DNA of 64,000 nt from Bacteroidota bacterium (lineage in GTDB: Bacteria; Bacteroidota; Bacteroidia; CAIKAF01): positions 62,001-126,000 of the forward strand of contig VGMT01000001.1 of NCBI GenBank assembly GCA_016866335.1, in the 5' to 3' direction. How positions within the stretch are numbered: position 1 is the first letter of the stretch; every line of letters begins with the position of its first letter. Below are positions 1 to 64,000 of the stretch, one piece after another. Under the pieces are notes generated by a model. It was given only the letters and a program-made list of their open reading frames with translations. It ran no database searches and was not told the origin of the DNA. The position numbers were made by a program, and so were the translations under genes.

Positions 1-1972
1 TCCTGTGTTGGACAATTTTGGCAGAGATTTGTCGAATTTGGCCGAAATGGGTAAACTGGATCCCATAATTGGTCGGGATAAAGAAATAGAACGGGTTTCT
101 CAAATTTTATCAAGGAGAAAGAAGAACAATCCTATTTTGATTGGAGAACCTGGTGTGGGAAAATCTGCGATTGCTGAAGGGTTGGCCCTTCGAATTTCGC
201 AAAAAAAGGTGGCTCGGAATTTATTTTCAAAGCGTGTTGTGTCCTTGGATTTGGGTTCTTTGGTGGCAGGCACAAAATACCGTGGGCAGTTTGAAGAGCG
301 CATGAAGGCCTTGATGACCGAATTGGAGAAATCCCCTGATGTAATTTTGTTTATTGATGAGATACATACCATTATAGGAGCTGGAGGTGCTAGTGGTTCC
401 TTGGATGCCTCGAACATGTTTAAACCCGCTTTAGCAAGGGGAGAAATTCAATGCATTGGAGCTACAACATTGGATGAATACCGTCAATTTATTGAAAAGG
501 ATGGTGCGCTTGACAGAAGGTTTCAGAAGGTTATGGTTGAGCCCACCACCGAGGAAGAGACCTTACAGATATTAAACAACATTAAGGATAGGTACGAAGA
601 TCACCACAATGTTACTTACACCGAAGATGCGCTAAAAGCCTGTGTTAGCTTAACCAGCAGGTACATAACCGACCGGTTTTTACCTGACAAAGCGATTGAT
701 GCTTTGGATGAAGCTGGTGCCAGGGTACATATTACCAACATAAAGGTGCCCAAAGAAATTGAAGAAATTGAGAAAGAAATTGAAGTGGTAAAGGTTGAAA
801 AAACACGGGTGGTAAAGAGTCAGCGCTATGAAAAGGCAGCTGAGCTAAGGGACAAAGAACGGCAGTTGGCAGAAAAGTTAGAAAATGCCAAAGCCAAATG
901 GGATGAAGAAACACGTCAGCACCGTGAATTGGTTGGAGAAGATGAAGTTGCGCAAGTGGTTTCCATGATGACTGGAATTCCGGTTCAACGCGTAGCGCAG
1001 AGCGAGAGCAATGTTTTATCGAAAATGTACGACATGGTAAAGGGCCGTGTGATTGGACAAGATGATGCAGTAAAAAAGGTAGTACGTGCGATACAGCGAA
1101 ACAGAGCGGGGTTAAAAGATCCAAACAAACCCATAGGTAGTTTTATATTTTTAGGACCTACGGGGGTAGGTAAAACCCAGTTGGCGAAGGTGCTTTCCAA
1201 AACTCTTTTTAACAGTGAGGATTCCTTGATTCGCATTGACATGTCAGAATACATGGAGAAATTTGCTGTTTCTCGATTAATTGGAGCGCCTCCGGGCTAT
1301 GTGGGTTACGAAGAAGGGGGGCAATTGACAGAGAAGGTGCGTCGTAAACCATATTCCGTTGTCTTGCTTGATGAAATAGAAAAGGCTCACCCAGATGTTT
1401 TCAACTTATTGTTACAGGCCTTGGACGATGGGATTTTAACGGATTCATTGGGCAGAAAAATTGACTTCAAGAATACCATTATCATTATGACCTCAAATAT
1501 TGGGTCAAGAGATTTGAAAGAATTTGGTCAAGGTGTTGGATTCAAAACGGCTGCCCGCGAAAAGCAATCGGACGAGTATTCCAGTTCGGTCATTCAAAAC
1601 GCCCTTAAAAAAGCCTTTGCTCCCGAGTTTTTAAATCGGATTGACGATGTTATTGTTTTCAGTTCTCTGAACCAAGAAGACATCCATAAAATCATAGAGT
1701 TGGAGCTTTCGGCGCTAATTCAACGTATTGAAAGCAATGGATACAAAATTAACATCAGTCCAGAAGCCAAAGATTTCATTGCACAAAAGGGATTTGACCC
1801 ACAGTATGGGGCAAGGCCATTGAAAAGGGCTATTCAAAAATACATTGAAGATGGTTTAGCTGAAGAGATTATCAGCGGACGCGTTGTTGAGGGAGATCAG
1901 ATTTCAATTGACCTGGAAGATGGGGCTGTTAAAATCAATAAAATGAAGGTTCGCAAAAAGAAGAATTCATAA
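1..1972 (+). CDS. clpC: ATP-dependent Clp protease ATPase subunit ClpC, 5' end missing
   Basis: AAA+ unfoldase that feeds substrates to ClpP in the cytoplasm. The reading frame is open to the window edge and begins inside the linker before the first ATPase domain, so the N-terminal Clp_N substrate/adaptor domain lies outside. In the visible 655 residues: Walker A GEPGVGKS at 47-54, Walker B LFIDEIH near 115, a coiled UVR-type middle domain around 255-300 (this marks ClpC rather than ClpA or ClpX), a second Walker A GPTGVGKT near 380 and Walker B VVLLDEIEKAH near 455. The C-terminal D2-small domain is complete. The adaptor ClpS is encoded at 27625. A GTG at position 5 is not the true start. 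Identity is very secure. Confidence 0.96.
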   Translation, partial: PVLDNFGRDLSNLAEMGKLDPIIGRDKEIERVSQILSRRKKNNPILIGEPGVGKSAIAEGLALRISQKKVARNLFSKRVVSLDLGSLVAGTKYRGQFEERMKALMTELEKSPDVILFIDEIHTIIGAGGASGSLDASNMFKPALARGEIQCIGATTLDEYRQFIEKDGALDRRFQKVMVEPTTEEETLQILNNIKDRYEDHHNVTYTEDALKACVSLTSRYITDRFLPDKAIDALDEAGARVHITNIKVPKEIEEIEKEIEVVKVEKTRVVKSQRYEKAAELRDKERQLAEKLENAKAKWDEETRQHRELVGEDEVAQVVSMMTGIPVQRVAQSESNVLSKMYDMVKGRVIGQDDAVKKVVRAIQRNRAGLKDPNKPIGSFIFLGPTGVGKTQLAKVLSKTLFNSEDSLIRIDMSEYMEKFAVSRLIGAPPGYVGYEEGGQLTEKVRRKPYSVVLLDEIEKAHPDVFNLLLQALDDGILTDSLGRKIDFKNTIIIMTSNIGSRDLKEFGQGVGFKTAAREKQSDEYSSSVIQNALKKAFAPEFLNRIDDVIVFSSLNQEDIHKIIELELSALIQRIESNGYKINISPEAKDFIAQKGFDPQYGARPLKRAIQKYIEDGLAEEIISGRVVEGDQISIDLEDGAVKINKMKVRKKKNS

Positions 1973-1986
1973 TCAAAGTGGATTTG

Positions 1987-1994
1987 TATCTTTG
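1987..1994 (+). promoter_or_regulatory. -7 promoter box upstream of small lipoprotein gene
   Basis: TATCTTTG matches the Bacteroidota -7 consensus TAnnTTTG and ends 15 nt before the ATG at 2010. No clear TTG is seen at the -33 position, so the promoter is only moderately supported. Confidence 0.45.
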
Positions 1995-2009
1995 ACGTAA
2001 ATCAGATGT

Positions 2010-2222
2010 ATGAAGCAGATTAAAACAATTCTAGCCCTCGGCCTTATTTTGGTTTCTCTTAGCAGCTGCGAAGAAGAAATTTGCATCCATTGTTTCCCGG
2101 TTGGGGAAAGCCACGATAGCCCGAATATGGTGGAGTTTTGTTCAACCGACAGGAATGCCCGAATGGACTTTCAGGTTCAATACATAGATAAATCGTACAA
2201 CTGCATACAAGCTGGAGAATAA
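2010..2222 (+). CDS. small predicted lipoprotein, 70 aa
   Basis: Unrecognised. The N-terminus has a basic start (MKQIK), a hydrophobic stretch and a lipobox LSSC, predicting lipidation at Cys20 and membrane anchoring. The mature part is about 50 residues and holds three more cysteines (C-I-H-C near the start, one mid-way and one near the end), which might form disulphides in the periplasm. It is preceded by a -7 promoter box at 1987 and followed by a strong terminator at 2244, so it is probably its own short transcript separate from clpC. Confidence 0.7.
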   Translation: MKQIKTILALGLILVSLSSCEEEICIHCFPVGESHDSPNMVEFCSTDRNARMDFQVQYIDKSYNCIQAGE

Positions 2223-2243
2223 GAAAACCTTTTCGAATGAAAT

Positions 2244-2267
2244 AAGCCCCGTATAGGGGCTTTTTTT
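2244..2267 (+). terminator. rho-independent terminator after small lipoprotein gene
   Basis: AAGCCCC, a short loop, then GGGGCTT followed by a T run. The 7-bp GC-rich stem plus T tract is a standard intrinsic terminator on the plus strand. Confidence 0.85.
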
Positions 2268-2316
2268 ATGGTATCAACCTTTAAAATCAACCTTTTAGTT
2301 ACAGAAAACTGAGGTC

Positions 2317-2346
2317 AAAAAAAAGCCCTGATTCAAACCAGAGCTT
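2317..2346 (-). terminator. rho-independent terminator closing the bamD-to-lipoprotein run
   Basis: On the minus strand AAGCTCTG, loop GTTTGAAT, CAGGGCTT (8 bp with one G-T pair), then eight T. It lies about 25 nt past the stop of the gene at 2370 and faces the plus-strand terminator at 2244. Confidence 0.82.
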
Positions 2347-2369
2347 CAGATGCAGATTTTAAAATTTTA

Positions 2370-2936
2370 CTACTTCTTTATTGCTTCTACTCGAATGGAG
2401 TACCGAATTTTCAATCGGTATTCTTGTTGAGAATTATCGGTTACGGTAACCATACGGGTATCAAACCTTGTAATAAATGTGTCCTTAAGCCAAGGTTGAA
2501 TATCGCCATAATTTACGGAGAGCGCTTCAACTTTTCCGCGGTTGGGTAAGTCGTTACCAAAACCACCAGCACCGCCTGTTGGATTGTGCTTGTAAGCAGC
2601 AAGAAGCTGTTTGCCGGGTTCAGACCGCGACACGAAGAATATCTCATACTTTTTAAAGGGCCACAGCGTTGTGTCGGGGCTTAGCATTTCAACAAAAGCG
2701 CTGTCCATGCTTACTTTGTCGATATTATCGAAAGTCATGCCTTCAGTAAGGAGATAATCTCGTAGGTATTGCATATCGACCGTATCGACATTTACCATAA
2801 ACTCATTGTTCTTGTAGTTTCCTGGAATGACGATTTCATTTTCAAAAGGGACAACAATTTGATAACGATCAGGACCACAAGCTACAATGGCAGAGCCTAG
2901 AAACGAAAGAAATAAGAGTGTCTTTAAATTTCCCAT
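2370..2936 (-). CDS. predicted lipoprotein, 188 aa, unknown function
   Basis: Signal sequence MGNLKTLLFLSFLGSAIVACG with a lipobox ending at Cys20 predicts a lipoprotein. The mature part shows no domain I recognise. It contains a YEIFF stretch, a glycine-rich loop TGGAGGFGN near 122 and a lysine-rich tail. It lies 23 nt after fabI and is the last gene before the terminator at 2317. It also has its own well-formed promoter: TTG, 19 nt, TACTTTTG, then 4 nt to the ATG, so it may be transcribed both with the upstream genes and alone from a leaderless mRNA. GldD/GldH-like gliding lipoproteins were considered, but no signature could be confirmed by eye. Confidence 0.75.
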   Translation of the reverse strand: MGNLKTLLFLSFLGSAIVACGPDRYQIVVPFENEIVIPGNYKNNEFMVNVDTVDMQYLRDYLLTEGMTFDNIDKVSMDSAFVEMLSPDTTLWPFKKYEIFFVSRSEPGKQLLAAYKHNPTGGAGGFGNDLPNRGKVEALSVNYGDIQPWLKDTFITRFDTRMVTVTDNSQQEYRLKIRYSIRVEAIKK

Positions 2937-2940
2937 ATTA

Positions 2941-2970
2941 CAAAAGTACGATTTCTATTTCAAGATGCAA
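2941..2970 (-). promoter_or_regulatory. promoter directly upstream of lipoprotein gene (leaderless type)
   Basis: Minus strand: TTG at 2970-2968, 19-nt spacer, TACTTTTG at 2948-2941, then only 4 nt to the ATG at 2936. Both elements and the spacing fit the Bacteroidota sigma-70 consensus. Confidence 0.7.
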
Positions 2971-3769
2971 ATTTTTCCATCATATCGGCAGAAATTCCAG
3001 TGGAGCTAAAGCCTCCGTCGTGAAACAGATTTTGCATGGTAACCATTCGGGTGAAATCTGAAAACAGGCTTATGCAGTAATTGGCGCAATCTTCGGCAGA
3101 GGCATTACCGAGCGGAGACATTTTATCGGCATAGTCAAAAAAGGAATCAAAGCCCCCTACTCCACTGCCAGCGGTGGTTTTGGTTGGAGATTGAGAGATG
3201 GTATTTACGCGGACCTTATTTTTCTTTCCGTAGTGGTACCCGAAACCTCTGGCGATGCTTTCTAAAACAGCTTTAGCATCAGCCATATCACCATAATCGG
3301 GGAAGGTGCGTTGAGCAGCAATGTAGCTAAGGCCTACAACGCTACCCCATTCTTTGATGGCGTCTTTTTGATAAGCCACCTGAAGCATACGGTGAAAAGA
3401 AAGGGCTGAGATATCAAGGCTTTTTTGATACCAATCGTAATTAAGGTTGGTGTATTGGCGGCCTTTTCTAACATTGGGCGACATCCCAATGGAATGTAGA
3501 ACAAAATCAATTTGACCACCGGCAAAGGCCATAGTTTCATCAAAAAGTTTTTCAACGTCTTCTTGAGACGTTGCATCGGCGCCAATAACGGGAGCCTTGC
3601 ATTGTTCTGCCAAATTGTGAATTGTTCCCATGCGCAGGGCGACGGGTGCATTTGAAAGAACGATTTTGGCCCCTTGTTCAACCGCTTTAACGGCGACCTT
3701 CCAAGCGATCGAATTTTCATCTAAGGCTCCAGTTATAATTCCGGTTTTTCCGGTTAAAATTCCATTCAT
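2960..3769 (-). CDS. fabI: enoyl-[acyl-carrier-protein] reductase (NADH)
   Basis: Catalyses the last step of each fatty-acid elongation cycle, reducing enoyl-ACP with NADH in the cytoplasm. Seen: N-terminal Rossmann segment GIITGALDENSIAW (the FabI version of the glycine motif), HSIGMSPN, and the catalytic Tyr-(X6)-Lys as Y-GDMADA-K near 165-172, followed by VRVNTISQSP. The length of 269 aa fits FabI of this phylum. The frame extends upstream to a TTG at 3805, but the ATG at 3769 gives the normal N-terminus and avoids overlap with recN. It sits 32 nt after recN in the run from bamD. Confidence 0.95.
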   Translation of the reverse strand: MNGILTGKTGIITGALDENSIAWKVAVKAVEQGAKIVLSNAPVALRMGTIHNLAEQCKAPVIGADATSQEDVEKLFDETMAFAGGQIDFVLHSIGMSPNVRKGRQYTNLNYDWYQKSLDISALSFHRMLQVAYQKDAIKEWGSVVGLSYIAAQRTFPDYGDMADAKAVLESIARGFGYHYGKKNKVRVNTISQSPTKTTAGSGVGGFDSFFDYADKMSPLGNASAEDCANYCISLFSDFTRMVTMQNLFHDGGFSSTGISADMMEKFAS

Positions 3770-3801
3770 AGGTTCGTTATTATAGTGCGAAAGAACAAAA
3801 A

Positions 3802-5448
3802 TCAATTGGGATTTAATAATTCACGGGCATGTTCAAGCGCGTTTTCGGTGGTTACTTCAGCGCTGAGCATGCCAGCAAGTTCTTCGATTCGTTCATGGTA
3901 GGTCAGCTCTCGGATTCGGGTTGTACCCTGAATTTTCTCTACCTTGAAATGCCTTTTTCCTTTTGAGGCGATTTGGGGAAGATGGGTAATGGCCATTATC
4001 TGCATGCTGTTGCCTGAATCTGCAAGTAAGGTACCCATTTTCCCTGCAATTTTACCGGAAATCCCAGTATCGATTTCATCGAAAATTAGGGTTGGTTGAG
4101 CCTTCTTTTGGGCGGCCAATAACTTAAAGATTAGCATTATTCGCGACAATTCTCCGCCCGAGGCAATTTGTTCAAGCGGTTTTGGAGGTAATTTAGCGTG
4201 GGGTGAATACAAAAACTGAATATCTTCAAACCCCAGAATGTTGGGTTCAGGCAAGGGATTGAAATCAATCTGAATCCTAGCCTCTTCAAGTCCTAATTCA
4301 GGGAGCAGAGGAGCAATTAAATGTTCAATATTGGCTGCAGCCTTTTTTCGACTTTCGGTTAGGCTTATCCCTAACTCAGCAATGCGTTTCGTCCAGCTTT
4401 CAATTTCGGTCTCCCAACCCAATTGAGCCATTTCAAGATTTTCAAGCTCATTTTTTTCGGTCAACCACTGTTCTGCCTTAAAGAACATTTCTTTTTCATC
4501 TTGGCATTGGTGTTTTCGAAGCAAAGTCAAAAACGCATTTAGCCTTTCCTTTCCTTGTTCAAGTTTTATGGGATCGGGGGAGAATTCATCTTCAAGCCGT
4601 TGAAGCTCTTGTCCTAAATCGGCTAAATCTATGCGTGCTGTTTCAAGACGATTCAGCAAATCTAGAGTTGATGAGACAAAGGGATTCAGTTTCTGTGCAA
4701 GATGTCCAGCCTTTTTAAGCTCATCGACAATATGGTTTTCTTCCAGGAGAAATTCCAACAGATTTCGAAGCGAAAGCTGCAGGGATTCTGCCTGCTGTAA
4801 TTGTTGCACCTTTGCTTCAATCATTTCATGTTCTCCAATCTGCCATTTTAATGCCTGCCATTCTGCCAGTTGAAAATTCAAGAAATCCAGTTTGCGTTGA
4901 TGATTGGCCTTATCATTCAGGTAATTTTCTTTTTGTTGCTGCAATTTATTTCGATAGGCAAAAGCGATAGCAAACTCTTGGGCCAATGATTCTGCATCAG
5001 CAATACAATCCAGCCAATTGATCTTGTAGTTTTTGTTTTTTAATGCTAAATTTTCGTGTTGCCCGTGGATATCTAGAAGTTGATCTGCCAGGTCTTTAAG
5101 TTGGTTTAAATTGACTGGAGAGTCGTTAATAAATGCGCGGCTCTTGCCATTTGGCCATATTTCTCTGCGAACAATGCATGTGGCATCAAAATCGAGCTCC
5201 TGTTCAAAAAACCAAGTTTTTAAAGGCTCTGAATCTTCAAGGTGGAATATCAATTCAGAGATGCATTTTTTTTCTTTATCAATAAGGATGGATGGGTCGG
5301 CTCGTTTTCCCATCACCAATCCCAAGGCCCCAAGAAAAATACTTTTCCCTGCTCCAGTTTCGCCAGTAAAAACGTGGAAACCATCTGAAAAATTCAACTT
5401 TGCTTCTTGAATAAGAGCATAATTTGATATGTACAATTCATGAATCAT
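3802..5448 (-). CDS. recN: DNA repair protein RecN
   Basis: SMC-like ATPase acting in double-strand-break repair on the nucleoid. Seen: Walker A GETGAGKS at residues 29-36, the RecN motif DIHGQHE near 127, a long central coiled coil (about 150-360), the ABC signature region with ASGGELSR near 430 and Walker B LIFDEIDTGISG near 455. At 548 aa it has full family length. The ATG at 5448 is preferred over an in-frame TTG six bases upstream because MIHELYISNYALI is the usual N-terminus. Downstream of the DUF4835 gene by 37 nt and upstream of fabI by 32 nt. Confidence 0.95.
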   Translation of the reverse strand: MIHELYISNYALIQEAKLNFSDGFHVFTGETGAGKSIFLGALGLVMGKRADPSILIDKEKKCISELIFHLEDSEPLKTWFFEQELDFDATCIVRREIWPNGKSRAFINDSPVNLNQLKDLADQLLDIHGQHENLALKNKNYKINWLDCIADAESLAQEFAIAFAYRNKLQQQKENYLNDKANHQRKLDFLNFQLAEWQALKWQIGEHEMIEAKVQQLQQAESLQLSLRNLLEFLLEENHIVDELKKAGHLAQKLNPFVSSTLDLLNRLETARIDLADLGQELQRLEDEFSPDPIKLEQGKERLNAFLTLLRKHQCQDEKEMFFKAEQWLTEKNELENLEMAQLGWETEIESWTKRIAELGISLTESRKKAAANIEHLIAPLLPELGLEEARIQIDFNPLPEPNILGFEDIQFLYSPHAKLPPKPLEQIASGGELSRIMLIFKLLAAQKKAQPTLIFDEIDTGISGKIAGKMGTLLADSGNSMQIMAITHLPQIASKGKRHFKVEKIQGTTRIRELTYHERIEELAGMLSAEVTTENALEHARELLNPN

Positions 5449-5485
5449 AGCCAAGTGGAAAGGTACGGCTTTCGTTCATAAGTTG

Positions 5486-6412
5486 TTAGCGAGCTGCCTC
5501 ATCGTATTTTGCCCCTTGAGCAGGGTCGGTTTTCTTTAAGATGGGAATAATAACTGCCTTTTCGGCTGCAGGGGCATTTTTTAAGATGTTAATAATTTCC
5601 TGCCGTTTTGCATTGAAGAACACCTGAAGTAAAAAAGCATTTGGCCGTTGATCCCAAATTTTATCTAATTTTTCAAGGGACTTTAAGCAAGCTATTCGAC
5701 CACTTTTAAAGTCAGAAACAAGCACATCCATTCCCAGTCGGTGGTAATCGTAATACAGATCACGAAGGGGCGAGAAAGCTTGGTTTAAATAATCGTTGAT
5801 GATCCAATATCGATTGTTGTTGTTTTCGGTAGAGCGCCAGCCAGGTTCCGATAAATTTTGGCTGTTGTTTACAACTGCTTGGGCTTTGAGCAATTCTGCA
5901 TCCCCGCCTTTGGGTGCCATTCCGTCTTTATCTAACCCAATTATTAGGTAGGCATAAAAAGCGAGAACTGAGGTTAGATTTGATTGGCTGGCGTTTTCAG
6001 AAAAGAAAAAAGCTTGATTGGGCAAGTACGTAAATGAAAAAGCTTTGTCTTGGTGGTTCAATAATGGACTATCGAATGCACTGTTGTAAATACGGCGTTG
6101 AGCGATTATGGTAACGGTTCCAGAATAAGAATTGGGTACAATTTGCCCGGTGGCTGATTTCTCTTGGTTGGTTACATTGATGAAAATTTGGCACTGGATT
6201 TTTTCAAATTCTTCATACTCCTCTTCCGTCCATTTGGTGTTGTTCATGAACTCACGAACCCCCGATTCAAAACCTTCAAAAATAGATTGGTCGGCTTGGG
6301 CAATTTGTGCGGTATTGACCTTGACTTCGCACCTTAATTCCTGAGCATGGGCAACCTTGCTAAGCAGAAGGGAAAAAAAGCACAGTAGAATTACCTTGAT
6401 TTGATGGTGCAT
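5486..6412 (-). CDS. DUF4835-family secreted/periplasmic protein
   Basis: Conserved Bacteroidota protein of unknown biochemical role. Residues 1-23 form a cleavable signal peptide ending AHAQ, so it acts in the periplasm or envelope. The body of about 285 residues starts with ELRCEVKVN and carries a WTEEEYEEFEKIQC stretch, and the central part is rich in aromatic residues (FFFSENASQSN, FYAYLIIGLD). I recall this family being listed as PorD in relation to the type IX secretion system in some annotations, but that link is from memory and nothing in the sequence proves it. The start overlaps the end of coaBC by 22 nt, implying translational coupling. A TAATTTTG box lies 7 nt upstream of the ATG. 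Confidence 0.85.
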   Translation of the reverse strand: MHHQIKVILLCFFSLLLSKVAHAQELRCEVKVNTAQIAQADQSIFEGFESGVREFMNNTKWTEEEYEEFEKIQCQIFINVTNQEKSATGQIVPNSYSGTVTIIAQRRIYNSAFDSPLLNHQDKAFSFTYLPNQAFFFSENASQSNLTSVLAFYAYLIIGLDKDGMAPKGGDAELLKAQAVVNNSQNLSEPGWRSTENNNNRYWIINDYLNQAFSPLRDLYYDYHRLGMDVLVSDFKSGRIACLKSLEKLDKIWDQRPNAFLLQVFFNAKRQEIINILKNAPAAEKAVIIPILKKTDPAQGAKYDEAAR

Positions 6413-7596
6413 GTAGCTACAAAATTAAGGATTTCCAGGGCAATTTCTGTTTTGGATTTAAGTTCAAGTTCATGGGTAGAATCGGAAGTAATCAGGGTCA
6501 CTTTATTTGTATCTACCTCAAAACCTGCACCTGAGTTATCCAATGTATTAAGTGCCAAGACATCTACCCCTTTTTTTTCAAATTTAATTTTTGCCTGTTC
6601 CAATGATTGCTTTGATTCCAATGCAAATCCCAACAACAGGTAGTTCCGTTTTTTAAAAGCCAAGCTTTTCAATATATCTGGATTTTCAATCCAATCAAAC
6701 GTTGGAAAACCTTCGGATGTTTTTTTAATTTTCTGGGTATTTACATTTGCTATGCGGTAATCTGCAACCGCAGCAGCCATGCCAATTACATCGTAGTTTT
6801 CAGCGCGTTCTTGGATAGCCGTTTGCATTTCGAGTGCGGTTTCAACCTCTATGCATTCCATTCCTTTAAGTGTAGGAATTTTGGAACCCTTTGTTCGGAT
6901 AATTGTGACATGGGCACCATTTACAGAGGCAGCCTCGGCTAGAGCCACCCCCATTTTCCCTGTGCTTCTATTGCTGATAAAACGAACGGGGTCAAGGGCT
7001 TCTCGGGTACCTCCGCTGCTAACCAAAAACCGTTTTCCAAGCCACCAGGGTTTGAGTTTTTTAAAGAGAGTTAGGTGAATTACCAAGGCTTCAGGCTCTG
7101 GCATTCGACCATGACCAACCAAACCGGAAGCCAAAGAGCCGTAATCGGGTTCAATAATGTGGTACCCCAGTTCCTTAGCCTGGAGAATATTTCTTTGTGT
7201 GGTATTGTGGACCCACATGTCGTGGTCCATGGCTGGCACAAGAATTACAGGGCATCGGGCGCACAAAGTGGCAACTAGAACAGCATTTTCAGTTTTGCCT
7301 TGAACCAACGCAGAAAGGCTGTTCACCGTAAAGGGTGCCAAAACGATCAAATCGGCCCAAAGTGCCAAATTCACATGATTAATCCATTCCCCAGAATTCG
7401 GATCATACAAAGCATGTACAACAGGATTTCCAGAGACAACAGAGAGGGTTAGGGGGGTAACAAATTCAAGTGCCTGAGGGCTGCATACCACCTTAACTTC
7501 TGCTCCGGCGGCTTTTAGCAAACGAATTAACTCAGGAGTCTTGTAGGCCGCTATTCCTCCGGTAATACCAAGAAGAATATGTTTTCCGGCCAGCAT
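6391..7596 (-). CDS. coaBC: bifunctional phosphopantothenoylcysteine decarboxylase / phosphopantothenate-cysteine ligase CoaBC (Dfp)
   Basis: Makes 4'-phosphopantetheine for coenzyme A in two steps: CoaB joins phosphopantothenate to cysteine, and CoaC (FMN-dependent) decarboxylates the product. Residues 1 to about 185 are CoaC with GGIAAYK at 13-19, the substrate-binding PAMDHDMW (usually PAMN) and the flap motif GLVGHGRM. Residues 185-401 are CoaB with SSGGTREALDPVRFISN and STGKMG. The position matching the catalytic Cys of E. coli CoaC (C-G-x-x-G-x-G-R-M) reads Ser here. It lies 14 nt after rpoZ and overlaps the DUF4835 gene. The stand-alone fusion is complete at 401 aa. Confidence 0.95.
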   Translation of the reverse strand: MLAGKHILLGITGGIAAYKTPELIRLLKAAGAEVKVVCSPQALEFVTPLTLSVVSGNPVVHALYDPNSGEWINHVNLALWADLIVLAPFTVNSLSALVQGKTENAVLVATLCARCPVILVPAMDHDMWVHNTTQRNILQAKELGYHIIEPDYGSLASGLVGHGRMPEPEALVIHLTLFKKLKPWWLGKRFLVSSGGTREALDPVRFISNRSTGKMGVALAEAASVNGAHVTIIRTKGSKIPTLKGMECIEVETALEMQTAIQERAENYDVIGMAAAVADYRIANVNTQKIKKTSEGFPTFDWIENPDILKSLAFKKRNYLLLGFALESKQSLEQAKIKFEKKGVDVLALNTLDNSGAGFEVDTNKVTLITSDSTHELELKSKTEIALEILNFVATCTIKSR

Positions 7597-7610
7597 TGGT
7601 AAAAGAAGAT

Positions 7611-7958
7611 TTATTTTTCAACCCCATCCGATCCATGACCGGTGGAGTCATTTCGAAAATAAATTTGACCTTCAAGCCATTCTTGGTAAGCAAACGCGTT
7701 GGGTTTAGGAAGGCGCTCATAGTACCGGCTAATTTCAATTTGCTCCCGGTTTTCCAAAACCTCATCTAAATTATCGCTAACACTCACAAATTCTTCCAGT
7801 TTTTCTTTAATCTCTTCTTTTAACTGAACTTGAATTTGGTTTGCTCTACGGCCAATTATGGTTAAAGACTCGTAAATATTTCCAGTTTTCTCATTCAATT
7901 TACTGATATCGCGCGTAATGGTCGACATTTCAGCATTCATCTTTTTAAAATTCGACAT
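7611..7958 (-). CDS. rpoZ: RNA polymerase omega subunit (Rpb6/RpoZ family)
   Basis: Small subunit that helps assemble and stabilise RNA polymerase. The Bacteroidota form is diverged. Here it is recognised by TGNIYESLTIIGRRANQI near residues 24-42 (the Rpb6/omega helix motif), a KLEEF segment and the C-terminal YYERLPKPNAFAYQEWLEG that marks the phylum's version. Length of 115 aa is normal. It starts 9 nt after bamD and ends 14 nt before coaBC, the conserved bamD-rpoZ-coaBC order. Confidence 0.88.
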   Translation of the reverse strand: MSNFKKMNAEMSTITRDISKLNEKTGNIYESLTIIGRRANQIQVQLKEEIKEKLEEFVSVSDNLDEVLENREQIEISRYYERLPKPNAFAYQEWLEGQIYFRNDSTGHGSDGVEK

Positions 7959-7967
7959 GGCTTTTAA

Positions 7968-8810
7968 TTATGGATTACCGATTTGAGAATAGATGTCGCG
8001 TAGTTTCTGAGCTTCAGAATTTAAAGAAGAAGCTTTAGCAGCCATTTCTTGATTTCTAAAAGCGGGAGCAAATTTAGTGTAATATTTTAAGACTTCCTCA
8101 TATCTTTCTGTTCGTTTGCTTCGAATGCTCTTATCGGCGTAGTTTTTTTGTGCTTGAAGAATAAGCAAATAAATAGATTCTCTTCGCTGTGTATCTGGAA
8201 AATCAGCCATTAAAACCTCAAAAGTGGTAATTGCCGAGGTGTACTCCATTCGGTCGTAATGCAACAAAGCTTGAGCAAACAATTTCGATTCAAGTTTTGA
8301 CCTTAATTCATCAATCAACTTTGTGGCTTCTTGAACCCTATTGCTTTCTGGGAAATAATCGGCAAAAGCCTGAAGTTTTTCAATGGCCTTCTTGGTTGAG
8401 GTTTGGTCTAGGCTAAATCTAGGACTTTCTTTATACAAGCAGTAGGCCGACATATAATAAGCCTCTTCGCGCTTGGTGCTTTTCGGAAAGTTCTGAACAA
8501 AGGAGTCAAAATAATAACTTGCTAGAAGCATATCTTTTACACCATAGTGGCAATATGCCAAGTAATAATGAATTTCTTCGGCGGTATTGCTGCCCCGAAT
8601 CACTCCAAACAATTCATCAAACAGCGGCAATGCTTTTGCGTATTTACCCTTTTCGTACAATTCAACGGCAAGTTTTCGCTTTGCGGGGTAATCTGAACTC
8701 TTTACCACCTTATTGTAATCGTTGCATGCACCAAAAAAGGAGCTAGCCACAAAAACGAAAACAGCATAAATTGTATATATAGGTACCGGAATTGAAAGGA
8801 ATTTCCTCAT
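7968..8810 (-). CDS. bamD: outer membrane protein assembly factor BamD
   Basis: Lipoprotein of the BAM complex that inserts beta-barrel proteins into the outer membrane. A signal sequence with lipobox ending FFGAC (Cys about residue 29) is followed by tetratricopeptide repeats, for example YEKGKYAKALPLFDEL, EIHYYLAYCHYGVKD and HYDRMEYTSAITTFEVLMADFPDT. At 280 aa it has the usual length. First gene of the long minus run; a divergent promoter pair separates it from the gene at 8866. Confidence 0.92.
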   Translation of the reverse strand: MRKFLSIPVPIYTIYAVFVFVASSFFGACNDYNKVVKSSDYPAKRKLAVELYEKGKYAKALPLFDELFGVIRGSNTAEEIHYYLAYCHYGVKDMLLASYYFDSFVQNFPKSTKREEAYYMSAYCLYKESPRFSLDQTSTKKAIEKLQAFADYFPESNRVQEATKLIDELRSKLESKLFAQALLHYDRMEYTSAITTFEVLMADFPDTQRRESIYLLILQAQKNYADKSIRSKRTERYEEVLKYYTKFAPAFRNQEMAAKASSLNSEAQKLRDIYSQIGNP

Positions 8811-8828
8811 GCCACCAAAAATATCTTT

Positions 8829-8846
8829 TACTTTTGTGCAAAGTTA
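8829..8846. promoter_or_regulatory. back-to-back divergent -7 boxes between bamD and the SPT-like gene
   Basis: TACTTTTG on the plus strand (8829-8836, toward the gene at 8866) is followed two bases later by CAAAGTTA, which reads TAACTTTG on the minus strand (8846-8839, toward bamD). Both match TAnnTTTG. No clear TTG -33 element was found for either. Confidence 0.55.
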
Positions 8847-8865
8847 CGATTAAGTTAAAGACATT

Positions 8866-10119
8866 ATGGGAGATCTTTTTGATAAAATCAGGAAAAATCC
8901 AGGACCACTAGGTCAATATGCAAAAGTGGCACACGGTTATTTTGCCTTTCCGAAGTTGGAGGGAGACATCTCCAATCGAATGAAATTCAAAGGGAAAGAT
9001 GTTTTGGTTTGGTCTTTAAACAATTATTTAGGCCTTGGTAATCATCCTGAGGTTAGAAAGGCCGATGAGGACGCAACCCGTCAATATGGATTGGCCTACC
9101 CTATGGGAGCCCGCATGATGACTGGGGAAAGCGATCAGCACGAGCGTCTTGAGCAAGAATTAGCCGCCTTCGTTGATAAGAAGGCTGGCATGCTTTTGAA
9201 TTATGGCTACCAAGGGGTGATGAGTGTGGTTGATGCCTTGTTGGGCCGCCACGATGTGGTGGTTTACGATGCCGAGAGCCATGCTTGCTTGGTTGATGGC
9301 GTCCGAATGCACCAAGGTAAGCGGTTTGTATACAAACATAACAATATGGAATCGTTAGAAAAACAATTGCAGCATGCACAATCCGTTACGGCAACCACCG
9401 GCGGTGGCATTCTGGTGATAACGGAAGGTGTTTTCGGGATGGCAGGAGACCAAGGAGATTTACGTGGCGTTGTTGCCCTTAAACATAAATATGGCTTTAG
9501 GCTGCTGGTTGACGATGCCCATGGAGTTGGAACCATGGGGCCTCGGCTTGGTGGCACCGGACAAGAACAAGGTGTCCAAGACGATATTGATGTTTACTTT
9601 GGAACCTTTGCTAAAAGTTTTGCTTTAATTGGTGCATTTATAGCTGCTGATCCTGAAGTTATTGAATTTTTAAAATACAACACGCGCTCTCAGATTTTCG
9701 CCAAATCTCTACCCATGCCCTTGGTATTGGGTGCCCAAAAAAGGCTTGAAATGATGCGTGACCGCCCTGAATTCAAGGAGAAGCTCTGGACCATTGTTCA
9801 TGCATTGCAATCGGGATTAAAAGAGGCTGGATTCAACCTTGGACGAACCAATTCGCCCGTTACTCCCGTTTATTTAAGCGGCGGGCCTGCCGAAGCCTCA
9901 AATTTAGTGGTGGACCTTCGAGAAAATTATGGGATTTTTTGCTCTGTTGTTATGTATCCTGTCGTTCCTAAGGGGATAATTATACTCCGACTCATTCCCA
10001 CAGCTGTTCACACCATAGAGGACGTACATTACACTGTTAAAGCGTTTTCAGAGGTTCAATCGAAATTGAGCCAAGGTTTATACGATAAGGAAAAATACGC
10101 TGTTGGCTTAAACGGCTAA
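8866..10119 (+). CDS. PLP-dependent alpha-oxoamine synthase, serine palmitoyltransferase-like
   Basis: Member of the family that condenses an amino acid with an acyl thioester and releases CO2 (serine palmitoyltransferase, KBL, AONS). Seen: NNYLGLGNHPEV at 52-63, GARMMTGESDQHERLE near 81-95, ESHAC with the cofactor-stacking His139, DDAHGVG at 216-222 and the PLP-binding Lys250 in TFAKSF. The length of 417 aa and the AKSF context resemble Bacteroidota enzymes that start sphingolipid or sulfonolipid synthesis more than AONS or KBL. No bio or threonine-degradation genes are nearby. The acyl donor, and whether the amino acid is serine or cysteate, cannot be told from sequence. Monocistronic; convergent with uvrB. 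Confidence 0.85.
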   Translation: MGDLFDKIRKNPGPLGQYAKVAHGYFAFPKLEGDISNRMKFKGKDVLVWSLNNYLGLGNHPEVRKADEDATRQYGLAYPMGARMMTGESDQHERLEQELAAFVDKKAGMLLNYGYQGVMSVVDALLGRHDVVVYDAESHACLVDGVRMHQGKRFVYKHNNMESLEKQLQHAQSVTATTGGGILVITEGVFGMAGDQGDLRGVVALKHKYGFRLLVDDAHGVGTMGPRLGGTGQEQGVQDDIDVYFGTFAKSFALIGAFIAADPEVIEFLKYNTRSQIFAKSLPMPLVLGAQKRLEMMRDRPEFKEKLWTIVHALQSGLKEAGFNLGRTNSPVTPVYLSGGPAEASNLVVDLRENYGIFCSVVMYPVVPKGIIILRLIPTAVHTIEDVHYTVKAFSEVQSKLSQGLYDKEKYAVGLNG

Positions 10120-10179
10120 AGTCTGGCCGCAACCACCTTAGGAAAGGTTGAGCAGCTCAAAGCCGCTTACCCTTTTTGT

Positions 10180-12186
10180 TTATTCTGTTGCTTGCAGCTC
10201 AAATAAAATATCTCTCCATTTGGCTGCTTCCATAAAATCCATAGCCTTGGCAGCAGATTCCATGCTTCGGCGCACTTCCTCTATTTTCTTTTTACGCTGC
10301 GATGGAGTCAAATAGCGGGGACTTGATTCCTCTGCTGGTATGGTTTCATCAGGTTTTGAATACACCTTGGGGGCTTTACCTAGGGAAACAGAAGCCGCCT
10401 TCAAAATGCTTTCCTTGCTGGTTTGGAGTGCGGTTGGCCTCATGCCATGGTCTAAATTGTACCTCATCTGTTTTTCTCTCCTCCGATCTGTTTCATCTAT
10501 GGCTCTTCGCATGCTATCGGTTACCCGGTCGGCATACATAATTACTTTACCATGGACATTTCTGGCGGCTCGGCCAATGGTTTGAATTAAGGACCTTTGA
10601 TTTCGTAAAAAACCTTCTTTATCGGCATCTAGAATAGCTACCAATGAAACCTCCGGCAAATCTAAACCCTCGCGCAATAGATTTACCCCAATAAGCACGT
10701 CAAAAATACCAAGACGTAAATCTCGAATAATTTCAACCCGCTCCAATGTTTCTACTTCTGAGTGGATGTATCGACATCGTATATGAAGCTTGCTGAAGAA
10801 TTTCTCCAATTCCTCAGCCATACGTTTTGTTAAGGTCGTTACAAGAACCCGCTCGTCCTTTTCAGCCCGCAAATGAATTTCCTCCATCAAATCATCAATC
10901 TGATTTTTGGTGGGTCGCACTTCAATTTCCGGATCCAATAAACCAGTAGGACGAATAATTTGTTCCACAACAATTCCCTCAGACTGCTCCAACTCGTAAT
11001 CTCCAGGTGTGGCAGAAACATAAATGGTTTGGTGCTTCAGGGCTTCAAATTCTTCAAATTTTAAGGGGCGATTATCCAAGGCCGCTGGAAGCCTAAATCC
11101 ATATTCTACCAAATTTAATTTCCTCTTTCGGTCTCCATTGTACATTGCCCTAATTTGAGGAATAGTTACATGGCTTTCATCAACCAAAAGCAACCAATCG
11201 TCTGGAAAATAATCCAATAAACAGAATGGACGGGTGCCTGCCTGCCTGCCATCAAAATACCTGGAATAGTTTTCAATTCCCGAGCAATAACCCAATTCTC
11301 GAATCATTTCTAAATCGTACTCAACCCGCTGCTGAAGCCGCTTCGCCTCCAGTGGTTTCCCATTTTGTTGGAAAAACTCGATTTGGGCCGTTAAATCATC
11401 GGCAATTACCGATGAAGCTGCTTTTATCCGCTCCCTCGTTGTTACAAACAAATTCGCCGGACTTATTACATAATGCTGCAACGTTTCCAACTCATAACCG
11501 CTAATCGGGTCGATCAAGGCCATTTCTTCAATGCTATCTCCCCAAAATTGAATACGAATCGCTTGCTCTGACTGAGCAAGATATACATCTACCGTATCGC
11601 CTTTTACCCGAAACGTACCACGTTTAAAATCTTCTTCTGTCCGCGCATAAAGAGCATCAACCAATTTAAACAAGACGGCATTTCGGCTGATTTTTAAACC
11701 AACATTCAACCGAACAGTCTGAGCATGAAAATCTTCTGGATTACCCATACCATATATGCAGGAAACCGACGAAACCACCAAGATATCCCTTCGTCCGCTT
11801 AACAACGATGAAGTAGCCGATAACCTAAGCTTTTCTATTTCATCGTTTATGGCTAGGTCCTTTTCAATATACGTGTCGCTGCTTGGAATATAGGCTTCAG
11901 GTTGGTAGTAATCGTAATAGGATACAAAATATTCGACCGCATTTTCAGGGAAAAAATGCTTGAATTCTCCATACAATTGAGCTGCTAAGGTTTTATTATG
12001 GCTTAAAACCAGCGTTGGCCTATTAACCTGATTCACCACGTTGGCCATGGTAAAGGTTTTCCCTGTACCAGTAGCTCCAAGTAAAGTCAAATGAGGCAAA
12101 CCTTGGTTCAAACCGGTCACCAACTCCTGAATGGCCGAAGGCTGATCGCCCGTTGGCTTATATGGTTCAAACAATTTGAAATTCAT
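10180..12186 (-). CDS. uvrB: excinuclease ABC subunit UvrB
   Basis: Damage-recognition helicase subunit of nucleotide excision repair; loads with UvrA and recruits UvrC. Seen: Walker A GATGTGKT at 37-44, the DNA-clamping beta-hairpin YFVSYYDYYQPEAY near 96, DEXH-like LLLVDESHVTIPQ near 340, helicase motifs including LREGLDLPEVSLV and QTIGRAARN, and a C-terminal UVR motif (about 630-665). Full length at 668 aa. Starts 8 nt after the stop of the TPR gene, so the two are probably cotranscribed. Confidence 0.97.
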   Translation of the reverse strand: MNFKLFEPYKPTGDQPSAIQELVTGLNQGLPHLTLLGATGTGKTFTMANVVNQVNRPTLVLSHNKTLAAQLYGEFKHFFPENAVEYFVSYYDYYQPEAYIPSSDTYIEKDLAINDEIEKLRLSATSSLLSGRRDILVVSSVSCIYGMGNPEDFHAQTVRLNVGLKISRNAVLFKLVDALYARTEEDFKRGTFRVKGDTVDVYLAQSEQAIRIQFWGDSIEEMALIDPISGYELETLQHYVISPANLFVTTRERIKAASSVIADDLTAQIEFFQQNGKPLEAKRLQQRVEYDLEMIRELGYCSGIENYSRYFDGRQAGTRPFCLLDYFPDDWLLLVDESHVTIPQIRAMYNGDRKRKLNLVEYGFRLPAALDNRPLKFEEFEALKHQTIYVSATPGDYELEQSEGIVVEQIIRPTGLLDPEIEVRPTKNQIDDLMEEIHLRAEKDERVLVTTLTKRMAEELEKFFSKLHIRCRYIHSEVETLERVEIIRDLRLGIFDVLIGVNLLREGLDLPEVSLVAILDADKEGFLRNQRSLIQTIGRAARNVHGKVIMYADRVTDSMRRAIDETDRRREKQMRYNLDHGMRPTALQTSKESILKAASVSLGKAPKVYSKPDETIPAEESSPRYLTPSQRKKKIEEVRRSMESAAKAMDFMEAAKWRDILFELQATE

Positions 12187-12194
12187 TTGCTACC

Positions 12195-13046
12195 CTATTT
12201 ACCCGAGTTTTCGACCCTTCTTTGACTCCTAAAGTACACCCACAACCCTAAAACCACCATTGCAATTACAACACCCATAAGAATATACGGTCGTAATTGG
12301 TTTTTCGGTTGAATCAACTTCAGTCTAAATGAAACATGTTCAGCCAAACCTGAATTAATTCTCAATGCTTCTTCATACCAAATTTCTGCAAGTTCAGGCT
12401 CATTCAAAAGGTACGACAATTCCCCCATGTCCATGCACATCCACGAAATCCAAAGGGTATCCGTATGATAAACCCAAGCACGTTCTTGCAACCATACATA
12501 CAGTTCTTTTCTGGATTTTTTCCAAGCTTCTACTTGCTTGGGATTGGATTGCGATTTCCGAACATGCTCAAGACTATTTTGTGCAAAAACCCCATTCACC
12601 CGTTCTGGTCGCCCTAATGGATTGGCTTTAATGCGCAGAAATCGGAGTTCCTGACCCAATGTATTGTTGCCCAAAGTTTGATTTCGACGGAACGCTTGCT
12701 CCATCGCCATAAATGCCTTTTTTATATTTCCGTGCTGTCCATATGCTGTTCCTAACAAATACAAACCTTGGGCGGTTCCTCCATCTTTCATTTGCCAATT
12801 CTCCAAGGTAGAAATAGCATCGTACCTTGCGCCAGACTCAATTTCCAATTCAAGAAAGCGAAGAATCGCCGTTTGGTCAGAATCACGCAGCACCCGCTCA
12901 AGCGCCTTTTCCCTTAGGTCCCAATTCCCAGTGGTATCTTTAACAAAATTTACCTGAGCAGGCTGAAAATTCAACTGAGCAAAACCAGCTTGAAAAACAC
13001 AAATCCAGCAAAAGACCAGCAGAAAGGGAATTCGATTAAATTTCAT
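12195..13046 (-). CDS. secreted or inner-membrane TPR-like protein, 283 aa
   Basis: N-terminal signal sequence (MKFNRIPFLLVFCWICVFQAGFAQ), a middle part with helical repeat character (AISTLENWQ, GLYLLGTAYGQHGNIKKAFMAMEQAFRR, ELAEIWYEEALRINSGLAEH) and one C-terminal membrane helix near 250-270 followed by a short basic tail, so the repeats probably face the periplasm. The frame extends 18 codons upstream, but the ATG at 13046 gives a clean signal peptide and has a TACCTTTG box ending 4 nt upstream. Specific role unknown. uvrB follows after 8 nt. Confidence 0.8.
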   Translation of the reverse strand: MKFNRIPFLLVFCWICVFQAGFAQLNFQPAQVNFVKDTTGNWDLREKALERVLRDSDQTAILRFLELEIESGARYDAISTLENWQMKDGGTAQGLYLLGTAYGQHGNIKKAFMAMEQAFRRNQTLGNNTLGQELRFLRIKANPLGRPERVNGVFAQNSLEHVRKSQSNPKQVEAWKKSRKELYVWLQERAWVYHTDTLWISWMCMDMGELSYLLNEPELAEIWYEEALRINSGLAEHVSFRLKLIQPKNQLRPYILMGVVIAMVVLGLWVYFRSQRRVENSGK

Positions 13047-13050
13047 GCTG

Positions 13051-13058
13051 CAAAGGTA
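13051..13058 (-). promoter_or_regulatory. -7 box 4 nt before the TPR gene start
   Basis: Minus strand TACCTTTG followed by CAGC and the ATG at 13046. No TTG is evident at -33. It supports the shorter start and suggests a leaderless mRNA. Confidence 0.55.
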
Positions 13059-13175
13059 TGGGAAATTTGGCCCCTGAATTAAATGATTGGCCGAATTCAT
13101 CCTTTAAAACAGCAAATGTGATTTCCATTTTAATTACCTTAACATCCTTACGCAATAAAACAGCTACAAATCCGC

Positions 13176-13183
13176 TACATTTG
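13176..13183 (+). promoter_or_regulatory. -7 box of trxA
   Basis: TACATTTG, a full TAnnTTTG match, ends 16 nt before the trxA ATG. A -33 TTG is not evident. Confidence 0.5.
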
Positions 13184-13199
13184 CACAAATAACAAAAAT

Positions 13200-13517
13200 A
13201 TGGCACTTGAAATAACTGATAGCAACTTTGAAGAGTTGGTAAAAAATTCAGACAAACCTGTCCTAATTGACTTCTGGGCCGAATGGTGCGGCCCCTGCAA
13301 AATGATTGGTCCCGTTGTAGAGGAATTGGCTGGAGAATTTGAAGGCAAAGCCATCATTGGCAAAGTTGATGTAGATTCTAACCCTGTGGTAGCCTCTAGC
13401 CTCGGAATTCGCGCCATTCCTACCCTATTGTTTTTTAAAAATGGGGAAATGGTTGACCGGAGCGTTGGTGTTGTTCCCAAAACTGAGCTGGCCAACAAAT
13501 TGAATTCGCTGTTGTAA
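13200..13517 (+). CDS. trxA: thioredoxin
   Basis: Cytoplasmic disulphide reductase that passes electrons from thioredoxin reductase to protein and enzyme targets. The active site WCGPC is at residues 29-33, the cis-proline loop is IRAIPTLLFFKNG near 73-85, and the length of 105 aa is standard with no signal peptide. It is a single-gene transcript with a -7 box upstream and a strong terminator downstream. Confidence 0.96.
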   Translation: MALEITDSNFEELVKNSDKPVLIDFWAEWCGPCKMIGPVVEELAGEFEGKAIIGKVDVDSNPVVASSLGIRAIPTLLFFKNGEMVDRSVGVVPKTELANKLNSLL

Positions 13518-13536
13518 CCTTTGCATTTTAATTCGC

Positions 13537-13565
13537 AGCCGGCCATTTGAGCCGGCTTTTTTTTT
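13537..13565 (+). terminator. rho-independent terminator after trxA
   Basis: AGCCGGC, 7-nt loop, GCCGGCT, then a run of nine T. Perfect 7-bp GC-rich stem. Confidence 0.92.
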
Positions 13566-13588
13566 GCATTGACAAAACGATTATATAA

Positions 13589-13737
13589 GGGCGGCAGCCG
13601 GGCTTTCACGGGTTGTCCGCGGTGCCTGCCGGGCCGAGTATGGCCCAAAAGTAGCTCCTAAAGTCGCTCTTTTGAGCCATACCCGGCAGCCGGCAGGCCC
13701 CTTGCGGGCAACTCCGCTCAATCCCTGCCGCGGGCCG
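13589..13737 (+). repeat. structured intergenic repeat, copy A
   Basis: Copy A of a family of about 150 bp found seven times in the window. It starts GGGCGGC with GGGCTTTCAC nearby, has the core GTAGCTCCTAAAGTCGCTC at about 13651-13669, and ends with CTCAATCCCTGCCGCGGGC. The core is flanked by pairing arms: CAAAA/TTTTG, GTATGGC/GCCATAC and GCCTGCCGG/CCGGCAGGC. Outer helices are GCGGC/GCCGC and GTTGTCCGC/GCGGGCAAC (one G-T). It begins 24 bp after the trxA terminator, in the same orientation. Confidence 0.85.
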
Positions 13738-14335
13738 TGTCCCGAGAATTTACGCCACGACCAATAGAGCCGCATCCAAACCTTAAAGGCAGGATGGACT
13801 CTTTTAAGACAGTCCCTCTCTTTCCATCAAAATTCAGGAAACGTACATTTCATTTGTTTGGCCTGCTTCCTCATTCACAGTCCATTCATTCTACCTTCCA
13901 ATTTCCCTACCTGAAAATGGGATGATCTACCACTTCACCCCGTCTCATACCCGAAACTCCCGCCTCCCTCTTCAACAAGGTTTCCCCTATTGATTTGGAA
14001 AGCATTTCTGAGAACCCCTGTGAACCCTAGAATTGCCTTTCGGCTCTCCTAAAATCCACAATACACACTTCACAACTAAAAGAACCCTAAGTGTTCTTCG
14101 CCACCCCAAATACGTGACGAAGCATTTATTTTTTCATCGATGAACTACAAAGGTACGAAGGTCGTTTTCAATTGTCAAGGCTCGTTTTTATTTTTTATAT
14201 AAAAACCTGATTGTCAATAGGTAAAAACCTAAGCGAAAACATATTACTCAAAAAAATATGTTAAAATAATGGGTAAACTCAACTATTCTTAAAAAATAAG
14301 GTCTAACAAGTAGTACCCCTTAAAATCAATTTCTT
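13738..14335. other. gene-free stretch, no recognised content
   Basis: About 600 bp between repeat copy A and the next gene. The first half is C-rich with only a doubtful 62-codon frame. The second half (from about 14130) is strongly AT-rich with A and T runs and probably holds the promoter and 5' leader of the gene at 14336. I see no tRNA, known riboswitch or strong hairpin. Confidence 0.5.
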
Positions 14336-15148
14336 ATGAAAACTACTACCCTTTTTCTTTTGTTTTTGCTATTAGGTAACCTCAGAGTTTATGCCCAGGG
14401 GTTCGTTTCGGCCGAACCCGATTCGGTAAAGGTTCCTTGCCCCGCTTGTCCAGGTGCCGATTGGAGTTCCGGGAATCCCCCCGCTGCTTTAACCAATTAC
14501 CCATTTAGTGTTGCAAGTCCGATTGTAGGAGGAAATACCTTTACCAAAGAAATTCAATTCTACGATTACGATTTGTTCATTCCAGCCACCTCGACCGTTT
14601 CAGGTGTCGAAGTAGATGTAATCCGTATGGCAGGCGGAGGAACCATGCTGCGCGATTCGGTGGTTAAGTTAATGGTACAAGGGCAGCCTATGGGGCAAAA
14701 TGGCGCCCTGCAAGGCAACTGGCTCTTCCAAACCGATACAGTAACCTACGGAGCTCCTTACGATACCTGGGGAATGAACTTAACTCCTGCCATGGTAAAT
14801 GGAAACCAAATGGGTATTTCGTTTACTTTGGCCTCGAATAATGCAACCTTGGTGTACTATCAGGTGCGTATGCGGGTATATTACGATTTACCCATGGGTG
14901 TTTCAGGGGTTCAAGAATCCAACACAATTCATATCTACCCCAACCCAAGCGAAAACACCATCAATTTGGATTTGCCCAATAACTTTGAAGCAGGTCAATA
15001 TACCCTTTTAAATGTCCGTGGACAACAGGTTGAATGGGTCCACTTAAAGCCCGGAAGCAATTCGGTAAATGTTGGGCATTTGAAATCAGGAACGTACTAC
15101 CTTAACCTTGGAGCATTGGGTTCAAAACAGGTTATTTTGAAGGATTAA
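14336..15148 (+). CDS. secreted protein with type IX secretion sorting domain, 270 aa
   Basis: Signal peptide MKTTTLFLLFLLLGNLRVYAQG for Sec export to the periplasm. Residues about 22-190 form a beta-rich domain of unknown function with two paired cysteines early on (CPACPG). The last 75 residues are a T9SS type A sorting domain: IHIYPNPSENTINLDL, YTLLNVRGQQV, LKSGTYYLNL and a final KQVILKD. This predicts transport over the outer membrane and release or surface attachment. Single gene with an AT-rich upstream region; repeat copy B starts 7 bp after its stop. Confidence 0.85.
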   Translation: MKTTTLFLLFLLLGNLRVYAQGFVSAEPDSVKVPCPACPGADWSSGNPPAALTNYPFSVASPIVGGNTFTKEIQFYDYDLFIPATSTVSGVEVDVIRMAGGGTMLRDSVVKLMVQGQPMGQNGALQGNWLFQTDTVTYGAPYDTWGMNLTPAMVNGNQMGISFTLASNNATLVYYQVRMRVYYDLPMGVSGVQESNTIHIYPNPSENTINLDLPNNFEAGQYTLLNVRGQQVEWVHLKPGSNSVNVGHLKSGTYYLNLGALGSKQVILKD

Positions 15149-15155
15149 ACCCCAA

Positions 15156-15307
15156 CGCCGCCCGCGGCAGGGATTGAACAAGGTTGCCCGCAAAGCGTGT
15201 GCCGGCTGCCGGGTTGAGCCAAAAAGAGCGACTTTAGGAGCTACTTTTGGGCCAAATCCGGCCCGGCAAGCGCCGCGGACTACCTGTGAAAGCCCGCCCG
15301 CCGCCCC
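15156..15307 (-). repeat. structured intergenic repeat, copy B
   Basis: Minus-strand copy. Read on that strand: GGGGCGGCGGGCGGGCTTTCACAGG at the left end, core GTAGCTCCTAAAGTCGCTC, right end TTGTTCAATCCCTGCCGCGGGCGGC. Its left and core parts closely match copy A, and the arms pair less perfectly than in other copies. It begins 23 nt after the lpxB stop on the same strand and fills the gap between two convergent genes. Confidence 0.85.
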
Positions 15308-15330
15308 TTTAAAAATACTGACTTTTACTT

Positions 15331-16404
15331 TTATTTCGATTCCCCTAAAATCCGAAGCGCGGCTCGGTCAAAGCAGCCTGCACTGCCCAGCACATGACGC
15401 AGTTCTGTGTAATCGTCGGCAAGCTGCTGCCGACCAGCTCCGGTCAACCGCTGCGTAGCCTGTAGCAGACGTTCAACCGTTAACTCATTCTGTATCAATT
15501 CTGTAACCGCGGGGCGATTCAAAAGCAGGTTCACCAGCGATATGTAAGGCACCCGAATCAGCCGGCGGGCAATGCCGACCGACAAAGCCGAGGCCTTGTA
15601 GCAAACCACCTGAGGAACCCCCAACAAGGCCGTTTCAAGGGTCGCCGTGCCCGACGCCACCCATGCCTGAGCCGCCGCTTTCAGGGTTTCACGCGTTTGA
15701 TTGTACACCAGCGGAATGCCCGCCTGCCGAGCAGGAGCGTACACCGAATCGGGCAAATGCCGCATAGCGCAAACCACGGCCGGCAGGCCTTGCTGCTCCG
15801 CTGCCTGCACCATGATGGGCAGAATGTGTTCCACTTCAAGCCGCCGACTGCCGGGCAAAAGCGCCAGGCAACCGCTGTGCTTAAGTTCGGTAGCCAGGTC
15901 GCCTTGCAGCGCGTCCAACAACGGATTCCCAACAAAATCAACCTGAACACCATAGGTTTTGTAAAAATTGGGCTCGAAGGGAAATACCACCAAGCGGTGG
16001 CGGGTGTAGCGCCCCAGGGTTTTGGCTCGGCCGGGCCGCCAGGCCCAAATTTGAGGCGGAATAAAGTAATCGACCGGTATTCCCAGCTGCTTGACCTGAC
16101 GCATTACCCGAAAATTAAAGCCGGGATAATCGACCGGAATTACAACCTGTGGCTGGTATTCCGAAATATCAGCCACGGTTTCGCGGATGTTGCGAAAAAT
16201 CTGGGGCAAATGCCTAAGAATTTCGGCAAAGCCCATGTAATTCTGCTCACTAAAATGACGGTGCAAAACCATGCCTTCGCTGCGGCAGGCATCGCCGCCC
16301 ATACCCCGAAATTCAGCCTTTGGACAATGCCGGCGTAGGGCCCGAATCAGACCTGCAGCATGCACATCGCCCGAAGCCTCGCCAGCAAGAATGTAAAAGC
16401 GCAT
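15331..16404 (-). CDS. lpxB: lipid-A-disaccharide synthase
   Basis: GT19 glycosyltransferase that joins UDP-2,3-diacylglucosamine and lipid X to form the lipid A disaccharide at the inner face of the cytoplasmic membrane. Seen: N-terminal AGEASGDVHAAGLIRAL, GMGG near 36, PQIWAWRPGR near 137, FVGNPLLDAL near 175, LLPGSRRLEVEHILPIM near 200 and ASGTATLETALLGVPQVVCYK near 270. 357 aa is a normal length for the phylum. Last of surE-membrane protein-lpxB; its ATG shares one base with the stop of the upstream gene. The DNA here is visibly more GC-rich than in the first 13 kb. Confidence 0.96.
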   Translation of the reverse strand: MRFYILAGEASGDVHAAGLIRALRRHCPKAEFRGMGGDACRSEGMVLHRHFSEQNYMGFAEILRHLPQIFRNIRETVADISEYQPQVVIPVDYPGFNFRVMRQVKQLGIPVDYFIPPQIWAWRPGRAKTLGRYTRHRLVVFPFEPNFYKTYGVQVDFVGNPLLDALQGDLATELKHSGCLALLPGSRRLEVEHILPIMVQAAEQQGLPAVVCAMRHLPDSVYAPARQAGIPLVYNQTRETLKAAAQAWVASGTATLETALLGVPQVVCYKASALSVGIARRLIRVPYISLVNLLLNRPAVTELIQNELTVERLLQATQRLTGAGRQQLADDYTELRHVLGSAGCFDRAALRILGESK

Positions 16405-16712
16405 TAAAACCAGCTTTCTTCCTGCCCCAGCACAATGTACACATAGACCAAGGCGACCAAAAAGGTAAAAAACAAAATGCCCTTGCCGGTCTGCTCATGC
16501 TGTCGATTTATCATGTAGTACCTGAATGGCAATAAATTAGCTGCTATGGAAAGAAAAAGAACGATGTCGGTAGGCAGGGGCAATTTAAATTTCCACACAT
16601 TCATACTTAGAATTTGCACTCCCATGAGTAGGCTAAACATTAGGGTCGGCACCACAATGGCCAAGCCCAGACCAAACAAAAAATGATCTTTATCCAACCA
16701 GCGTTGCATCAT
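16404..16712 (-). CDS. small membrane protein between surE and lpxB, 102 aa
   Basis: Unrecognised integral membrane protein with three hydrophobic stretches (about residues 12-34, 47-62 and 78-95) and a charged loop YYMINRQHEQTGKG. Its ATG overlaps the surE stop by 4 nt (ATGA) and its stop shares one base with the lpxB start, so translation of the three genes is coupled. The position hints at an envelope or lipid A-related role; this is inference only. Confidence 0.8.
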   Translation of the reverse strand: MMQRWLDKDHFLFGLGLAIVVPTLMFSLLMGVQILSMNVWKFKLPLPTDIVLFLSIAANLLPFRYYMINRQHEQTGKGILFFTFLVALVYVYIVLGQEESWF

Positions 16713-17488
16713 ATACGGGGAGGTTCAAATTTCCATTGACTAATTTCAGAAATGGCGGAATAGGCCGTAAAATCAATATGCACGGGCACCACCGAAATAA
16801 ACCCTTTTTCCAAAGCATATTCATCGGTATCCATTCCGGCGTCTAGGTTTCTAAAGCTTCCGGTGAGCCAAAAATAGCGGCCGCCGCGGGGGTCGGTCCG
16901 CTCGTCCAGCTCTTCTACCCACATGGCTTTGGCTTGCCGAGCCACTTTTACTCCTTTGATTCCTCCTTTTTTGGGCGAAGGAATATTCACATTCAAGCAA
17001 ACACCGTTGGGCAGACCTTGGCTAAGCACCAGGGCCGCAATATGCCGAACGTAAGGCAAAGCAGGCTCAAAATCAGCGTCGTAGCTGTAATTGCACAGGG
17101 AAAATCCAACGCTGGGAAATCCTTCAATGCAGCCTTCCATGGCGGCCGACATGGTGCCTGAATAAATGACATTGATCGAGGAATTGCTTCCGTGGTTTAT
17201 GCCCGACACCACCAAATTGATGGGCCTTTTGGCCAACTTATTTACGGCAATTTTTATGCAGTCAACGGGGGTTCCGGTGCAACTGTAGGCCTCGTAGCCT
17301 TCGTCGTTGGGAATGCGGCTAACGCGCAGAGTAGAATTGATTGTAATGGCGTGGCCCATACCCGATTGGGGGCTGTCGGGCGCCACCACAAGCACCTCGC
17401 CCAGGGTTTGCATGGTGCGAATCAGAGCTTTAATTCCGGGCGCAAAAATACTGTCGTCGTTGCAAACAAGAATCAGCGGTTTTTCCAT
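16709..17488 (-). CDS. surE: 5'/3'-nucleotidase SurE
   Basis: Metal-dependent phosphatase of nucleoside monophosphates, linked to stationary-phase survival. Seen: the metal-binding start LVCNDDSIFAPGI (Asp11-Asp12), PDSPQSGMGHAITI near 38, SCTGTPVDC near 88 and VSGINHGSN near 112, all typical. 259 aa. First gene of the three-gene lpxB run. A promoter TTG-N20-TACCTTTG ends 4 nt before its ATG, so the mRNA is probably leaderless. Confidence 0.95.
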   Translation of the reverse strand: MEKPLILVCNDDSIFAPGIKALIRTMQTLGEVLVVAPDSPQSGMGHAITINSTLRVSRIPNDEGYEAYSCTGTPVDCIKIAVNKLAKRPINLVVSGINHGSNSSINVIYSGTMSAAMEGCIEGFPSVGFSLCNYSYDADFEPALPYVRHIAALVLSQGLPNGVCLNVNIPSPKKGGIKGVKVARQAKAMWVEELDERTDPRGGRYFWLTGSFRNLDAGMDTDEYALEKGFISVVPVHIDFTAYSAISEISQWKFEPPRI

Positions 17489-17492
17489 GCTT

Positions 17493-17523
17493 CAAAGGTA
17501 GGCCCTTTTGGGCTGCAATTCAA
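17493..17523 (-). promoter_or_regulatory. surE promoter (leaderless type)
   Basis: Minus strand: TTG at 17523-17521, 20-nt spacer, TACCTTTG at 17500-17493, then AAGC and the ATG at 17488. Both elements match consensus. Confidence 0.7.
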
Positions 17524-17553
17524 TGTTTTTTATAGGAATTTTAGGTTTTTTGA

Positions 17554-17703
17554 GGGCGGCCATTCCGGTTATCGCCTGTACCTTGCTTGGGGCGGGGCGG
17601 GGCCACTGCCGGCCCAAGGTGGCTCCCAAGGTCGCCCCTTGGGCCGGGCGGCCCCTGCCCCGCCCCTGCGCTCGGTGCCGGCTCTACCCGGGCCGCGGGC
17701 GGC
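17554..17703 (+). repeat. structured intergenic repeat, copy C (degenerate ends)
   Basis: Keeps GGGCGGC at the left and CCGCGGGCGGC at the right. The core GTGGCTCCCAAGGTCGCCC is flanked by perfect arms CCGGCCCAAG (17609-17618) and CTTGGGCCGG (17638-17647) and an outer GC-rich pair. It lacks both the GGGCTTTCACC segment on the left and TTCAATCCC on the right, the two strands predicted to face each other in the other copies. It is the only copy not placed 3' of a gene on its own strand; it lies between divergent starts and follows a T run (TTTTTTGAGGGCGG). Confidence 0.82.
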
Positions 17704-17748
17704 TTGGTGCTTAAACATAGTTTATTTTATTTGAGGTGGCTACCAGAT

Positions 17749-17777
17749 TTGGAATAATTTGGAATCCCTTACCTTTA
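17749..17777 (+). promoter_or_regulatory. promoter of secreted protein-ade pair
   Basis: TTG at 17749-17751, 18-nt spacer, TACCTTTA at 17770-17777 (last base off consensus), then 4 nt to the ATG at 17782. Confidence 0.5.
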
Positions 17778-17781
17778 CCTC

Positions 17782-18675
17782 ATGCGGAACCTGTTTTCAT
17801 TTCTCCTGTTTCTCTTGGCCTGCACCCTTTCTGGCCAAATTGCGCATCCCTACGATTACGCCCGAGCCCTTGCCCGTCCCTCCGAAGGATTCATGAGGCA
17901 ATGCAGCCAAGCCATTCAAGATTTCGGCAAAAAAGATACCGCCACCCAGCGCCTTCAACTGAAAGAATGCATACGAATGCACGATCTCTTCACCAAAAGC
18001 GCCGAAGGAATTCCCAATGCCTACCGCGGGAACGATGAATACAAAACCGCCCTGCTCGTCTTTTTTAAGGAAACCAACGACAGCCTTCTGCCCATTCTTT
18101 CTACTTTGGCCGACCGCGTTTTTGTGTACCCCCCTACCGTTAAAACCGACCAAGATTTGGAACCCGAACAACGTTTGGTTTTTCTTGACCTGGTGCAAGC
18201 CAATCAAATTCTGGCCCGACGCTTTAATGTCTTTAAAGAATCCATCCAAAAATTCGAAGAAACCTTCTCGGCCGAATACGGAAACTACGTTTGCGTGGCC
18301 CTCGAAAATGCCTTTTCTTTGGTTTCCCAAGCTCAAAAAACCAAAAATACACCCCCAGAACAACCTTTTATCTTTGATATTCCGGGCTCTTGGAGCCCCC
18401 ATGGCCCCGGCGGCCCCTTTCTTACCTTCACCTTTGGTAAAGGTCCCATTGAAGGAGTCGGCCAAATTAAACCCAAATACGATGAACTTATTCAAGGGTT
18501 TAAATCCTGCATATCCGATAAATACACCTTGGTACAAAAAGAGCTGCTGGGCGGCTTAACCTGGCATGTGATCCCTAAAGACAAAGGCTGGGCTCGGGCT
18601 CCCATGGCCAGCATTGCCCTAGAACAAAGAGCCGGCCCAGGCGAAATGGTGCTTTGGATTCAGGTTTTTCCTTAA
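17782..18675 (+). CDS. secreted protein of unknown function, 297 aa
   Basis: Signal peptide (MRNLFSFLLFLLACTLSGQ), so periplasmic or exported; Cys14 is within the hydrophobic region but the context is not a good lipobox. The mature part is helical and charged up to about residue 190, then a proline/glycine-rich stretch (WSPHGPGGPFLTFTFGKGP near 208-226), and ends in WIQVFP. No family recognised and no sorting domain seen. The adenine deaminase ATG follows its stop codon directly, so the two are translationally coupled. Confidence 0.75.
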   Translation: MRNLFSFLLFLLACTLSGQIAHPYDYARALARPSEGFMRQCSQAIQDFGKKDTATQRLQLKECIRMHDLFTKSAEGIPNAYRGNDEYKTALLVFFKETNDSLLPILSTLADRVFVYPPTVKTDQDLEPEQRLVFLDLVQANQILARRFNVFKESIQKFEETFSAEYGNYVCVALENAFSLVSQAQKTKNTPPEQPFIFDIPGSWSPHGPGGPFLTFTFGKGPIEGVGQIKPKYDELIQGFKSCISDKYTLVQKELLGGLTWHVIPKDKGWARAPMASIALEQRAGPGEMVLWIQVFP

Positions 18676-20307
18676 ATGAATACGGCTTTCTCGATTACAG
18701 GAACCTTGGTTGACATTCCAGCCAAGGAACTCCGCCCCGTTGAAATTCAGGTCCTCGATGGACGCATTGCGGCTATCCTTCCCTGCGAAAATCCAGAGCC
18801 TGGATTTATCATGCCCGGCTTCGTGGATGCCCATATTCACATTGAAAGTTCTATGTTAACCCCCGCTCGCTTTGCCGAGGCAGCCTTGCCGCATGGAACC
18901 CTGGCTACCGTTTCAGACCCCCACGAAATCGGAAACGTATGCGGAACCGAAGGGCTTGACTTTATGGTGAACAATGCCAAAGGAATTCCTTTCCACTTTT
19001 GCTTTGGTGTTCCCAGCTGCGTACCCGCAACCACCTTTGAAACCGCAGGGGCTGTTATTTCGGCCAAGCACGTGGCAGAACGCATTGTTAAACCAGAATG
19101 GGCTTACCTTTCCGAAGTAATGAACGTTCCCGGTGTCTTGTTTCAAGACCCCGAACTCATGGCCAAAATTGCAGCAACTAAGGCAGCCGGAAAACCCGTT
19201 GACGGACATGCTCCGGGACTTCGAGGAAAAGACGCCCTGCGCTACATCCAAGCAGGCATTCAAACCGACCACGAATGCGTCAGCTTAGACGAAGCCGAAG
19301 AAAAACTATCGTACGGCATGAAAATCCTTATCCGAGAGGGCTCGGCCGCCAGGAATTTCGATGCCCTTTGGCCTCTGTTGTCTTCGCACCCAGATCAAGT
19401 TATGCTGTGCAGCGACGACAAACATCCCGACGAACTGCTGCTGGGCCACATCAATGCCTTGGTTAGCCGGGCCCTTGACCTTGGCGTACCGGTATTTAAT
19501 GCCCTTCAGGCCGCTTGCATAAATCCGCTCGACCACTACCGCATTCCCCTGGGCAGATTGCGATTGGGCGATTCGGCCGATTTTATCCGAACCAAAAACC
19601 TTGTTGATTTTCAGGTTGTTGAAACTTACTACCAAGGCGTAAAGGTGGCAGAGAACGGTAAAGCCCTATTCCAGGTACCTCCTTCTCAGCCTGTGAACCG
19701 CTTTTTTCCCTTTAAACTAAACCAGGAAGACCTTCGGATTCCTTCTAAACCCACCTTTCAAGCTATTGTTGCCGAAGATGGCCAACTGTTGACCAAATCA
19801 GAAACCGTCTATCCCCCATCTTTAAACGGCGAAGCTTTGGCGGCTCCCGACCAAAATTTGCTGAAGCTGGTGGTGGTGAACCGCTACCACCAAGCTCCAC
19901 CCGCCTTGGCTTTTATCCGTAACATTGGATTGAAACAAGGCGCTTTTGCCTCTTCCGTAGCCCACGACTCCCACAATGTCATTGCCGTAGGTGCCGATGA
20001 TGCCTCTCTGCTTATGGCCATTGAACGGATTCGGGAAATGAAAGGTGGAGTCAGCGCTGCCCTCGCCTCAGAAAACATCAATTTAGGATTGCCCCTACCC
20101 TACGCCGGTTTGATGTCCGACGCTTCGGCCATCGAAGTCGGAAATAGGTATTCGGAACTCGATGCTCAAGTAAAATCCTGGGGCTCCCCTCTGCGTGCTC
20201 CCTACATGACGTTGTCTTTTATGGCTTTGCTGGTTATTCCCGAACTGAAACTCTCAGATTTGGGCCTGTTTGACGGTCGGGAATTTAAATTTGTTGCTAA
20301 GGTTTAA
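18676..20307 (+). CDS. ade: adenine deaminase (AdeC type)
   Basis: Amidohydrolase converting adenine to hypoxanthine and ammonia in the cytoplasm, for purine salvage. Metal-binding motifs of the TIM barrel are present: VDAHIHIESSM near 51-61, SDPHEIGNVCG near 80, GHAPGLRG near 177, TDHECVS near 196 and the catalytic-site aspartate region CSDDKHPDEL near 244. The C-terminal domain (about 340-543) contains SVAHDSHNVIAVG, typical of bacterial adenine deaminases. 543 aa is normal. Start directly abuts the stop of the upstream gene; the 3' end overlaps the convergent gene at 20297 by 11 nt. Confidence 0.93.
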   Translation: MNTAFSITGTLVDIPAKELRPVEIQVLDGRIAAILPCENPEPGFIMPGFVDAHIHIESSMLTPARFAEAALPHGTLATVSDPHEIGNVCGTEGLDFMVNNAKGIPFHFCFGVPSCVPATTFETAGAVISAKHVAERIVKPEWAYLSEVMNVPGVLFQDPELMAKIAATKAAGKPVDGHAPGLRGKDALRYIQAGIQTDHECVSLDEAEEKLSYGMKILIREGSAARNFDALWPLLSSHPDQVMLCSDDKHPDELLLGHINALVSRALDLGVPVFNALQAACINPLDHYRIPLGRLRLGDSADFIRTKNLVDFQVVETYYQGVKVAENGKALFQVPPSQPVNRFFPFKLNQEDLRIPSKPTFQAIVAEDGQLLTKSETVYPPSLNGEALAAPDQNLLKLVVVNRYHQAPPALAFIRNIGLKQGAFASSVAHDSHNVIAVGADDASLLMAIERIREMKGGVSAALASENINLGLPLPYAGLMSDASAIEVGNRYSELDAQVKSWGSPLRAPYMTLSFMALLVIPELKLSDLGLFDGREFKFVAKV

Positions 20308-21817
20308 CCCTGGCCTCTGCCTGTTCCAACAAGGTCATTAAACTGGGAACAGGTTTCGGAACAAATTCAATGGGAACGATTTCTCCTGCTTTGATTTGCC
20401 CACCAATCAGAATGGAATCGGCCACAAACACTTTTTCATTTTCCATGGCAATCAGGGTGTAACGTACCCCTTGATTTACAAAAATTGAAGCGGCCGATGG
20501 AGTAAAAATGACTTTGTTGTCTAAATCAAACAAGTAATAGGTTGCAGCACCGTACTCCTGAAGTCCTTGTATGTAGGGTATAACCTTCGCAAAGGTGGGT
20601 GATTGAACAAATTTATCGATGTTCTTAAAACCAAAGCCATCAATGAAAAAGGGCCTGAGAACGTAATCCCAAACTTTGGTAATGGGGTCTCCTATGTACT
20701 CTTTTCCTTGGTAAGAATAACAAGGCATATAGGCTGCACGGTAGTAATAAGGCATCGATTTTTTGTAGTTCCTCAGGAAATTTGGGTAAAACACCTCGGT
20801 CAATCCTTGATTTTTTATTGGCTTAACGCTCAGTGTACATTCCGCATTCTTATACCACATTACCACTTTTCCCTCTTTTGTAAATTCCAGGTCGTCCATT
20901 CTAAACGCTCCTGTTTCCAATCCGCTTGAATCGCCGGTAAGCTCAAAAAGCTGATTTTGCAAACCCGTAAAATCGTGGTCATCTACTTGGAATTTGTAAT
21001 TCCGAATGGGGCTCAATTCATTTTTGTAGGTGGCCCGCCGATTGATGTTCCATTTTTCAAAGGTCAGGTTGGCCTGTTTCGGTCGGCCTGCCTCTTTTTC
21101 TATATGCACTACATAATGGTAATTCACCTCTTTGAGAAATCCATGGGTAAAGGTTGACATTTGCACCTTCGGAAATGGGTCAGCCGCTTTCGACTTCCGT
21201 TTCCATTCTTGGGTGCTTGGGTTAAAATCCAAATTCATAAAATCACCCTCTTTACGCCGGGAAGCCACTTGGACCACTATGGGAGCTTGGGGGTTTACCC
21301 TCAGATCTTTCCCATTCTGCTGGGCATATATTTCATACATACCCGCACTGCTCAAGGCCCCCTCTTCTCCATTTTCTGTGTAATGCATGGGGATTCCCGA
21401 TAAAAAAATATCCTTTAATGTATGCCATTCATCAAAGTACAGTTGAACCTTTCCGGTAGCTACCTTCCCGTTTGCCAATAAAAAGGCCGCTAGGGGTATG
21501 TGGACTTCTGTCCCGGTTTCAAAATACAAACTGTCCCCTAAATCGGCATCCGCCATAAAACGCTGAGCCGATTCAAGCAGTTGCGGAAAAGGAACTTGGC
21601 GTTTTATTTTGCTTGGTTGATGAATTGATCCCTTCGATTTAGAAGCAGCATTTTGAGCCTCGGCTGGAACAAGGTGTTGGGTCGGCTTAACGCTAACAGC
21701 CACAACCGAATCGGTTGCTTCAATTTGCGCGGCATCTAAAACCCAACCGGAACTGGAATTCGATTGGCAGGCAAACAAAGTAAAAATAAGAACAATCAAT
21801 AATGTGAAAAAGCGCAT
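20297..21817 (-). CDS. predicted lipoprotein, 506 aa, unknown function
   Basis: Signal sequence with lipobox TLFAC (Cys17) followed by QSNSSSG, so an anchored lipoprotein. A Ser/Ala/Lys-rich linker (about 30-75) leads to a large beta-rich body with LYFETGTEVHIPLAAFLL near 97, VQLYFDEWHTLKDIFLSG near 124 and YYRAAYMPCYSYQGKEYIGD near 355. It resembles large conserved Bacteroidota lipoproteins for which I know no function. Monocistronic; its 3' end overlaps that of ade. Confidence 0.75.
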   Translation of the reverse strand: MRFFTLLIVLIFTLFACQSNSSSGWVLDAAQIEATDSVVAVSVKPTQHLVPAEAQNAASKSKGSIHQPSKIKRQVPFPQLLESAQRFMADADLGDSLYFETGTEVHIPLAAFLLANGKVATGKVQLYFDEWHTLKDIFLSGIPMHYTENGEEGALSSAGMYEIYAQQNGKDLRVNPQAPIVVQVASRRKEGDFMNLDFNPSTQEWKRKSKAADPFPKVQMSTFTHGFLKEVNYHYVVHIEKEAGRPKQANLTFEKWNINRRATYKNELSPIRNYKFQVDDHDFTGLQNQLFELTGDSSGLETGAFRMDDLEFTKEGKVVMWYKNAECTLSVKPIKNQGLTEVFYPNFLRNYKKSMPYYYRAAYMPCYSYQGKEYIGDPITKVWDYVLRPFFIDGFGFKNIDKFVQSPTFAKVIPYIQGLQEYGAATYYLFDLDNKVIFTPSAASIFVNQGVRYTLIAMENEKVFVADSILIGGQIKAGEIVPIEFVPKPVPSLMTLLEQAEARVKP

Positions 21818-21840
21818 AAATTATGTGTTTAAAAATCAAA

Positions 21841-21862
21841 ACGAAACAAGCGTTCGTTTCGT
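21841..21862. promoter_or_regulatory. inverted repeat in divergent intergenic region
   Basis: ACGAAAC at 21841-21847 and GTTTCGT at 21856-21862, a perfect 7-bp inverted repeat with an 8-nt centre, midway between divergent starts at 21817 and 21931. It could be an operator for either gene or a hairpin in a leader; there is no regulator gene nearby to judge by. Confidence 0.35.
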
Positions 21863-21930
21863 ATCTTTCTACCCGAAATATCAGGGTTGGTTCCTCGGAA
21901 GGTGTCCCTAAGGTTTAAAATGCACATACC

Positions 21931-24900
21931 ATGAAAAGGCTGATTTTATTTTTTCTTTTTTCGCTTGGCCTGGGGTCCATTTGGAGCCAGCAAAAACCCT
22001 CTTCTTTTGAAATTGCGGGCCTTCCCGAATGGGCTCAGCGCATGTACAGCGCTGCACCCAATGTTTTTGAGGTCGATTCTTTGTTTCGAACCTACTTTGC
22101 CCAACACCCTTTTCAAAAGAGTTTTCATACTCAATACTACAAACGTTGGCGCCGAAGTGTTTCCAATTTCATCAACCCGCAGGGTGAAGTGTTAATGCCA
22201 AGCCAACAAGAATGGGCAAACCTTCTTCAAGACTATGAGTCCAAACAATCGGGAAGCCGTTCGGCCACCTGGTCGGCGCTTGGCCCCTTTTTTGTTTCAA
22301 ATCCTCAGTTTTTGCAAGGGAAAACCCAATCCAACATTTACAGTTTAGCCATTTCGCCCTCAAACCCCCAAATTATGTACGCCGGAACCGAGCCAGGTGA
22401 AATTTACCGCAGCTCAAACGCCGGAAATTCCTGGGACTGCGTTTCGCTCGATGATTTTTTCGGATACGGCGTTACGGCTTTAGCTGTGCACCCCAGCAAC
22501 CCTTCCATTGCTTTTGCTGGTGGCAACCTCGGCGTTTTTAAAACCACCGATGCCGGCTCCAATTGGACCAATGTTTTGCCCGACAACCAATTGGGAGTAA
22601 ATGAAATATGGGTAGAGCCCGCACAAGGTTTAGTGGTTTTGGCCGCCACCGAAAAAGGACTTTACCGCTCAACGGATGCCGGCAGCAATTGGGTTCAATT
22701 GTTCACCGAAAAAAGCTACGATCTGGCCGCCAATCCAAGCAACCCTTCTATGGTTTACCTGCTAAAAAACGATCCAAGCCAATCCATCTGTTCTTTTTTC
22801 CGTTCCACCGATATGGGAGCAAGCTGGACCATTCAAACCAGCGGCTGGTACACTTCAACCGACCCAGCTCGGTACGACGGAGGAGCTAGACTTGCCGTTT
22901 CAATGGCCGACCCCAACCGCGTTTATGCCTATCTGATCGGAGAATCAAAGCCCAACGATTACGGATTTATTGGCGTTTTCAAAAGCACGGACGCTGGACA
23001 ATCTTGGACCTTGCCAAATGGCCCAACCGGCGGACCATATACTGCATCCCACCCAAATCTGGCTTACGGCAATCCAAATTGGACCTACCACCAAGGTTTT
23101 TACAATTGTGCCTTGATGGCTTCGCAAACCAATGCCGACCATATTTTAATTGGTGGTCTAAACCTTTGGCGGTCCGACGACGGTGGTGCAACCTTCTCAT
23201 CGGTGGCAGGCTACGTGGGCGGCCCCTTAAACATGCACGTAGACATGCAAGACTTTCGTTCAGGCAACGGCGATTACTGGATTAGCACCGATGGGGGAAT
23301 ATACCACTCAACCGACTTTTTCAACTCCCAACCCGACTTTAAAATGCAGGGCCTTCGAGGCAGCGATTATTGGGGCTTTGGAAGCGGTTGGAACGAAGAT
23401 GTTTTGGTGGGCGGACTCTACCACAACGGCAATTTGGCCCACCACGAAAACTACGGCGCCGGCAATTTTCTGTCCCTAGGTGGAGCCGAAGACCCTACCG
23501 GTTATGTCAACCCTGGCTTCAATCGAAAAACCTACCATTCCGATGTGGGTGGAGTGGTAATTCCCCATGCTTTTGGTGATCCCCTTACCTATTTTTCCGT
23601 GGGCATGTTCCCAAACCAATCCTATTGGGCAGCCGAATCCAGCGAAATGGAATTTCACCCCAACTGCTATTCCATCACCTACATCGGCAAAGAAAACAGC
23701 CTTTGGAAAACCATGGACGGCGGTGCCTCCTATTCCCTTGTGCATCAATTTGGAAACAATACCCTTGACCGAATCCACTACATCGAAATCGCTTCCTCCA
23801 ATCCAAAGGTGATGTACCTGAATCAACAGCCCAATTCTAGCAACCTTGGAAAATTATGGAAAAGCACCGACGAAGGAAATACCTGGACTTCCCTTACCCT
23901 ACCCCCAGGGAACAGCCGCCGAATGCTCCTTAGCCTAAATCCCATCAACGAAAACGAATTGTGGATCGCTTATCCCGATGGCTCAAACGGAAACAAGGTT
24001 TTTAAAACCAACAATGGCGGAATAAGCTGGAGCAACCTGAGCAGCACCATTTTAAACAACGAATCGCCCCAAGCCCTAGTCCATATCGCTGGAACCAACG
24101 GAGCCGTTTATCTGTTTACTCAATTTTCTGCCTACTACCGCAACAACAGCAGCTCAGGTTGGAGCATCGACAATATCGGTTTGCCCACCTACTGCAACGG
24201 AAACATTGGCAGACCGTTTTACCGCGATGGAAAAATCCGGCTGGCCTCTTATGGAAAAGGAATTTGGGAAAAAGACCTAGATGAACCCGCTATTTTACCT
24301 ATCGCAAGAATTACGGTGGACAAACTGGAACAACTTGTTCTTTGCGATCCAGATTCATTCTATTTTGAAGACTATTCCTTTTTGAACCACCAAAACGCTA
24401 CCTGGGAATGGACCTTTCAAAATGGACAACCCGCTGCCTCAACCCTGCGAAACCCAGCGGTGTTTTTTTCTCAAGACGGGAACCACATGGTTACCTTAAA
24501 AATTCGAGATGCCCAAGGCAACGAAAGCCGCGATACTATTTTTGTGAGCGTTTCAAGGCTGAGTCCATCAACCCAGATATCTGAAAATTTTGAAGGCAGT
24601 TTCCCGCCGCCGGCTTGGCGTGTCATCGACCAAAACCAATCAGGACAGTGGACAAAAAGCCCTCAAGCTGGAAGTTTTGGCCAATCTTCAAACAGCGCCC
24701 TCTTTGCCAATTTTGACATCGACTCCCAAGGCAGCTACGATGACCTGCAGTTCATTTTTTCAACAGCAAACGCCGTTGAATCGAACCTAACCTTTGATGT
24801 GGCCTACACCGCCTATGCCTCAAATTATTCCGACACCCTTGAAGTATTGATTTCTAGCGATTGCGGGCAAAGCTTCCAATCTTTATATAAAAAGGGTGGA

Positions 24901-25362
24901 GCCGATCTTGCAACCGCGCCCTTTGACCAAAATTACTTTGTGCCCAATGCCAACCAATGGAGAACCGATACCATTTCGCTTCAAAACTACCTTCAGGTAA
25001 ATAAATTAACGATCGCTTTCCGGAATTGGGGCTATTGGGGGAACAATGTGTTTATCGATAAGGTAAATATTACAGGACAAGTAAACTCAAATCCCCCTAT
25101 TTCAAGTACCGCCACCTGCACACTTTACCCCAATCCCCTGTGTTCCGGACAAAGCCTTACCTTGGAAATACCCGACCTGAATCCGAACGAAAAAGCCCAA
25201 GTAAAATTGATGAATGTGCAAGGAAAAGTGGTTTATGCTTGGAAAAGCGGAAAGCTCGAAACAATACAACTTCCAATGGATAATTGGGATTCTGGACTGT
25301 ACATGGTGAACATCAGTACAAACCAACGCATCTGGAACCTTCCTTTAATGTTGGGTCGGTAA
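21931..25362 (+). CDS. large secreted beta-propeller (sortilin/BNR-like) protein with T9SS sorting domain, 1143 aa
   Basis: Signal peptide at 1-20. From about 110 to 790 there are repeated Asp-box units (YRSSNAGNSW, FKTTDAGSNW, YRSTDAGSNW, FRSTDMGASW, FKSTDAGQSW, WRSDDGGATF, WKTMDGGASY, WKSTDEGNTW, FKTNNGGISW), giving a Sortilin/VPS10-like propeller. A PKD-like domain follows (about 805-880, WEWTFQNG...VTLKIRD), then a jelly-roll/MAM-like region (about 885-1055), and the last 80 residues are a type A T9SS tail beginning CTLYPNPLCSGQSL. Predicted surface or extracellular protein, possibly glycan- or protein-binding or hydrolytic; substrate unknown. The 3' end overlaps folP by 18 nt. Confidence 0.88.
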   Translation: MKRLILFFLFSLGLGSIWSQQKPSSFEIAGLPEWAQRMYSAAPNVFEVDSLFRTYFAQHPFQKSFHTQYYKRWRRSVSNFINPQGEVLMPSQQEWANLLQDYESKQSGSRSATWSALGPFFVSNPQFLQGKTQSNIYSLAISPSNPQIMYAGTEPGEIYRSSNAGNSWDCVSLDDFFGYGVTALAVHPSNPSIAFAGGNLGVFKTTDAGSNWTNVLPDNQLGVNEIWVEPAQGLVVLAATEKGLYRSTDAGSNWVQLFTEKSYDLAANPSNPSMVYLLKNDPSQSICSFFRSTDMGASWTIQTSGWYTSTDPARYDGGARLAVSMADPNRVYAYLIGESKPNDYGFIGVFKSTDAGQSWTLPNGPTGGPYTASHPNLAYGNPNWTYHQGFYNCALMASQTNADHILIGGLNLWRSDDGGATFSSVAGYVGGPLNMHVDMQDFRSGNGDYWISTDGGIYHSTDFFNSQPDFKMQGLRGSDYWGFGSGWNEDVLVGGLYHNGNLAHHENYGAGNFLSLGGAEDPTGYVNPGFNRKTYHSDVGGVVIPHAFGDPLTYFSVGMFPNQSYWAAESSEMEFHPNCYSITYIGKENSLWKTMDGGASYSLVHQFGNNTLDRIHYIEIASSNPKVMYLNQQPNSSNLGKLWKSTDEGNTWTSLTLPPGNSRRMLLSLNPINENELWIAYPDGSNGNKVFKTNNGGISWSNLSSTILNNESPQALVHIAGTNGAVYLFTQFSAYYRNNSSSGWSIDNIGLPTYCNGNIGRPFYRDGKIRLASYGKGIWEKDLDEPAILPIARITVDKLEQLVLCDPDSFYFEDYSFLNHQNATWEWTFQNGQPAASTLRNPAVFFSQDGNHMVTLKIRDAQGNESRDTIFVSVSRLSPSTQISENFEGSFPPPAWRVIDQNQSGQWTKSPQAGSFGQSSNSALFANFDIDSQGSYDDLQFIFSTANAVESNLTFDVAYTAYASNYSDTLEVLISSDCGQSFQSLYKKGGADLATAPFDQNYFVPNANQWRTDTISLQNYLQVNKLTIAFRNWGYWGNNVFIDKVNITGQVNSNPPISSTATCTLYPNPLCSGQSLTLEIPDLNPNEKAQVKLMNVQGKVVYAWKSGKLETIQLPMDNWDSGLYMVNISTNQRIWNLPLMLGR

Positions 25363-26190
25363 GCCTGCAAAACAAACGGAACGGCATTGAACCGCCTCGG
25401 CAACTTCATGCACCCGAACGATTCCAGCCCCCCATTCCATGGCTAGGGTTTGAGCTGCCAAGGTGCCAGGCAGACAGCCATCGGCCCCCATTCCTGTAGC
25501 CTCCTGAATCATACGTTTTCTCGAAACACCTACCAAAATGGGTTCGGGGAAAAGCGCTCTAAAGTAGGGCAAAGCACGCAGCAAGTCGTAGTTGTGCTGC
25601 ATGGTTTTTCCGAATCCAAACCCGGGGTCCAGCCACAAATCATGAAGCCCAAGATCGTACAAGGCTTGCCGCTTCGCACTAAAAAACTGCATTACTTCTG
25701 AAACCACATCGGAATAGTATGGATTTACCTGCATGGTTTGAGCTGTTCCCTGGCTGTGGGTTAATACATATACCAAAGAATGTTCGGCAGCCAGCTCAGG
25801 GAGCTCCGGGTCGTATGTGCCCCCATACACATCGTTGATAATGGCAATTCCATACGGCAAGGCCTTTTCGGCCACCGGCCTGCGGTAGGTGTCTAAGGAC
25901 AAAGGAATGGAGAGCCCAGCCTTGGCCAGCGCGTCCAAAGGCCCTTTCAACCGCTCCCATTCTGCATCCACCGAAATCTCTTCCGCACCCGGACGGGTCG
26001 AAATACCTCCCAAATCTAGTACATCAGCACCAGCCGCTTGCATGGCCAATGCCCGCTGAACCAAAACCTGATGGTCAGTGCTGCGGCTGTTCGCAAAAAA
26101 TGAATCGGGCGTGGCATTTAATACCCCCATAATTAAGGGACGTTGAAACGAAACAATGGAATTGTTCCATCTAAATTGGTAGGTTTGCAT
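25345..26190 (-). CDS. folP: dihydropteroate synthase
   Basis: Condenses dihydropterin pyrophosphate with p-aminobenzoate in folate synthesis; cytoplasmic. Seen: IMGVLNATPDSFF near 20-32, LDLGGISTRPGAEEIS near 62 (the usual GGEST reads GGIST), SLDTYRRPVAEKAL, IINDVYGG, WLDPGFGFGKT, GVSRKRMI and the C-terminal RVHEV. The frame extends upstream to 26256 and an ATG at 26205 would overlap the divergent gene, so the ATG at 26190 (MQTYQFRWNN, 281 aa) is chosen. Divergent from the DUF1599 gene with a gap of only 13 bp. Confidence 0.94.
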   Translation of the reverse strand: MQTYQFRWNNSIVSFQRPLIMGVLNATPDSFFANSRSTDHQVLVQRALAMQAAGADVLDLGGISTRPGAEEISVDAEWERLKGPLDALAKAGLSIPLSLDTYRRPVAEKALPYGIAIINDVYGGTYDPELPELAAEHSLVYVLTHSQGTAQTMQVNPYYSDVVSEVMQFFSAKRQALYDLGLHDLWLDPGFGFGKTMQHNYDLLRALPYFRALFPEPILVGVSRKRMIQEATGMGADGCLPGTLAAQTLAMEWGAGIVRVHEVAEAVQCRSVCFAGLPTQH

Positions 26191-26203
26191 AGCAGTTTTT
26201 AGC

Positions 26204-26746
26204 ATGGAAAAAACAGAACAGGAATACCAAGATGCCTCAAAGGTATGCAAATCCATATTTGAGGCTAAATTGGCCGATTATGGCAGCAACTGGCGAATTT
26301 TACGCCCGGCATCCCTTACCGATCAATTGTTGATTAAGGCAAGACGCATTCGAAATTTAGAGGGCGGACTCCAAGCCCAAGTAGCCGAAGGGGTAGAACC
26401 CGAATTCATGGGAATTGTAAACTACTGTATAATGGCCATTATTCAGTGCCGCATGGGCCACCTTGACGCTCCAGCTGAAAATCCTGAACCCATTTTAGAT
26501 TGGTATCAAAGCATTACCGAAGAAATTTTTGAGCTCATGAAGGCCAAGAACAACGATTATGGCGAAGCTTGGCGAGATATGCGCACCTCTTCACTAACCG
26601 ACATGCTTTTGAACCGGATTCACCGAATCAAACAGATTGAAGACAATCAAGGAAAAACCAGCGTTTCAGAAGGAATTGAATCCAATTACATGGATATGGT
26701 CAACTATTCCATTTTTGCACTCATAAAATTGGGTGTTGGGCAATGA
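26204..26746 (+). CDS. DUF1599 protein with two tandem DUF1599 repeats, 180 aa
   Basis: Conserved protein of unknown function. Two internal repeats are visible: residues about 25-80 (DYGSNWRILRPASLTDQLLIKARRI ending with a VNYCIMAII helix) and about 105-178 (DYGEAWRDMRTSSLTDMLLNRIHRI ending VNYSIFALI). Such proteins often sit next to folP in this phylum, as here, but no activity is established to my knowledge. The stop overlaps the next start by 4 nt (ATGA). Confidence 0.88.
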   Translation: MEKTEQEYQDASKVCKSIFEAKLADYGSNWRILRPASLTDQLLIKARRIRNLEGGLQAQVAEGVEPEFMGIVNYCIMAIIQCRMGHLDAPAENPEPILDWYQSITEEIFELMKAKNNDYGEAWRDMRTSSLTDMLLNRIHRIKQIEDNQGKTSVSEGIESNYMDMVNYSIFALIKLGVGQ

Positions 26747-27258
26747 AAACAGCCCCAATTTTCGGATTTGTTCTCCCTTGGCTGTTCGGCTTAACAGGAT
26801 TCGCCCAACAGAAAGACCTTTTTGGATGGGTTCAGCATAAACCTTGGAGCTTTCCCGTTGCTCAAACCATGGATACAGACCAGGCTAAAGCTCACTTTTT
26901 ACTCGACACCCTGGCAGGTCCAATTCAACGGGGAATGCTCTGGATTGAATGGAAAAAGGATCCTCCCCATGACCTAGTTGGATTCATGCGCAGCTGGGTA
27001 AAAACCATCAATGCCGACGTGTCAGAATGGACAGAATACGAACAAAAAGTAAAAACAACCGAAGGAAAAAGACTTCTCCTTGAAGGCCAGCATTTGGTCT
27101 TGAATTACTTTGATCGTTCCGAAACCATGGCTATGTATTCGATAGACCGTGGAAACCGTACTTTACTTTTATTGGGAAAAGGCCCCCGAAGCTTTTTAAC
27201 CGTAATTGCTACGGTGAATTTTGTGAAATCCCTGGAATACTCCCCACCTGCCAAGTAA
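26743..27258 (+). CDS. secreted protein, 171 aa, unknown function
   Basis: A hydrophobic N-terminus (about 1-21, ending GFAQ) predicts a signal peptide. The mature part is mixed alpha/beta with WIEWKKDPPHDLVGF, several Trp residues and GNRTLLLLGKGPRSFL near the end. No family recognised. Translationally coupled to the DUF1599 gene by a 4-nt overlap. Confidence 0.72.
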   Translation: MKTAPIFGFVLPWLFGLTGFAQQKDLFGWVQHKPWSFPVAQTMDTDQAKAHFLLDTLAGPIQRGMLWIEWKKDPPHDLVGFMRSWVKTINADVSEWTEYEQKVKTTEGKRLLLEGQHLVLNYFDRSETMAMYSIDRGNRTLLLLGKGPRSFLTVIATVNFVKSLEYSPPAK

Positions 27259-27289
27259 TGACAAGCAACGAATTTGCTTATCTTTTAAC

Positions 27290-27320
27290 TTGTTTGCGAC
27301 CACAATTCTTGCTACATTTA
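27290..27320 (+). promoter_or_regulatory. possible promoter of the DUF2892-like gene
   Basis: TTG at 27290-27292, 20-nt spacer, TACATTTA at 27313-27320 (last base off consensus), 20 nt before the ATG at 27341. Confidence 0.4.
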
Positions 27321-27340
27321 ACACATTAATAATTTGCCCT

Positions 27341-27574
27341 ATGAAAAAAAATGTAGGTACTACAGACAAATGGATTCGTTGGATTGCAGCCGCTGGCCTT
27401 TTGGGATTGTATTTCAGTCCTGTAGCTTCAAATTGGTCGTATTCTTGGGTGTTGCTTATAGCAGCTGGAGCAGCATTAGCCACCGGCTTGGTTGGTTTTT
27501 GTGGCCTGTATACCCTACTGGGAATTTCCACCTGCCCATTAAAAAATCCATCGGAAGCAGAACAAAAGCCTTGA
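27341..27574 (+). CDS. small DUF2892-type inner-membrane protein, 77 aa
   Basis: Two hydrophobic helices (about 10-27 and 32-52) separated by a short loop, with a basic N-terminus (MKKNVGTTDKWIRW) and the conserved C-terminal pattern GLVGFCGLYTLLGISTCP, all typical of DUF2892/YgaP-like membrane proteins. These are often near rhodanese or thiol-redox genes, but none is seen here and the role is unknown. The frame is open upstream to 27290, but this ATG gives the usual N-terminus. Confidence 0.82.
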   Translation: MKKNVGTTDKWIRWIAAAGLLGLYFSPVASNWSYSWVLLIAAGAALATGLVGFCGLYTLLGISTCPLKNPSEAEQKP

Positions 27575-27624
27575 CAAGTAGGTTTGTTTTTTAGAACTTT
27601 GCCCTAAATTTTTTCCTCACCCGT

Positions 27625-27906
27625 ATGCAATCACCTTTATGGCATTCAGACCTTGAAGAAGCTGACCTGGCATTGGATTCTGGCAAGGACGCTTCGCTTA
27701 TTCTACATAACGACGATGTAAACACCTTTGATTGGGTTATCAAAACCCTTATAGATGTGTGTGGGCACAGCACTGAACAAGCAGAACAATCGGCCTACCT
27801 AGTTCACTTCACGGGTAAATGCATCGTTAAAGAAGGCGAAGAACCAAGGTTGGTTCGAATGAAAAAAGAATTAAAATTACGTGGCCTAAGCGCTACCGTG
27901 GCCTAA
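27625..27906 (+). CDS. clpS: ATP-dependent Clp protease adaptor ClpS
   Basis: Adaptor that binds N-degron substrates and hands them to ClpA or ClpC. The signature LHNDDVNTFDWVIKTL is at about 27-42 and the helix CGHSTEQAEQSAYLVHFTGK follows. 93 aa is within the family range. The likely partner ClpC is encoded at the start of the window. Six nt before the nfeD-like gene, so possibly cotranscribed with nfeD-floA. Confidence 0.92.
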   Translation: MQSPLWHSDLEEADLALDSGKDASLILHNDDVNTFDWVIKTLIDVCGHSTEQAEQSAYLVHFTGKCIVKEGEEPRLVRMKKELKLRGLSATVA

Positions 27907-27912
27907 AATAAA

Positions 27913-28377
27913 ATGTCCCTAACCTCTCTTATCTTAGTTTTACTTCTTGGTCTTCTTCTAATTGCAATAGAAATTGTTTTTGTTCCAGGCACAACCGTAG
28001 TTGGAATTATAGGAGCCCTCCTTTCTGTCCTCTCTATCGGCCTTGGCTTCTATTATTTATCAAGCCTTCAGGCATGGTTGTTCACTGGGTCTGCTGTAGG
28101 AATTTCGGCAGGACTTGGTATCATGGGCCTACGTTCCAAAACCTGGACTCGATTCGAGATTAAATCAGCCATTGAATCTAAATCCCCTAGTCAATCTGGG
28201 GAAATTCAAGTCGGCATGCCAGGAATCACAACCTCGCGCTGCAATCCTATTGGGCAAGCCGAAATCGCCAACAACCTGCACGAAGTGTACGCCATAGGCG
28301 ATTATTTAGAATCTGGCACCCCAATACGAGTAGAACGCATCGAAAATCAGTACATTTACATCAAATCCAATTCCTAA
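27913..28377 (+). CDS. NfeD-family membrane protein (short form), 154 aa
   Basis: Partner of flotillin-like proteins in membrane microdomains. Hydrophobic segments at about 4-22, 25-45 and 49-72 are followed by a soluble C-terminal OB-fold (about 95-150: [22 protein letters not shown] ... [11 protein letters not shown]). It lacks the N-terminal protease domain of long NfeD. Stop and the floA start are 2 nt apart, the typical nfeD-floA pair. Confidence 0.86.
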
Positions 28378-28379
28378 TT

Positions 28380-29360
28380 ATGTTACCCGTATTTTTAATT
28401 CTTGGCGCAGTCATTCTGTTCTTCTTGGTTTTCTTTTATTTCTTACCCTTTGGACTTTGGATTTCTGCTCAGTTTGCTGGGGTACGCATTGACCTATTCC
28501 AATTGGCCTTTATGCGCATTCGTAAAGTCCCCCCAGGCATCATCGTTAAAGCCTTAGTAACCGCTACAAAAGCCGGATTAACAGTAAATAGAGACGAACT
28601 TGAAGCCCACTTCCTTGCCGGGGGACGTCTCCTTCCTGTAATCAACGCCCTTATCTCGGCCGATAAAGCCAACATTGACCTCGATTTCAAAACCGCTACC
28701 GCTATTGATTTGGCCGGCCGCGATGTTTTTGAAGCCGTTCAACTCTCTGTAAACCCCAAAGTAATCCATACTCCTCCGGTTGCCGCTGTGGCCAAAGACG
28801 GAATTCAATTGATTGCTAAAGCCAGAGTTACCGTTCGTGCCAATATACGCCGCCTGGTTGGCGGTGCCGGTGAAGATACCATCATCGCCCGAATCGGCGA
28901 AGGCGTTGTTTCTTCCATAGGCTCAGCCCTTTCACACAAAGAAGTTCTCGAAAACCCCGATCGAATTTCTAAAACCGTTTTGGCCCGAAGCCTAGATGCC
29001 GGAACCGCTTTTGAAATCCTTTCTATCGATATCGCCGACATTGACGTAGGCAAAAACATAGGTGCCCAATTGCAAATGGACCAAGCTGAAGCCGATAAAA
29101 ACATCGCTCAAGCAAAAGCCGAAGAGCGCCGAGCTATGGCCATAGCCCTAGAACAAGAAATGAAAGCAGCTGCACAAGAAGCTCGCGCCAAAGTAATTGA
29201 GGCCGAAGCCGAAGTGCCAAGAGCCCTTGCCGATGCATTCCGCTCAGGAAATCTAGGCGTGATGGACTACTACCGCATGCAAAACATGCAAAGCGATACC
29301 CAAATGCGCGATGCCATCAGCAAATCGGAAGGTGCTCAACCCAATGAAAAAGGAAAATAA
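28380..29360 (+). CDS. floA: flotillin-like protein FloA
   Basis: SPFH-family scaffold of functional membrane microdomains. N-terminal membrane segment about 3-30, followed by [18 protein letters not shown], then the SPFH domain ([31 protein letters not shown] near 150-180) and a Glu/Ala-rich coiled coil (about 235-300, [19 protein letters not shown]) with a C-terminal YRMQNMQSD. 326 aa matches bacterial FloA/YqfA. The 3' end overlaps the Nudix gene by 17 nt. Confidence 0.94.
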
Positions 29361-29982
29361 AAACGAGGAAATCAACCCCTGGATTACCCAGCAATCCAAA
29401 CTCGTTTACTCCAACCCTTGGATTCAAGTCCAAGAACACCAGGTGTTAAATCCCGCCGGAAACCCCGGCATTTATGGTGTCGTTTCCTTTAAAAATGTGG
29501 CGGTCGGTATCGTGCCCATCGATTCCCAAGGCTTTACCTATTTGGTTGGACAATACCGGTACCCGCTCCATACCTATTCCTGGGAAATCATCGAGGGCGG
29601 TTGCCCCATCGGTCAATCCCTCTTGCTGGGCGCCCAACGTGAACTGGCAGAAGAAACCGGCCTGAGCGCCTCTCAATTCCATTATTTGCTGGATTTGCAT
29701 ACCAGCAATTCCGTCACCGATGAACACGCTACGGTTTTTATAGCCACCGAACTTGAACAAGGTTCCGCCCTTCCTGAAGAAACCGAACAACTCAAACTGC
29801 ATCATTGCCATATAGACCAAGCCATTGAATGGGCTAAAAACGGGACCATAACCGATGCCATCTCTTTGGCTGCCCTTCTAAAAATTGATGCCCTCAAAAA
29901 ACATCCCGGCTGGCCCTCCAACCTACATTTCCTCTCAGATTGCCCTCGCCCTCAAATCTGGGAAAAACGCTACCCTTTATAA
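29344..29982 (+). CDS. Nudix hydrolase, ADP-sugar pyrophosphatase-like, 212 aa
   Basis: Cleaves nucleoside diphosphates linked to another moiety, most likely ADP-ribose or similar judging from the fold. The Nudix box reads [20 protein letters not shown] then TGL: the REUXEEXGU catalytic part is intact but the first Glu (G-x5-E) is Gln. Upstream [21 protein letters not shown] fits the ADP-ribose pyrophosphatase subgroup. The ATG at 29344 gives MKKENKNEE; an earlier in-frame start at 29311 would overlap floA by 50 nt. Last gene of the nfeD-floA set. Confidence 0.86.
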
Positions 29983-30113
29983 TTCGAAAACAACTATTTC
30001 GTGGGCCTTTAACCCCTGACTCCCGCATTTTAACACCCAGGCCCAAATTTATACATAGTAAATTCATGTCTTGCAGAAGGGATTATGATAAAACTCGGAA
30101 GTATGTAGCTATC

Positions 30114-30510
30114 CGCGTCTAGGTTTTTAGCCACGAATGCACGAATGGTTGTGGCTATGTGGGTACCCACTCATGCAGGAATATACGGGGCTATGCTTTT
30201 TACGTCTAGGTTTTTAGCCACGAATGCACGAATGGTTGTGGCTGTGCCTTTAGCCTCCCATGAAGGAATATATGGGGCTAGGCTTTTTGCAGCTAGGTTT
30301 TTAGCCACGAATGCACGAATGGTTGTGGCTGTGGCTTTAGCCTCCCATGAAGGAATATATGGGGCTAGGCTTTTTGCAGCTAGGTTTTTAGCCACGAATG
30401 CACGAATGGTTGTGGCTGTGGCTTTAGCCTCCCATAAAAGAATATACGGGGCTAGGTTTTTGCGGCTAGGTTTTTAGCCACGAATGCACGAATGGTTGTG
30501 GCTGTGTGGG
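30114..30510. repeat. 87-bp tandem repeat, about 4.5 copies
   Basis: The marker TAGGTTTTTAGCC occurs at 30120, 30207, 30294, 30381 and 30467, so the period is 87, 87, 87 and 86 bp. Each unit contains AGCCACGAATGCACGAATGG and a variable half with GGAATATAYGGGGCTAG. Units 3 and 4 are nearly identical; the outer units are more diverged. Short inverted ends AGCCAC/GTGGCT in every unit could form small hairpins. Confidence 0.92.
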
Positions 30511-30525
30511 TCGCCCCAAAAACAT

Positions 30526-30632
30526 ACCATTCGTGCATTCGTGGCTACCCTAATTACGCATTTCTAATAACCACCGATTATGAATACCACGCCAATCTCG
30601 CCCGAAAACATACCATTCGTGCATTCGTGGCT
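30526..30632. repeat. two inverted copies of the tandem-repeat core
   Basis: ACCATTCGTGCATTCGTGGC (plus one T) at 30526-30546 and again at 30612-30632, each preceded by AAAACAT. They are the exact reverse complement of the 21-bp core found in all five direct units. The nearest direct unit and the first inverted copy could form a 21-bp stem with a loop of about 35 nt. Confidence 0.9.
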
Positions 30633-30914
30633 AAGCAATCTGCGGCTCAGCTTCCTTTCGCCAATGGCGCGGATTCGTTCTTAAATGAACCGAAACTCTT
30701 TACAACTTGTATTTACCACTGCTCTAACCTCCAACTTAAACATTAGTGCTGCCATTCGGCATTTTTAGCTTCCTTACAAACAAAGACCAATGGCATTTTT
30801 TTTCAAAATTTTCACCCAAGTCCAAATTTATTCTCTTTATAATCGAGAGTTACAGAAGGGCTTCTGAAAAACGCGGATGTCAAGCTTGAACCATTGTCCA
30901 ACCTTGGACTTCCT

Positions 30915-31736
30915 TCAATCCCAGTTCCAAAACTCCACCACAGGCATCAATTCACGCATTTCCAATAAAACACCCCCTAGCTCCGAAATGGGCCGGTAAC
31001 CCCAAACCGCATTCCCTGCCCAAGCAAACTCAACCCGATCCAATTCTGATTTTAAAACCCGCCCCTCTTTTATTTTCAGCCCCTTTTTCCTAAACCACTC
31101 CAACCCCCGCTGCCTCGACAAACTCCTCAACATTCCCTTCTCCTCTACTGGACTAAGGTATTCTCCCGATTTCATTTGAAAAACCAAATGGCTCCTAAGC
31201 CCATCTAACAACTGCCCCTCCCGCCCAAGCAGAACCCCTTCCCTATTCACTTCATCTGAACTCCCTCTTAGGTAAGGCAAATAATTCGATGTTTTCATTC
31301 CTCCTCGCCCCGGAATAAGCCCATCCACAAAAGGCAACAATTCCACACTCAAGGGCAACAAGGCCATCTTTTCTGCCGATTCAATGACCCTAGGCAATAC
31401 GAAAAACGACCAATCCGCAGCCCCGTCAAACAAACCCAAACCGATTCTGTATGCGTTAACCCTCAAGGCTAAATGCGGCTCCCGACACTGCTCATGGGCC
31501 TGCTCTGCCCAATGTTGAAAAAGGGTTGGCAAACCAGTTGGAATTCCAGCCGAGTTCAATAGCCCTAAAGAATGCTCCAAACGTTCAACATGCCGTCTCA
31601 AAAATGGAATGCACCCTGAATCCGAGCGAAAGGTCTCAAAAATCAACTCGCCATAGGCCCAGGCTCGTTTAAAAGCCGAAGCCGGAATTAAATCGGTGCT
31701 TGTCCACCGGCCCTCAAACCAAATCAATTCGCTCAT
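30915..31736 (-). CDS. class IV aminotransferase / aminodeoxychorismate lyase-like protein, 273 aa
   Basis: PLP enzyme of the fold shared by branched-chain aminotransferase, D-amino acid aminotransferase and PabC. Seen: early AYGELIFETFRSDSGCIPFLRRH (about 26-48) and the PLP lysine in GGMKTSNYLPYLRG near 165. The motif that usually reads EGS/TxSN in the family is LLDGLRSHLVFQM here, so the substrate is uncertain; PabC is a candidate because the protein is short. The start at 31736 overlaps the rhomboid stop by 4 nt. It is the last gene of the four-gene minus cluster; the frame is open to 31877 but that would run into the rhomboid gene. Confidence 0.8.
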   Translation of the reverse strand: MSELIWFEGRWTSTDLIPASAFKRAWAYGELIFETFRSDSGCIPFLRRHVERLEHSLGLLNSAGIPTGLPTLFQHWAEQAHEQCREPHLALRVNAYRIGLGLFDGAADWSFFVLPRVIESAEKMALLPLSVELLPFVDGLIPGRGGMKTSNYLPYLRGSSDEVNREGVLLGREGQLLDGLRSHLVFQMKSGEYLSPVEEKGMLRSLSRQRGLEWFRKKGLKIKEGRVLKSELDRVEFAWAGNAVWGYRPISELGGVLLEMRELMPVVEFWNWD

Positions 31737-32359
31737 ATTCCCAAATAATACCGAACCAATTCTATTAAATATACTCCAAGATCTGGCCGCACCATCAACA
31801 TATACCCAATTCCAAAAAGGGCTCCGGTAAAATGGGCGTCGTGGGCAATTCCATCTGAATTTCGCCGAGCCATCCATGCTGAATAACCCAAATAGGCCAA
31901 GCCGAAAAACACAGAAGGTATGCCTATGCCAGGCAAAAATATAAAGTACAATTTTTGGTTTGGATTGATGAGTATAAACGCAAACAACAAGGAACTTACG
32001 GCCCCAGATGCACCCAACTCTTTATAATTAGGTCGGTTCGATTTTGTCAGCAATGCCCACAACGATGAAAATAGCAGACCCCCAACAAACAAGGACAAAA
32101 AAGAAACTGCACCCCGTTCCCCTTGCACCAAACTTAAATACGATTCTACCGGACTTCCCATCAAATAAAACACCCAAAGATTCAAAGCCAAATGCATGCC
32201 ATCGGCATGAAAAAATCCATGGGTAAACAACTGCCACCACTTTCCCCGATGCACCGTTTCGTATGGCGAAAAGCAGCCTGTGGCCTTCAACCATGGCAAC
32301 CAAAATCCAAGCAGACTAACCAAGGCAATCAAACCCATTAAAACAAAGGTCAGACTCAT
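31733..32359 (-). CDS. rhomboid family intramembrane serine protease, 208 aa
   Basis: Six-helix membrane protease that cleaves substrates inside the bilayer. The catalytic Ser is in ELGASGAVSSLLF (GxSG) near 120 and the catalytic His in IAHDAHFTGALFG near 180; HGFFHADGMHLALNLW near 48 is the conserved L1 region. The ATG at 32359 overlaps the glycosyltransferase stop by 4 nt, which fixes the start. The same 4-nt coupling links it to the aminotransferase. Confidence 0.92.
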   Translation of the reverse strand: MSLTFVLMGLIALVSLLGFWLPWLKATGCFSPYETVHRGKWWQLFTHGFFHADGMHLALNLWVFYLMGSPVESYLSLVQGERGAVSFLSLFVGGLLFSSLWALLTKSNRPNYKELGASGAVSSLLFAFILINPNQKLYFIFLPGIGIPSVFFGLAYLGYSAWMARRNSDGIAHDAHFTGALFGIGYMLMVRPDLGVYLIELVRYYLGI

Positions 32360-33549
32360 GATTGCAGCACCTTTTTCAAGTTTAATCGGGCCGATTCCCA
32401 ACCGACAAACGCATACATGGCCGCACGAAGTTGCTCCCCCATTCCTTTTAGTTCCTCGGCATTACGGCAACATTGAATCATGACCTTTGCAAACAGTTGA
32501 GGCTGCGACTCTTCTAACAAATACATTTTAACCGATTCCGGCAATCCTTCCGCCCCGAGCTTTGTGCTCACCACCATTCGTCCCTGCAAAGCGGCCTCCA
32601 CTGTTTTTATGCGCAGCCCAGAACCACTGTGCACCGGCACCACCAAAACATGGTGTTGAGCCGAAAATGCCTCCGCATCCTCAACCTCCCCATGAACCAC
32701 CACCCCCCTAATTCCCTCAGCGTACCCCGCTGGAAACGAACGGCCCGCCAAATGCAATTCAGCTTGAGGACAGTCCATCAACACTATAGGCCATACCTGT
32801 TCCAACAACCAATCCAAACCCTCCCGATTGGGCAACCAATCCATGGCCCCCAAATGAAAAAACCGCACAGGCCCCTCAGGCCATTCCTGCCTTGCGGTTT
32901 TTAAAGGCACTGCAAGAGTATACACCGGCTTTGACACTGACCTAACAACCGCCTGAGCATCCGTTTCGGTCATTGCCCATACTTCAGCAACCTGCCCCCA
33001 TTGATGGCGTTCAAACCGCGCAAGCCTATCGGTTTCCCTTTGAAAAAGAAAGTTTAAAACAGCAGGAACCTTCGAAAACCGCTGAATGCGGTGCTCTACG
33101 TTGTGTATGCGCAGCACTTGCTTGGGATTCCCTGAAAATTCCAATTCCCCACAAATAGACCTAGAATACAAACTGTCCCACACCACCAAGCCGTAGGTTC
33201 TTTCCCTTACTTGCCGTTGAATCTCTTTTAACTCCCTTTTTGCAAAACGGGTAAACCGAAGAACCTGATAAGGCGCCTTCGAAAACAAAAATGGTACAAC
33301 ATCAAGTACCCTTGGCCTGGTATCCATGGGTAATTCCCAACACCGCTCGGCGGTATTCCAAGATGCTGGAAATGCCCCCAAATCAAACGGGTGCTTATAG
33401 GTAGAAAAGGCCAATACATCCACCTCTAGCCCACAATCCGAAAGCAGTTGCAGCATCGATGCCGTTGCCTTGCAGCCACCATCCAAGCTCGGAAATGGAG
33501 GCTTCGAGCACACCAACAACACCCTATCTTTCACCGCTGACGCATCCAT
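32356..33549 (-). CDS. glycosyltransferase (GT4-like), 397 aa
   Basis: Probably transfers a sugar from a nucleotide donor in surface polysaccharide or LPS synthesis. N-terminal part: VLLVCSKPPFPSLDGGCKATASMLQLL near 10 (the GT-B acceptor-side glycine loop). C-terminal part: RFFHLGAMDWLPNREGLDWLLEQVWP near 240-265, a AELHLAGR strand, and VPVHSGSGLRIKTVEALQG-like donor motif near 330 (here VEAALQG). No membrane helix. The ATG at 33549 gives a normal start and overlaps the permease by 19 nt; the frame runs further up but within the permease gene. Confidence 0.86.
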   Translation of the reverse strand: MDASAVKDRVLLVCSKPPFPSLDGGCKATASMLQLLSDCGLEVDVLAFSTYKHPFDLGAFPASWNTAERCWELPMDTRPRVLDVVPFLFSKAPYQVLRFTRFAKRELKEIQRQVRERTYGLVVWDSLYSRSICGELEFSGNPKQVLRIHNVEHRIQRFSKVPAVLNFLFQRETDRLARFERHQWGQVAEVWAMTETDAQAVVRSVSKPVYTLAVPLKTARQEWPEGPVRFFHLGAMDWLPNREGLDWLLEQVWPIVLMDCPQAELHLAGRSFPAGYAEGIRGVVVHGEVEDAEAFSAQHHVLVVPVHSGSGLRIKTVEAALQGRMVVSTKLGAEGLPESVKMYLLEESQPQLFAKVMIQCCRNAEELKGMGEQLRAAMYAFVGWESARLNLKKVLQS

Positions 33550-35000
33550 CGCACATAGGTTTCCCACCGAAACCACGGACTTTCTGTTGATACCTTTAAG
33601 GTCAAAAACAAACCTATGGGCAGCAGCACAAGACTGCTCAACCACATTCCCCAAAACGGATCTAAATTCATGTTTTTGGCCGATTTCTCGGTTAAGGTTG
33701 AAAACACGTAGTACCCAATGAAAATAAGAATGCATAGAATTAGGGGCAATCCCAGACCTCCTTTGCGAATAATAGCCCCCAAGGGAGCGCCAATAAAAAA
33801 GAACACCACACAAGCAAAAGCCAAGGTAAACTTACGGTGCCATTCCACCCGATTAATCACCAAATTCTTTTCGGTGGCTTCTGCATTCTGAATCCGCTGC
33901 TCGGCCTGCTGCTGAAAACCCACCCATTTATTCTTTACCTCTGCCATCACAACATGATATTCAGGCTTGGAAAAAACAGCCAAAGCCGATTCTTTTTTCA
34001 AATCAATATCGGCAACCGGCGAGCTTAATTCGGGAACCACCGATGCCTGATTCAATTGAAATGCAGGTGCATCCGAAGGATTTTGTACCGTCCCGTATTC
34101 GGTTCCTTGCATCCGACCCAATTGCTGGTTTGCCTCATACAGCTGTTGATTTTTCAAGTCGCCGCGAATGCTCAGGTACATTTCTTGCAATTGCACAACA
34201 TTCATCATTGAATACGAATGCTTTAAATATTCGCGGTTCGATTTGGTATCTACCGTGAACGATGACATATCAATCCAAAGCTGTTGATTTTTAAACGATT
34301 CGGTAAACAAGCGCATTTTACCGTATTGCTGCAGGTAAAAATCCGAATCATCGTAGCGTATCCCATCGTTTAACTCTAAAACCAAATAGGTTTCGTCCGT
34401 TGTAGGATAAATCCTTCCCTTTTTTGCCAAGGTTACCCTTGAAGCTCCGGTACCCCCGCGGCTATGGTCGTACACCAGCACATTGTAAATGGTTTTTCCG
34501 TCCGGATCTTTTTTCCCCACAAATACAGAAACCCCCGACAACCCCTGATAAAAAACTCCCTCTTGCAATTCCAAAGTAGGCCGGGTTGACCGTATCGCCG
34601 ATAGCAGGTTTTTTGCCTTAAAATTGGCCACAGGCATTACGTAATTGCTAAATAAAAAGGCGCCCAACCCCACAACCAAAATAAACACCACCAAGGGCCG
34701 CAGCAGCCTCAACAACGAAATCCCCGACGACTTCGCCGCAACCAGCTCCAAGTTCTCGCCCAACTGCCCCATGGTCATTATAGACGACAACAAAACCGCC
34801 AAGGGCAAGGCCAAAGGCACCAAGGTGGCACTGGCATAAAACAAAAGTTGAAAAATAACCAGCCAATCCAATCCTTTGCCGGCCAAGTCATCAATGTGTT
34901 TCCACAAAAACTGCATTACCAACACGAACAAGGCAATAAAGAAGGTCATAAAAAACGGACCTACATACATGCGCAGCAACAGGACACCTAAACGTTTCAT
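33531..35000 (-). CDS. LptF/LptG-family LPS export permease (YjgP/YjgQ)
   Basis: Inner-membrane permease of the Lpt system that extracts LPS and passes it to the periplasmic bridge. N-terminal helices about 8-30, 50-75 and 95-120 (MYVGPFFMTFFIALFVLVMQFLW begins the protein), a periplasmic jelly-roll domain (about 130-350) with GVFYQGLSGVSVFVGKKDPDGK, and three C-terminal helices (about 385-470). At 489 aa it is longer than E. coli LptF/G, as is usual in this phylum. The ATG at 35000 is chosen; the upstream start candidates are TTG codons. A TACCTTTG box lies 15 nt upstream. First gene of the minus cluster. Confidence 0.9.
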   Translation of the reverse strand: MKRLGVLLLRMYVGPFFMTFFIALFVLVMQFLWKHIDDLAGKGLDWLVIFQLLFYASATLVPLALPLAVLLSSIMTMGQLGENLELVAAKSSGISLLRLLRPLVVFILVVGLGAFLFSNYVMPVANFKAKNLLSAIRSTRPTLELQEGVFYQGLSGVSVFVGKKDPDGKTIYNVLVYDHSRGGTGASRVTLAKKGRIYPTTDETYLVLELNDGIRYDDSDFYLQQYGKMRLFTESFKNQQLWIDMSSFTVDTKSNREYLKHSYSMMNVVQLQEMYLSIRGDLKNQQLYEANQQLGRMQGTEYGTVQNPSDAPAFQLNQASVVPELSSPVADIDLKKESALAVFSKPEYHVVMAEVKNKWVGFQQQAEQRIQNAEATEKNLVINRVEWHRKFTLAFACVVFFFIGAPLGAIIRKGGLGLPLILCILIFIGYYVFSTLTEKSAKNMNLDPFWGMWLSSLVLLPIGLFLTLKVSTESPWFRWETYVRWMRQR

Positions 35001-35015
35001 GCTCAACCTATGCAG

Positions 35016-35023
35016 CAAAGGTA
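35016..35023 (-). promoter_or_regulatory. -7 box of the lptF/G-like gene
   Basis: TACCTTTG on the minus strand, 15 nt before the ATG at 35000 and inside the gap after the START-domain gene. Confidence 0.5.
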
Positions 35024-35028
35024 GGCAA

Positions 35029-35406
35029 TCAGGAGCCTAGAACCTTCATCAAGGCCTCAATTTGGGCATTCCAAATTAGCGTGTATTCCTGAATTTTCTC
35101 CTCAGGCACCTCATCGTTGATCCACAACGCCACCCCGCCAGTTAAATCATCCTTTTCAATGCGAAAACCAAAACCAGCTCCGACACGCTCCCCATTTATC
35201 CATTGAAATCGAATATACTCCGCATCTTTAAAATCCAGCAACTCCGCCTGCTCTTCCTCCCCATCCCACTCAAACGAATACACATTTTGATCTTTGTTGA
35301 CCTCATCGGCAAACCATTCTTGCAACGATTCAGGATTGCTTAAAAATTTAAACAATATCTTGGGGCTCGACCGAACCAAATATTCCAGTTCTAGGGTAGA
35401 ATTCAA
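35029..35406 (-). CDS. START-like/SRPBCC domain protein, 125 aa
   Basis: Small soluble protein of the START/Bet v1 fold (the Bacteroidota START-like family). Seen: LEYLVRSSPKILFKFLSNPESLQEWFADEV at the N-terminus (helix after strand 1), YSFEWDGEEEQAELLDF, YIRFQWING, and a C-terminal helix YTLIWNAQIEALMKVLG. Such domains bind hydrophobic ligands; the ligand here is unknown. It ends 28 nt before the permease start and may be read with it. Confidence 0.85.
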   Translation of the reverse strand: MNSTLELEYLVRSSPKILFKFLSNPESLQEWFADEVNKDQNVYSFEWDGEEEQAELLDFKDAEYIRFQWINGERVGAGFGFRIEKDDLTGGVALWINDEVPEEKIQEYTLIWNAQIEALMKVLGS

Positions 35407-35614
35407 GGCGAAATTGGGTTTAATACGCTACAAGATAATCAAATATTGCCAACTCTGCCTCCTTTTTCGCCATTGGTTTCCTAGCTCCACCCGCCCTTGC
35501 CCCGTTGACCTTGAAAATACCGCTCGATTCTGTAAAATCTTTAAAATCGGTTCAGTCCATTTTCAACTAAGTACGTATAAACAAAGACATTAACACGCGA
35601 ACGGCTCTGCCTTT

Positions 35615-35644
35615 TTGAAAACCAAATTGCGTTCCCTATATTTG
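35615..35644 (+). promoter_or_regulatory. tRNA promoter
   Basis: TTG at 35615-35617, 19-nt spacer, TATATTTG at 35637-35644. An exact match to the Bacteroidota sigma-70 consensus, 11 nt upstream of the mature tRNA 5' end. Confidence 0.8.
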
Positions 35645-35655
35645 CACTCCTTTTT

Positions 35656-35729
35656 GGCGAGGTAGCTCAGTTGGTTAGAGCGCAGGATTCATAACCCTGA
35701 GGTCACGGGTTCAACTCCCGTCCTCGCTA
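35656..35729 (+). tRNA. tRNA with CAT anticodon (Met elongator or Ile2)
   Basis: Cloverleaf read by eye: acceptor GGCGAGG/CCTCGCT (first pair G-T), D arm GCTCAGTTGGTTAGAGC, anticodon loop TTCATAA, variable AGGTC, T arm ACGGGTTCAACTCCCGT, discriminator A; CCA is not encoded. Anticodon CAT means elongator Met, or Ile if the C is modified to lysidine. Initiator features (three G-C pairs before the loop) are absent. The stem pair next to the loop is A-C. Confidence 0.93.
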
Positions 35730-35744
35730 CAACTTCAATAAACA

Positions 35745-35771
35745 AGCCCGGTTCACTGAGCCGGGTTTTTT
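35745..35771 (+). terminator. rho-independent terminator after tRNA
   Basis: GCCCGGTTC, short loop, GAGCCGGG, then six T. Strong stem about 15 nt past the tRNA end. Confidence 0.88.
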
Positions 35772-35817
35772 ATGTCTGGCCCTGTAGGCATTCTGGTTCA
35801 GGTTATTTGTTTTTTTA

Positions 35818-35968
35818 GGGGCGGCTGCGGGCTTTCACCGATAATCCGCGGCTGCCGGCCAGCTGCCCAGCGGGCTTACGGTGGCTCCTAAAGTCGCCTC
35901 CGCGCCACGCGGGCAGCAAGCCGGCAACCTACCGGGCTATCCAGTTCAATCCCTGCCGCAGGCGGCGT
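35818..35968 (+). repeat. structured intergenic repeat, copy D
   Basis: Begins GGGGCGGCTGCGGGCTTTCA after a T run, core GTGGCTCCTAAAGTCGCCT, right end GTTCAATCCCTGCCGCAGGC. Arms: TGCCGGC/GCCGGCA and GCTGCCC/GGGCAGC pair perfectly. The inner helix GATAATCCG/CGGGCTATC differs from copy E (GGTAG/CTACC) with compensating changes. It starts 46 nt after the tRNA terminator in the same orientation. The 200 bp that follow to glnN hold no gene. Confidence 0.88.
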
Positions 35969-36151
35969 AAAAAACCAGACCGACCAATAACCGATTGCAT
36001 TCAATTCAATCCCCAAAAATGGGCTGAATTGGCCTACGTCGCTCATGCTGATACGCCCCCAACCCCTCACTCCAAAACCTTAATTTTTTAATTTTCCTAA
36101 AAAGCCTCATTTTTTAAAGGCATATCCAAAAAAAACAAAGCAATTTCTTAC

Positions 36152-36178
36152 TTTTACCCCTAAATTTTAAGGGTAAAA
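36152..36178 (+). promoter_or_regulatory. inverted repeat overlapping the glnN start codon
   Basis: TTTTACCC at 36152-36159 and GGGTAAAA at 36171-36178, a perfect 8-bp inverted repeat with an 11-nt AT-rich centre. Its last base is the A of the glnN ATG. It could be a translational-control hairpin or a repressor operator. TACTTTTA just upstream may be the -7 box. Confidence 0.5.
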
Positions 36179-38355
36179 TGACAAATCCACGCTTTTCTGC
36201 CGTTCAAGCCATCGCTCAACACAAATTTGAGCCCTATGCCAGACCTAAGGCCCCCATCTCTGACTATTTTGCCGAATTGGTGTTCAACGACTCCACCCTG
36301 CAAAAATGGCTTTCTCCTCCTCAAGCCAAACAAATGCTTAAATGCATCCACGAAGGTACCAAAATGGACGCCGAACTGGCCGATGCTGTGGCTACCGGCA
36401 TGCGAAATTGGGCCATGAGCCATGGCGCTACCCACTTTACCCACTGGTTCCACCCCCTGCGCGGTACCACCGCCGAAAAACACGATACCTTCTTCGAACT
36501 TAAAGGCGATAGCCCCATTGAAACATTTAGAGGCTCCGCCTTGGTCCAACAAGAACCCGATGCCTCTTCTTTCCCAAGCGGGGGAATCCGCTCTACCTTC
36601 GAAGCCCGTGGCTATACCGCCTGGGACCCCACCAGCCCTGCTTTTATCTACGAAACAGCTTTGGCCAAAACCCTGTGCATTCCTACCGTTTTTGTGGCCT
36701 ACACAGGCCAAGCTCTCGACCACAAAGCTCCCCTGCTTAAAGCGGTCGAGGCCATCGACAAGGCCGCTACCCGGGTTTGCCAAATTTTTGACCGTCAGGT
36801 TAACGCCGTTAAACCAAGCCTTGGTGTTGAGCAAGAGTATTTTTTGATTGACCGACACCTGTTCCTGGCTCGGCCCGACCTTGTTATGTGCGGCAGAACC
36901 GTTTTCGGACATTCCCCCGCCCGCGGGCAACAACTGTCCGACCATTATTTTGGCAGCATTCCCCGGCGCGTTACCAATTTTATGGTGGAATTTGAAACCG
37001 AGGCGCACCGCCTGGGCATTCCTGTTCGCACCCGCCACAACGAGGTCGCCCCAGGCCAATTCGAAGTGGCCCCCCAATTTGAAGAAGCCAACCTGGCCAT
37101 TGACCACAACATGCTTCTGATGGACATTATGGAACGCCTAGCCGAAAAACACAACTTCAAGGTTCTTTTCCATGAAAAACCCTTTAAAGGAATCAACGGC
37201 AGCGGCAAACACAACAATTGGTCGCTTATCACCGACCAAGGCAAAAACCTACTCTCCCCCTCGTCAAAACCAAAGGAAAACCTGCAATTCCTTACTTTCT
37301 TGGTCTGCACCATTCAAGCCGTTCACCGGCATGCCGATTTGCTTCGGGCCAGCATCGCCTCTGCTTCGAACGACCTGCGCCTGGGCGCCCACGAAGCGCC
37401 CCCGGCCATTATGAGCGTGTTCTTAGGCCAAGAATTAACCCGATTTTTATCGGAACTCGAAAAAAACGACGAACTCAACGTGCAAAAAGGCGACAATGTG
37501 TACCTAAAGCTTGGTATCTCAAAATTGCCCGAAATCCTGCTCGACAATACCGACCGAAACCGTACCTCCCCCTTTGCCTTTACGGGCAATAAATTTGAAT
37601 TCAGGGCCGTAGGCTCCCTCGGAATTTGCTCTGACCCCATGACTACCCTGAATGCCGCCGTGGCCGAAGTTCTCCACGATTTTGCGGAAACCGCCGAAAA
37701 ACAACTTGAAAAAGGCCTAAAACGCGAAGAGGTGGTTCTAAAATTGCTGCGCTCTATGCTCAAAGAATCCAAAGCCATTCTTTTTGAAGGCGACAATTAC
37801 GCCGATGCCTGGAAAAAAGAGGCCGAAAAGAGGAAACTCCCCAACACCCCCACCACCCCCGAAGCATTAGACGCCCTGCTAAGCAAAAAGGCCAAAAACC
37901 TGTTTGGAAAGCTCGGAATTTTTAGTGCCGAAGAACTGGAAGCCAGAACCCTGATTCTGCTCGAAGAATACATCCTGAAAATTCAAATTGAGGCCCGAAT
38001 TGCAGGCGATTTGGCCAGAAACCACGTGGTGCCCACCGCCATCAAATACCAACACCTCTTGGTTCAACACCAACAAGGGTTGCAAAACCTTGGCATGACC
38101 GAACTAGGCCCCCTAGAATACATCCGCGAAATGTCCCTGCACATTCAACAGGTTCAAATTTTGGTGGAAGAAATGACCGAGGCCCGAAAAACCGCCAACG
38201 CACTTGAAGATACCCGAGAAAAAGCCAAAGCCTATTGCCACAACGTTCGACCTTTCTTAGACCAAATTCGCTACCACGTTGATAAACTGGAATTGATGAT
38301 CGACGACGCCGATTGGCCACTCCCTAAATACCGAGAACTCCTTTTCCTAAAATAA
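36178..38355 (+). CDS. glnN: glutamine synthetase type III
   Basis: ATP-dependent synthesis of glutamine from glutamate and ammonia, the main ammonia-assimilation step in many Bacteroidota. Length of 725 aa and the N-terminal FAELVFND/WLSPPQAKQMLKCI segment mark GSIII rather than GSI. Seen: HFTHWFHPLRGTTAEKHDTF near 82-101, SFPSGGIRSTFEARGYTAWD near 130, VEQEYFLID near 220, the metal/ATP region TRHNEVAPGQFEVAP near 285 and GKHNNWSL near 343. No P-II gene or transporter is adjacent. An inverted repeat covers its start codon. Confidence 0.96.
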   Translation: MTNPRFSAVQAIAQHKFEPYARPKAPISDYFAELVFNDSTLQKWLSPPQAKQMLKCIHEGTKMDAELADAVATGMRNWAMSHGATHFTHWFHPLRGTTAEKHDTFFELKGDSPIETFRGSALVQQEPDASSFPSGGIRSTFEARGYTAWDPTSPAFIYETALAKTLCIPTVFVAYTGQALDHKAPLLKAVEAIDKAATRVCQIFDRQVNAVKPSLGVEQEYFLIDRHLFLARPDLVMCGRTVFGHSPARGQQLSDHYFGSIPRRVTNFMVEFETEAHRLGIPVRTRHNEVAPGQFEVAPQFEEANLAIDHNMLLMDIMERLAEKHNFKVLFHEKPFKGINGSGKHNNWSLITDQGKNLLSPSSKPKENLQFLTFLVCTIQAVHRHADLLRASIASASNDLRLGAHEAPPAIMSVFLGQELTRFLSELEKNDELNVQKGDNVYLKLGISKLPEILLDNTDRNRTSPFAFTGNKFEFRAVGSLGICSDPMTTLNAAVAEVLHDFAETAEKQLEKGLKREEVVLKLLRSMLKESKAILFEGDNYADAWKKEAEKRKLPNTPTTPEALDALLSKKAKNLFGKLGIFSAEELEARTLILLEEYILKIQIEARIAGDLARNHVVPTAIKYQHLLVQHQQGLQNLGMTELGPLEYIREMSLHIQQVQILVEEMTEARKTANALEDTREKAKAYCHNVRPFLDQIRYHVDKLELMIDDADWPLPKYRELLFLK

Positions 38356-38404
38356 GCACGGTGTTCAAACTGCGCAAGCCATTTTGCCAACCCTATTTCT
38401 TTTG

Positions 38405-38434
38405 TTGGTCAGCCCTTGGTTTTTAGTACTTTTG
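38405..38434 (+). promoter_or_regulatory. gpsA promoter (leaderless type)
   Basis: TTG at 38405-38407, 19-nt spacer, TACTTTTG at 38427-38434, then ACCC and the ATG at 38439. Full consensus match with a 4-nt gap to the start. Confidence 0.75.
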
Positions 38435-38438
38435 ACCC

Positions 38439-39437
38439 ATGAACCCTGTTGCCGGCGTAATTGGTGGAGGAAGCTTTGGCACAGCCATTGCCAATCTGCT
38501 GGTAGAAAATCAACCAACCACCCTTTTTATTCGAAGGCCTAAGGTTCTGGAAGAAGCCCTCATTACAGGAATCTGCGCTGGCCAAGTATTGAATCCAAAT
38601 ATTATTCTGACCGATGTACCTGAGGAATTGTGCCAGGCCACTGCATTGTTCCCCGTTGTTCCAAGTCAAAACATGGCCGAGGTTCTTCAGCGGTTTGCAC
38701 CCTTCTTAACCGAAAACCATTTTTTGGTTCACGGAGTCAAGGGTTTAGATGCCCATTTTTCAGGACCGGGGGTTCGAACCATGAGCGAGTTGATTCACGA
38801 CCTTACAGGTGCCACTAAAATTGGTTGCTTAGCCGGCCCTAATTTATCCCGAGAAATCGCCGAAGGCAAACCCGCCGCCACGGTAGTCGCCTCGCAAAAC
38901 CAAGAGCTTTTAGAGTACATACCCGGCCTGCTACGCAGCCCTCGCTTTCAGGTTTTGGTGGCCGAAGATTTACGAGGCATCGAATTGGCCGGCGTCCTTA
39001 AAAACATCATGGCCATTGCCGCCGGAGCACTGCACGGCTTCGAACTCGGCGAAAACGCTAAGGCCCTACTTATTAACCGTGCTATGGTCGAAATGATTCA
39101 CATTGGCAGGCATTGGGGCGGAACCCTAGCCAGTTTCCTTGGAGCTGCCGGCCTTGGAGACTTAATGGCCACCTGCAGCAGCGTCAACAGCCGAAACTTT
39201 ACCGTGGGCATGTGGCTTTCTAAAGGCAAATCCTTAGAAGAAATTCAAAACCTGATGGAAGAAACCGCCGAAGGCGTTGAAACTACCCGAGTCGTCTTCA
39301 AAATCCTCGAAGCCAATGGCCTAAAAGCCCCAATCACCAAAATGGTGTACAAGGTCCTTTACGACGGATTCCCTGCCCGCGAAGCCATAGAAGTTTTAAT
39401 GAAGGTTCCCGTTCGAGAAGACATCGATTTTATTTAA
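38439..39437 (+). CDS. gpsA: glycerol-3-phosphate dehydrogenase [NAD(P)+]
   Basis: Reduces dihydroxyacetone phosphate to sn-glycerol 3-phosphate for phospholipid synthesis. Seen: Rossmann motif VIGGGSFGTAIANLL at 7-21, HGVKGLD near 100, AGPNLSREIAEGKPAA near 135, ELAGVLKNIMAIAAG near 183 (with the catalytic Lys) and GLGDLMATCSSVNSRN near 245. 332 aa is the normal length. The start is well fixed, since the Rossmann strand begins five residues in; the promoter box lies only 4 nt upstream. Confidence 0.96.
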   Translation: MNPVAGVIGGGSFGTAIANLLVENQPTTLFIRRPKVLEEALITGICAGQVLNPNIILTDVPEELCQATALFPVVPSQNMAEVLQRFAPFLTENHFLVHGVKGLDAHFSGPGVRTMSELIHDLTGATKIGCLAGPNLSREIAEGKPAATVVASQNQELLEYIPGLLRSPRFQVLVAEDLRGIELAGVLKNIMAIAAGALHGFELGENAKALLINRAMVEMIHIGRHWGGTLASFLGAAGLGDLMATCSSVNSRNFTVGMWLSKGKSLEEIQNLMEETAEGVETTRVVFKILEANGLKAPITKMVYKVLYDGFPAREAIEVLMKVPVREDIDFI

Positions 39438-39616
39438 AGCTACCCCTACCCAAATAGCCTCAGGTAAACCTAGATCACCCTTTCTACCTTTACCTAATTC
39501 ATTTTCCAGCACTTTTCATCAGTACGGTGGGCATTGTCTACCGAGCTAAAAAAATTGAACCCGCTTTGAACCTACTTCACTTTGAAGAGTACAACAGGGT
39601 ATAAAAAATCAAATCC

Positions 39617-41563
39617 ATGAGAAATTACCTTTTTCTAACCACCGCTTTCCTTGCAACACTCTTTGCCCTTGCAGGAATTAAAACATCAAAAGAACGCCTG
39701 CCCCTTTCAGGCATTGTTTTCAGCACTAAAGCTAGCCCTCGATTTGCCGACCAAGCCCATATTTTCACCCTGTACCGAAACGATAGCCTCGTTTATGGCG
39801 CAGAACGCCTGCCCGGAGACACCCTCTGGATCAATTTAAACCCAGGCATTTACCGCCTCGATATCCAAAGCGCGGGAATGCAGTCCTTTGGTCGCTGGTA
39901 CTTAACGGTAGACAGCAACCCTCAATTGTATGCCCTCGATTTAAAACCCGGCTTCTTTGCCCAAACCCAACCCAGCCTACCCCCTCAATTCAACCACGAA
40001 TATGACTCCCGAAAACTCAGCACTGCCACTATCGAATCCAAGCCTTCGGGCAAATACAAAAGGGAAGCCAGCCTCTCGGTTGCCTACGATGCCATACCCA
40101 TGGCGGCCGAATCTGAAATGATGGATTCGCGCAGTGGGTCGGTTCTCACAGACCGTTCACGCCCCATTGCCCCAGGAGCAGGAACGCTGACTGCCGGCGA
40201 GGTAAATGATTTTTTACAATGGAGTTTTTGGGGAAAAAGCGCCTTGCCTACCCTTTTGTCGGGAGGCAAGTCTTGGAACCTTTTCCCCCGTTTCCGCACG
40301 GCTGTTTATGTACAAGGCAGCGATGGGCAGCCCCTTGCCAACGTTCCAGTTGACTTGATTGGCCCTTCAGGAAGTTTAATGTGGAGCGCCCTTACCGACA
40401 ACCAAGGCCATGCCGAATTGTGGGCACATCTGTTCCGCGATTCTGCTCAAGTAAAAGGAAAATGGACCGTTGTGGCAGGAAAGCCCGGAACCCAAACCCG
40501 CCGTAGCTTCGATGCCCCCGCCGAAGGTTGGAGAACCCGGCAATTGGAACTGAACCTGACCCTGCCTTGCAAAAACTCAAACCAGGTTGACATTGCTTTT
40601 GTTGTGGACGCAACCGGGTCCATGGGCGACGAACTAAACTACCTGAAATCAGAACTCGACGACGTTATTCAAAAAGCCATTGCCCGCAACTCAAGCCTAG
40701 AATTTAGAACCGCTGCTGTGGTGTACCGCGACCATGGCGATGAGTATGTAACACGCTTTCAAGACTTTGAAAAAGGCTCCGCCGCCCGTTCTTTCCTTAG
40801 TGCTCAAGCTGCAGGCGGAGGCGGCGATTTTCCCGAAGCCGTTGACGAGGCCCTTGAAGTAGCCCTTCGCAGACTGAGTTGGAGCCCCGAAGCTCGCACT
40901 CGAATCCTGTTTATTGCCTTAGACGCTCCCCCGCACCAAGATGAATTGGTAAAAATCCGCATGCAAACCCTTACGGCCGAAGCCGCCGCCAGAGGCATTC
41001 GCATCGTTACCTTGGCTTGCAGCGGTATGGATGCCAGCGCCGAATACCTGATGCGGTCCATAGCCTTGGCCACCAACGGCACCTACACCAGCTTAACCGA
41101 CGACAGCAAGGTGGGCGGCAGCCACCGCGCACCCGTCGCCGCTTCGCTCAACGTGCAAAAGCTGAATGCCCTATTGGCCGACATTCTTTACCGATTTACC
41201 TGGATGCCCGATTGCAGCAAACCTGAAAACCCCAGCATCGATAGCAACCAAGTTCGCTACGTTGAAAAATGGTTCGAGCAACTGCAAGATCAGCCCGGCA
41301 ACAGCAACCCCGACGGCATACGGCTTACGGTATTCCCAAATCCCACCACCGGGCCATTTCAATTGCGCTTAGATGGGGGAAATCTGCAAGGCAGCAGCTT
41401 GTATCTGCTCGACCTGGGCGGTCGGGTGGTGCAAACCTGGAACATCGAGCGCGGCAGCGATTTCCGCCCCGACATCAGCCACTTGCCCTCTGGAATGTAC
41501 TATTTGGCGCTGTTCAAAAACGATTTCAGAAAAATTGAACGCATCATATTGCAAAAAAGATAG
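39617..41563 (+). CDS. secreted VWA-domain protein with T9SS sorting domain, 648 aa
   Basis: N-terminal export signal (about 1-20). Residues about 30-110 look like a carboxypeptidase-regulatory-like/Ig domain; a second similar domain lies near 228-315 (AVYVQGSDGQPLANVPVDLIG). A von Willebrand factor A domain follows (about 322-535) with the MIDAS motif D331-A-T-G-S and a second acidic part GGGGDFPEAVDEAL. The tail from about 565 (LTVFPNPTTGPFQLRL ... GMYYLALF) is a type A T9SS signal. Predicted surface adhesion or metal-dependent binding protein; ligand unknown. Monocistronic; repeat copy E starts 7 nt after the stop. Confidence 0.88.
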   Translation: MRNYLFLTTAFLATLFALAGIKTSKERLPLSGIVFSTKASPRFADQAHIFTLYRNDSLVYGAERLPGDTLWINLNPGIYRLDIQSAGMQSFGRWYLTVDSNPQLYALDLKPGFFAQTQPSLPPQFNHEYDSRKLSTATIESKPSGKYKREASLSVAYDAIPMAAESEMMDSRSGSVLTDRSRPIAPGAGTLTAGEVNDFLQWSFWGKSALPTLLSGGKSWNLFPRFRTAVYVQGSDGQPLANVPVDLIGPSGSLMWSALTDNQGHAELWAHLFRDSAQVKGKWTVVAGKPGTQTRRSFDAPAEGWRTRQLELNLTLPCKNSNQVDIAFVVDATGSMGDELNYLKSELDDVIQKAIARNSSLEFRTAAVVYRDHGDEYVTRFQDFEKGSAARSFLSAQAAGGGGDFPEAVDEALEVALRRLSWSPEARTRILFIALDAPPHQDELVKIRMQTLTAEAAARGIRIVTLACSGMDASAEYLMRSIALATNGTYTSLTDDSKVGGSHRAPVAASLNVQKLNALLADILYRFTWMPDCSKPENPSIDSNQVRYVEKWFEQLQDQPGNSNPDGIRLTVFPNPTTGPFQLRLDGGNLQGSSLYLLDLGGRVVQTWNIERGSDFRPDISHLPSGMYYLALFKNDFRKIERIILQKR

Positions 41564-41570
41564 GTTTTTT

Positions 41571-41721
41571 GGGGGGCGGTTGCCGGGCTTTCTCCGGTAG
41601 TCCGCAGTCCTGGGGCTTGCGTGCAGCGGCCAGGCAGGGGCTCCCAAGGTCGCCCTGCCTGTTTCGCGCACGCAGGCCCCAGCCCTTTTCGGGCTACCCG
41701 GTTCAATCCCTACCGCAGGCC
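41571..41721 (+). repeat. structured intergenic repeat, copy E (best-formed)
   Basis: Helices read directly: outer GCGGT 41576-41580 with ACCGC 41712-41716; middle GGTAGTCCG 41596-41604 with CGGGCTACC 41690-41698 (one G-T); long hairpin CTGGGGC 41610-41616 with GCCCCAG 41676-41682, GCGTGC 41619-41624 with GCACGC 41668-41673, CAGGCAG 41631-41637 with CTGCCTG 41655-41661, closing the core GGGCTCCCAAGGTCGCC. The outer T-A pair replaces C-G of other copies. Starts 7 nt after the VWA gene stop. Confidence 0.9.
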
Positions 41722-41947
41722 AACTCAAGTTAAAATCCCCCCGACAACTGAATTCTGTTTCAGCCATAACTCCCAACAAACAGATTGACTCCATTTGTGG
41801 GTCATGTTAAATAAACCTATTTTGATTTACCCCAATTCACATGGCTTAATTAGGTAAAGGAGCGGATTAAAATTGCCCAGGTTAAAACATCCTTGGTAGC
41901 AAACCCTGAAGCAGGTCCTTATTGGCGAATGGAATCTACCTAAACCA

Positions 41948-42361
41948 TCACAAACCCAGCTCGTCTTCCCTAAAAAAGGCGGCAATGTTGGGTCGAAAGT
42001 ACCTATCGCTTTTCAACACCTTTCCGTCTTCCCTAAAAATAGGCTTTCCTTCGGCATCCAACTTCGACATGTTCGACCTGTGGATTTCTAAGAAAATGGC
42101 TTCCATCTTGTCCATCAACCCATGCCTCAAGGCCGTTCCCAACAAAATGTACAATTGGTCGCCCAAAGCGTCGGCAATTTCAATCAGGTTGCCCTGTTGA
42201 GCAGCCTCTAAGTACTCTTCGTTTTCCTCGCGCATTAAGGAGTAGCGCAGCACTTGCTCATCGGTACTAAGCCGGTTGGGACTCTGGTTGTTTCCAATCT
42301 GAAAGGCATCGTGAAACTCAGCTACGCATGCCGACAAGTCCGTTAGGGTTGATTTAGCCAT
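41948..42361 (-). CDS. MazG-like nucleotide pyrophosphohydrolase, 137 aa
   Basis: All-alpha NTP pyrophosphohydrolase fold that removes pyrophosphate from nucleotides, possibly for house-cleaning. The metal-binding EExxE appears as MREENEEYLEA near 43-53 and the second motif as EIADALGDQLYILLG near 60-75. The C-terminal half (SNMSKLDAEGKPIFREDGKVLKS) resembles the phosphoribosyl-ATP-pyrophosphohydrolase-like NTPase subgroup. Its start overlaps the end of the M61 peptidase gene by 19 nt. Exact substrate unknown. Confidence 0.85.
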   Translation of the reverse strand: MAKSTLTDLSACVAEFHDAFQIGNNQSPNRLSTDEQVLRYSLMREENEEYLEAAQQGNLIEIADALGDQLYILLGTALRHGLMDKMEAIFLEIHRSNMSKLDAEGKPIFREDGKVLKSDRYFRPNIAAFFREDELGL

Positions 42362-44244
42362 TGTGATTTTATCTGTTTTTGTTCTTGACTCGGGTTTTCA
42401 ATCCAATTCAGTTCTAATCCACTCACCAAAGAAAGCCTGGAGTTGGGCAACATAATGCATTTTTCTTTTACGCCTGCCTTTTTATAACGAGCAATCTTGA
42501 GCTCAATTTTTGATTCTGCCTGCAAATTGCACACGTTCATAGGCAGTTTTTTAAGGTCTGCATTCGATTGAATGGGAATTCCCCCAACCGATAAAATACA
42601 ATCGCCCATTTTAAGGCCGGCTTTTCTTCCATTTTTGGTCAAAAAATCGGTGCTTGGAACGTAAGCCTTATTTTCACGGCCATTCCAACCCAATTCAGAG
42701 GGCAAAAAACCGGGGTCAATGCAGCTAAGCGTATCTCGGTTTCGGTACGAAATTCCGGCCAAGGCCAAGGCAGCCTTTAAATGAGCTCCGTCCGGAAGCA
42801 AGCCCGCCGTACTTACAACGCCATAGGGCTGGCTGCCTTCAACGTGGTTTTTAAAAAAGGCAGGCAAGGTGCCGCCGGGGTGTAGGCTTTCAATTTCAGA
42901 AATCAAGGCCGAATCGGCAAACGGCTTATGGGCGCCATAGCGCTGCATTAAATCCTGCATCAACTCTGGGAACCCCCTGTCTGGATTCAATTGCCGCAGC
43001 CACAAATCCAATCCCAAGGACAGCAAGGCTCCCTTTTGGTACACATTCCCGTACTGAGCCTTTGTTTTCCCTAAGCAGTTTAAGGAAAGTTCGGTAAACG
43101 AAAGGTTATCGCCATAGGGTGCTGCACCTCGAATTTTCTCTGCAATCCAATCTAAAAAGGCGTCGGGGCTCATTATTCCAGCCCGCACCTGAACCAAGGC
43201 GCTGGTGTATTCGGTGGCTCCTTCGTACAACCACAAATGCCTCGACATGCTGGGATTGTGGTAATCGAACCGGTGGATTTGCTCTGAATGTAGGTTTAAT
43301 GGGGTTAGAATATGGAAAAATTCATGTGAGGCCACATCGCGCATCATGTTCAAAAAGTATTCCCGGGTTATTAGGGGCAAAAAATACACCGAAGATGTTC
43401 CATGCTCCAAGGCGCCAGCCGAGGGACGCAATTCTGAGCTTACATAAACCAAAAAACTGTATTTATTTACCGGCAGTTGCCCACCCAAATAGGAGAAAAT
43501 TCCATTCATAAGCGGCTGTAAAACCTCCTTAATTTCTTGAGCGGCAATTTCTTTCTTTTCATGGTAAACGGCAATTTCAATTTGACAATTTCCTACCCTT
43601 AGGTTTGCAATGTCAAGCGGAGCCGCTAGTAGAGGCTGATCGATAAGTTGATGGTAATTTGTGTACTTTAAAATTGCATTATTCCCCTTCTGTAGAACCT
43701 CGTTGCCGCTGCTCAATGAAAATCCAGGAGGCAGTTGGATGTGCAGGGCATGGGGTAAATTGCCTTCCTTGCCAGAAAGGTAGCCTACAATTCCGTGCGT
43801 ATTTAGTAAAAACACCTTTCCCTGCTCAAACGAAGTGCCGGCGGGTTCAAAAACGCGGTTCAGGTAATTGTTGTCGTCAAAGCTATCGTGAACCCAATAT
43901 TCAATGGAATCGGCTTGGCTGGGTATGTTCCATGAATTTTGATCGGCGGCCTCTAAAAAATAGCGCTGCCCGGAATCCCAATAGAACAGAGAATCAACAA
44001 ATCGACCAAAATCATACACCGCATAGGTTCCTGGCACCATGCGGGGCATTCGAAATACAAAAGGTGGCTGTATTGCTTTATCCCAGTGAATGTGAACCAG
44101 AATCCGGTCGTTGTTTACCTGGTTTAAATCAAGCCGAACCTTTAGGGAATCGGTTTGGGCGTAGGAAACACCGAATAAAAAAAGAAAAAAAGCAATTAGA
44201 ATGGATTTACCATTCGGCAGGAGGAATGTGTTTGAAGTGGCCAT
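42343..44244 (-). CDS. M61 family glycyl aminopeptidase-like metallopeptidase with PDZ domain
   Basis: Zinc peptidase. Signal peptide at the N-terminus (ILIAFFLFLFGVSYAQ) predicts a periplasmic or exported location. Residues about 30-180 are the M61 N-terminal beta domain (MPRMVPGTYAVYDFGRFV). The gluzincin site is ASHEFFHILTPLN with the third ligand in WLYEGATEY. A C-terminal PDZ-like domain follows (about 535-605, GLKMGDCILSVGGIPI). The ATG at 44244 gives 633 aa with a proper signal and overlaps the LON gene by 38 nt; the longer frame to 44301 is less likely. Confidence 0.9.
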   Translation of the reverse strand: MATSNTFLLPNGKSILIAFFLFLFGVSYAQTDSLKVRLDLNQVNNDRILVHIHWDKAIQPPFVFRMPRMVPGTYAVYDFGRFVDSLFYWDSGQRYFLEAADQNSWNIPSQADSIEYWVHDSFDDNNYLNRVFEPAGTSFEQGKVFLLNTHGIVGYLSGKEGNLPHALHIQLPPGFSLSSGNEVLQKGNNAILKYTNYHQLIDQPLLAAPLDIANLRVGNCQIEIAVYHEKKEIAAQEIKEVLQPLMNGIFSYLGGQLPVNKYSFLVYVSSELRPSAGALEHGTSSVYFLPLITREYFLNMMRDVASHEFFHILTPLNLHSEQIHRFDYHNPSMSRHLWLYEGATEYTSALVQVRAGIMSPDAFLDWIAEKIRGAAPYGDNLSFTELSLNCLGKTKAQYGNVYQKGALLSLGLDLWLRQLNPDRGFPELMQDLMQRYGAHKPFADSALISEIESLHPGGTLPAFFKNHVEGSQPYGVVSTAGLLPDGAHLKAALALAGISYRNRDTLSCIDPGFLPSELGWNGRENKAYVPSTDFLTKNGRKAGLKMGDCILSVGGIPIQSNADLKKLPMNVCNLQAESKIELKIARYKKAGVKEKCIMLPNSRLSLVSGLELNWIENPSQEQKQIKSQWLNQP

Positions 44245-44875
44245 TAAGAGCGACGCGTTTTCTAATTTCTTCACGGTGGACCAAATTAGGAAGAAATTCA
44301 CGCAAATGGCTCAAAATTTCTGTTTGCCGAACCGTTTCACTGGGTAGAGTAAGAAGTTTAAATTCGCGTTCAATAGGTAGGTTCAGGTAATGAGCCACCT
44401 GAAAGGAAGCAAAATAATTGCTGTCGGGAACAAAACGTTCGGGGATGTTCAGAATATGAGCCAATTTTATTAGGCTTTCTCTAAATTCCTCCCAAACCTT
44501 GGGGTCGGCCTCAGCTTGGCTATGAAAGGAATGCAATTCGTGGTTTTCGGTAACGTTACCGGCAGGCCAAGAAGCGTTGGGGGCTGTTTTAAAAAACTCA
44601 AGAATGCGAACGCAATGCTGACCAATGGTTTTGATGTCCATGGAACCGTCGGGGTAGGTCGTTTCAATAACACTCAGTTCTAAAATGGTTGCCCATTCAG
44701 AGGGCGAACCGTTTAAAACAGGAAGTAAGCCAAACCGACCATCGCCATTTTTAATGTGTTGAATCAAATCCTTATACCTAGGCTCAAAGATGTGGAGATT
44801 GAATTTTTCTTTGGGAAAAACCACCGCATTTAAAGGAAAAAGGGGCAAAAAAAACGAGGTGGGCCTAGGTGTCAT
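44207..44875 (-). CDS. LON substrate-binding domain protein, 222 aa
   Basis: Stand-alone N-terminal LON domain without the ATPase/protease parts. Seen: FFLPLFPLNAVVFPKEKFNLHIFEPRYKDLI at 8-38 (the domain's opening strands) and a helical second half ending IEREFKLLTLPSETVRQTEILSHLREFLP. The function of such short LON proteins is not established; peptide or unfolded-protein binding is presumed. First gene of LON-M61-MazG, joined by overlaps of 38 and 19 nt. Confidence 0.88.
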   Translation of the reverse strand: MTPRPTSFFLPLFPLNAVVFPKEKFNLHIFEPRYKDLIQHIKNGDGRFGLLPVLNGSPSEWATILELSVIETTYPDGSMDIKTIGQHCVRILEFFKTAPNASWPAGNVTENHELHSFHSQAEADPKVWEEFRESLIKLAHILNIPERFVPDSNYFASFQVAHYLNLPIEREFKLLTLPSETVRQTEILSHLREFLPNLVHREEIRKRVALNGHFKHIPPAEW

Positions 44876-45050
44876 GAGGCTATAACCCCAAGGCCTTTAA
44901 AATGTTTAGAATTTAATCATAAATAGATTGAAAAATAGATAAATACGTTCAAAGCTCACATTAAAAAACATCAAATTGGGCCGCATTCATTCCAATGATA
45001 GAAGCGGTCATTGGCCGGCCAAACAAATCCAGCAGAGGTTTAATGAACGA
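44876..45050. other. intergenic stretch between LON gene and repeat copy F
   Basis: AT-rich upstream half likely holds the LON gene promoter. No gene, tRNA or strong hairpin seen. The GC skew of the given strand changes sign around here. Confidence 0.4.
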
Positions 45051-45195
45051 GAGCGGCAGGGATAGAGCTAGGCTAGCCCACAGGGGCGTGGCCGTGCTGG
45101 CGCGAGGCTGAGGGAGCGACCTTGGGAGCTACCCGAAGGCCGCTGCCAGCAAGACCAGGCCCCGAGGACTAGCAGCGATAGCCCGCAGCCGCCCT
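45051..45195 (-). repeat. structured intergenic repeat, copy F
   Basis: Minus-strand copy: left end AGGGCGGCTGCGGGC overlaps the TAG stop of the gene at 45194-46381; core GTAGCTCCCAAGGTCGCTC; right end GCTCTATCCCTGCCGC. Helices: GCTAGTCC/GGGCTAGC (one G-T), TGCTGGC/GCCAGCA, and GGGGC/GCCCC. The changed bases in GCTAG/CTAGC compensate each other relative to GGTAG/CTACC of copy E. Confidence 0.87.
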
Positions 45196-46381
45196 ACTCC
45201 AACCCATCAACCCAGCTCTGCAAATAGGCATACTTGGGCATAAGCTTTCCATTTTGAGCAATGGTCGCCTGTTCAAAAACAAGGGCATGTGGCTGACTTT
45301 CAAACTCTTGAAGCAAAGGAAGCAGTTCAGAGCCGAAATGCGTGGAGGCATCGGCCGGCAAAGCGGCAGGCAGGTTATCGACCGCCATAACAGCGATGGC
45401 CGAGGGCGAAAGAAAATCTGTTTCTTGAAAGGAAATTTTGTCCCAGCCGTAGACCGGATCCTTGAGCGTGGAAGCCCGAAGGGTGCAAGGCAAAGGCCCG
45501 TTGATATCGCAGCTAATGTCGCCAACCACCTGAACCTGCGTTTTGCTGAGCTGTTCAGCACTTAAAAATCGGGGAGAAATGGAAGACCAAAAATGCCCTG
45601 TCATTAGAATTTGAGCGTTGGAAACGAAAGGCAGAAAATGAGCCTTGTACAGCTGGGGCTCAGAAAAAAATTCAGCCGCATCGAAGCCTTCGTCTTGAAT
45701 ACGAACATTGTATTGGTCGTAATCGATGTTTTTGTACCAACGCCCTGTTTCAGGGAAAGGCAGATTGGCATCGATTTCTTTAAAATTCAATTGCCTTAAA
45801 ACAGAAAGGGCTCCTTGAGCCACACGGCCTTGGCCGGTAAGCAAAATGCGAACATCGGCCACCTTCCAATCTGAAAGCGCAAGATTCATTTGATGGCGGC
45901 TATTTAAATCGGCCGTATGCGGCAAGGGTTGCTGAAGGGTTTTTTGGGAAAAGGTGCGCAGGGTATTGTAGGCCCCTACCACCCCTGCATAATAACCAAA
46001 ACCAATAAGACGCTGGCCATGTGAATCGCGTAGGCATTCGTAATCAATCAACCGAATGTTGCGTTGCAAGACCTCTTGCAGCATTTTAAGGTTGTGGGAT
46101 TGGCGCTTAATGGTGTGCGAAAAAAAGAAGTAGGTTGAATTGGGAACAAGATCGTCGGGGGGCACCTCCTTAATCCCAAGGTAAACCTGGGCGGTTCGGC
46201 TTTCGTCAATCTCAATACCTTGTTCTTGAAAAAGAGCATCAGAAAAGCAACGGTGGGCGGAAGGTTCAGCCCAAATGGAGATGTTGGAATTGCTTTGGGC
46301 GAATGCAAGGGCTTGCTCAGGGTTTAAAGCACATCGAAAATCTGGCGGGGATTTGCGTTCGCGAATCAGACAATAAATCAT
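45194..46381 (-). CDS. alanine dehydrogenase/PNT- and saccharopine dehydrogenase (LYS1)-like NAD(P)-dependent enzyme, 395 aa
   Basis: N-terminal AlaDh/PNT-type domain: MIYCLIRERKSPPDFRCAL (RERKxPPDxRVxL motif), VYLGIKEVPPDDLVPNSTYFFFSHTIKRQ near 77-105 and LIDYECLRDSHGQRLIGFGYYAG near 120-142, which closely follows the fungal LYS1/saccharopine dehydrogenase pattern. The Rossmann part has VADVRILLTGQGRVAQGAL near 175 and VVGDISCDINGPLPC near 295. The substrate is not certain; lysine-forming saccharopine dehydrogenase or a related amino-acid dehydrogenase are candidates. The ATG at 46381 is chosen over the longer open frame; a TATTTTTG box ends 4 nt upstream. Confidence 0.82.
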   Translation of the reverse strand: MIYCLIRERKSPPDFRCALNPEQALAFAQSNSNISIWAEPSAHRCFSDALFQEQGIEIDESRTAQVYLGIKEVPPDDLVPNSTYFFFSHTIKRQSHNLKMLQEVLQRNIRLIDYECLRDSHGQRLIGFGYYAGVVGAYNTLRTFSQKTLQQPLPHTADLNSRHQMNLALSDWKVADVRILLTGQGRVAQGALSVLRQLNFKEIDANLPFPETGRWYKNIDYDQYNVRIQDEGFDAAEFFSEPQLYKAHFLPFVSNAQILMTGHFWSSISPRFLSAEQLSKTQVQVVGDISCDINGPLPCTLRASTLKDPVYGWDKISFQETDFLSPSAIAVMAVDNLPAALPADASTHFGSELLPLLQEFESQPHALVFEQATIAQNGKLMPKYAYLQSWVDGLE

Positions 46382-46385
46382 GCTG

Positions 46386-46393
46386 CAAAAATA
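46386..46393 (-). promoter_or_regulatory. -7 box 4 nt before the AlaDh/LYS1-like gene
   Basis: Minus strand TATTTTTG, then CAGC, then ATG at 46381. No -33 TTG at the expected spacing. Confidence 0.45.
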
Positions 46394-46551
46394 GGCCAAA
46401 GGGGGAAAGGAAAGCGAGAAAACAGAAAAAGAAAGAACGGATTTGGGATTGAAAGAGGCTAAGTTTAACGTATTTAAACAGTTCGCACAGGTGGGTATGC
46501 AACCTAGACCATAGACATTTCGTTTAAGAAGACGGAACAACAAAAAAAAGG

Positions 46552-47412
46552 ATGAGGCAATTAAAAATAACCAAACAGGTAACCAACCGTGAAGATGCGT
46601 CGTTGGACAAATACTTAACCGAAATAAGCAAGGAAAACATGATTGCGATGGAAGAAGAGGTTGAGTTGGCACGAAGGATAAAAGCAGGAGACAGCGAGGC
46701 ACTTAAACGGTTGGTAAGTGCAAATTTGCGGTTTGTGGTTTCGGTGGCCAAGCAGTATCAAAATCAGGGAATGGCTTTGCCAGATTTGATTAACGAGGGG
46801 AATTTGGGATTAATCAAAGCAGCTCAGCGGTTTGATGAAACGCGGGGGTTTAAGTTTATATCGTATGCTGTTTGGTGGATTCGGCAATCGATTTTGGCAT
46901 CGTTGGCTGAGAATGCCCGACTGGTTCGTTTGCCCTCGAATCGGATTGGTTCTGCCCAAAGGGCATTTCGGGTTGCGGGCGAATTGGAGCAATTGTATGG
47001 TCGTGAGCCATCGATCGATGAATTGGCCGATGCTATGAACATGACAGCGAAAGATGTGATTGAAGCTATGAATGCGTCTTCGCGCCACCATTCGGTTGAT
47101 GCGCCTATGCAAGAGGGAGAAGACGGTAGTTTTTTGGATATGTATCCCGATTTCAATGTAGCCAGGCCAGACAAAGCTTTGATTGACGGTGGATTGAAAC
47201 TTGAATTGAGTCAGGGTTTAGATGCCTTGAACGAGCGGGAGCGCGAAATCATTGAAATGTATTTTGGATTAAGGGGGGCGCACCCGATGAATTTAGAAGA
47301 AATCAGCTACAGGTTAAATTTAACCCGAGAGCGTGTTCGGCAATTAAAGGAATACGGTATTCGGCGAATTAAACAAAGTTCTAATTTGGCCGCTCTGCGA
47401 AGCTATTTGTAA
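46552..47412 (+). CDS. rpoD: primary RNA polymerase sigma factor RpoD/SigA (short Bacteroidota type)
   Basis: Directs RNA polymerase to the TAnnTTTG promoters noted across the window. Region 1.2 at about 14-45 (ASLDKYLTEISKENMIAMEEE), region 2 with NLRFVVSVAKQYQNQGMALPDL near 58-80 and FISYAVWWIRQSI near 102-114 (2.3-2.4), region 3 near 135-205, and region 4 with a helix-turn-helix NLEEISYRLNLTRERVRQLKEYGIRRIK near 245-272. 286 aa with no region 1.1, as usual for the phylum's housekeeping sigma. Rpe follows after 20 nt. Confidence 0.94.
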   Translation: MRQLKITKQVTNREDASLDKYLTEISKENMIAMEEEVELARRIKAGDSEALKRLVSANLRFVVSVAKQYQNQGMALPDLINEGNLGLIKAAQRFDETRGFKFISYAVWWIRQSILASLAENARLVRLPSNRIGSAQRAFRVAGELEQLYGREPSIDELADAMNMTAKDVIEAMNASSRHHSVDAPMQEGEDGSFLDMYPDFNVARPDKALIDGGLKLELSQGLDALNEREREIIEMYFGLRGAHPMNLEEISYRLNLTRERVRQLKEYGIRRIKQSSNLAALRSYL

Positions 47413-47432
47413 CAAAATAGTACCTTTCGGGC

Positions 47433-48092
47433 ATGAAAACGCCTATAATAGCCCCTTCCCTACTTTCGGCCAATTTTGGTTTGTTGAACGGCGAAGTTGA
47501 AATGCTTGAATTGAGTCAGGCCGAATGGTTGCATTTGGACGTTATGGACGGGCGTTTTGTCCCCAACATCTCTTTTGGATTTCCTGTAGTAGAGGCCGTT
47601 CGTAGGCAGAGCCAAAAGTTTTTAGATGTGCATTTAATGATTGAACAGCCGGAACTGTATGTGGATCGTTTTGCCAAAGCCGGTTCCGATTTAATCTCGG
47701 TACACTGGGAGGCGTGCAGGCATTTGCACAGGACCCTTCAGATGATTCGCGATGCTGGGAAAAAATCAGGAGTGGCCATAAATCCGCACACCCCCGTTAA
47801 AGGTTTGCGCAGTATTTTGTCGTCGACAGATTTAATTCTCATTATGAGTGTAAACCCTGGATTTGGAGGTCAACGGTTTATTCCGGAGTCGTTGGAACGT
47901 ATTTCAGAAACGCGAAAAATGATTGACGATGCAGGATACTCAAACATACATATTGAGGTAGATGGGGGAATTGGTCTGGAGAATGCTGGGGCTGTAATTC
48001 AGGCAGGAGCCACGGTTTTGGTAGCGGGGAGTAGTGTTTTTGGTTCTGCAAACCCCCAAGAAACCATTTCAAAGTTAAGAGCGGCTAAATAA
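47433..48092 (+). CDS. rpe: ribulose-phosphate 3-epimerase
   Basis: Interconverts ribulose 5-phosphate and xylulose 5-phosphate in the pentose phosphate pathway. TIM barrel with APSLLSANFGLL near 7-18, LHLDVMDGRFVPNISFG near 34-50 (catalytic Asp and metal-binding His/Asp), DVHLMIEQPE near 68, MSVNPGFGGQRFIPESL near 137-153 and EVDGGIG near 176. 219 aa. TACCTTTC ends 4 nt before the ATG and may be a weak own promoter. Convergent with engB, 2 bp between stops. Confidence 0.96.
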   Translation: MKTPIIAPSLLSANFGLLNGEVEMLELSQAEWLHLDVMDGRFVPNISFGFPVVEAVRRQSQKFLDVHLMIEQPELYVDRFAKAGSDLISVHWEACRHLHRTLQMIRDAGKKSGVAINPHTPVKGLRSILSSTDLILIMSVNPGFGGQRFIPESLERISETRKMIDDAGYSNIHIEVDGGIGLENAGAVIQAGATVLVAGSSVFGSANPQETISKLRAAK

Positions 48093-48094
48093 AA

Positions 48095-48694
48095 TCAACT
48101 TGATTTAGGAATGTGGGTTTCCATCCATTCCCAGAGGGCGTCCTGTCCGGTCTTTTTAAGCGAACTGGTCATGAATTCGGGGGGCAACTCTGCCCAGTCC
48201 TTTTTCAGTTCTGATTGAATGCTTTGAATTTGCCTTTGGCCTTGCAGCTTAGAAAGTTTGTCGATTTTGGTGTACACAATGGCACAGGGAATGGTGCTTT
48301 TAGCAAGCCAAAGCAGCATTTCGCGATCCAGTTTTTGGAGTGGCAGGCGGCAATCGATTAAAACCAATGCAGCAAGAAGGGTTTGGGTTTTTGCTAAATA
48401 GCCATGAATCAGTTGGTCGAAATCGCGGCGCAGGCTTTTGCTGACCTTTGCAAAACCGTACCCGGGCAAATCTACCAGGTAAAAGTGGTTGTCGACCAAA
48501 AAATGGTTAATAAGTCGGGTTTTTCCAGGAGTAGATGAGGTTTTAGCTGGGCCTTTTCCGCCCGCCAGCAAATTCAGCAGAGAAGATTTACCCACATTTG
48601 AACGACCAATAAAGGCATATTCTGGCAGGCCTGTTGTTGGGCATTGAGAAACCTTAGCCGAAGAAGCAATAAATTCAACCGTTCTTTTCCCCAT
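48095..48694 (-). CDS. engB: ribosome biogenesis GTPase EngB (YsxC/YihA)
   Basis: Essential-type GTPase for large-subunit assembly. G1 GRSNVGKSSLLN near 29-40, G2 region SSTPGKTRLIN near 52, G3 DLPGYGF near 74, G4 TKIDK near 140 and MTSSLKKTG (G5) near 176. The 199-aa length matches. Start shares one base with the stop of the upstream hydrolase gene, so translation is coupled. Confidence 0.95.
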   Translation of the reverse strand: MGKRTVEFIASSAKVSQCPTTGLPEYAFIGRSNVGKSSLLNLLAGGKGPAKTSSTPGKTRLINHFLVDNHFYLVDLPGYGFAKVSKSLRRDFDQLIHGYLAKTQTLLAALVLIDCRLPLQKLDREMLLWLAKSTIPCAIVYTKIDKLSKLQGQRQIQSIQSELKKDWAELPPEFMTSSLKKTGQDALWEWMETHIPKSS

Positions 48695-49458
48695 TATGCT
48701 AACTGGGTTGATTCAAGCCAACCTTGCAACAGGGAATTAAATTCAGAGGGCCGTTCCATCATAGGGGCATGTCCACAGTTTTCGACCCAATACAACGTGC
48801 TGTTTGGCAGCAGGGCACGAAATTCGGTGGCTACTTCAGGGGGCGTAATATGGTCGTTTTTACCCCAAATCAAGCAAACTGGAAGGTTCATTTTAGGCAA
48901 TTCGTTGGCCATATTGTGCCTAATGGCGGATTTTGCTAAGGAAATAATCCGAATGGCCTTAAGTTTATTGTTGACAATTTCAAACACCTCGTCCACCAGT
49001 TCTTTGCTTGCCGTAGCCGGGTCGTAAAAGGTATATTCCACCCTTGATTTGATAAAATTGTAGTCGGATTTTCTGGGATAAGAACCGCCAAAAGCATTTT
49101 CGTACAAACCAGAAGAGCCGGTCAGAATTAAACGCTGAACCTTATTGGGATGAGCAGCGGTATAAATAAGGCCAACATGCCCCCCTAAGGAATTTCCTAA
49201 AAGCGACACGTGTTCATAACCTTTGAATTCAATAAACTCAGCTAAAAAATCACCCAAGCGTTTCACATTGGTATCCAACATGGGCATGGTATAAATAGGC
49301 ATGATGGGAATAACCAAGGTATAGTTTGCGCTGAAATGCGAAACAACCTCTTTAAAGTTGCTCAAAGCCCCAAATAGTCCATGAAGGATAATCAGAACAG
49401 GACCCTGTCCTTCTTCCACATACTCGAAGCTACCTTGTTTTTTGACCTTCAGTTCCAT
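48694..49458 (-). CDS. alpha/beta hydrolase, 254 aa
   Basis: Cytoplasmic hydrolase of the alpha/beta fold with no signal peptide. Oxyanion-hole region ILHGLFGALSNF near 28-39, nucleophile elbow LLGNSLGGHVG near 90-100 (Ser94), acid in WGKNDHITPPE near 197 and catalytic His in NCGHAPMMERP near 228. Substrate unknown; it resembles ester- or C-C-bond hydrolases of this family. Coupled to engB. A TACCTTTG box lies about 25 nt upstream of the start. Confidence 0.88.
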   Translation of the reverse strand: MELKVKKQGSFEYVEEGQGPVLIILHGLFGALSNFKEVVSHFSANYTLVIPIMPIYTMPMLDTNVKRLGDFLAEFIEFKGYEHVSLLGNSLGGHVGLIYTAAHPNKVQRLILTGSSGLYENAFGGSYPRKSDYNFIKSRVEYTFYDPATASKELVDEVFEIVNNKLKAIRIISLAKSAIRHNMANELPKMNLPVCLIWGKNDHITPPEVATEFRALLPNSTLYWVENCGHAPMMERPSEFNSLLQGWLESTQLA

Positions 49459-49483
49459 TCCTTTATGGAATTGTTTTGGTTTT

Positions 49484-49491
49484 CAAAGGTA
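49484..49491 (-). promoter_or_regulatory. -7 box of hydrolase-engB pair
   Basis: Minus strand TACCTTTG, 25 nt before the ATG at 49458. No clear -33 TTG. Confidence 0.45.
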
Positions 49492-49522
49492 GAGAAAAAT
49501 TACACGTAACCACCTTCATCGT

Positions 49523-51403
49523 TTAGGAACGTTTTATGCAGATATCGGCCTTGGATTTCAAAGCGTTGATTTGCTTATATTCAGAGGCGTTTCGCTCATC
49601 GTAAAGGCGGTTGGTGTCTACTTCGTTCAGTCCCTTCCAAGCATTCAATTGCTGAACATGCTGCTTGCGCTCATCTTCCGATTGCTCAATAAACAGACTG
49701 AGGTCCCAGGGTAAAAAATCCAGTTCATCAGCCAAAGCGGGAATACCTTCAACCAAAATAACCGCAGAGGTAAATGGGCCATAGGTTATGGCTTGAATAT
49801 GATGGTCTGGATGCCTTGCATATCCGGGAGCTTGAACGGCATTTCCAAGGTTCAGCAGGTTTAGGTCTTGGGTTAAAACAGGAAGTTGAAAGGCTGTTTT
49901 CCAATCATGAGGCTGATTTCTGCGGGCGCTGGAAGGCAGAATCCAATTATCAAGCCGAACAATATGGCAAGGCTGCTGTAGAAGTCCCAATTCACGTTTA
50001 AGCAAAGAGGCAAGTGAGGACTTGCCGCTTCCGGTATTCCCTCCTATCCGTATCCAGGTTAACTGGCCATTGAATTTGGAAACAATCATATTGGCCAAAG
50101 CGTTTATGGAAGGCAAAAAGGGTGGATTTAGAATAAAATCAACTGCTTCAAGCAAAGTTGGGAAAAACAAATCGGGTTGGGTGCTTCCGGTTTTCATTCC
50201 CTTTCCGGTGGCCACTCCTACCGTTGTGCACCCTGCACTTTTGCCGGCAAGGATATCTCGTTCGTTATCGCCAACCATAAAACTGGAGGTCAAATCGATG
50301 TTAAAGCGTTGAGCAGCCTGAATTAGCATGCCAGGTTTGGGCTTTCGGCAATCGCAATCGATTTTCAGTTCTGGATTTTCTTCCGGGAAGCCTTTATCGG
50401 GGTGATGGGGGCAGTAATAAATAGCATCTAAAAAGGCCCCCTGCTCGCCCAGTTCGGTTTCCATGCGGTTATGAATATGTTTCAGGCCCGCTTCGGTGGT
50501 CATATTTCGGGCTAAAACCGACTGGTTGGTTACCACGACCGACAAAAATCCAGAGCGATTTATGGCAGCAATGGCTTTGGGTGCAAACGGAAAAAGCCTA
50601 AAATCTTCTGCTTTAGAAATAAAATGGGTGTCGTCATTAATCACCCCATCTCGGTCTAAAAAAATGGCGCTTTGCCTGCCGGCCAGATTTCTGGCTTTCG
50701 TAAATCCACGAAGCACATCGTTTTCCACCTTTTTTAATCGATCGGGTGTGCCCATGTCCTTCATGTATTCTGGGGTGCTGTAGGCGTAAATGGCGTAATT
50801 TTCAACCCAGTTTGGTATTAAATCTCGGCCAAAATCACAAGGCGTATTGGGAATGGCATCAAACAGCTCGGGATTCATCAAATACAAACCGGCATTGACC
50901 AAATTGGGCAACCAAGGATTTCCAGCTCTGGGTTTGGGGTTAAATTGCAGAACCCTATTTTGGGAATCGACTTCAAGCAAATCGGAATCGTGAGGATGGT
51001 CGTTAGGGTGAACAACCAGCGTCATATTTGCTTTATTAAGGCTGTGAAAATCCCAAATTCGGTGCAAATCCAAGTCCATAAAAACATCGCCATACACGAT
51101 CCAAACGGGTTCGTTAAAGGAATTGCCTTTCCCCGAGAGACAGCCTGCAGTTCCTAAGGGAGAAGATTCAAGCAGGTATTCCAAAACAGGGAAATTGCCG
51201 CCGCCTTGCCCAAAATGTTGAACGATGGAATCGGGCAGGTAATTTAGGGTTAAAATGGCTCTTTCAACGCCTTGTTGTTTAAGCCAGCTAAGGGTGTATT
51301 CCAACAGGGGTTTGGAATTTATTTCAACCATAGGTTTGGGCCTTTGGGCGGTTGCCTCTCCTAGACGCGTTCCCTTTCCTCCGGCTAAAACAATGGCAAT
51401 CAT
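49523..51403 (-). CDS. three-domain protein: sugar nucleotidyltransferase + HAD phosphatase (GmhB-like) + P-loop kinase, 626 aa
   Basis: Domain 1 (1-235): nucleotidyltransferase with IAIVLAGGKGTRLGEAT, RPKPMVEI and YGDVFMDLD (HddC/RmlA type). Domain 2 (245-425): HAD phosphatase with FLDRDGVINDD at 248-258, VVTNQS near 291, the zinc motif C331-x-H333 with C350-x-C352, CRKPKPGM and GDNERD, as in heptose-1,7-bisphosphate phosphatase GmhB. Domain 3 (about 435-626): P-loop kinase of the uridine kinase/phosphoribulokinase type with GGNTGSGKSS at 454-463 and VILVEGIPAL near 555. It likely builds an activated sugar, perhaps a GDP-heptose or related, for surface glycans. The start overlaps the methyltransferase stop by 4 nt. 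Confidence 0.88.
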   Translation of the reverse strand: MIAIVLAGGKGTRLGEATAQRPKPMVEINSKPLLEYTLSWLKQQGVERAILTLNYLPDSIVQHFGQGGGNFPVLEYLLESSPLGTAGCLSGKGNSFNEPVWIVYGDVFMDLDLHRIWDFHSLNKANMTLVVHPNDHPHDSDLLEVDSQNRVLQFNPKPRAGNPWLPNLVNAGLYLMNPELFDAIPNTPCDFGRDLIPNWVENYAIYAYSTPEYMKDMGTPDRLKKVENDVLRGFTKARNLAGRQSAIFLDRDGVINDDTHFISKAEDFRLFPFAPKAIAAINRSGFLSVVVTNQSVLARNMTTEAGLKHIHNRMETELGEQGAFLDAIYYCPHHPDKGFPEENPELKIDCDCRKPKPGMLIQAAQRFNIDLTSSFMVGDNERDILAGKSAGCTTVGVATGKGMKTGSTQPDLFFPTLLEAVDFILNPPFLPSINALANMIVSKFNGQLTWIRIGGNTGSGKSSLASLLKRELGLLQQPCHIVRLDNWILPSSARRNQPHDWKTAFQLPVLTQDLNLLNLGNAVQAPGYARHPDHHIQAITYGPFTSAVILVEGIPALADELDFLPWDLSLFIEQSEDERKQHVQQLNAWKGLNEVDTNRLYDERNASEYKQINALKSKADICIKRS

Positions 51404-52173
51404 GCGTTTGGTTTTCGAGCGATGTAAAGCATTTCAGCGGCGGGGACTGCAAATCGTTCGCGCTCTTCATTGCTGAGGCGCAAGGCCAAATTGTTGACTT
51501 CTACCTGAAAACCGGCCTTTTCAAGGCGTTCCGAATAATCTGTACCATAGAGGCGAAAATGGTCGGATTGCAAAAACCGGCGTTCGCGTTCTTTGGGGTC
51601 GGTAATGCTGATGTCTTCGTCGGTCTTTTCAGCTCCGGGGTTCATTGGCACCTGTAAAATGGCCCAAGCGCCGGGTTTCATAACCCTGCCTATTTCTCTC
51701 ATGGCGTGCACATCATCGGGAATGTGTTCCAAAACATGGTTGCAGAAAACAACATCGAATGTGTTCGATTCAAAGGGCATATGGTTGATGTCCATTTTAA
51801 TATCGGCCCAGGGTGAAAGCAAATCACCTGTTAGGTAATCTAAATTTTTCATGGATTTGAATCGCTTTAAAAAGCAGTATTCGGGGGCAATATGCAGGAC
51901 TTTATAAGGCGCTTGGAAAAAATCGGTTTCGCGCTGCAAATAAAGCCACATTAGTCGGTGCCTTTCAAGGCTCAAGGTTGAGGGACTTAGGGCGTTTTTT
52001 CTAGAAACCATGCGGCCATAGGGCAAAAACTGTCGAAAGGTATCGCCTGTAATAGGATCTTCCACTCGATTTCCGAGGTAAAAAAGCCCAACAAACGTTA
52101 AGAAAAAATGACTAACATGGTGCAGATAAGAACGGGGCACCAATCTCGTTACAATACTGATGATAAATTTCAT
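51400..52173 (-). CDS. SAM-dependent methyltransferase, 257 aa
   Basis: Class I methyltransferase of the type found in surface-polysaccharide loci. N-terminal amphipathic or membrane-near segment (about 1-40), then a SAM-binding core: VLHIAPEYCFLKRFKS near 90-105, YLTGDLLSPWADIKMDINHMPF and FDVVFCNHVLEHIPDDVHAMREIGRVMKPG near 140-170. The chosen ATG at 52173 lies just downstream of a TAGTTTTG box (52189-52196), which excludes longer starts if the box is real. Translation coupled to the sugar nucleotide enzyme, suggesting both modify the same glycan. Confidence 0.85.
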   Translation of the reverse strand: MKFIISIVTRLVPRSYLHHVSHFFLTFVGLFYLGNRVEDPITGDTFRQFLPYGRMVSRKNALSPSTLSLERHRLMWLYLQRETDFFQAPYKVLHIAPEYCFLKRFKSMKNLDYLTGDLLSPWADIKMDINHMPFESNTFDVVFCNHVLEHIPDDVHAMREIGRVMKPGAWAILQVPMNPGAEKTDEDISITDPKERERRFLQSDHFRLYGTDYSERLEKAGFQVEVNNLALRLSNEERERFAVPAAEMLYIARKPNA

Positions 52174-52188
52174 GCCTAAGAATTGGCA

Positions 52189-52196
52189 CAAAACTA
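52189..52196 (-). promoter_or_regulatory. -7 box of methyltransferase-nucleotidyltransferase pair
   Basis: Minus strand TAGTTTTG (TAnnTTTG), 15 nt before the ATG at 52173. No -33 TTG at the expected spacing. Confidence 0.4.
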
Positions 52197-52376
52197 ATGC
52201 ATCTATTGAATAAAGGATAAAAAACGGCATGGTTAATAAGGGAATACGCATGAACAAGGCAAAAAACCCACTAGTAAAAAGAGAGAAAACGTGCGAAGGA
52301 ATAAGTGGACTGCCAAAGGAAATTCAGGGAAGGCAATTAGGGGGTCTTAAGAAATCTGCATCCAAGCTGAAAGTAC

Positions 52377-52407
52377 TTGAAAAGCAGGCGGGGGCTTTGT
52401 ACCTTTG
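52377..52407 (+). promoter_or_regulatory. promoter of MORN protein-mnmA (leaderless type)
   Basis: TTG at 52377-52379, 20-nt spacer, TACCTTTG at 52400-52407, then TGAA and the ATG at 52412. Full consensus. Confidence 0.75.
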
Positions 52408-52411
52408 TGAA

Positions 52412-53191
52412 ATGAAAAGTCAAGTTCAACTATTCGTATTGCTGGGATTAATATTTGGAGGCATAGTGCATGGTCAAACTAGCAATTCGGTAGATTCCAA
52501 GGGGCGTAAACAGGGTTCCTGGATTTTCAAGTATGAAAATGGACTTACAAAGTCAGAAGGTTTGTTCAAAGATGGACGGCAAATTGGGCGCTGGGTATAT
52601 TACAATGAGCAGGGGAAATTAAAGTCAGAGATGGAATTTTTGACGGATACGGCCTACACCAACGCAAAATTTTACCATCCAAACGGAAAATTAGCTGGGG
52701 AGGGTATGTACAAAACCAAAAAACGAACAGGTGCTTGGTATTTTTATAATTCGGACGGAACAATGATTTCAGAGGAGCGGTTTTTAAATGGCCTGCTAAA
52801 CGATACCGTTCGGCATTTTCATTTTAACGGGAAATTGTACGAAAAATGGGGTTATAAGGGTGGAGTTAAGGAAGGCTTATGGGAGCAGTATTTTGATTCA
52901 GGGGTGCTAAAAGCCAGAGGGGTTTATGTAAAAAACAAGTTGCATGGGCATGTAGCCTTTTTTCATTCCAATGGTCGGTTAGCCATGACGGGGATCTATG
53001 AAAATGATTTAAGAAATGGAACCTTTACGCATTATCACGAAGATGGACGGGAACGGATGACCCTTCGGTACATTAAGGGTGAATTGCATCCGGCAGATAG
53101 GTCAAAAGTGGCCCTGCCAGAAACCAAAGAGTACATTCCTGAGGAGCAATTAAAGCAACAATTTCGTCAAAGAGGCTATCCAGATTATTAA
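52412..53191 (+). CDS. secreted MORN/toxin_15-type repeat protein, 259 aa
   Basis: Signal peptide MKSQVQLFVLLGLIFGGIVHGQ. The mature protein is a chain of about eight beta-hairpin repeats of roughly 23 residues: GSWIFKYENGLTKSEGLF, GRWVYYNEQGKLKSEMEF, AKFYHPNGKLAGEGMY, GAWYFYNSDGTMISEERF, EGLWEQYFDSGVLKARGVY, GHVAFFHSNGRLAMTGIY and GTFTHYHEDGRERMTLRY. These MORN-like repeats give a stacked beta structure; function unknown. The frame is open 61 codons further up, but this ATG has the signal peptide and a promoter 4 nt before it. mnmA starts 3 nt after its stop. Confidence 0.88.
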   Translation: MKSQVQLFVLLGLIFGGIVHGQTSNSVDSKGRKQGSWIFKYENGLTKSEGLFKDGRQIGRWVYYNEQGKLKSEMEFLTDTAYTNAKFYHPNGKLAGEGMYKTKKRTGAWYFYNSDGTMISEERFLNGLLNDTVRHFHFNGKLYEKWGYKGGVKEGLWEQYFDSGVLKARGVYVKNKLHGHVAFFHSNGRLAMTGIYENDLRNGTFTHYHEDGRERMTLRYIKGELHPADRSKVALPETKEYIPEEQLKQQFRQRGYPDY

Positions 53192-53194
53192 GCC

Positions 53195-54292
53195 ATGAGC
53201 AAAAAAGGAAGGGTATTGGTTGCAATGAGCGGGGGAATAGACAGTTCCGTTGCTGCGATGCTGTTGCACCAACAGGGTTATGAGGTAATAGGGGTAACCA
53301 TGAAAACCTGGGATTATGCCCAAAGCGGTGGAGGCAGGAAAACAACGGGCTGCTGCAGCTTAGACGACATCAACGATGCTAGGGCTATGGCTGTTGAATT
53401 GGGGTTTCCTCATTACATTTTAGACATAAGGTCCGAGTTTGGAGAGGCCATCATTGAGAATTTTGTGGAAGAATATTTGGCGGGGCGAACACCCAACCCA
53501 TGTGTATTGTGCAACACCCATATAAAATGGGATGCCCTGGCTAAGCGAGCTGAGCAATTGGATTGCGACTTTATTGCTACGGGGCATTATGCGCGGGTTC
53601 GCAAAGAAGCAAATCGGTACGTTGTAAGTTCGGGGTTGGATGCTCAAAAAGACCAGAGTTATGTGCTTTGGGGGTTAAGTCAAGAAGCTTTAGCTAAAAC
53701 GTTGTTTCCTATTGGGGGATTTAAAAAGACCGAAATAAGAGAAATGGCCTTCAAAGCAGGGTTTGAACGATTATCGAAGAAGGCCGAGAGCTATGAAATT
53801 TGCTTTATCCCAGACAACGATTATCGTGGCTTTTTGCAACGAAAAAAACCGGAAGAAACGTCAAAAATGTCGCAAGGGCATTTTATAGACAAAAATGGGA
53901 AAATCCTCGGCACACATTCTGGCTATCCCTTTTTTACTGTTGGGCAGCGCAAAGGATTGGGCATAGCATTGGGTGAGCCCGCTTTCGTTACGGGAATACG
54001 CCCCGAAACTAATGAAGTTGTTTTAGGTAACCGCGAAGACCTTTTGCAACAAACCATGTTTGTTCGCAATCTGAATCTTCTAAAATACAATCAAATCGAG
54101 GAAGGACAAAAAGCCTTGGTGAAGGTCCGGTATAAAGACAGGGGAACACAGGCCACTTTGTACCCTGGCCCTGATTTGTTGGAAGTGGTTTTTGAATCTC
54201 CAGTCGAAGCGATTGCTCCCGGCCAATCGGCGGTAATGTACGAAGGTGAAGATGTAATTGGTGGCGGGTTTATTGCGCGAAATCCCAATTAA
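53195..54292 (+). CDS. mnmA: tRNA-specific 2-thiouridylase MnmA
   Basis: Inserts sulphur at the 2-position of U34 in tRNAs for Lys, Glu and Gln, using ATP. PP-loop VAMSGGIDSSVAAMLL at 9-24, catalytic Cys in GRTPNPCVLCNTHIKW near 96-111, and the second active-site Cys in ESYEICFIPDNDYRGFL near 200. The C-terminal beta-barrel (about 260-365) holds GQRKGLGIALGEPAFV. 365 aa is full length. Cotranscribed with the MORN protein gene. Confidence 0.96.
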   Translation: MSKKGRVLVAMSGGIDSSVAAMLLHQQGYEVIGVTMKTWDYAQSGGGRKTTGCCSLDDINDARAMAVELGFPHYILDIRSEFGEAIIENFVEEYLAGRTPNPCVLCNTHIKWDALAKRAEQLDCDFIATGHYARVRKEANRYVVSSGLDAQKDQSYVLWGLSQEALAKTLFPIGGFKKTEIREMAFKAGFERLSKKAESYEICFIPDNDYRGFLQRKKPEETSKMSQGHFIDKNGKILGTHSGYPFFTVGQRKGLGIALGEPAFVTGIRPETNEVVLGNREDLLQQTMFVRNLNLLKYNQIEEGQKALVKVRYKDRGTQATLYPGPDLLEVVFESPVEAIAPGQSAVMYEGEDVIGGGFIARNPN

Positions 54293-54402
54293 GCCGATGT
54301 TTAAGGTAGAATGTAGACCAAGGCATTTAAACGGATAGCCTAATGGTTGTTGTATTCTAAATTATTTTAAAGTTAGGTAGGCGTAGTCAAGGTCATTTCT
54401 TC

Positions 54403-54410
54403 TATTTTTG
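54403..54410 (+). promoter_or_regulatory. -7 box of sucC
   Basis: TATTTTTG (TAnnTTTG) 22 nt before the sucC ATG. No TTG at -33. Confidence 0.45.
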
Positions 54411-54432
54411 TGGGCAATTAGACTGATTTTCC

Positions 54433-55623
54433 ATGAATATCCACGAGTACCAAGCAAAAGACATTTTAAAATCTTATGGTGTAGCCATACAGGAAGGCAT
54501 TTTAGCTCAAAGCCCAGAGGAGGCTGTTCAAGCTGCGAAAGACCTTCAGGCTCAAACGGGTACAGAATGGTGGGTAATCAAAGCTCAGGTACATGCCGGA
54601 GGCCGAGGTAAAGGTGGGGGAATCAAATTGGCCAAAACGCTTGAAGAGGTTAGGGAAAAATCGGAAGCCATCATTGGAATGAATCTTGTAACCAAACAAA
54701 CGGGTGAGCAAGGAAAACATGTTCACATGGTTTTGGTTTCACAAGATGTTTATTATCCGGGGCCATCTGCGACGGCTGAATTTTACATGTCTGTTTTACT
54801 GGATAGAAGTTCCGGTAGAAACATCATCGTTTACTCCCCAGAAGGTGGTATGGACATTGAAGAGGTAGCAGAAAAATCACCTGAAAAGATTTACCGTGAA
54901 GAAATCCACCCAGGAAGAGGTTTACAGGCATTCCAAGCGCGTAAAATTGCATTCAACCTTGGATTAAGTGGAACGGCATTCAAAGAAATGGTAAAATTTG
55001 TCCAAGCATTATACGCCGCTTACGAAGGGATTGATGCCTCAATGTTTGAAATCAATCCAGTATTTAAAACCAGCGATGACAAAATTGTAGCCGTTGACGC
55101 AAAAGTAAACCTAGATGATAACGCCTTGTTTAGGCATCCCGCCTTGGCAGCTTTGCGTGATGAGCGTGAAGAAGACCCTACGGAGGTAGAAGCTGGGCAC
55201 TACCATTTGAATTATGTTAAACTAGATGGAAACGTTGGTTGCATGGTGAATGGAGCTGGCTTAGCCATGGCCACCATGGATATCATTAAATTAAGCGGAG
55301 GAGAACCTGCCAACTTCTTAGATGTAGGTGGAACAGCAGACGCCGCTCGGGTTGAACAAGCCTTCCGTATTATTTTAAAAGACCCGAATGTTAAAGCCAT
55401 TTTGGTCAATATTTTCGGTGGTATTGTGCGCTGCGATAGGGTTGCACAGGGAGTGGTAGATGCCTACCGAAATATGGGCAATATTTCTGTACCCATTATT
55501 GTTCGTTTGCAAGGCACCAACGCAAAAGAAGCCAAAATATTGATTGACGAATCTGGGCTAAAGGTGTTTTCGGTTATTCAACTTGAGGAGGCCGCACAAA
55601 AAGTGGCAGAGGTCCTTGCATAA
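54433..55623 (+). CDS. sucC: succinyl-CoA ligase (ADP-forming) beta subunit
   Basis: TCA-cycle enzyme converting succinyl-CoA to succinate with substrate-level phosphorylation. ATP-grasp N-terminal: MNIHEYQAKDILKSYGV and AQVHAGGRGKGGGIKL near 54-69; C-terminal ligase domain: CMVNGAGLAMATMDIIKL near 268, PANFLDVGGTADAARV near 288 and NIFGGIVRCDRVA near 325. 396 aa. sucD is not adjacent and the gene stands alone between its promoter and a strong terminator. Confidence 0.96.
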   Translation: MNIHEYQAKDILKSYGVAIQEGILAQSPEEAVQAAKDLQAQTGTEWWVIKAQVHAGGRGKGGGIKLAKTLEEVREKSEAIIGMNLVTKQTGEQGKHVHMVLVSQDVYYPGPSATAEFYMSVLLDRSSGRNIIVYSPEGGMDIEEVAEKSPEKIYREEIHPGRGLQAFQARKIAFNLGLSGTAFKEMVKFVQALYAAYEGIDASMFEINPVFKTSDDKIVAVDAKVNLDDNALFRHPALAALRDEREEDPTEVEAGHYHLNYVKLDGNVGCMVNGAGLAMATMDIIKLSGGEPANFLDVGGTADAARVEQAFRIILKDPNVKAILVNIFGGIVRCDRVAQGVVDAYRNMGNISVPIIVRLQGTNAKEAKILIDESGLKVFSVIQLEEAAQKVAEVLA

Positions 55624-55646
55624 TTTCTCAGCACCATTTCAAATTT

Positions 55647-55675
55647 AAAGGAAAGGGGTTCCCTTTCCTTTTTTT
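55647..55675 (+). terminator. rho-independent terminator after sucC
   Basis: AAAGGAAAGGG, 3-nt loop, CCCTTTCCTTT and a following T run: an 11-bp perfect stem. The A run at its left could also serve the minus-strand gene ending at 55718. Confidence 0.92.
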
Positions 55676-55717
55676 GGGCTTGATAATACAGCAGAAGGCT
55701 TTAAACCAAATAGGAGC

Positions 55718-57205
55718 CTAAAAAAAGAGGGTGGCTGAAACCTGGAAAAGAAAATTTTGCATAAGTACGGGAGCAGGAGACAAATCTCCATAACCCTCGA
55801 AAACCGATTGCCTCCCTTCCCGATGGTGTAAAGCAAAGGCCCCGTCCACCGTTATCCACTTTCGCAACTGCCAGCCAATTCCCCCAGAAAAAATATGGTT
55901 GTGGAAGGAAGATTGCTGTGAACTGAAAAAGGCCGAACTTTGAAACTGATAACCCAATCTTGCATAAAGGCCCTCAAAGCGGTACTCAAATCCTAATTTA
56001 GCAATATGGCTGAGACCGAAAGCGGTATCGACAAAGGCATTTTCTTGAGTAAAATCCAAGGCGGGAGCAAAAGAAATTCCCGCATAGTTTACCTGTTCGT
56101 ATTCCAAACCAAGGATTGCCTTCTTTTTTAAAACGAAGGCCGAAGAAAGTTGCCAACGCCAAGGCAGATTTACATCGTAGGCATATTGAAGGGTTGGACT
56201 AACCGCTGTGTAATTGGAACCCGTAAACTGGGTATTCATTCTGCTGCTAAACTGCTCTTCTATACTTAAAAAAACAGGAGAATGCAAAGAAAGTCCAATC
56301 CTCCACGCATCGGTGATTCGATAGATTGCACCCAATTTAAACGAAAACCCAGTCCCACTTACTTGAAGGTTGTCTCTCCATTCAACCGATTCAAACACTG
56401 GAACCGTATTTTGGACGTCGCGCTCAAGAAGGGTAGATTCTTGCTCAAAATCCAAACGATGAATGCCTACCGTAGCTCCTAAATAAAACCGATGAGCGTA
56501 ATTTATCGCGCTGTTGATCACCACTTCGCCATGCGAGCCCGATCGGCTAATTTGACGAGAAATTTGAACCTGGGTGCCGTTGGTTGCGCCAAGTGGTTCA
56601 TAGGAAATACCCCCTGATCCAGGAATGGAATCAATAAGGTAAGTTTGAAAGGCCAAGGCCGTTGAAAAAAGGTCCAAGTTTCCTGGGTTGCTGCCGTTTG
56701 CAGTAGCGGCGAAATACGAGCCTAACGAATGGGTAGCTTGTTCGCCACTGAGTAAAATTCGTTGATTGAACGAGGCCAAGCGGTTGTAACCTATGCTAAA
56801 ATTAAAGAATTGAAGGCCTTGGTTGCTGTCGTGGTTGCTTCGGCGGGTAAGAACCAGCCCGGCACTGCCGAATTGAAACAAAGATTTCGAATCGTTTTGA
56901 CGCGATAACCAATCGGACTCGGTGCTGGCCCAATTCAGCCCAGGGCTTAAACTTAATGCTTGCCGTTGAAAAAAACCTATTCCAGCTGGATTGTACGAGG
57001 CCGTAGTGAAATCGGCCCCTACAGCGCCCATGGCCCCGCCCATTCCCACAAATCGGCTACTGCCCTGCAAATTATACATGGAAAACCTTAATGCATCTTC
57101 GGAATATTGCCCTTGAACACCGATTGAAAAAAAGCCATTGAACATTAAAAAGAGGACCCAACGAATTCCGACATTCAAACCTTTAGAATTAGATAGCTTC
57201 ATCAT
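55718..57205 (-). CDS. outer membrane beta-barrel protein, OmpP1/FadL/TodX family, 495 aa
   Basis: Signal peptide to about residue 33 (ends VQGQ). YSEDALRFSMYNLQGSSRFVGMGGAMGAVGADFTTASYNPAGIGFF near 35-80 is the family's N-terminal hatch with the conserved NPAG. Alternating beta strands through the body (for example GFSFKLGAIYRITDAWRIGLSLHSP) and a final strand ending VSATLFF with terminal Phe predict a 14-strand outer membrane barrel. Likely transports hydrophobic compounds or acts as a general porin. It follows the W-rich lipoprotein gene by 11 nt. Confidence 0.88.
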   Translation of the reverse strand: MMKLSNSKGLNVGIRWVLFLMFNGFFSIGVQGQYSEDALRFSMYNLQGSSRFVGMGGAMGAVGADFTTASYNPAGIGFFQRQALSLSPGLNWASTESDWLSRQNDSKSLFQFGSAGLVLTRRSNHDSNQGLQFFNFSIGYNRLASFNQRILLSGEQATHSLGSYFAATANGSNPGNLDLFSTALAFQTYLIDSIPGSGGISYEPLGATNGTQVQISRQISRSGSHGEVVINSAINYAHRFYLGATVGIHRLDFEQESTLLERDVQNTVPVFESVEWRDNLQVSGTGFSFKLGAIYRITDAWRIGLSLHSPVFLSIEEQFSSRMNTQFTGSNYTAVSPTLQYAYDVNLPWRWQLSSAFVLKKKAILGLEYEQVNYAGISFAPALDFTQENAFVDTAFGLSHIAKLGFEYRFEGLYARLGYQFQSSAFFSSQQSSFHNHIFSGGIGWQLRKWITVDGAFALHHREGRQSVFEGYGDLSPAPVLMQNFLFQVSATLFF

Positions 57206-57216
57206 ATTAGCTTGCC

Positions 57217-58383
57217 TTATCTAGGCCTTTGGCCAGAGGGGGTTGAACGTGGTGGGGAAGATGACTTTTGGGGAACCGAGCCCGAAGAACGGACGGGCGG
57301 ACTTGTTCTATTTACCGGAGCGTGAGCTGGGCTGCTGGAACGAACAGCAGGAGGAGCAGCCCGCGGCACAGAACGACTGCCTTCCCCAAACGAAGCCTTG
57401 CGCCCTGAATTGGTAGCAGGACTTGATGAAACCCGTCCTGAATTTGAGGCTGGGGGCTCTTCCCTAATGAGTCCATTCTCCTTTCTATTATCAAATCGGG
57501 TGGCAGAATTGGCAGGAGCAGATTCAACCCGAACGGGCGACCGACCTGTACTTGTAGGCCGTATGGCTGCCGGTTCGGGAACACGTTCAGTATTGCTCTT
57601 TGGAGCGGTTGGAACGGGTCGCGACGGGCGAAGACCCGTTTCAGCATCGGGGTTTGTTCCGGCTGGTCGGCTTGGCCTTCCGGAATAAGAAAATCCAGAA
57701 AAAGAGGAGTTTAATATGGTAGGCGCTTTTCTTTTTCGAAAGACCACCGAATTGGAACCCGTTCCTACATTTCCGTTGGCTGAAGCATGGCCCCAAAAAC
57801 CGAATTGCTTCGGGTTGTTTGGCCAATTCCATAAAGGAAATCCAGAATTCAACCACCATGAAACCCAATTAGGCTGAAAAGAAGAGCCCATGCCATACCA
57901 ATTCCAAGGCGTGGTTTCATAAATATTTGTTCCCCAATAATTTACCTCATGCGAAAACCAATAATGCTCCGTATACCAAGAAGAAAAATAATCAGGAAAC
58001 AAAGCACCTGAACCGAAACGGCGGATCCGGGAACTGTATGAGTAGTCATAGTAATCCTCGTAATCTAGAGCGGGTATGCCCGAAGAAATAATCAAATTTC
58101 CAAAGGCGTCGCGTTTAAACCTTTCAGAAACAATCATGCTACCCTCCGTTCCTGTGTCTGAAACTAGGCTTCCTGACGAGGTGCTAAGTGGAACATAATC
58201 GTTTTGAGGGAGATCGGAAAGAGAAAAATAGGCGTCGTCGTTGGCGAAAGACTGAAAATCAGAAATTCGGCAGGCCTGAAAACCCATCAAAAAAAAGCCA
58301 ACGATAAACAAATGCAGCAAAGCGGGCTTTGAGGGCTTAACAATGACAGGCAATTTGTACTTTTGGAGCATAGGCAATCTCAT
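57217..58383 (-). CDS. predicted lipoprotein with W/Y/N-rich middle and Ser/Pro/Arg low-complexity tail, 388 aa
   Basis: Unrecognised. Start at 58383 (MRLPMLQKY) gives a hydrophobic segment and lipobox MGFQAC (Cys near 38). Residues about 100-205 are unusually rich in Trp, Tyr, Phe, Asn and Gly (SSWYTEHYWFSHEVNYWG, TTPWNWYGMGSSFQPNW, WWLNSGFPLWNWPNNP). From about 235 to the end the sequence is low complexity, dominated by Pro, Ser, Arg, Ala and Thr. Such tails are flexible and could span or decorate the envelope. Divergent from proS with a short gap; operon partner of the FadL-type porin. Confidence 0.75.
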   Translation of the reverse strand: MRLPMLQKYKLPVIVKPSKPALLHLFIVGFFLMGFQACRISDFQSFANDDAYFSLSDLPQNDYVPLSTSSGSLVSDTGTEGSMIVSERFKRDAFGNLIISSGIPALDYEDYYDYSYSSRIRRFGSGALFPDYFSSWYTEHYWFSHEVNYWGTNIYETTPWNWYGMGSSFQPNWVSWWLNSGFPLWNWPNNPKQFGFWGHASANGNVGTGSNSVVFRKRKAPTILNSSFSGFSYSGRPSRPAGTNPDAETGLRPSRPVPTAPKSNTERVPEPAAIRPTSTGRSPVRVESAPANSATRFDNRKENGLIREEPPASNSGRVSSSPATNSGRKASFGEGSRSVPRAAPPAVRSSSPAHAPVNRTSPPVRSSGSVPQKSSSPPRSTPSGQRPR

Positions 58384-58418
58384 TGCAAATACTATACCAT
58401 AAATAATACAGAACGGAA

Positions 58419-59891
58419 GTGGAACAGTTGACATCTAGAAGTACCAATTACGCTCAATGGTACAACGACTTGGTTTTGAAGGCAGGCTTGGCCGAACATT
58501 CGGCTGTTCGTGGCTGCATGGTTATTAAGCCATATGGCTTTAGCATTTGGGAACGCATGCGCGACGACTTGGACCGGCGATTTAAAGAAACCGGACATGA
58601 AAACGCCTATTTCCCCCTATTTATACCCAAATCGTTTTTGAGCAAAGAGGCAGCGCATATTGAAGGTTTTGCCAAAGAATGCGCAGTGGTAACCCATTAC
58701 AGGTTAAAAAATTCAGAAGACCGCAAGAGCGTTATTGTGGATCCTGAAGCCAAATTAGAGGAAGAGCTTATTGTTCGCCCCACCTCCGAAACCATCATTT
58801 GGAACACCTACAAAAATTGGATTAACAGCTACCGAGATTTGCCCTTGCTGATCAACCAATGGGCCAATGTAGTACGTTGGGAAATGCGCACTCGGCTGTT
58901 TTTAAGAACCGCTGAATTCTTATGGCAAGAAGGACATACAGCACACTCAACCCGCGAAGAGGCCGAAGCCGAAACACGGTTGATGCTTGATGTGTATTCT
59001 GATTTTGTTCAAGATATCTTGGCCATTCCGGTCATTAAAGGATTGAAAACAGAAAGCGAACGGTTTGCAGGGGCACTAGATACCTATTGCATTGAGGCAC
59101 TTATGCAAGATGGAAAAGCATTGCAAGCCGGAACCTCGCACTTTTTAGGTCAAAATTTTGCCAAAGCATTCGACGTTAAATTTACCAATTCCGAAGGCAA
59201 GCAAGAATTTGTATGGGCCAGCAGTTGGGGCGTTTCAACCCGATTAATGGGAGCCTTGATTATGTGCCATTCCGATGACAACGGCTTGGTTCTTCCGCCC
59301 CGCCTTGCTCCGATTCAGGTGGCGGTTGTGCCTATTTATCGGAAAGAGGAAGAGCGAATTGCAATGGTAAATGCCTGTTCAAAATTGGCATCAGAACTTA
59401 AAGCCGCAGGAATTCGGGTAAAGTTGGACGATGACGACAAAAAGAAACCCGGTTGGAAATTCTCGGAATACGAATTTAAAGGAGTTCCCATACGGCTGGC
59501 TTTGGGGCCCAGAGATTTAGAATCTGGCAGCGTTGAATTGAGCCGCAGAGACACCCTAACCAAAGAAAGTGTTTCAATGGAAGGACTGGGCGAACGCTTA
59601 ACTTTATTGTTGGAAGAAATTCAAAAAGCCTTGTTTGATCGTGCCTTGGAATTCAGAAATCAGCATATTACACGGGTTGACAGTTGGGAGGAATTTCAAT
59701 CGGTTTTGCAAAACAAAGCTGGGTTTATTTCGGCCCATTGGGACGGGACGGCTGAAACCGAAGAAAAAATCAAAGAAAGTACAAAAGCAAGCATCCGATG
59801 TATTCCCTTGAACAACCAAGCTGAAACAGGAACCTGCATCTTCTCAGGCAAACCTTCAAACCAGCGCGTTTACTTTGCATTGGCTTATTAA
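58419..59891 (+). CDS. proS: prolyl-tRNA synthetase (archaeal/eukaryote-like, type 3)
   Basis: Charges tRNA-Pro. Recognised as the short form without the bacterial editing insertion by length (490 aa) and by [17 protein letters not shown] near 31-47, the class II motifs [12 protein letters not shown] near 127 and [14 protein letters not shown] near 166, [20 protein letters not shown] near 268 (motif 3 region), and the C-terminal Cys-containing domain ending RVYFALAY. Start is GTG at 58419; an alternative TTG lies three codons on. Followed after 11 nt by a hypothetical gene and rnhB. Confidence 0.95.
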
Positions 59892-59902
59892 TAAGAAATA
59901 CT

Positions 59903-60595
59903 ATGGCTGATACCCGATCCATGATTCTGGAAAACCTTCACGATAAAAACCGCCTTAAGCAGACGGTTTATGCAAACACCCTAAATGGATTCAATTTAAT
60001 GAGGCAGGCCATGGAACGGGTTTACACTGATTTAAAGCCTGAGGTGGAATCGTGGACTGAGCCAACGGCACGGTGGAAATTTCAGGATGTAAATGCCCAT
60101 GAATTTAGCCTGACCTTTGGTTCAGATGTTATGATTCTAAACCACCACTCCAATGTATTTCAGTTTGAACGCAGTCATCCACAATGGCAAACGGCCTATT
60201 TGAAGGCCGATGAGCAAAGAAGCTATTTCGGAGTGATTCATGTGTATAATTTTCTTCACGACAGTTTGGCCTACAATCGGCAAGAAGATTACGGCTATTT
60301 GATTGCCCGCATTTTCATCAATAAAGACAAGCATTTTATGGTGGAAGGCAAGCGGCAATTGGGCTTTTTGTACAATCGTTTTAGCGAAGAAGAAATAAGC
60401 GTTGAGGCCTTTGAAAAGGTTTTGCATACCTGTATGTTGTACAGCCTAGATTTCGATTTGCTGCTGCCTCCGTATGAGCAGGTAAAAGTGGCCACGGTAG
60501 AACAGGTGCAAGCCTACACCAAACTTGCCATGGGCCGTACCGGAAAACGCCTTGGCTTTCGGTTTGAATCAGACAACGACAGCCTGTTGCTGTGA
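59903..60595 (+). CDS. conserved hypothetical protein, 230 aa
   Basis: No family recognised. No signal peptide or membrane helix, so cytoplasmic. Mixed composition with aromatic clusters (FGVIHVYNFLHDSLAYNRQEDYGYL near 108-132) and FINKDKHFMVEGKRQLGFLYNRF near 137-160; helical C-terminus. It starts 11 nt after proS and its stop overlaps the GTG start of rnhB, so it is part of a three-gene unit. Could be a translation- or nucleotide-related accessory protein, judged from neighbours only. Confidence 0.75.
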   Translation: MADTRSMILENLHDKNRLKQTVYANTLNGFNLMRQAMERVYTDLKPEVESWTEPTARWKFQDVNAHEFSLTFGSDVMILNHHSNVFQFERSHPQWQTAYLKADEQRSYFGVIHVYNFLHDSLAYNRQEDYGYLIARIFINKDKHFMVEGKRQLGFLYNRFSEEEISVEAFEKVLHTCMLYSLDFDLLLPPYEQVKVATVEQVQAYTKLAMGRTGKRLGFRFESDNDSLLL

Positions 60596-61173
60596 TATAC
60601 CCAAAACAGGGCGGCTCCGTTATGGCCGGCTGCGATGAAGCCGGTCGGGGTTGCTTGGCAGGTCCCGTTTTTGCTGCTGCGGTTATTTTAAATCCCGAAT
60701 TACCAATCCAAGGCTTAAACGATTCCAAAGCCTTAACCCTTGAACAGCGTAACCGTTTAAAGGTAGACATTGAGGAGAAATCCTTGGCCTGGGCTATTGG
60801 AGTGTGCAGCCATGCTGAAGTCGATGAAATCAATGTGCTGAATGCCGCCATTTTAGCAATGCATAGAGCCATTGACGGCCTTAAAATGCGGGCCGACGGA
60901 TTGTTGATTGATGGAAATCGGTTTAAATCCTACTGGGGCATTCCCCACCGATGCGAAATTAAGGGCGATGCCCGGTTTGCATGCATTGCCGCCGCAAGTA
61001 TTCTGGCAAAGACTCACCGAGATGCTTTTATGTTTGATGCCCATAGCCAATTTCCACAGTACGCCTGGAACGAAAACAAAGGCTACCCCACCCCATTTCA
61101 CAAACGAGCAATTCAGAAGTTTGGCCCAAGCCCATTGCATCGATTGAGCTTTAAAGGAGTGAAAAGCGAGTAA
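60592..61173 (+). CDS. rnhB: ribonuclease HII
   Basis: Removes ribonucleotides and RNA from RNA-DNA hybrids. Catalytic acids: AGCDEAGRGCLAGPVFAAAV near 12-31 (Asp15, Glu16), the LNDSKALT loop near 42, DGNRF near 106 (Asp) and KTHRDAF near 142 (Asp). 193 aa is normal. Start is taken as GTG at 60592, giving a 4-nt overlap (GTGA) with the upstream gene; an ATG ten codons later (MAGCDEAG) would leave almost nothing before the catalytic Asp. Confidence 0.95.
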   Translation: MIYPKQGGSVMAGCDEAGRGCLAGPVFAAAVILNPELPIQGLNDSKALTLEQRNRLKVDIEEKSLAWAIGVCSHAEVDEINVLNAAILAMHRAIDGLKMRADGLLIDGNRFKSYWGIPHRCEIKGDARFACIAAASILAKTHRDAFMFDAHSQFPQYAWNENKGYPTPFHKRAIQKFGPSPLHRLSFKGVKSE

Positions 61174-61186
61174 AATGTAGACCATT

Positions 61187-61213
61187 AACTGTTACCATAA
61201 CGTTTCTTTTTTT
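61187..61213 (+). terminator. probable terminator after rnhB
   Basis: AACTGTTA, CCA loop, TAACGTT (7 bp with one bulge) followed by a T-rich run. Weak stem but good T tract and position. Confidence 0.6.
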
Positions 61214-61285
61214 GATTGAAGGGCAGCAAATTTTGGAGACTCAAAATGGAATTATACCTTAGTTGAACAAAGAAAAGGTATTCAA

Positions 61286-62656
61286 ATGCGTCATTTTTAT
61301 TGGTTTTGTTTTTTGTTTTTTGGGTTCGTACTTCAAGCACAGGTTAAAATTGGAAGCAACCCTCAACTGCTTAGTCCCAGTGCTGTTTTAGAATTGGAAA
61401 GCACCAACAAGGGCTTTTTTCCGCCGAGATTAACAACAGTGCAACGGGACAGCATTGCCACGCCGGGGGTACAAAATTTGGGACTGGAGGGTCTGACCAT
61501 TTACAACCTAAGCAACCATTGTTTGGAAATTTGGGTAGGTAGAATATGGAAATCCATGTGCGATGATACATGCACCGGACCACCGGCTCCCCCAGCCCAA
61601 CTTAGCGGTCCCAGTGAACCAATTGCAGGCGGACAGGCCGCCTATTCGGTTTCAAACATAGGATTAACCTATGCGCAATGGACCTTGCCCTCGAACTGGA
61701 CTTTATTGAGTGGCCAAACTACACCGACCATTTTGGTGCAGGTGGGTTCAGATACCGGCCAGGTATCGGTAAGCGACAAAAACAGCTGTGGTGTTGGGCT
61801 TGCCAGCCAAATTTCGGTAAATCCTTGCACCTATCCTGGTCAACGAAGTGGGTGCCCGGCTGTGCACCCCTCGGCCATACGACAGGCAAACCCACAGATT
61901 TCAGATGGAGTTTATTGGATACAAGCGGCAAACAACGGCCCTGCAATTCAAGCGTATTGCCGATTTAATTACCTAGATGGGGGCGATTGGGTTTTGATGT
62001 TGAAGGTATTTAATCAGGGAGATATGCCTTCGGGTAGTGTTCGCTGGACCGACACCCTATTGCACAATGCCAGCGATTTTAACTTAAATTCTGGGAACTG
62101 GTCAAAATATGCCACCTGGAACCGCTTTCCGTTCACCCGATTGGCTATGGAAATGCGTCAAGGTGGGCAATCGAAGGTTCCTCCCATTCAAATTTACAAT
62201 ACAGCCAGAACCTTTGCACAAGCCATTGCTTTGGCCGGAGGAGCCAATGCTCCCAACAATTTAAACACGACCGTTCGCTGCGATGCCACCGACCCTGCCA
62301 TACCCCCCGGAAGCAGGTATTGGAATTTGCCAATGAAGGCGGGAGCTGCATTTTCAAATGCGAATGGACAGGAACAATTTATTCAATCGTATGGAATTGG
62401 CATGTGGGCGTTTAATTCGGTTAATTCAAACAGCGGCGAAGGTTTTGCCAACACAGGTCGTGCTGGAGCTTGGATAGGCTGCCCGCTGGACGACAACAGC
62501 AACAGCTTCAATCAACCCAGCTTTGGGGGTTCTGATTCTGGTTTTGGCTTCGGAACCTCTGGGGGCAATCCAGCAAAAACAACCAGTTGTGGGTATTCCG
62601 AATGGAACCTAGGTTCATCGACCAACACCCTGCCGGGCTATGTTTGGTTGAGGTAA
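61286..62656 (+). CDS. secreted protein with PKD/Ig-like and fibrinogen-like regions, 456 aa
   Basis: Signal peptide MRHFYWFCFLFFGFVLQAQ. The start of the mature protein (VKIGSNPQLLSPSAVLELES, then GFFPPRLT) is a segment seen at the N-terminus of many Bacteroidota surface and fibre-like proteins. Residues about 100-180 are a PKD/Ig-like domain (QLSGPSEPIAGGQAAYSV). From about 190 on there is a fibrinogen-type opening (CPAVHPSAIRQANPQISDGVYWIQ ... YCRFNYLDGGDWVLMLKV) and a long glycine/asparagine-rich C-terminus ending GYVWLR. No clear T9SS tail is seen. Probably an adhesin or surface lectin. Confidence 0.8.
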   Translation: MRHFYWFCFLFFGFVLQAQVKIGSNPQLLSPSAVLELESTNKGFFPPRLTTVQRDSIATPGVQNLGLEGLTIYNLSNHCLEIWVGRIWKSMCDDTCTGPPAPPAQLSGPSEPIAGGQAAYSVSNIGLTYAQWTLPSNWTLLSGQTTPTILVQVGSDTGQVSVSDKNSCGVGLASQISVNPCTYPGQRSGCPAVHPSAIRQANPQISDGVYWIQAANNGPAIQAYCRFNYLDGGDWVLMLKVFNQGDMPSGSVRWTDTLLHNASDFNLNSGNWSKYATWNRFPFTRLAMEMRQGGQSKVPPIQIYNTARTFAQAIALAGGANAPNNLNTTVRCDATDPAIPPGSRYWNLPMKAGAAFSNANGQEQFIQSYGIGMWAFNSVNSNSGEGFANTGRAGAWIGCPLDDNSNSFNQPSFGGSDSGFGFGTSGGNPAKTTSCGYSEWNLGSSTNTLPGYVWLR

Positions 62657-62686
62657 AGGGGAATGTAAGTCGTTAAAAGCAGCATT

Positions 62687-62838
62687 GCCGCCCGCGGGCG
62701 GGATTGAACCAGGGTAGCTCGGCAAGGGCGAAGTGCCAGGCTCCGCGCGCCGCGGAGGCGACTTCAGGAGCCACCGCAAGGCCGCTGGACCTGCCACTGA
62801 GCATTGCCGACTACCGGTGAAAGCCCGATAACCCGCCC
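62687..62838 (-). repeat. structured intergenic repeat, copy G
   Basis: Minus-strand copy: left end GGGCGGGTTATCGGGCTTTCACC, core GTGGCTCCTGAAGTCGCCT, right end GGTTCAATCCCGCCCGCGG. Outer helix GGCGGG/CCCGCC replaces GCGGC/GCCGC of other copies with matched changes; inner helix GGTAGTCGGCAA pairs with TTGCCGAGCTACC over 12 bp with one bulge. Starts 16 nt after the infB stop on the same strand, between convergent genes. Confidence 0.87.
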
Positions 62839-62854
62839 ATAAAATCAGGAAAAA

Positions 62855-64000
62855 TTAGAGTTTGCGCTTTACCTCAACTTCTTCGAATGCCTCGATGATG
62901 TCGCCGATTTGAATGTCGTTGAAGCGGTCGATGGTTAGGCCGCACTCGTAGCTGGTTGCGACTTCTTTGACGTCGTCTTTGAAGCGTTTCAGGCTGCTGA
63001 GTTTGCCGGTGTGCATCACGATGCCTTCGCGGATGATGCGTACTTTGTGATTGCGTGCAATTTTTCCGTCGGTAACGTAACAGCCAGCAACGGTTCCCAC
63101 TTTGGTGATGCTAAAGACATCGCGAACCTCGACGGTGGCGGTAACTTTTTCTTCAAACTCGGGCGCAAGCATGCCTTCCATGGCCGCCTTAACCTCGTCA
63201 ATAGCCTGATAGATAATAGAATAGGTCCGAATGTCGATTTCTTCGGCTTCGGCCAATCGGCGTACCGCGGGGCTAGGCCGCACCTGGAATCCAACGATAA
63301 TGGCATCGGAAGCGGAGGCCAGCATGACATCGCTTTCGCTGATGGCGCCTACCGATTTGTGGATGATATTGACCTGAATGCTGTCGGTGCTGAGCTTTAA
63401 AAGCGAATCGGTCAGGGCTTCGGCTGAGCCATCGGTATCGGCCTTAATGATGATGTTAAGCTGTTGGAAATCTCCGATGGCAATGCGTCGGCCAATTTCG
63501 TCTAGGGTAATGTGTTTGCGTGTTCGCAGTCCTTGTTCGCGCTGCAATTGCTGGCGTTTGGTGGCAATTTCACGGGCTTCGCGCTCGTCGTCCATCACCT
63601 TAAATTTATCGCCGGCTTGAGGTGCGCCGTTCAAGCCCAAAACGCGTACCGGCATAGCTGGTCCAGCCTTTTTGATGGGCGTACCGCGTTCATTGAACAT
63701 CGCTTTCACCCTTCCGCTAAACTGACCTGCCAACACCACATCGCCCATAGACAAGCTGCCCGATTGCACCAGCAAGGTGGCTACATAACCGCGGCCTTTA
63801 TCAAGCTGAGCTTCAATAACCACGCCTTGGGCGTTTTTATCGGGGTTGGATTTCAGTTCCAACATTTCGGCTTCCAGCAAAACTTTATCGAGCAAAGCGT
63901 CGATGTTCAGGCCTTGTTTGGCTGAAATTTCTTGGCATTGGTATTTACCGCCCCAGTCTTCCACCAACAGGTTCATATTGGCAAGGGCTTCGCGGATTTT
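62855..64000 (-). CDS. infB: translation initiation factor IF-2, C-terminal part
   Basis: GTPase that brings initiator tRNA to the ribosome. Only the last 381 residues are in the window; the frame stays open to the edge. Visible: end of the G domain ([23 protein letters not shown]), domain II with [23 protein letters not shown], the domain III part [14 protein letters not shown], and the C-terminal domain with [18 protein letters not shown] and [23 protein letters not shown]. The G-domain motifs and N-terminal region lie beyond the window. Repeat copy G follows the stop by 16 nt. Confidence 0.96.

Follow-up and report, generated by a model that had tools for sequence, protein, structure and literature searches.

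A long imperfect-palindrome repeat at gene 3' ends in a Flavobacteriales genome, with pairing apparently maintained at the DNA level

Copies of the repeat in the window and the anatomy of the fold

The window, a stretch of 64 kb, comes from the genome of an uncultured aquatic member of the Flavobacteriales (G000; 2.45 Mb in 62 contigs). At 41571-41721 on the plus strand it contains a full-length copy of a repeated element, scoring 131.1 bits (E 1.4e-27) against R1, a covariance model built from 51 element copies. The left end of this copy lies 8 nt past the TAG stop of the gene at 39617-41563 (+), whose product is a 648-residue VWA/T9SS-tail protein (Pfam), and orthologous copies are found at the same place in three other genomes (G001, G003 and G004). 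The R1 search finds seven copies in the window, the others being at 13586-13736 (+; 114.7 bits), 15159-15309 (-; 120.6 bits), 17551-17701 (+; degenerate, 55.8 bits), 35816-35964 (+; 152.1 bits), 45048-45197 (-; 120.5 bits) and 62689-62841 (-; 129.9 bits). Those at 35816-35964 and 62689-62841 have orthologous copies in G001 and G003, while the copy at 45048-45197 has them in G001, G003 and G004, where it is cut by a contig end; the first bases of this last copy supply the TAG stop of the gene at 45194-46702 (-).

We note that the copies at 13586-13736 (+) and 15159-15309 (-) form an unusually similar inverted pair, resembling a composite element, and that the gene between them encodes a protein of 270 residues with a T9SS sorting domain or tail (Pfam). 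The window also holds a separate REP-like array at 30106-30634, made of five direct tandem units of ~87 bp containing TTAGCCACGAATGCACGAATGGT; after these, the same 22-23-mer occurs twice more in inverted orientation.

The element is a GC-rich imperfect palindrome of ~150 bp that folds as one unbranched stem. A profile of 67 copies places its left boundary, on the plus strand, at a T-run (-11 to -4) followed by GGGCGG, and its right boundary at CCGC and RGGC followed by A-rich sequence. From the base upwards, the stem consists of an outer helix, a GGG/CCC segment, a C-T mismatch, a 2-bp step, a TC/TC internal loop, a middle helix containing a T-G pair, a long variable stem and an apical hairpin. 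In the copy at 41571-41721, the left half of the outer helix is at 41576-41580 (GCGGC/GCCGC, GCGGT/ACCGC or GCGGG/CCCGC across copies). It is followed at approximately 41585-41592 by the left side of the basal motif, GGG-C-TT-TC, which stands opposite TC-AA-T-CCC, and at approximately 41595-41605 by the left half of the middle helix, GTAG-T-CC/GG-G-CTAC, in which the T-G pair is almost invariant (49 of 51 copies). The apical hairpin, at approximately 41638-41657, reads GGC-TC-C(YNNR)G-TC-GCC, and its terminal loop is conserved too, being either TCCTAAAGTC or TCCCAAGGTC. The mismatches stay fixed even though the helices turn over: of 105 copies whose two sides could both be recognised, 101 carry the basal module CTTTC/TCAAT. 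The opposite strand reads the TC/TC loops as GA/GA, a motif that stacks well in both RNA and DNA.

The predicted fold is very stable, and the two strands cannot be separated by folding stability: in three genomes, their mean minimum free energies are -85.2 and -85.0, -89.8 and -89.3, and -86.9 and -85.0 kcal/mol. An earlier note on this DNA had described nested helices with apical arms. The outer and middle helices that it quoted are present in the copies, and the helices in general are real, but they belong to a single long stem and not to separate hairpins. The note had also drawn CTTTCAC and TTCAAT as unpaired sequences facing each other; the facing TC/TC mismatch is indeed there, but the inner TT pairs with AA. 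This 2-bp step, inside what was supposed to be a loop, is paired and covaries across genomes, being TT/AA here and TA/TA, TG/CA, CA/TG or CT/AG elsewhere (a set extracted automatically, with non-element hairpins set aside by eye); a minority of copies (TC/CA, TT/TA) are not fully paired at the step.

Covariation and distribution of the element

In the alignment of 51 copies, 93.3% of the cells in paired columns are complementary, against 75.7% after shuffling and 42-46% when the partners are slid. Cells with a double change number 338, compared with 100.5 in shuffles, none of 500 shuffles reaching as high a count, and 31 of the 43 pairs have changed on both sides. The covariation score is 0.415, compared with 0.116 for shuffled alignments and 0.04-0.10 with partners slid. 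Since kinship among sequences can inflate such scores, a tree-based null was also used, in which substitutions inferred for each branch of a FastTree tree were replayed at random columns (an R-scape-type procedure, in our own implementation). Under this null, 18 of the 43 pairs are significant at E<0.05, and many of the remaining pairs barely vary. Beyond the pairs of the stated structure, only 42-118 and 37-123 reach significance, and both fit the same helix. Among the significant pairs are 11-150 in the outer helix (CG in 28 copies, UA in 12 and GC in 5) and 71-86, which closes the apical hairpin (GC in 44 and AU in 7). The claim that the helices change in step is fully borne out, under the tree-based null as well as in other genomes and in place at orthologous loci; covariation goes beyond phylogeny, which is what the note had proposed to check with R-scape, and the switch of the core closing pair between AGC/GCT and GGC/GCC corresponds to pair 71-86. 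The fold of the element is real, old and general.

A BLAST search with 41571-41721 against its own genome gave 40 places among the matches listed, and the R1 search of the same genome gave at least 150 copies, at about 120-163 bits. There are 48 non-redundant copies in 498 kb of G000, or about one per 10 kb, which extrapolates to a total of ~250 in the whole genome. R1 also finds divergent versions in two more species of the genus (G002 and G005), and weaker matches in other genera and families (G014, G055 and G056). The exact left core is present in only 21 of 395 genomes of the class, and therefore the distribution is patchy. A short version of ~60-100 nt occurs at 1-10 copies per genome in many Bacteroidota; in G056 the short-armed relatives have 72-84 nt between the core ends, and several copies there have near-perfect inverted arms whose sequence differs from copy to copy. 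Collections of phages and plasmids gave no match to the element.

It is worth adding that a short relative is also found in a contig labelled as a Planctomycetaceae MAG (L162, 919-1010), by transfer or mis-binning. Contig C1 of G000 moreover carries a divergent subfamily (L081, 1005-1152; L080, 4095-4244), also kept in G001, in which the outer helices are swapped (GGGCGCC..CCCG / CGGGGGCGC) and the basal and apical modules are largely retained.

Placement, persistence and comparison with known systems

Most copies in G000 (43 of 48) lie outside open reading frames, although by a simple ORF caller these cover 91% of the sequence. A stop codon is found within 40 nt of the left end in 21 cases and of the right end in 7 (p = 0.013), and the corresponding counts in G001 are 14 and 5. 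The closest pairs of copies are all in the order plus then minus (6 of 6), an arrangement that would follow from convergent genes each carrying an element of their own. Of 74 scored copies, 12 lie between divergent genes.

The history of individual copies was followed by mapping their flanks between species, with counts limited to sites where both flanks map. All copies are shared between G000 and G001 (9 of 9) and between G003 and G004 (8 of 8), and no recent insertion was seen in these 9 + 8 close comparisons. Between G003 and G000, where flank identity is ~76%, 7 of 9 are shared. The element itself can be aligned well even in places where the neighbouring spacer cannot. Two sites lack the element in G000 and G001, but are too diverged for ends or a target duplication to be read. 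In sister species, substitutions fall mostly at unpaired positions, and double changes in place are isolated single pairs. Compensated double changes between orthologues number 210 against 60 simulated, with the structure taken from one orthologue only; the count of 210 spans both directions and several species pairs, so that the events are not independent. In the more diverged pairs, some of the differences between species may reflect replacement by another copy.

No match to the window was obtained in Rfam at the gathering score; the element itself gives only weak chance hits to microRNA and snoRNA families, and its short relative is likewise without a match. No described Bacteroidota repeat of this kind was found in the open-access literature. 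An intrinsic terminator was considered and rejected: the T-run precedes the hairpin and A-rich sequence follows it, so that neither strand has the layout of one.

One close parallel is with ERIC elements (the 127-bp IRU of enterobacteria), which are dispersed, intergenic and multicopy and form one long stem-loop (PMC2267715, PMC2229807), as the element does. It differs from ERIC in belonging to another phylum and having another sequence, in combining a fixed core with covarying but otherwise unrelated arms, in having relatives in several families, and in being placed right after stop codons. As to the TA ends and target-site duplication of the ERIC type, the ends of the element read T-run/GGGCGG and CCGC-RGGC, and its element-free sites are too diverged for a duplication to be made out. 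REP, BIME and REPIN sequences are also high-copy intergenic palindromes, often near stop codons. However, they are 20-40 nt long where the element has ~150, and the conserved unpaired GTAG/CGTC foot of REPs is missing: here GTAG forms part of a helix, where GTTG can take its place (AU in 31 copies, UA in 12). A REP/RAYT system was also rejected, as its own genome has no Y1 transposase and most of the RAYTs of its relatives carry other REPs. PF01797 (Y1/RAYT) had no match in G000, G001, G009 or G014.

Correia/NEMIS, RUP and other bacterial MITEs are similar in being about 100-155 bp long, foldable and noncoding, but no cognate transposase was found for the element, and its element-free sites are too diverged to reveal target duplications. 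The attC sites of integron cassettes lie just after stop codons, and they share with the element a structure conserved more than its sequence, variable terminal arms and fixed mismatches. The element differs in having no cassette arrays and, in the profile of 67 copies, no RYYYAAC/GTTRRRY boxes at its ends, where GGGCGG and CCGC are found instead.

Pairing in DNA or RNA, and possible functions

RNA stems tolerate G-U and not A-C mismatches, and this is what is seen in eleven tRNAs from the same genomes (20 G-U, 0 A-C). The element behaves differently: with the fixed T-G pair excluded it has 30 G-T and 42 A-C mismatches, and single changes at orthologous loci give 50 G-T and 52 A-C; compared with simulation, each class of mismatch there is depleted to a similar extent. 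A position-resolved count based on the fold is less clean, with 74 G-T and 43 A-C outside the fixed T-G region, an excess that stems largely from one or two positions; this is the main reservation on strand symmetry. The symmetry of G-T and A-C, which is absent from tRNAs, together with the equal folding of the two strands, points to pairing that is kept at the DNA level by a constraint or a repair process, and the functional RNA implied by the earlier note finds no support in these counts. The symmetry is evidence against a fold of one RNA strand and for maintenance on DNA, which could be through selection for an extruded hairpin, template switching in replication, or both.

Our preferred reading, which is favoured over each alternative but stays short of an even chance, is that the element belongs to an ancient, amplified family of long imperfect-palindrome repeats whose ability to form hairpins has been maintained at the DNA level, with a role at the ends of transcription units. 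In kind, such a family may be comparable to ERIC or BIME elements. Supercoiling or a single-stranded state of the DNA near the 3' ends of genes would let a hairpin or cruciform extrude, and a structure-specific protein could recognise the C-T mismatch, the 2-bp step, the TC/TC loop, the T-G pair and the TC/TC tip. The function might be to absorb supercoils or to insulate neighbouring genes, a role already suggested for BIMEs. Complementarity of the arms is probably sustained in part by template switching inside the palindrome, and the repeat probably spread through some machinery as a mobile element that would now be mostly immobile. A bolder version is less probable: that this is an undescribed class of DNA hairpin, patchy in Bacteroidota, in which a fixed mismatch core and freely evolving arms are selected at gene 3' ends through a putative protein reader.

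After the DNA-level hairpin, we rank a hairpin in the 3' untranslated region of mRNA, then a relic MITE shaped by template switching, and last a recombination site. An RNA-level role remains a serious rival, if a less probable one. The top strand would form the tail of the mRNA from the gene upstream, and the hairpin would stabilise or destabilise this mRNA or slow the ribosomes that reach its stop codon. Such an element would likewise show left ends near stop codons and a sense bias at the ends of genes; the closely spaced inverted pairs are consistent with one copy for each convergent gene, the T-G pair is almost invariant on the top strand, and the fold is very stable. There are also precedents, which keep this role a serious one: ERIC in Yersinia affects mRNA stability (PMC2229807), and in E. 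coli translation is influenced by REPs lying no more than 15 nt from a stop codon (PMC12306157). Weighing the other way are the lack of preference for G-U over A-C that sets the element apart from tRNAs, the equal stability of the strands, the copies between divergent genes (12 of 74 scored) and the absence of an Rfam family.

It is unlikely that the element is simply an old, non-functional MITE in which one arm is rewritten from the other by replication template switching, which makes selection on the fold unnecessary. Hairpins are known to arise and to be maintained through template switching (PMC8794818), and such an origin would suit both the equal rarity of the mismatch types and the arms in G056 that are near-perfect yet unrelated between copies. 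Switching would, however, erase the mismatched modules and the T-G pair, which are kept in nearly all copies and across several families, and so template switching alone is insufficient. Nor does such a relic sit well with copies that persist at orthologous sites and outlast the neighbouring spacer, or with substitutions that concentrate at unpaired positions and sister-species double changes confined to isolated single pairs. Least probable is a site for recombination or transposition that is read as a folded single strand, in the manner of attC or IS200/IS605, with the base of the stem as recognition core and arms of free length. The core with its variable terminal structure, the short-armed relatives in G056, the position just past stop codons as in cassette attC, and the left boundary of a T-run then GGGCGG would all be compatible with such a site. 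Against it, the ends lack attC boxes, the copies are dispersed and not arrayed, Y1 transposase is absent from G000 and G001 while the RAYTs of relatives carry other REPs, and the 9 + 8 close comparisons contain no recent insertion.

Strong covariation is usually taken as proof of a functional RNA, and this element covaries clearly without a general preference for G-U; it therefore offers a natural test of covariation arising from DNA hairpins or template switching. It also provides some 250 positionally conserved, sense-biased elements per genome, and a core motif with which to search for its putative binding protein and its origin.

Some observations on Y1-type genes in other genomes may be added. 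RAYT-type Y1 genes at L120, L121, L123 and L124 (in G002, G005, G056 and G003) sit in short-palindrome arrays of their own, with the palindromes AGCTCCGTAGGAGCG, GACCCCGATGGGGTC and AACCCCGTAGGGGTG. At L264, upstream of a Y1 gene at 2828-3394, and at L262, another palindrome (AGAGACGCACAATNGTGCGTCTCT) seems to break up one of the copies. At L261 (3478-3627, G003) a full copy lies ~150 bp upstream of a Y1-type gene of 210 codons, a proximity that may be due to chance, given one copy per 10 kb.
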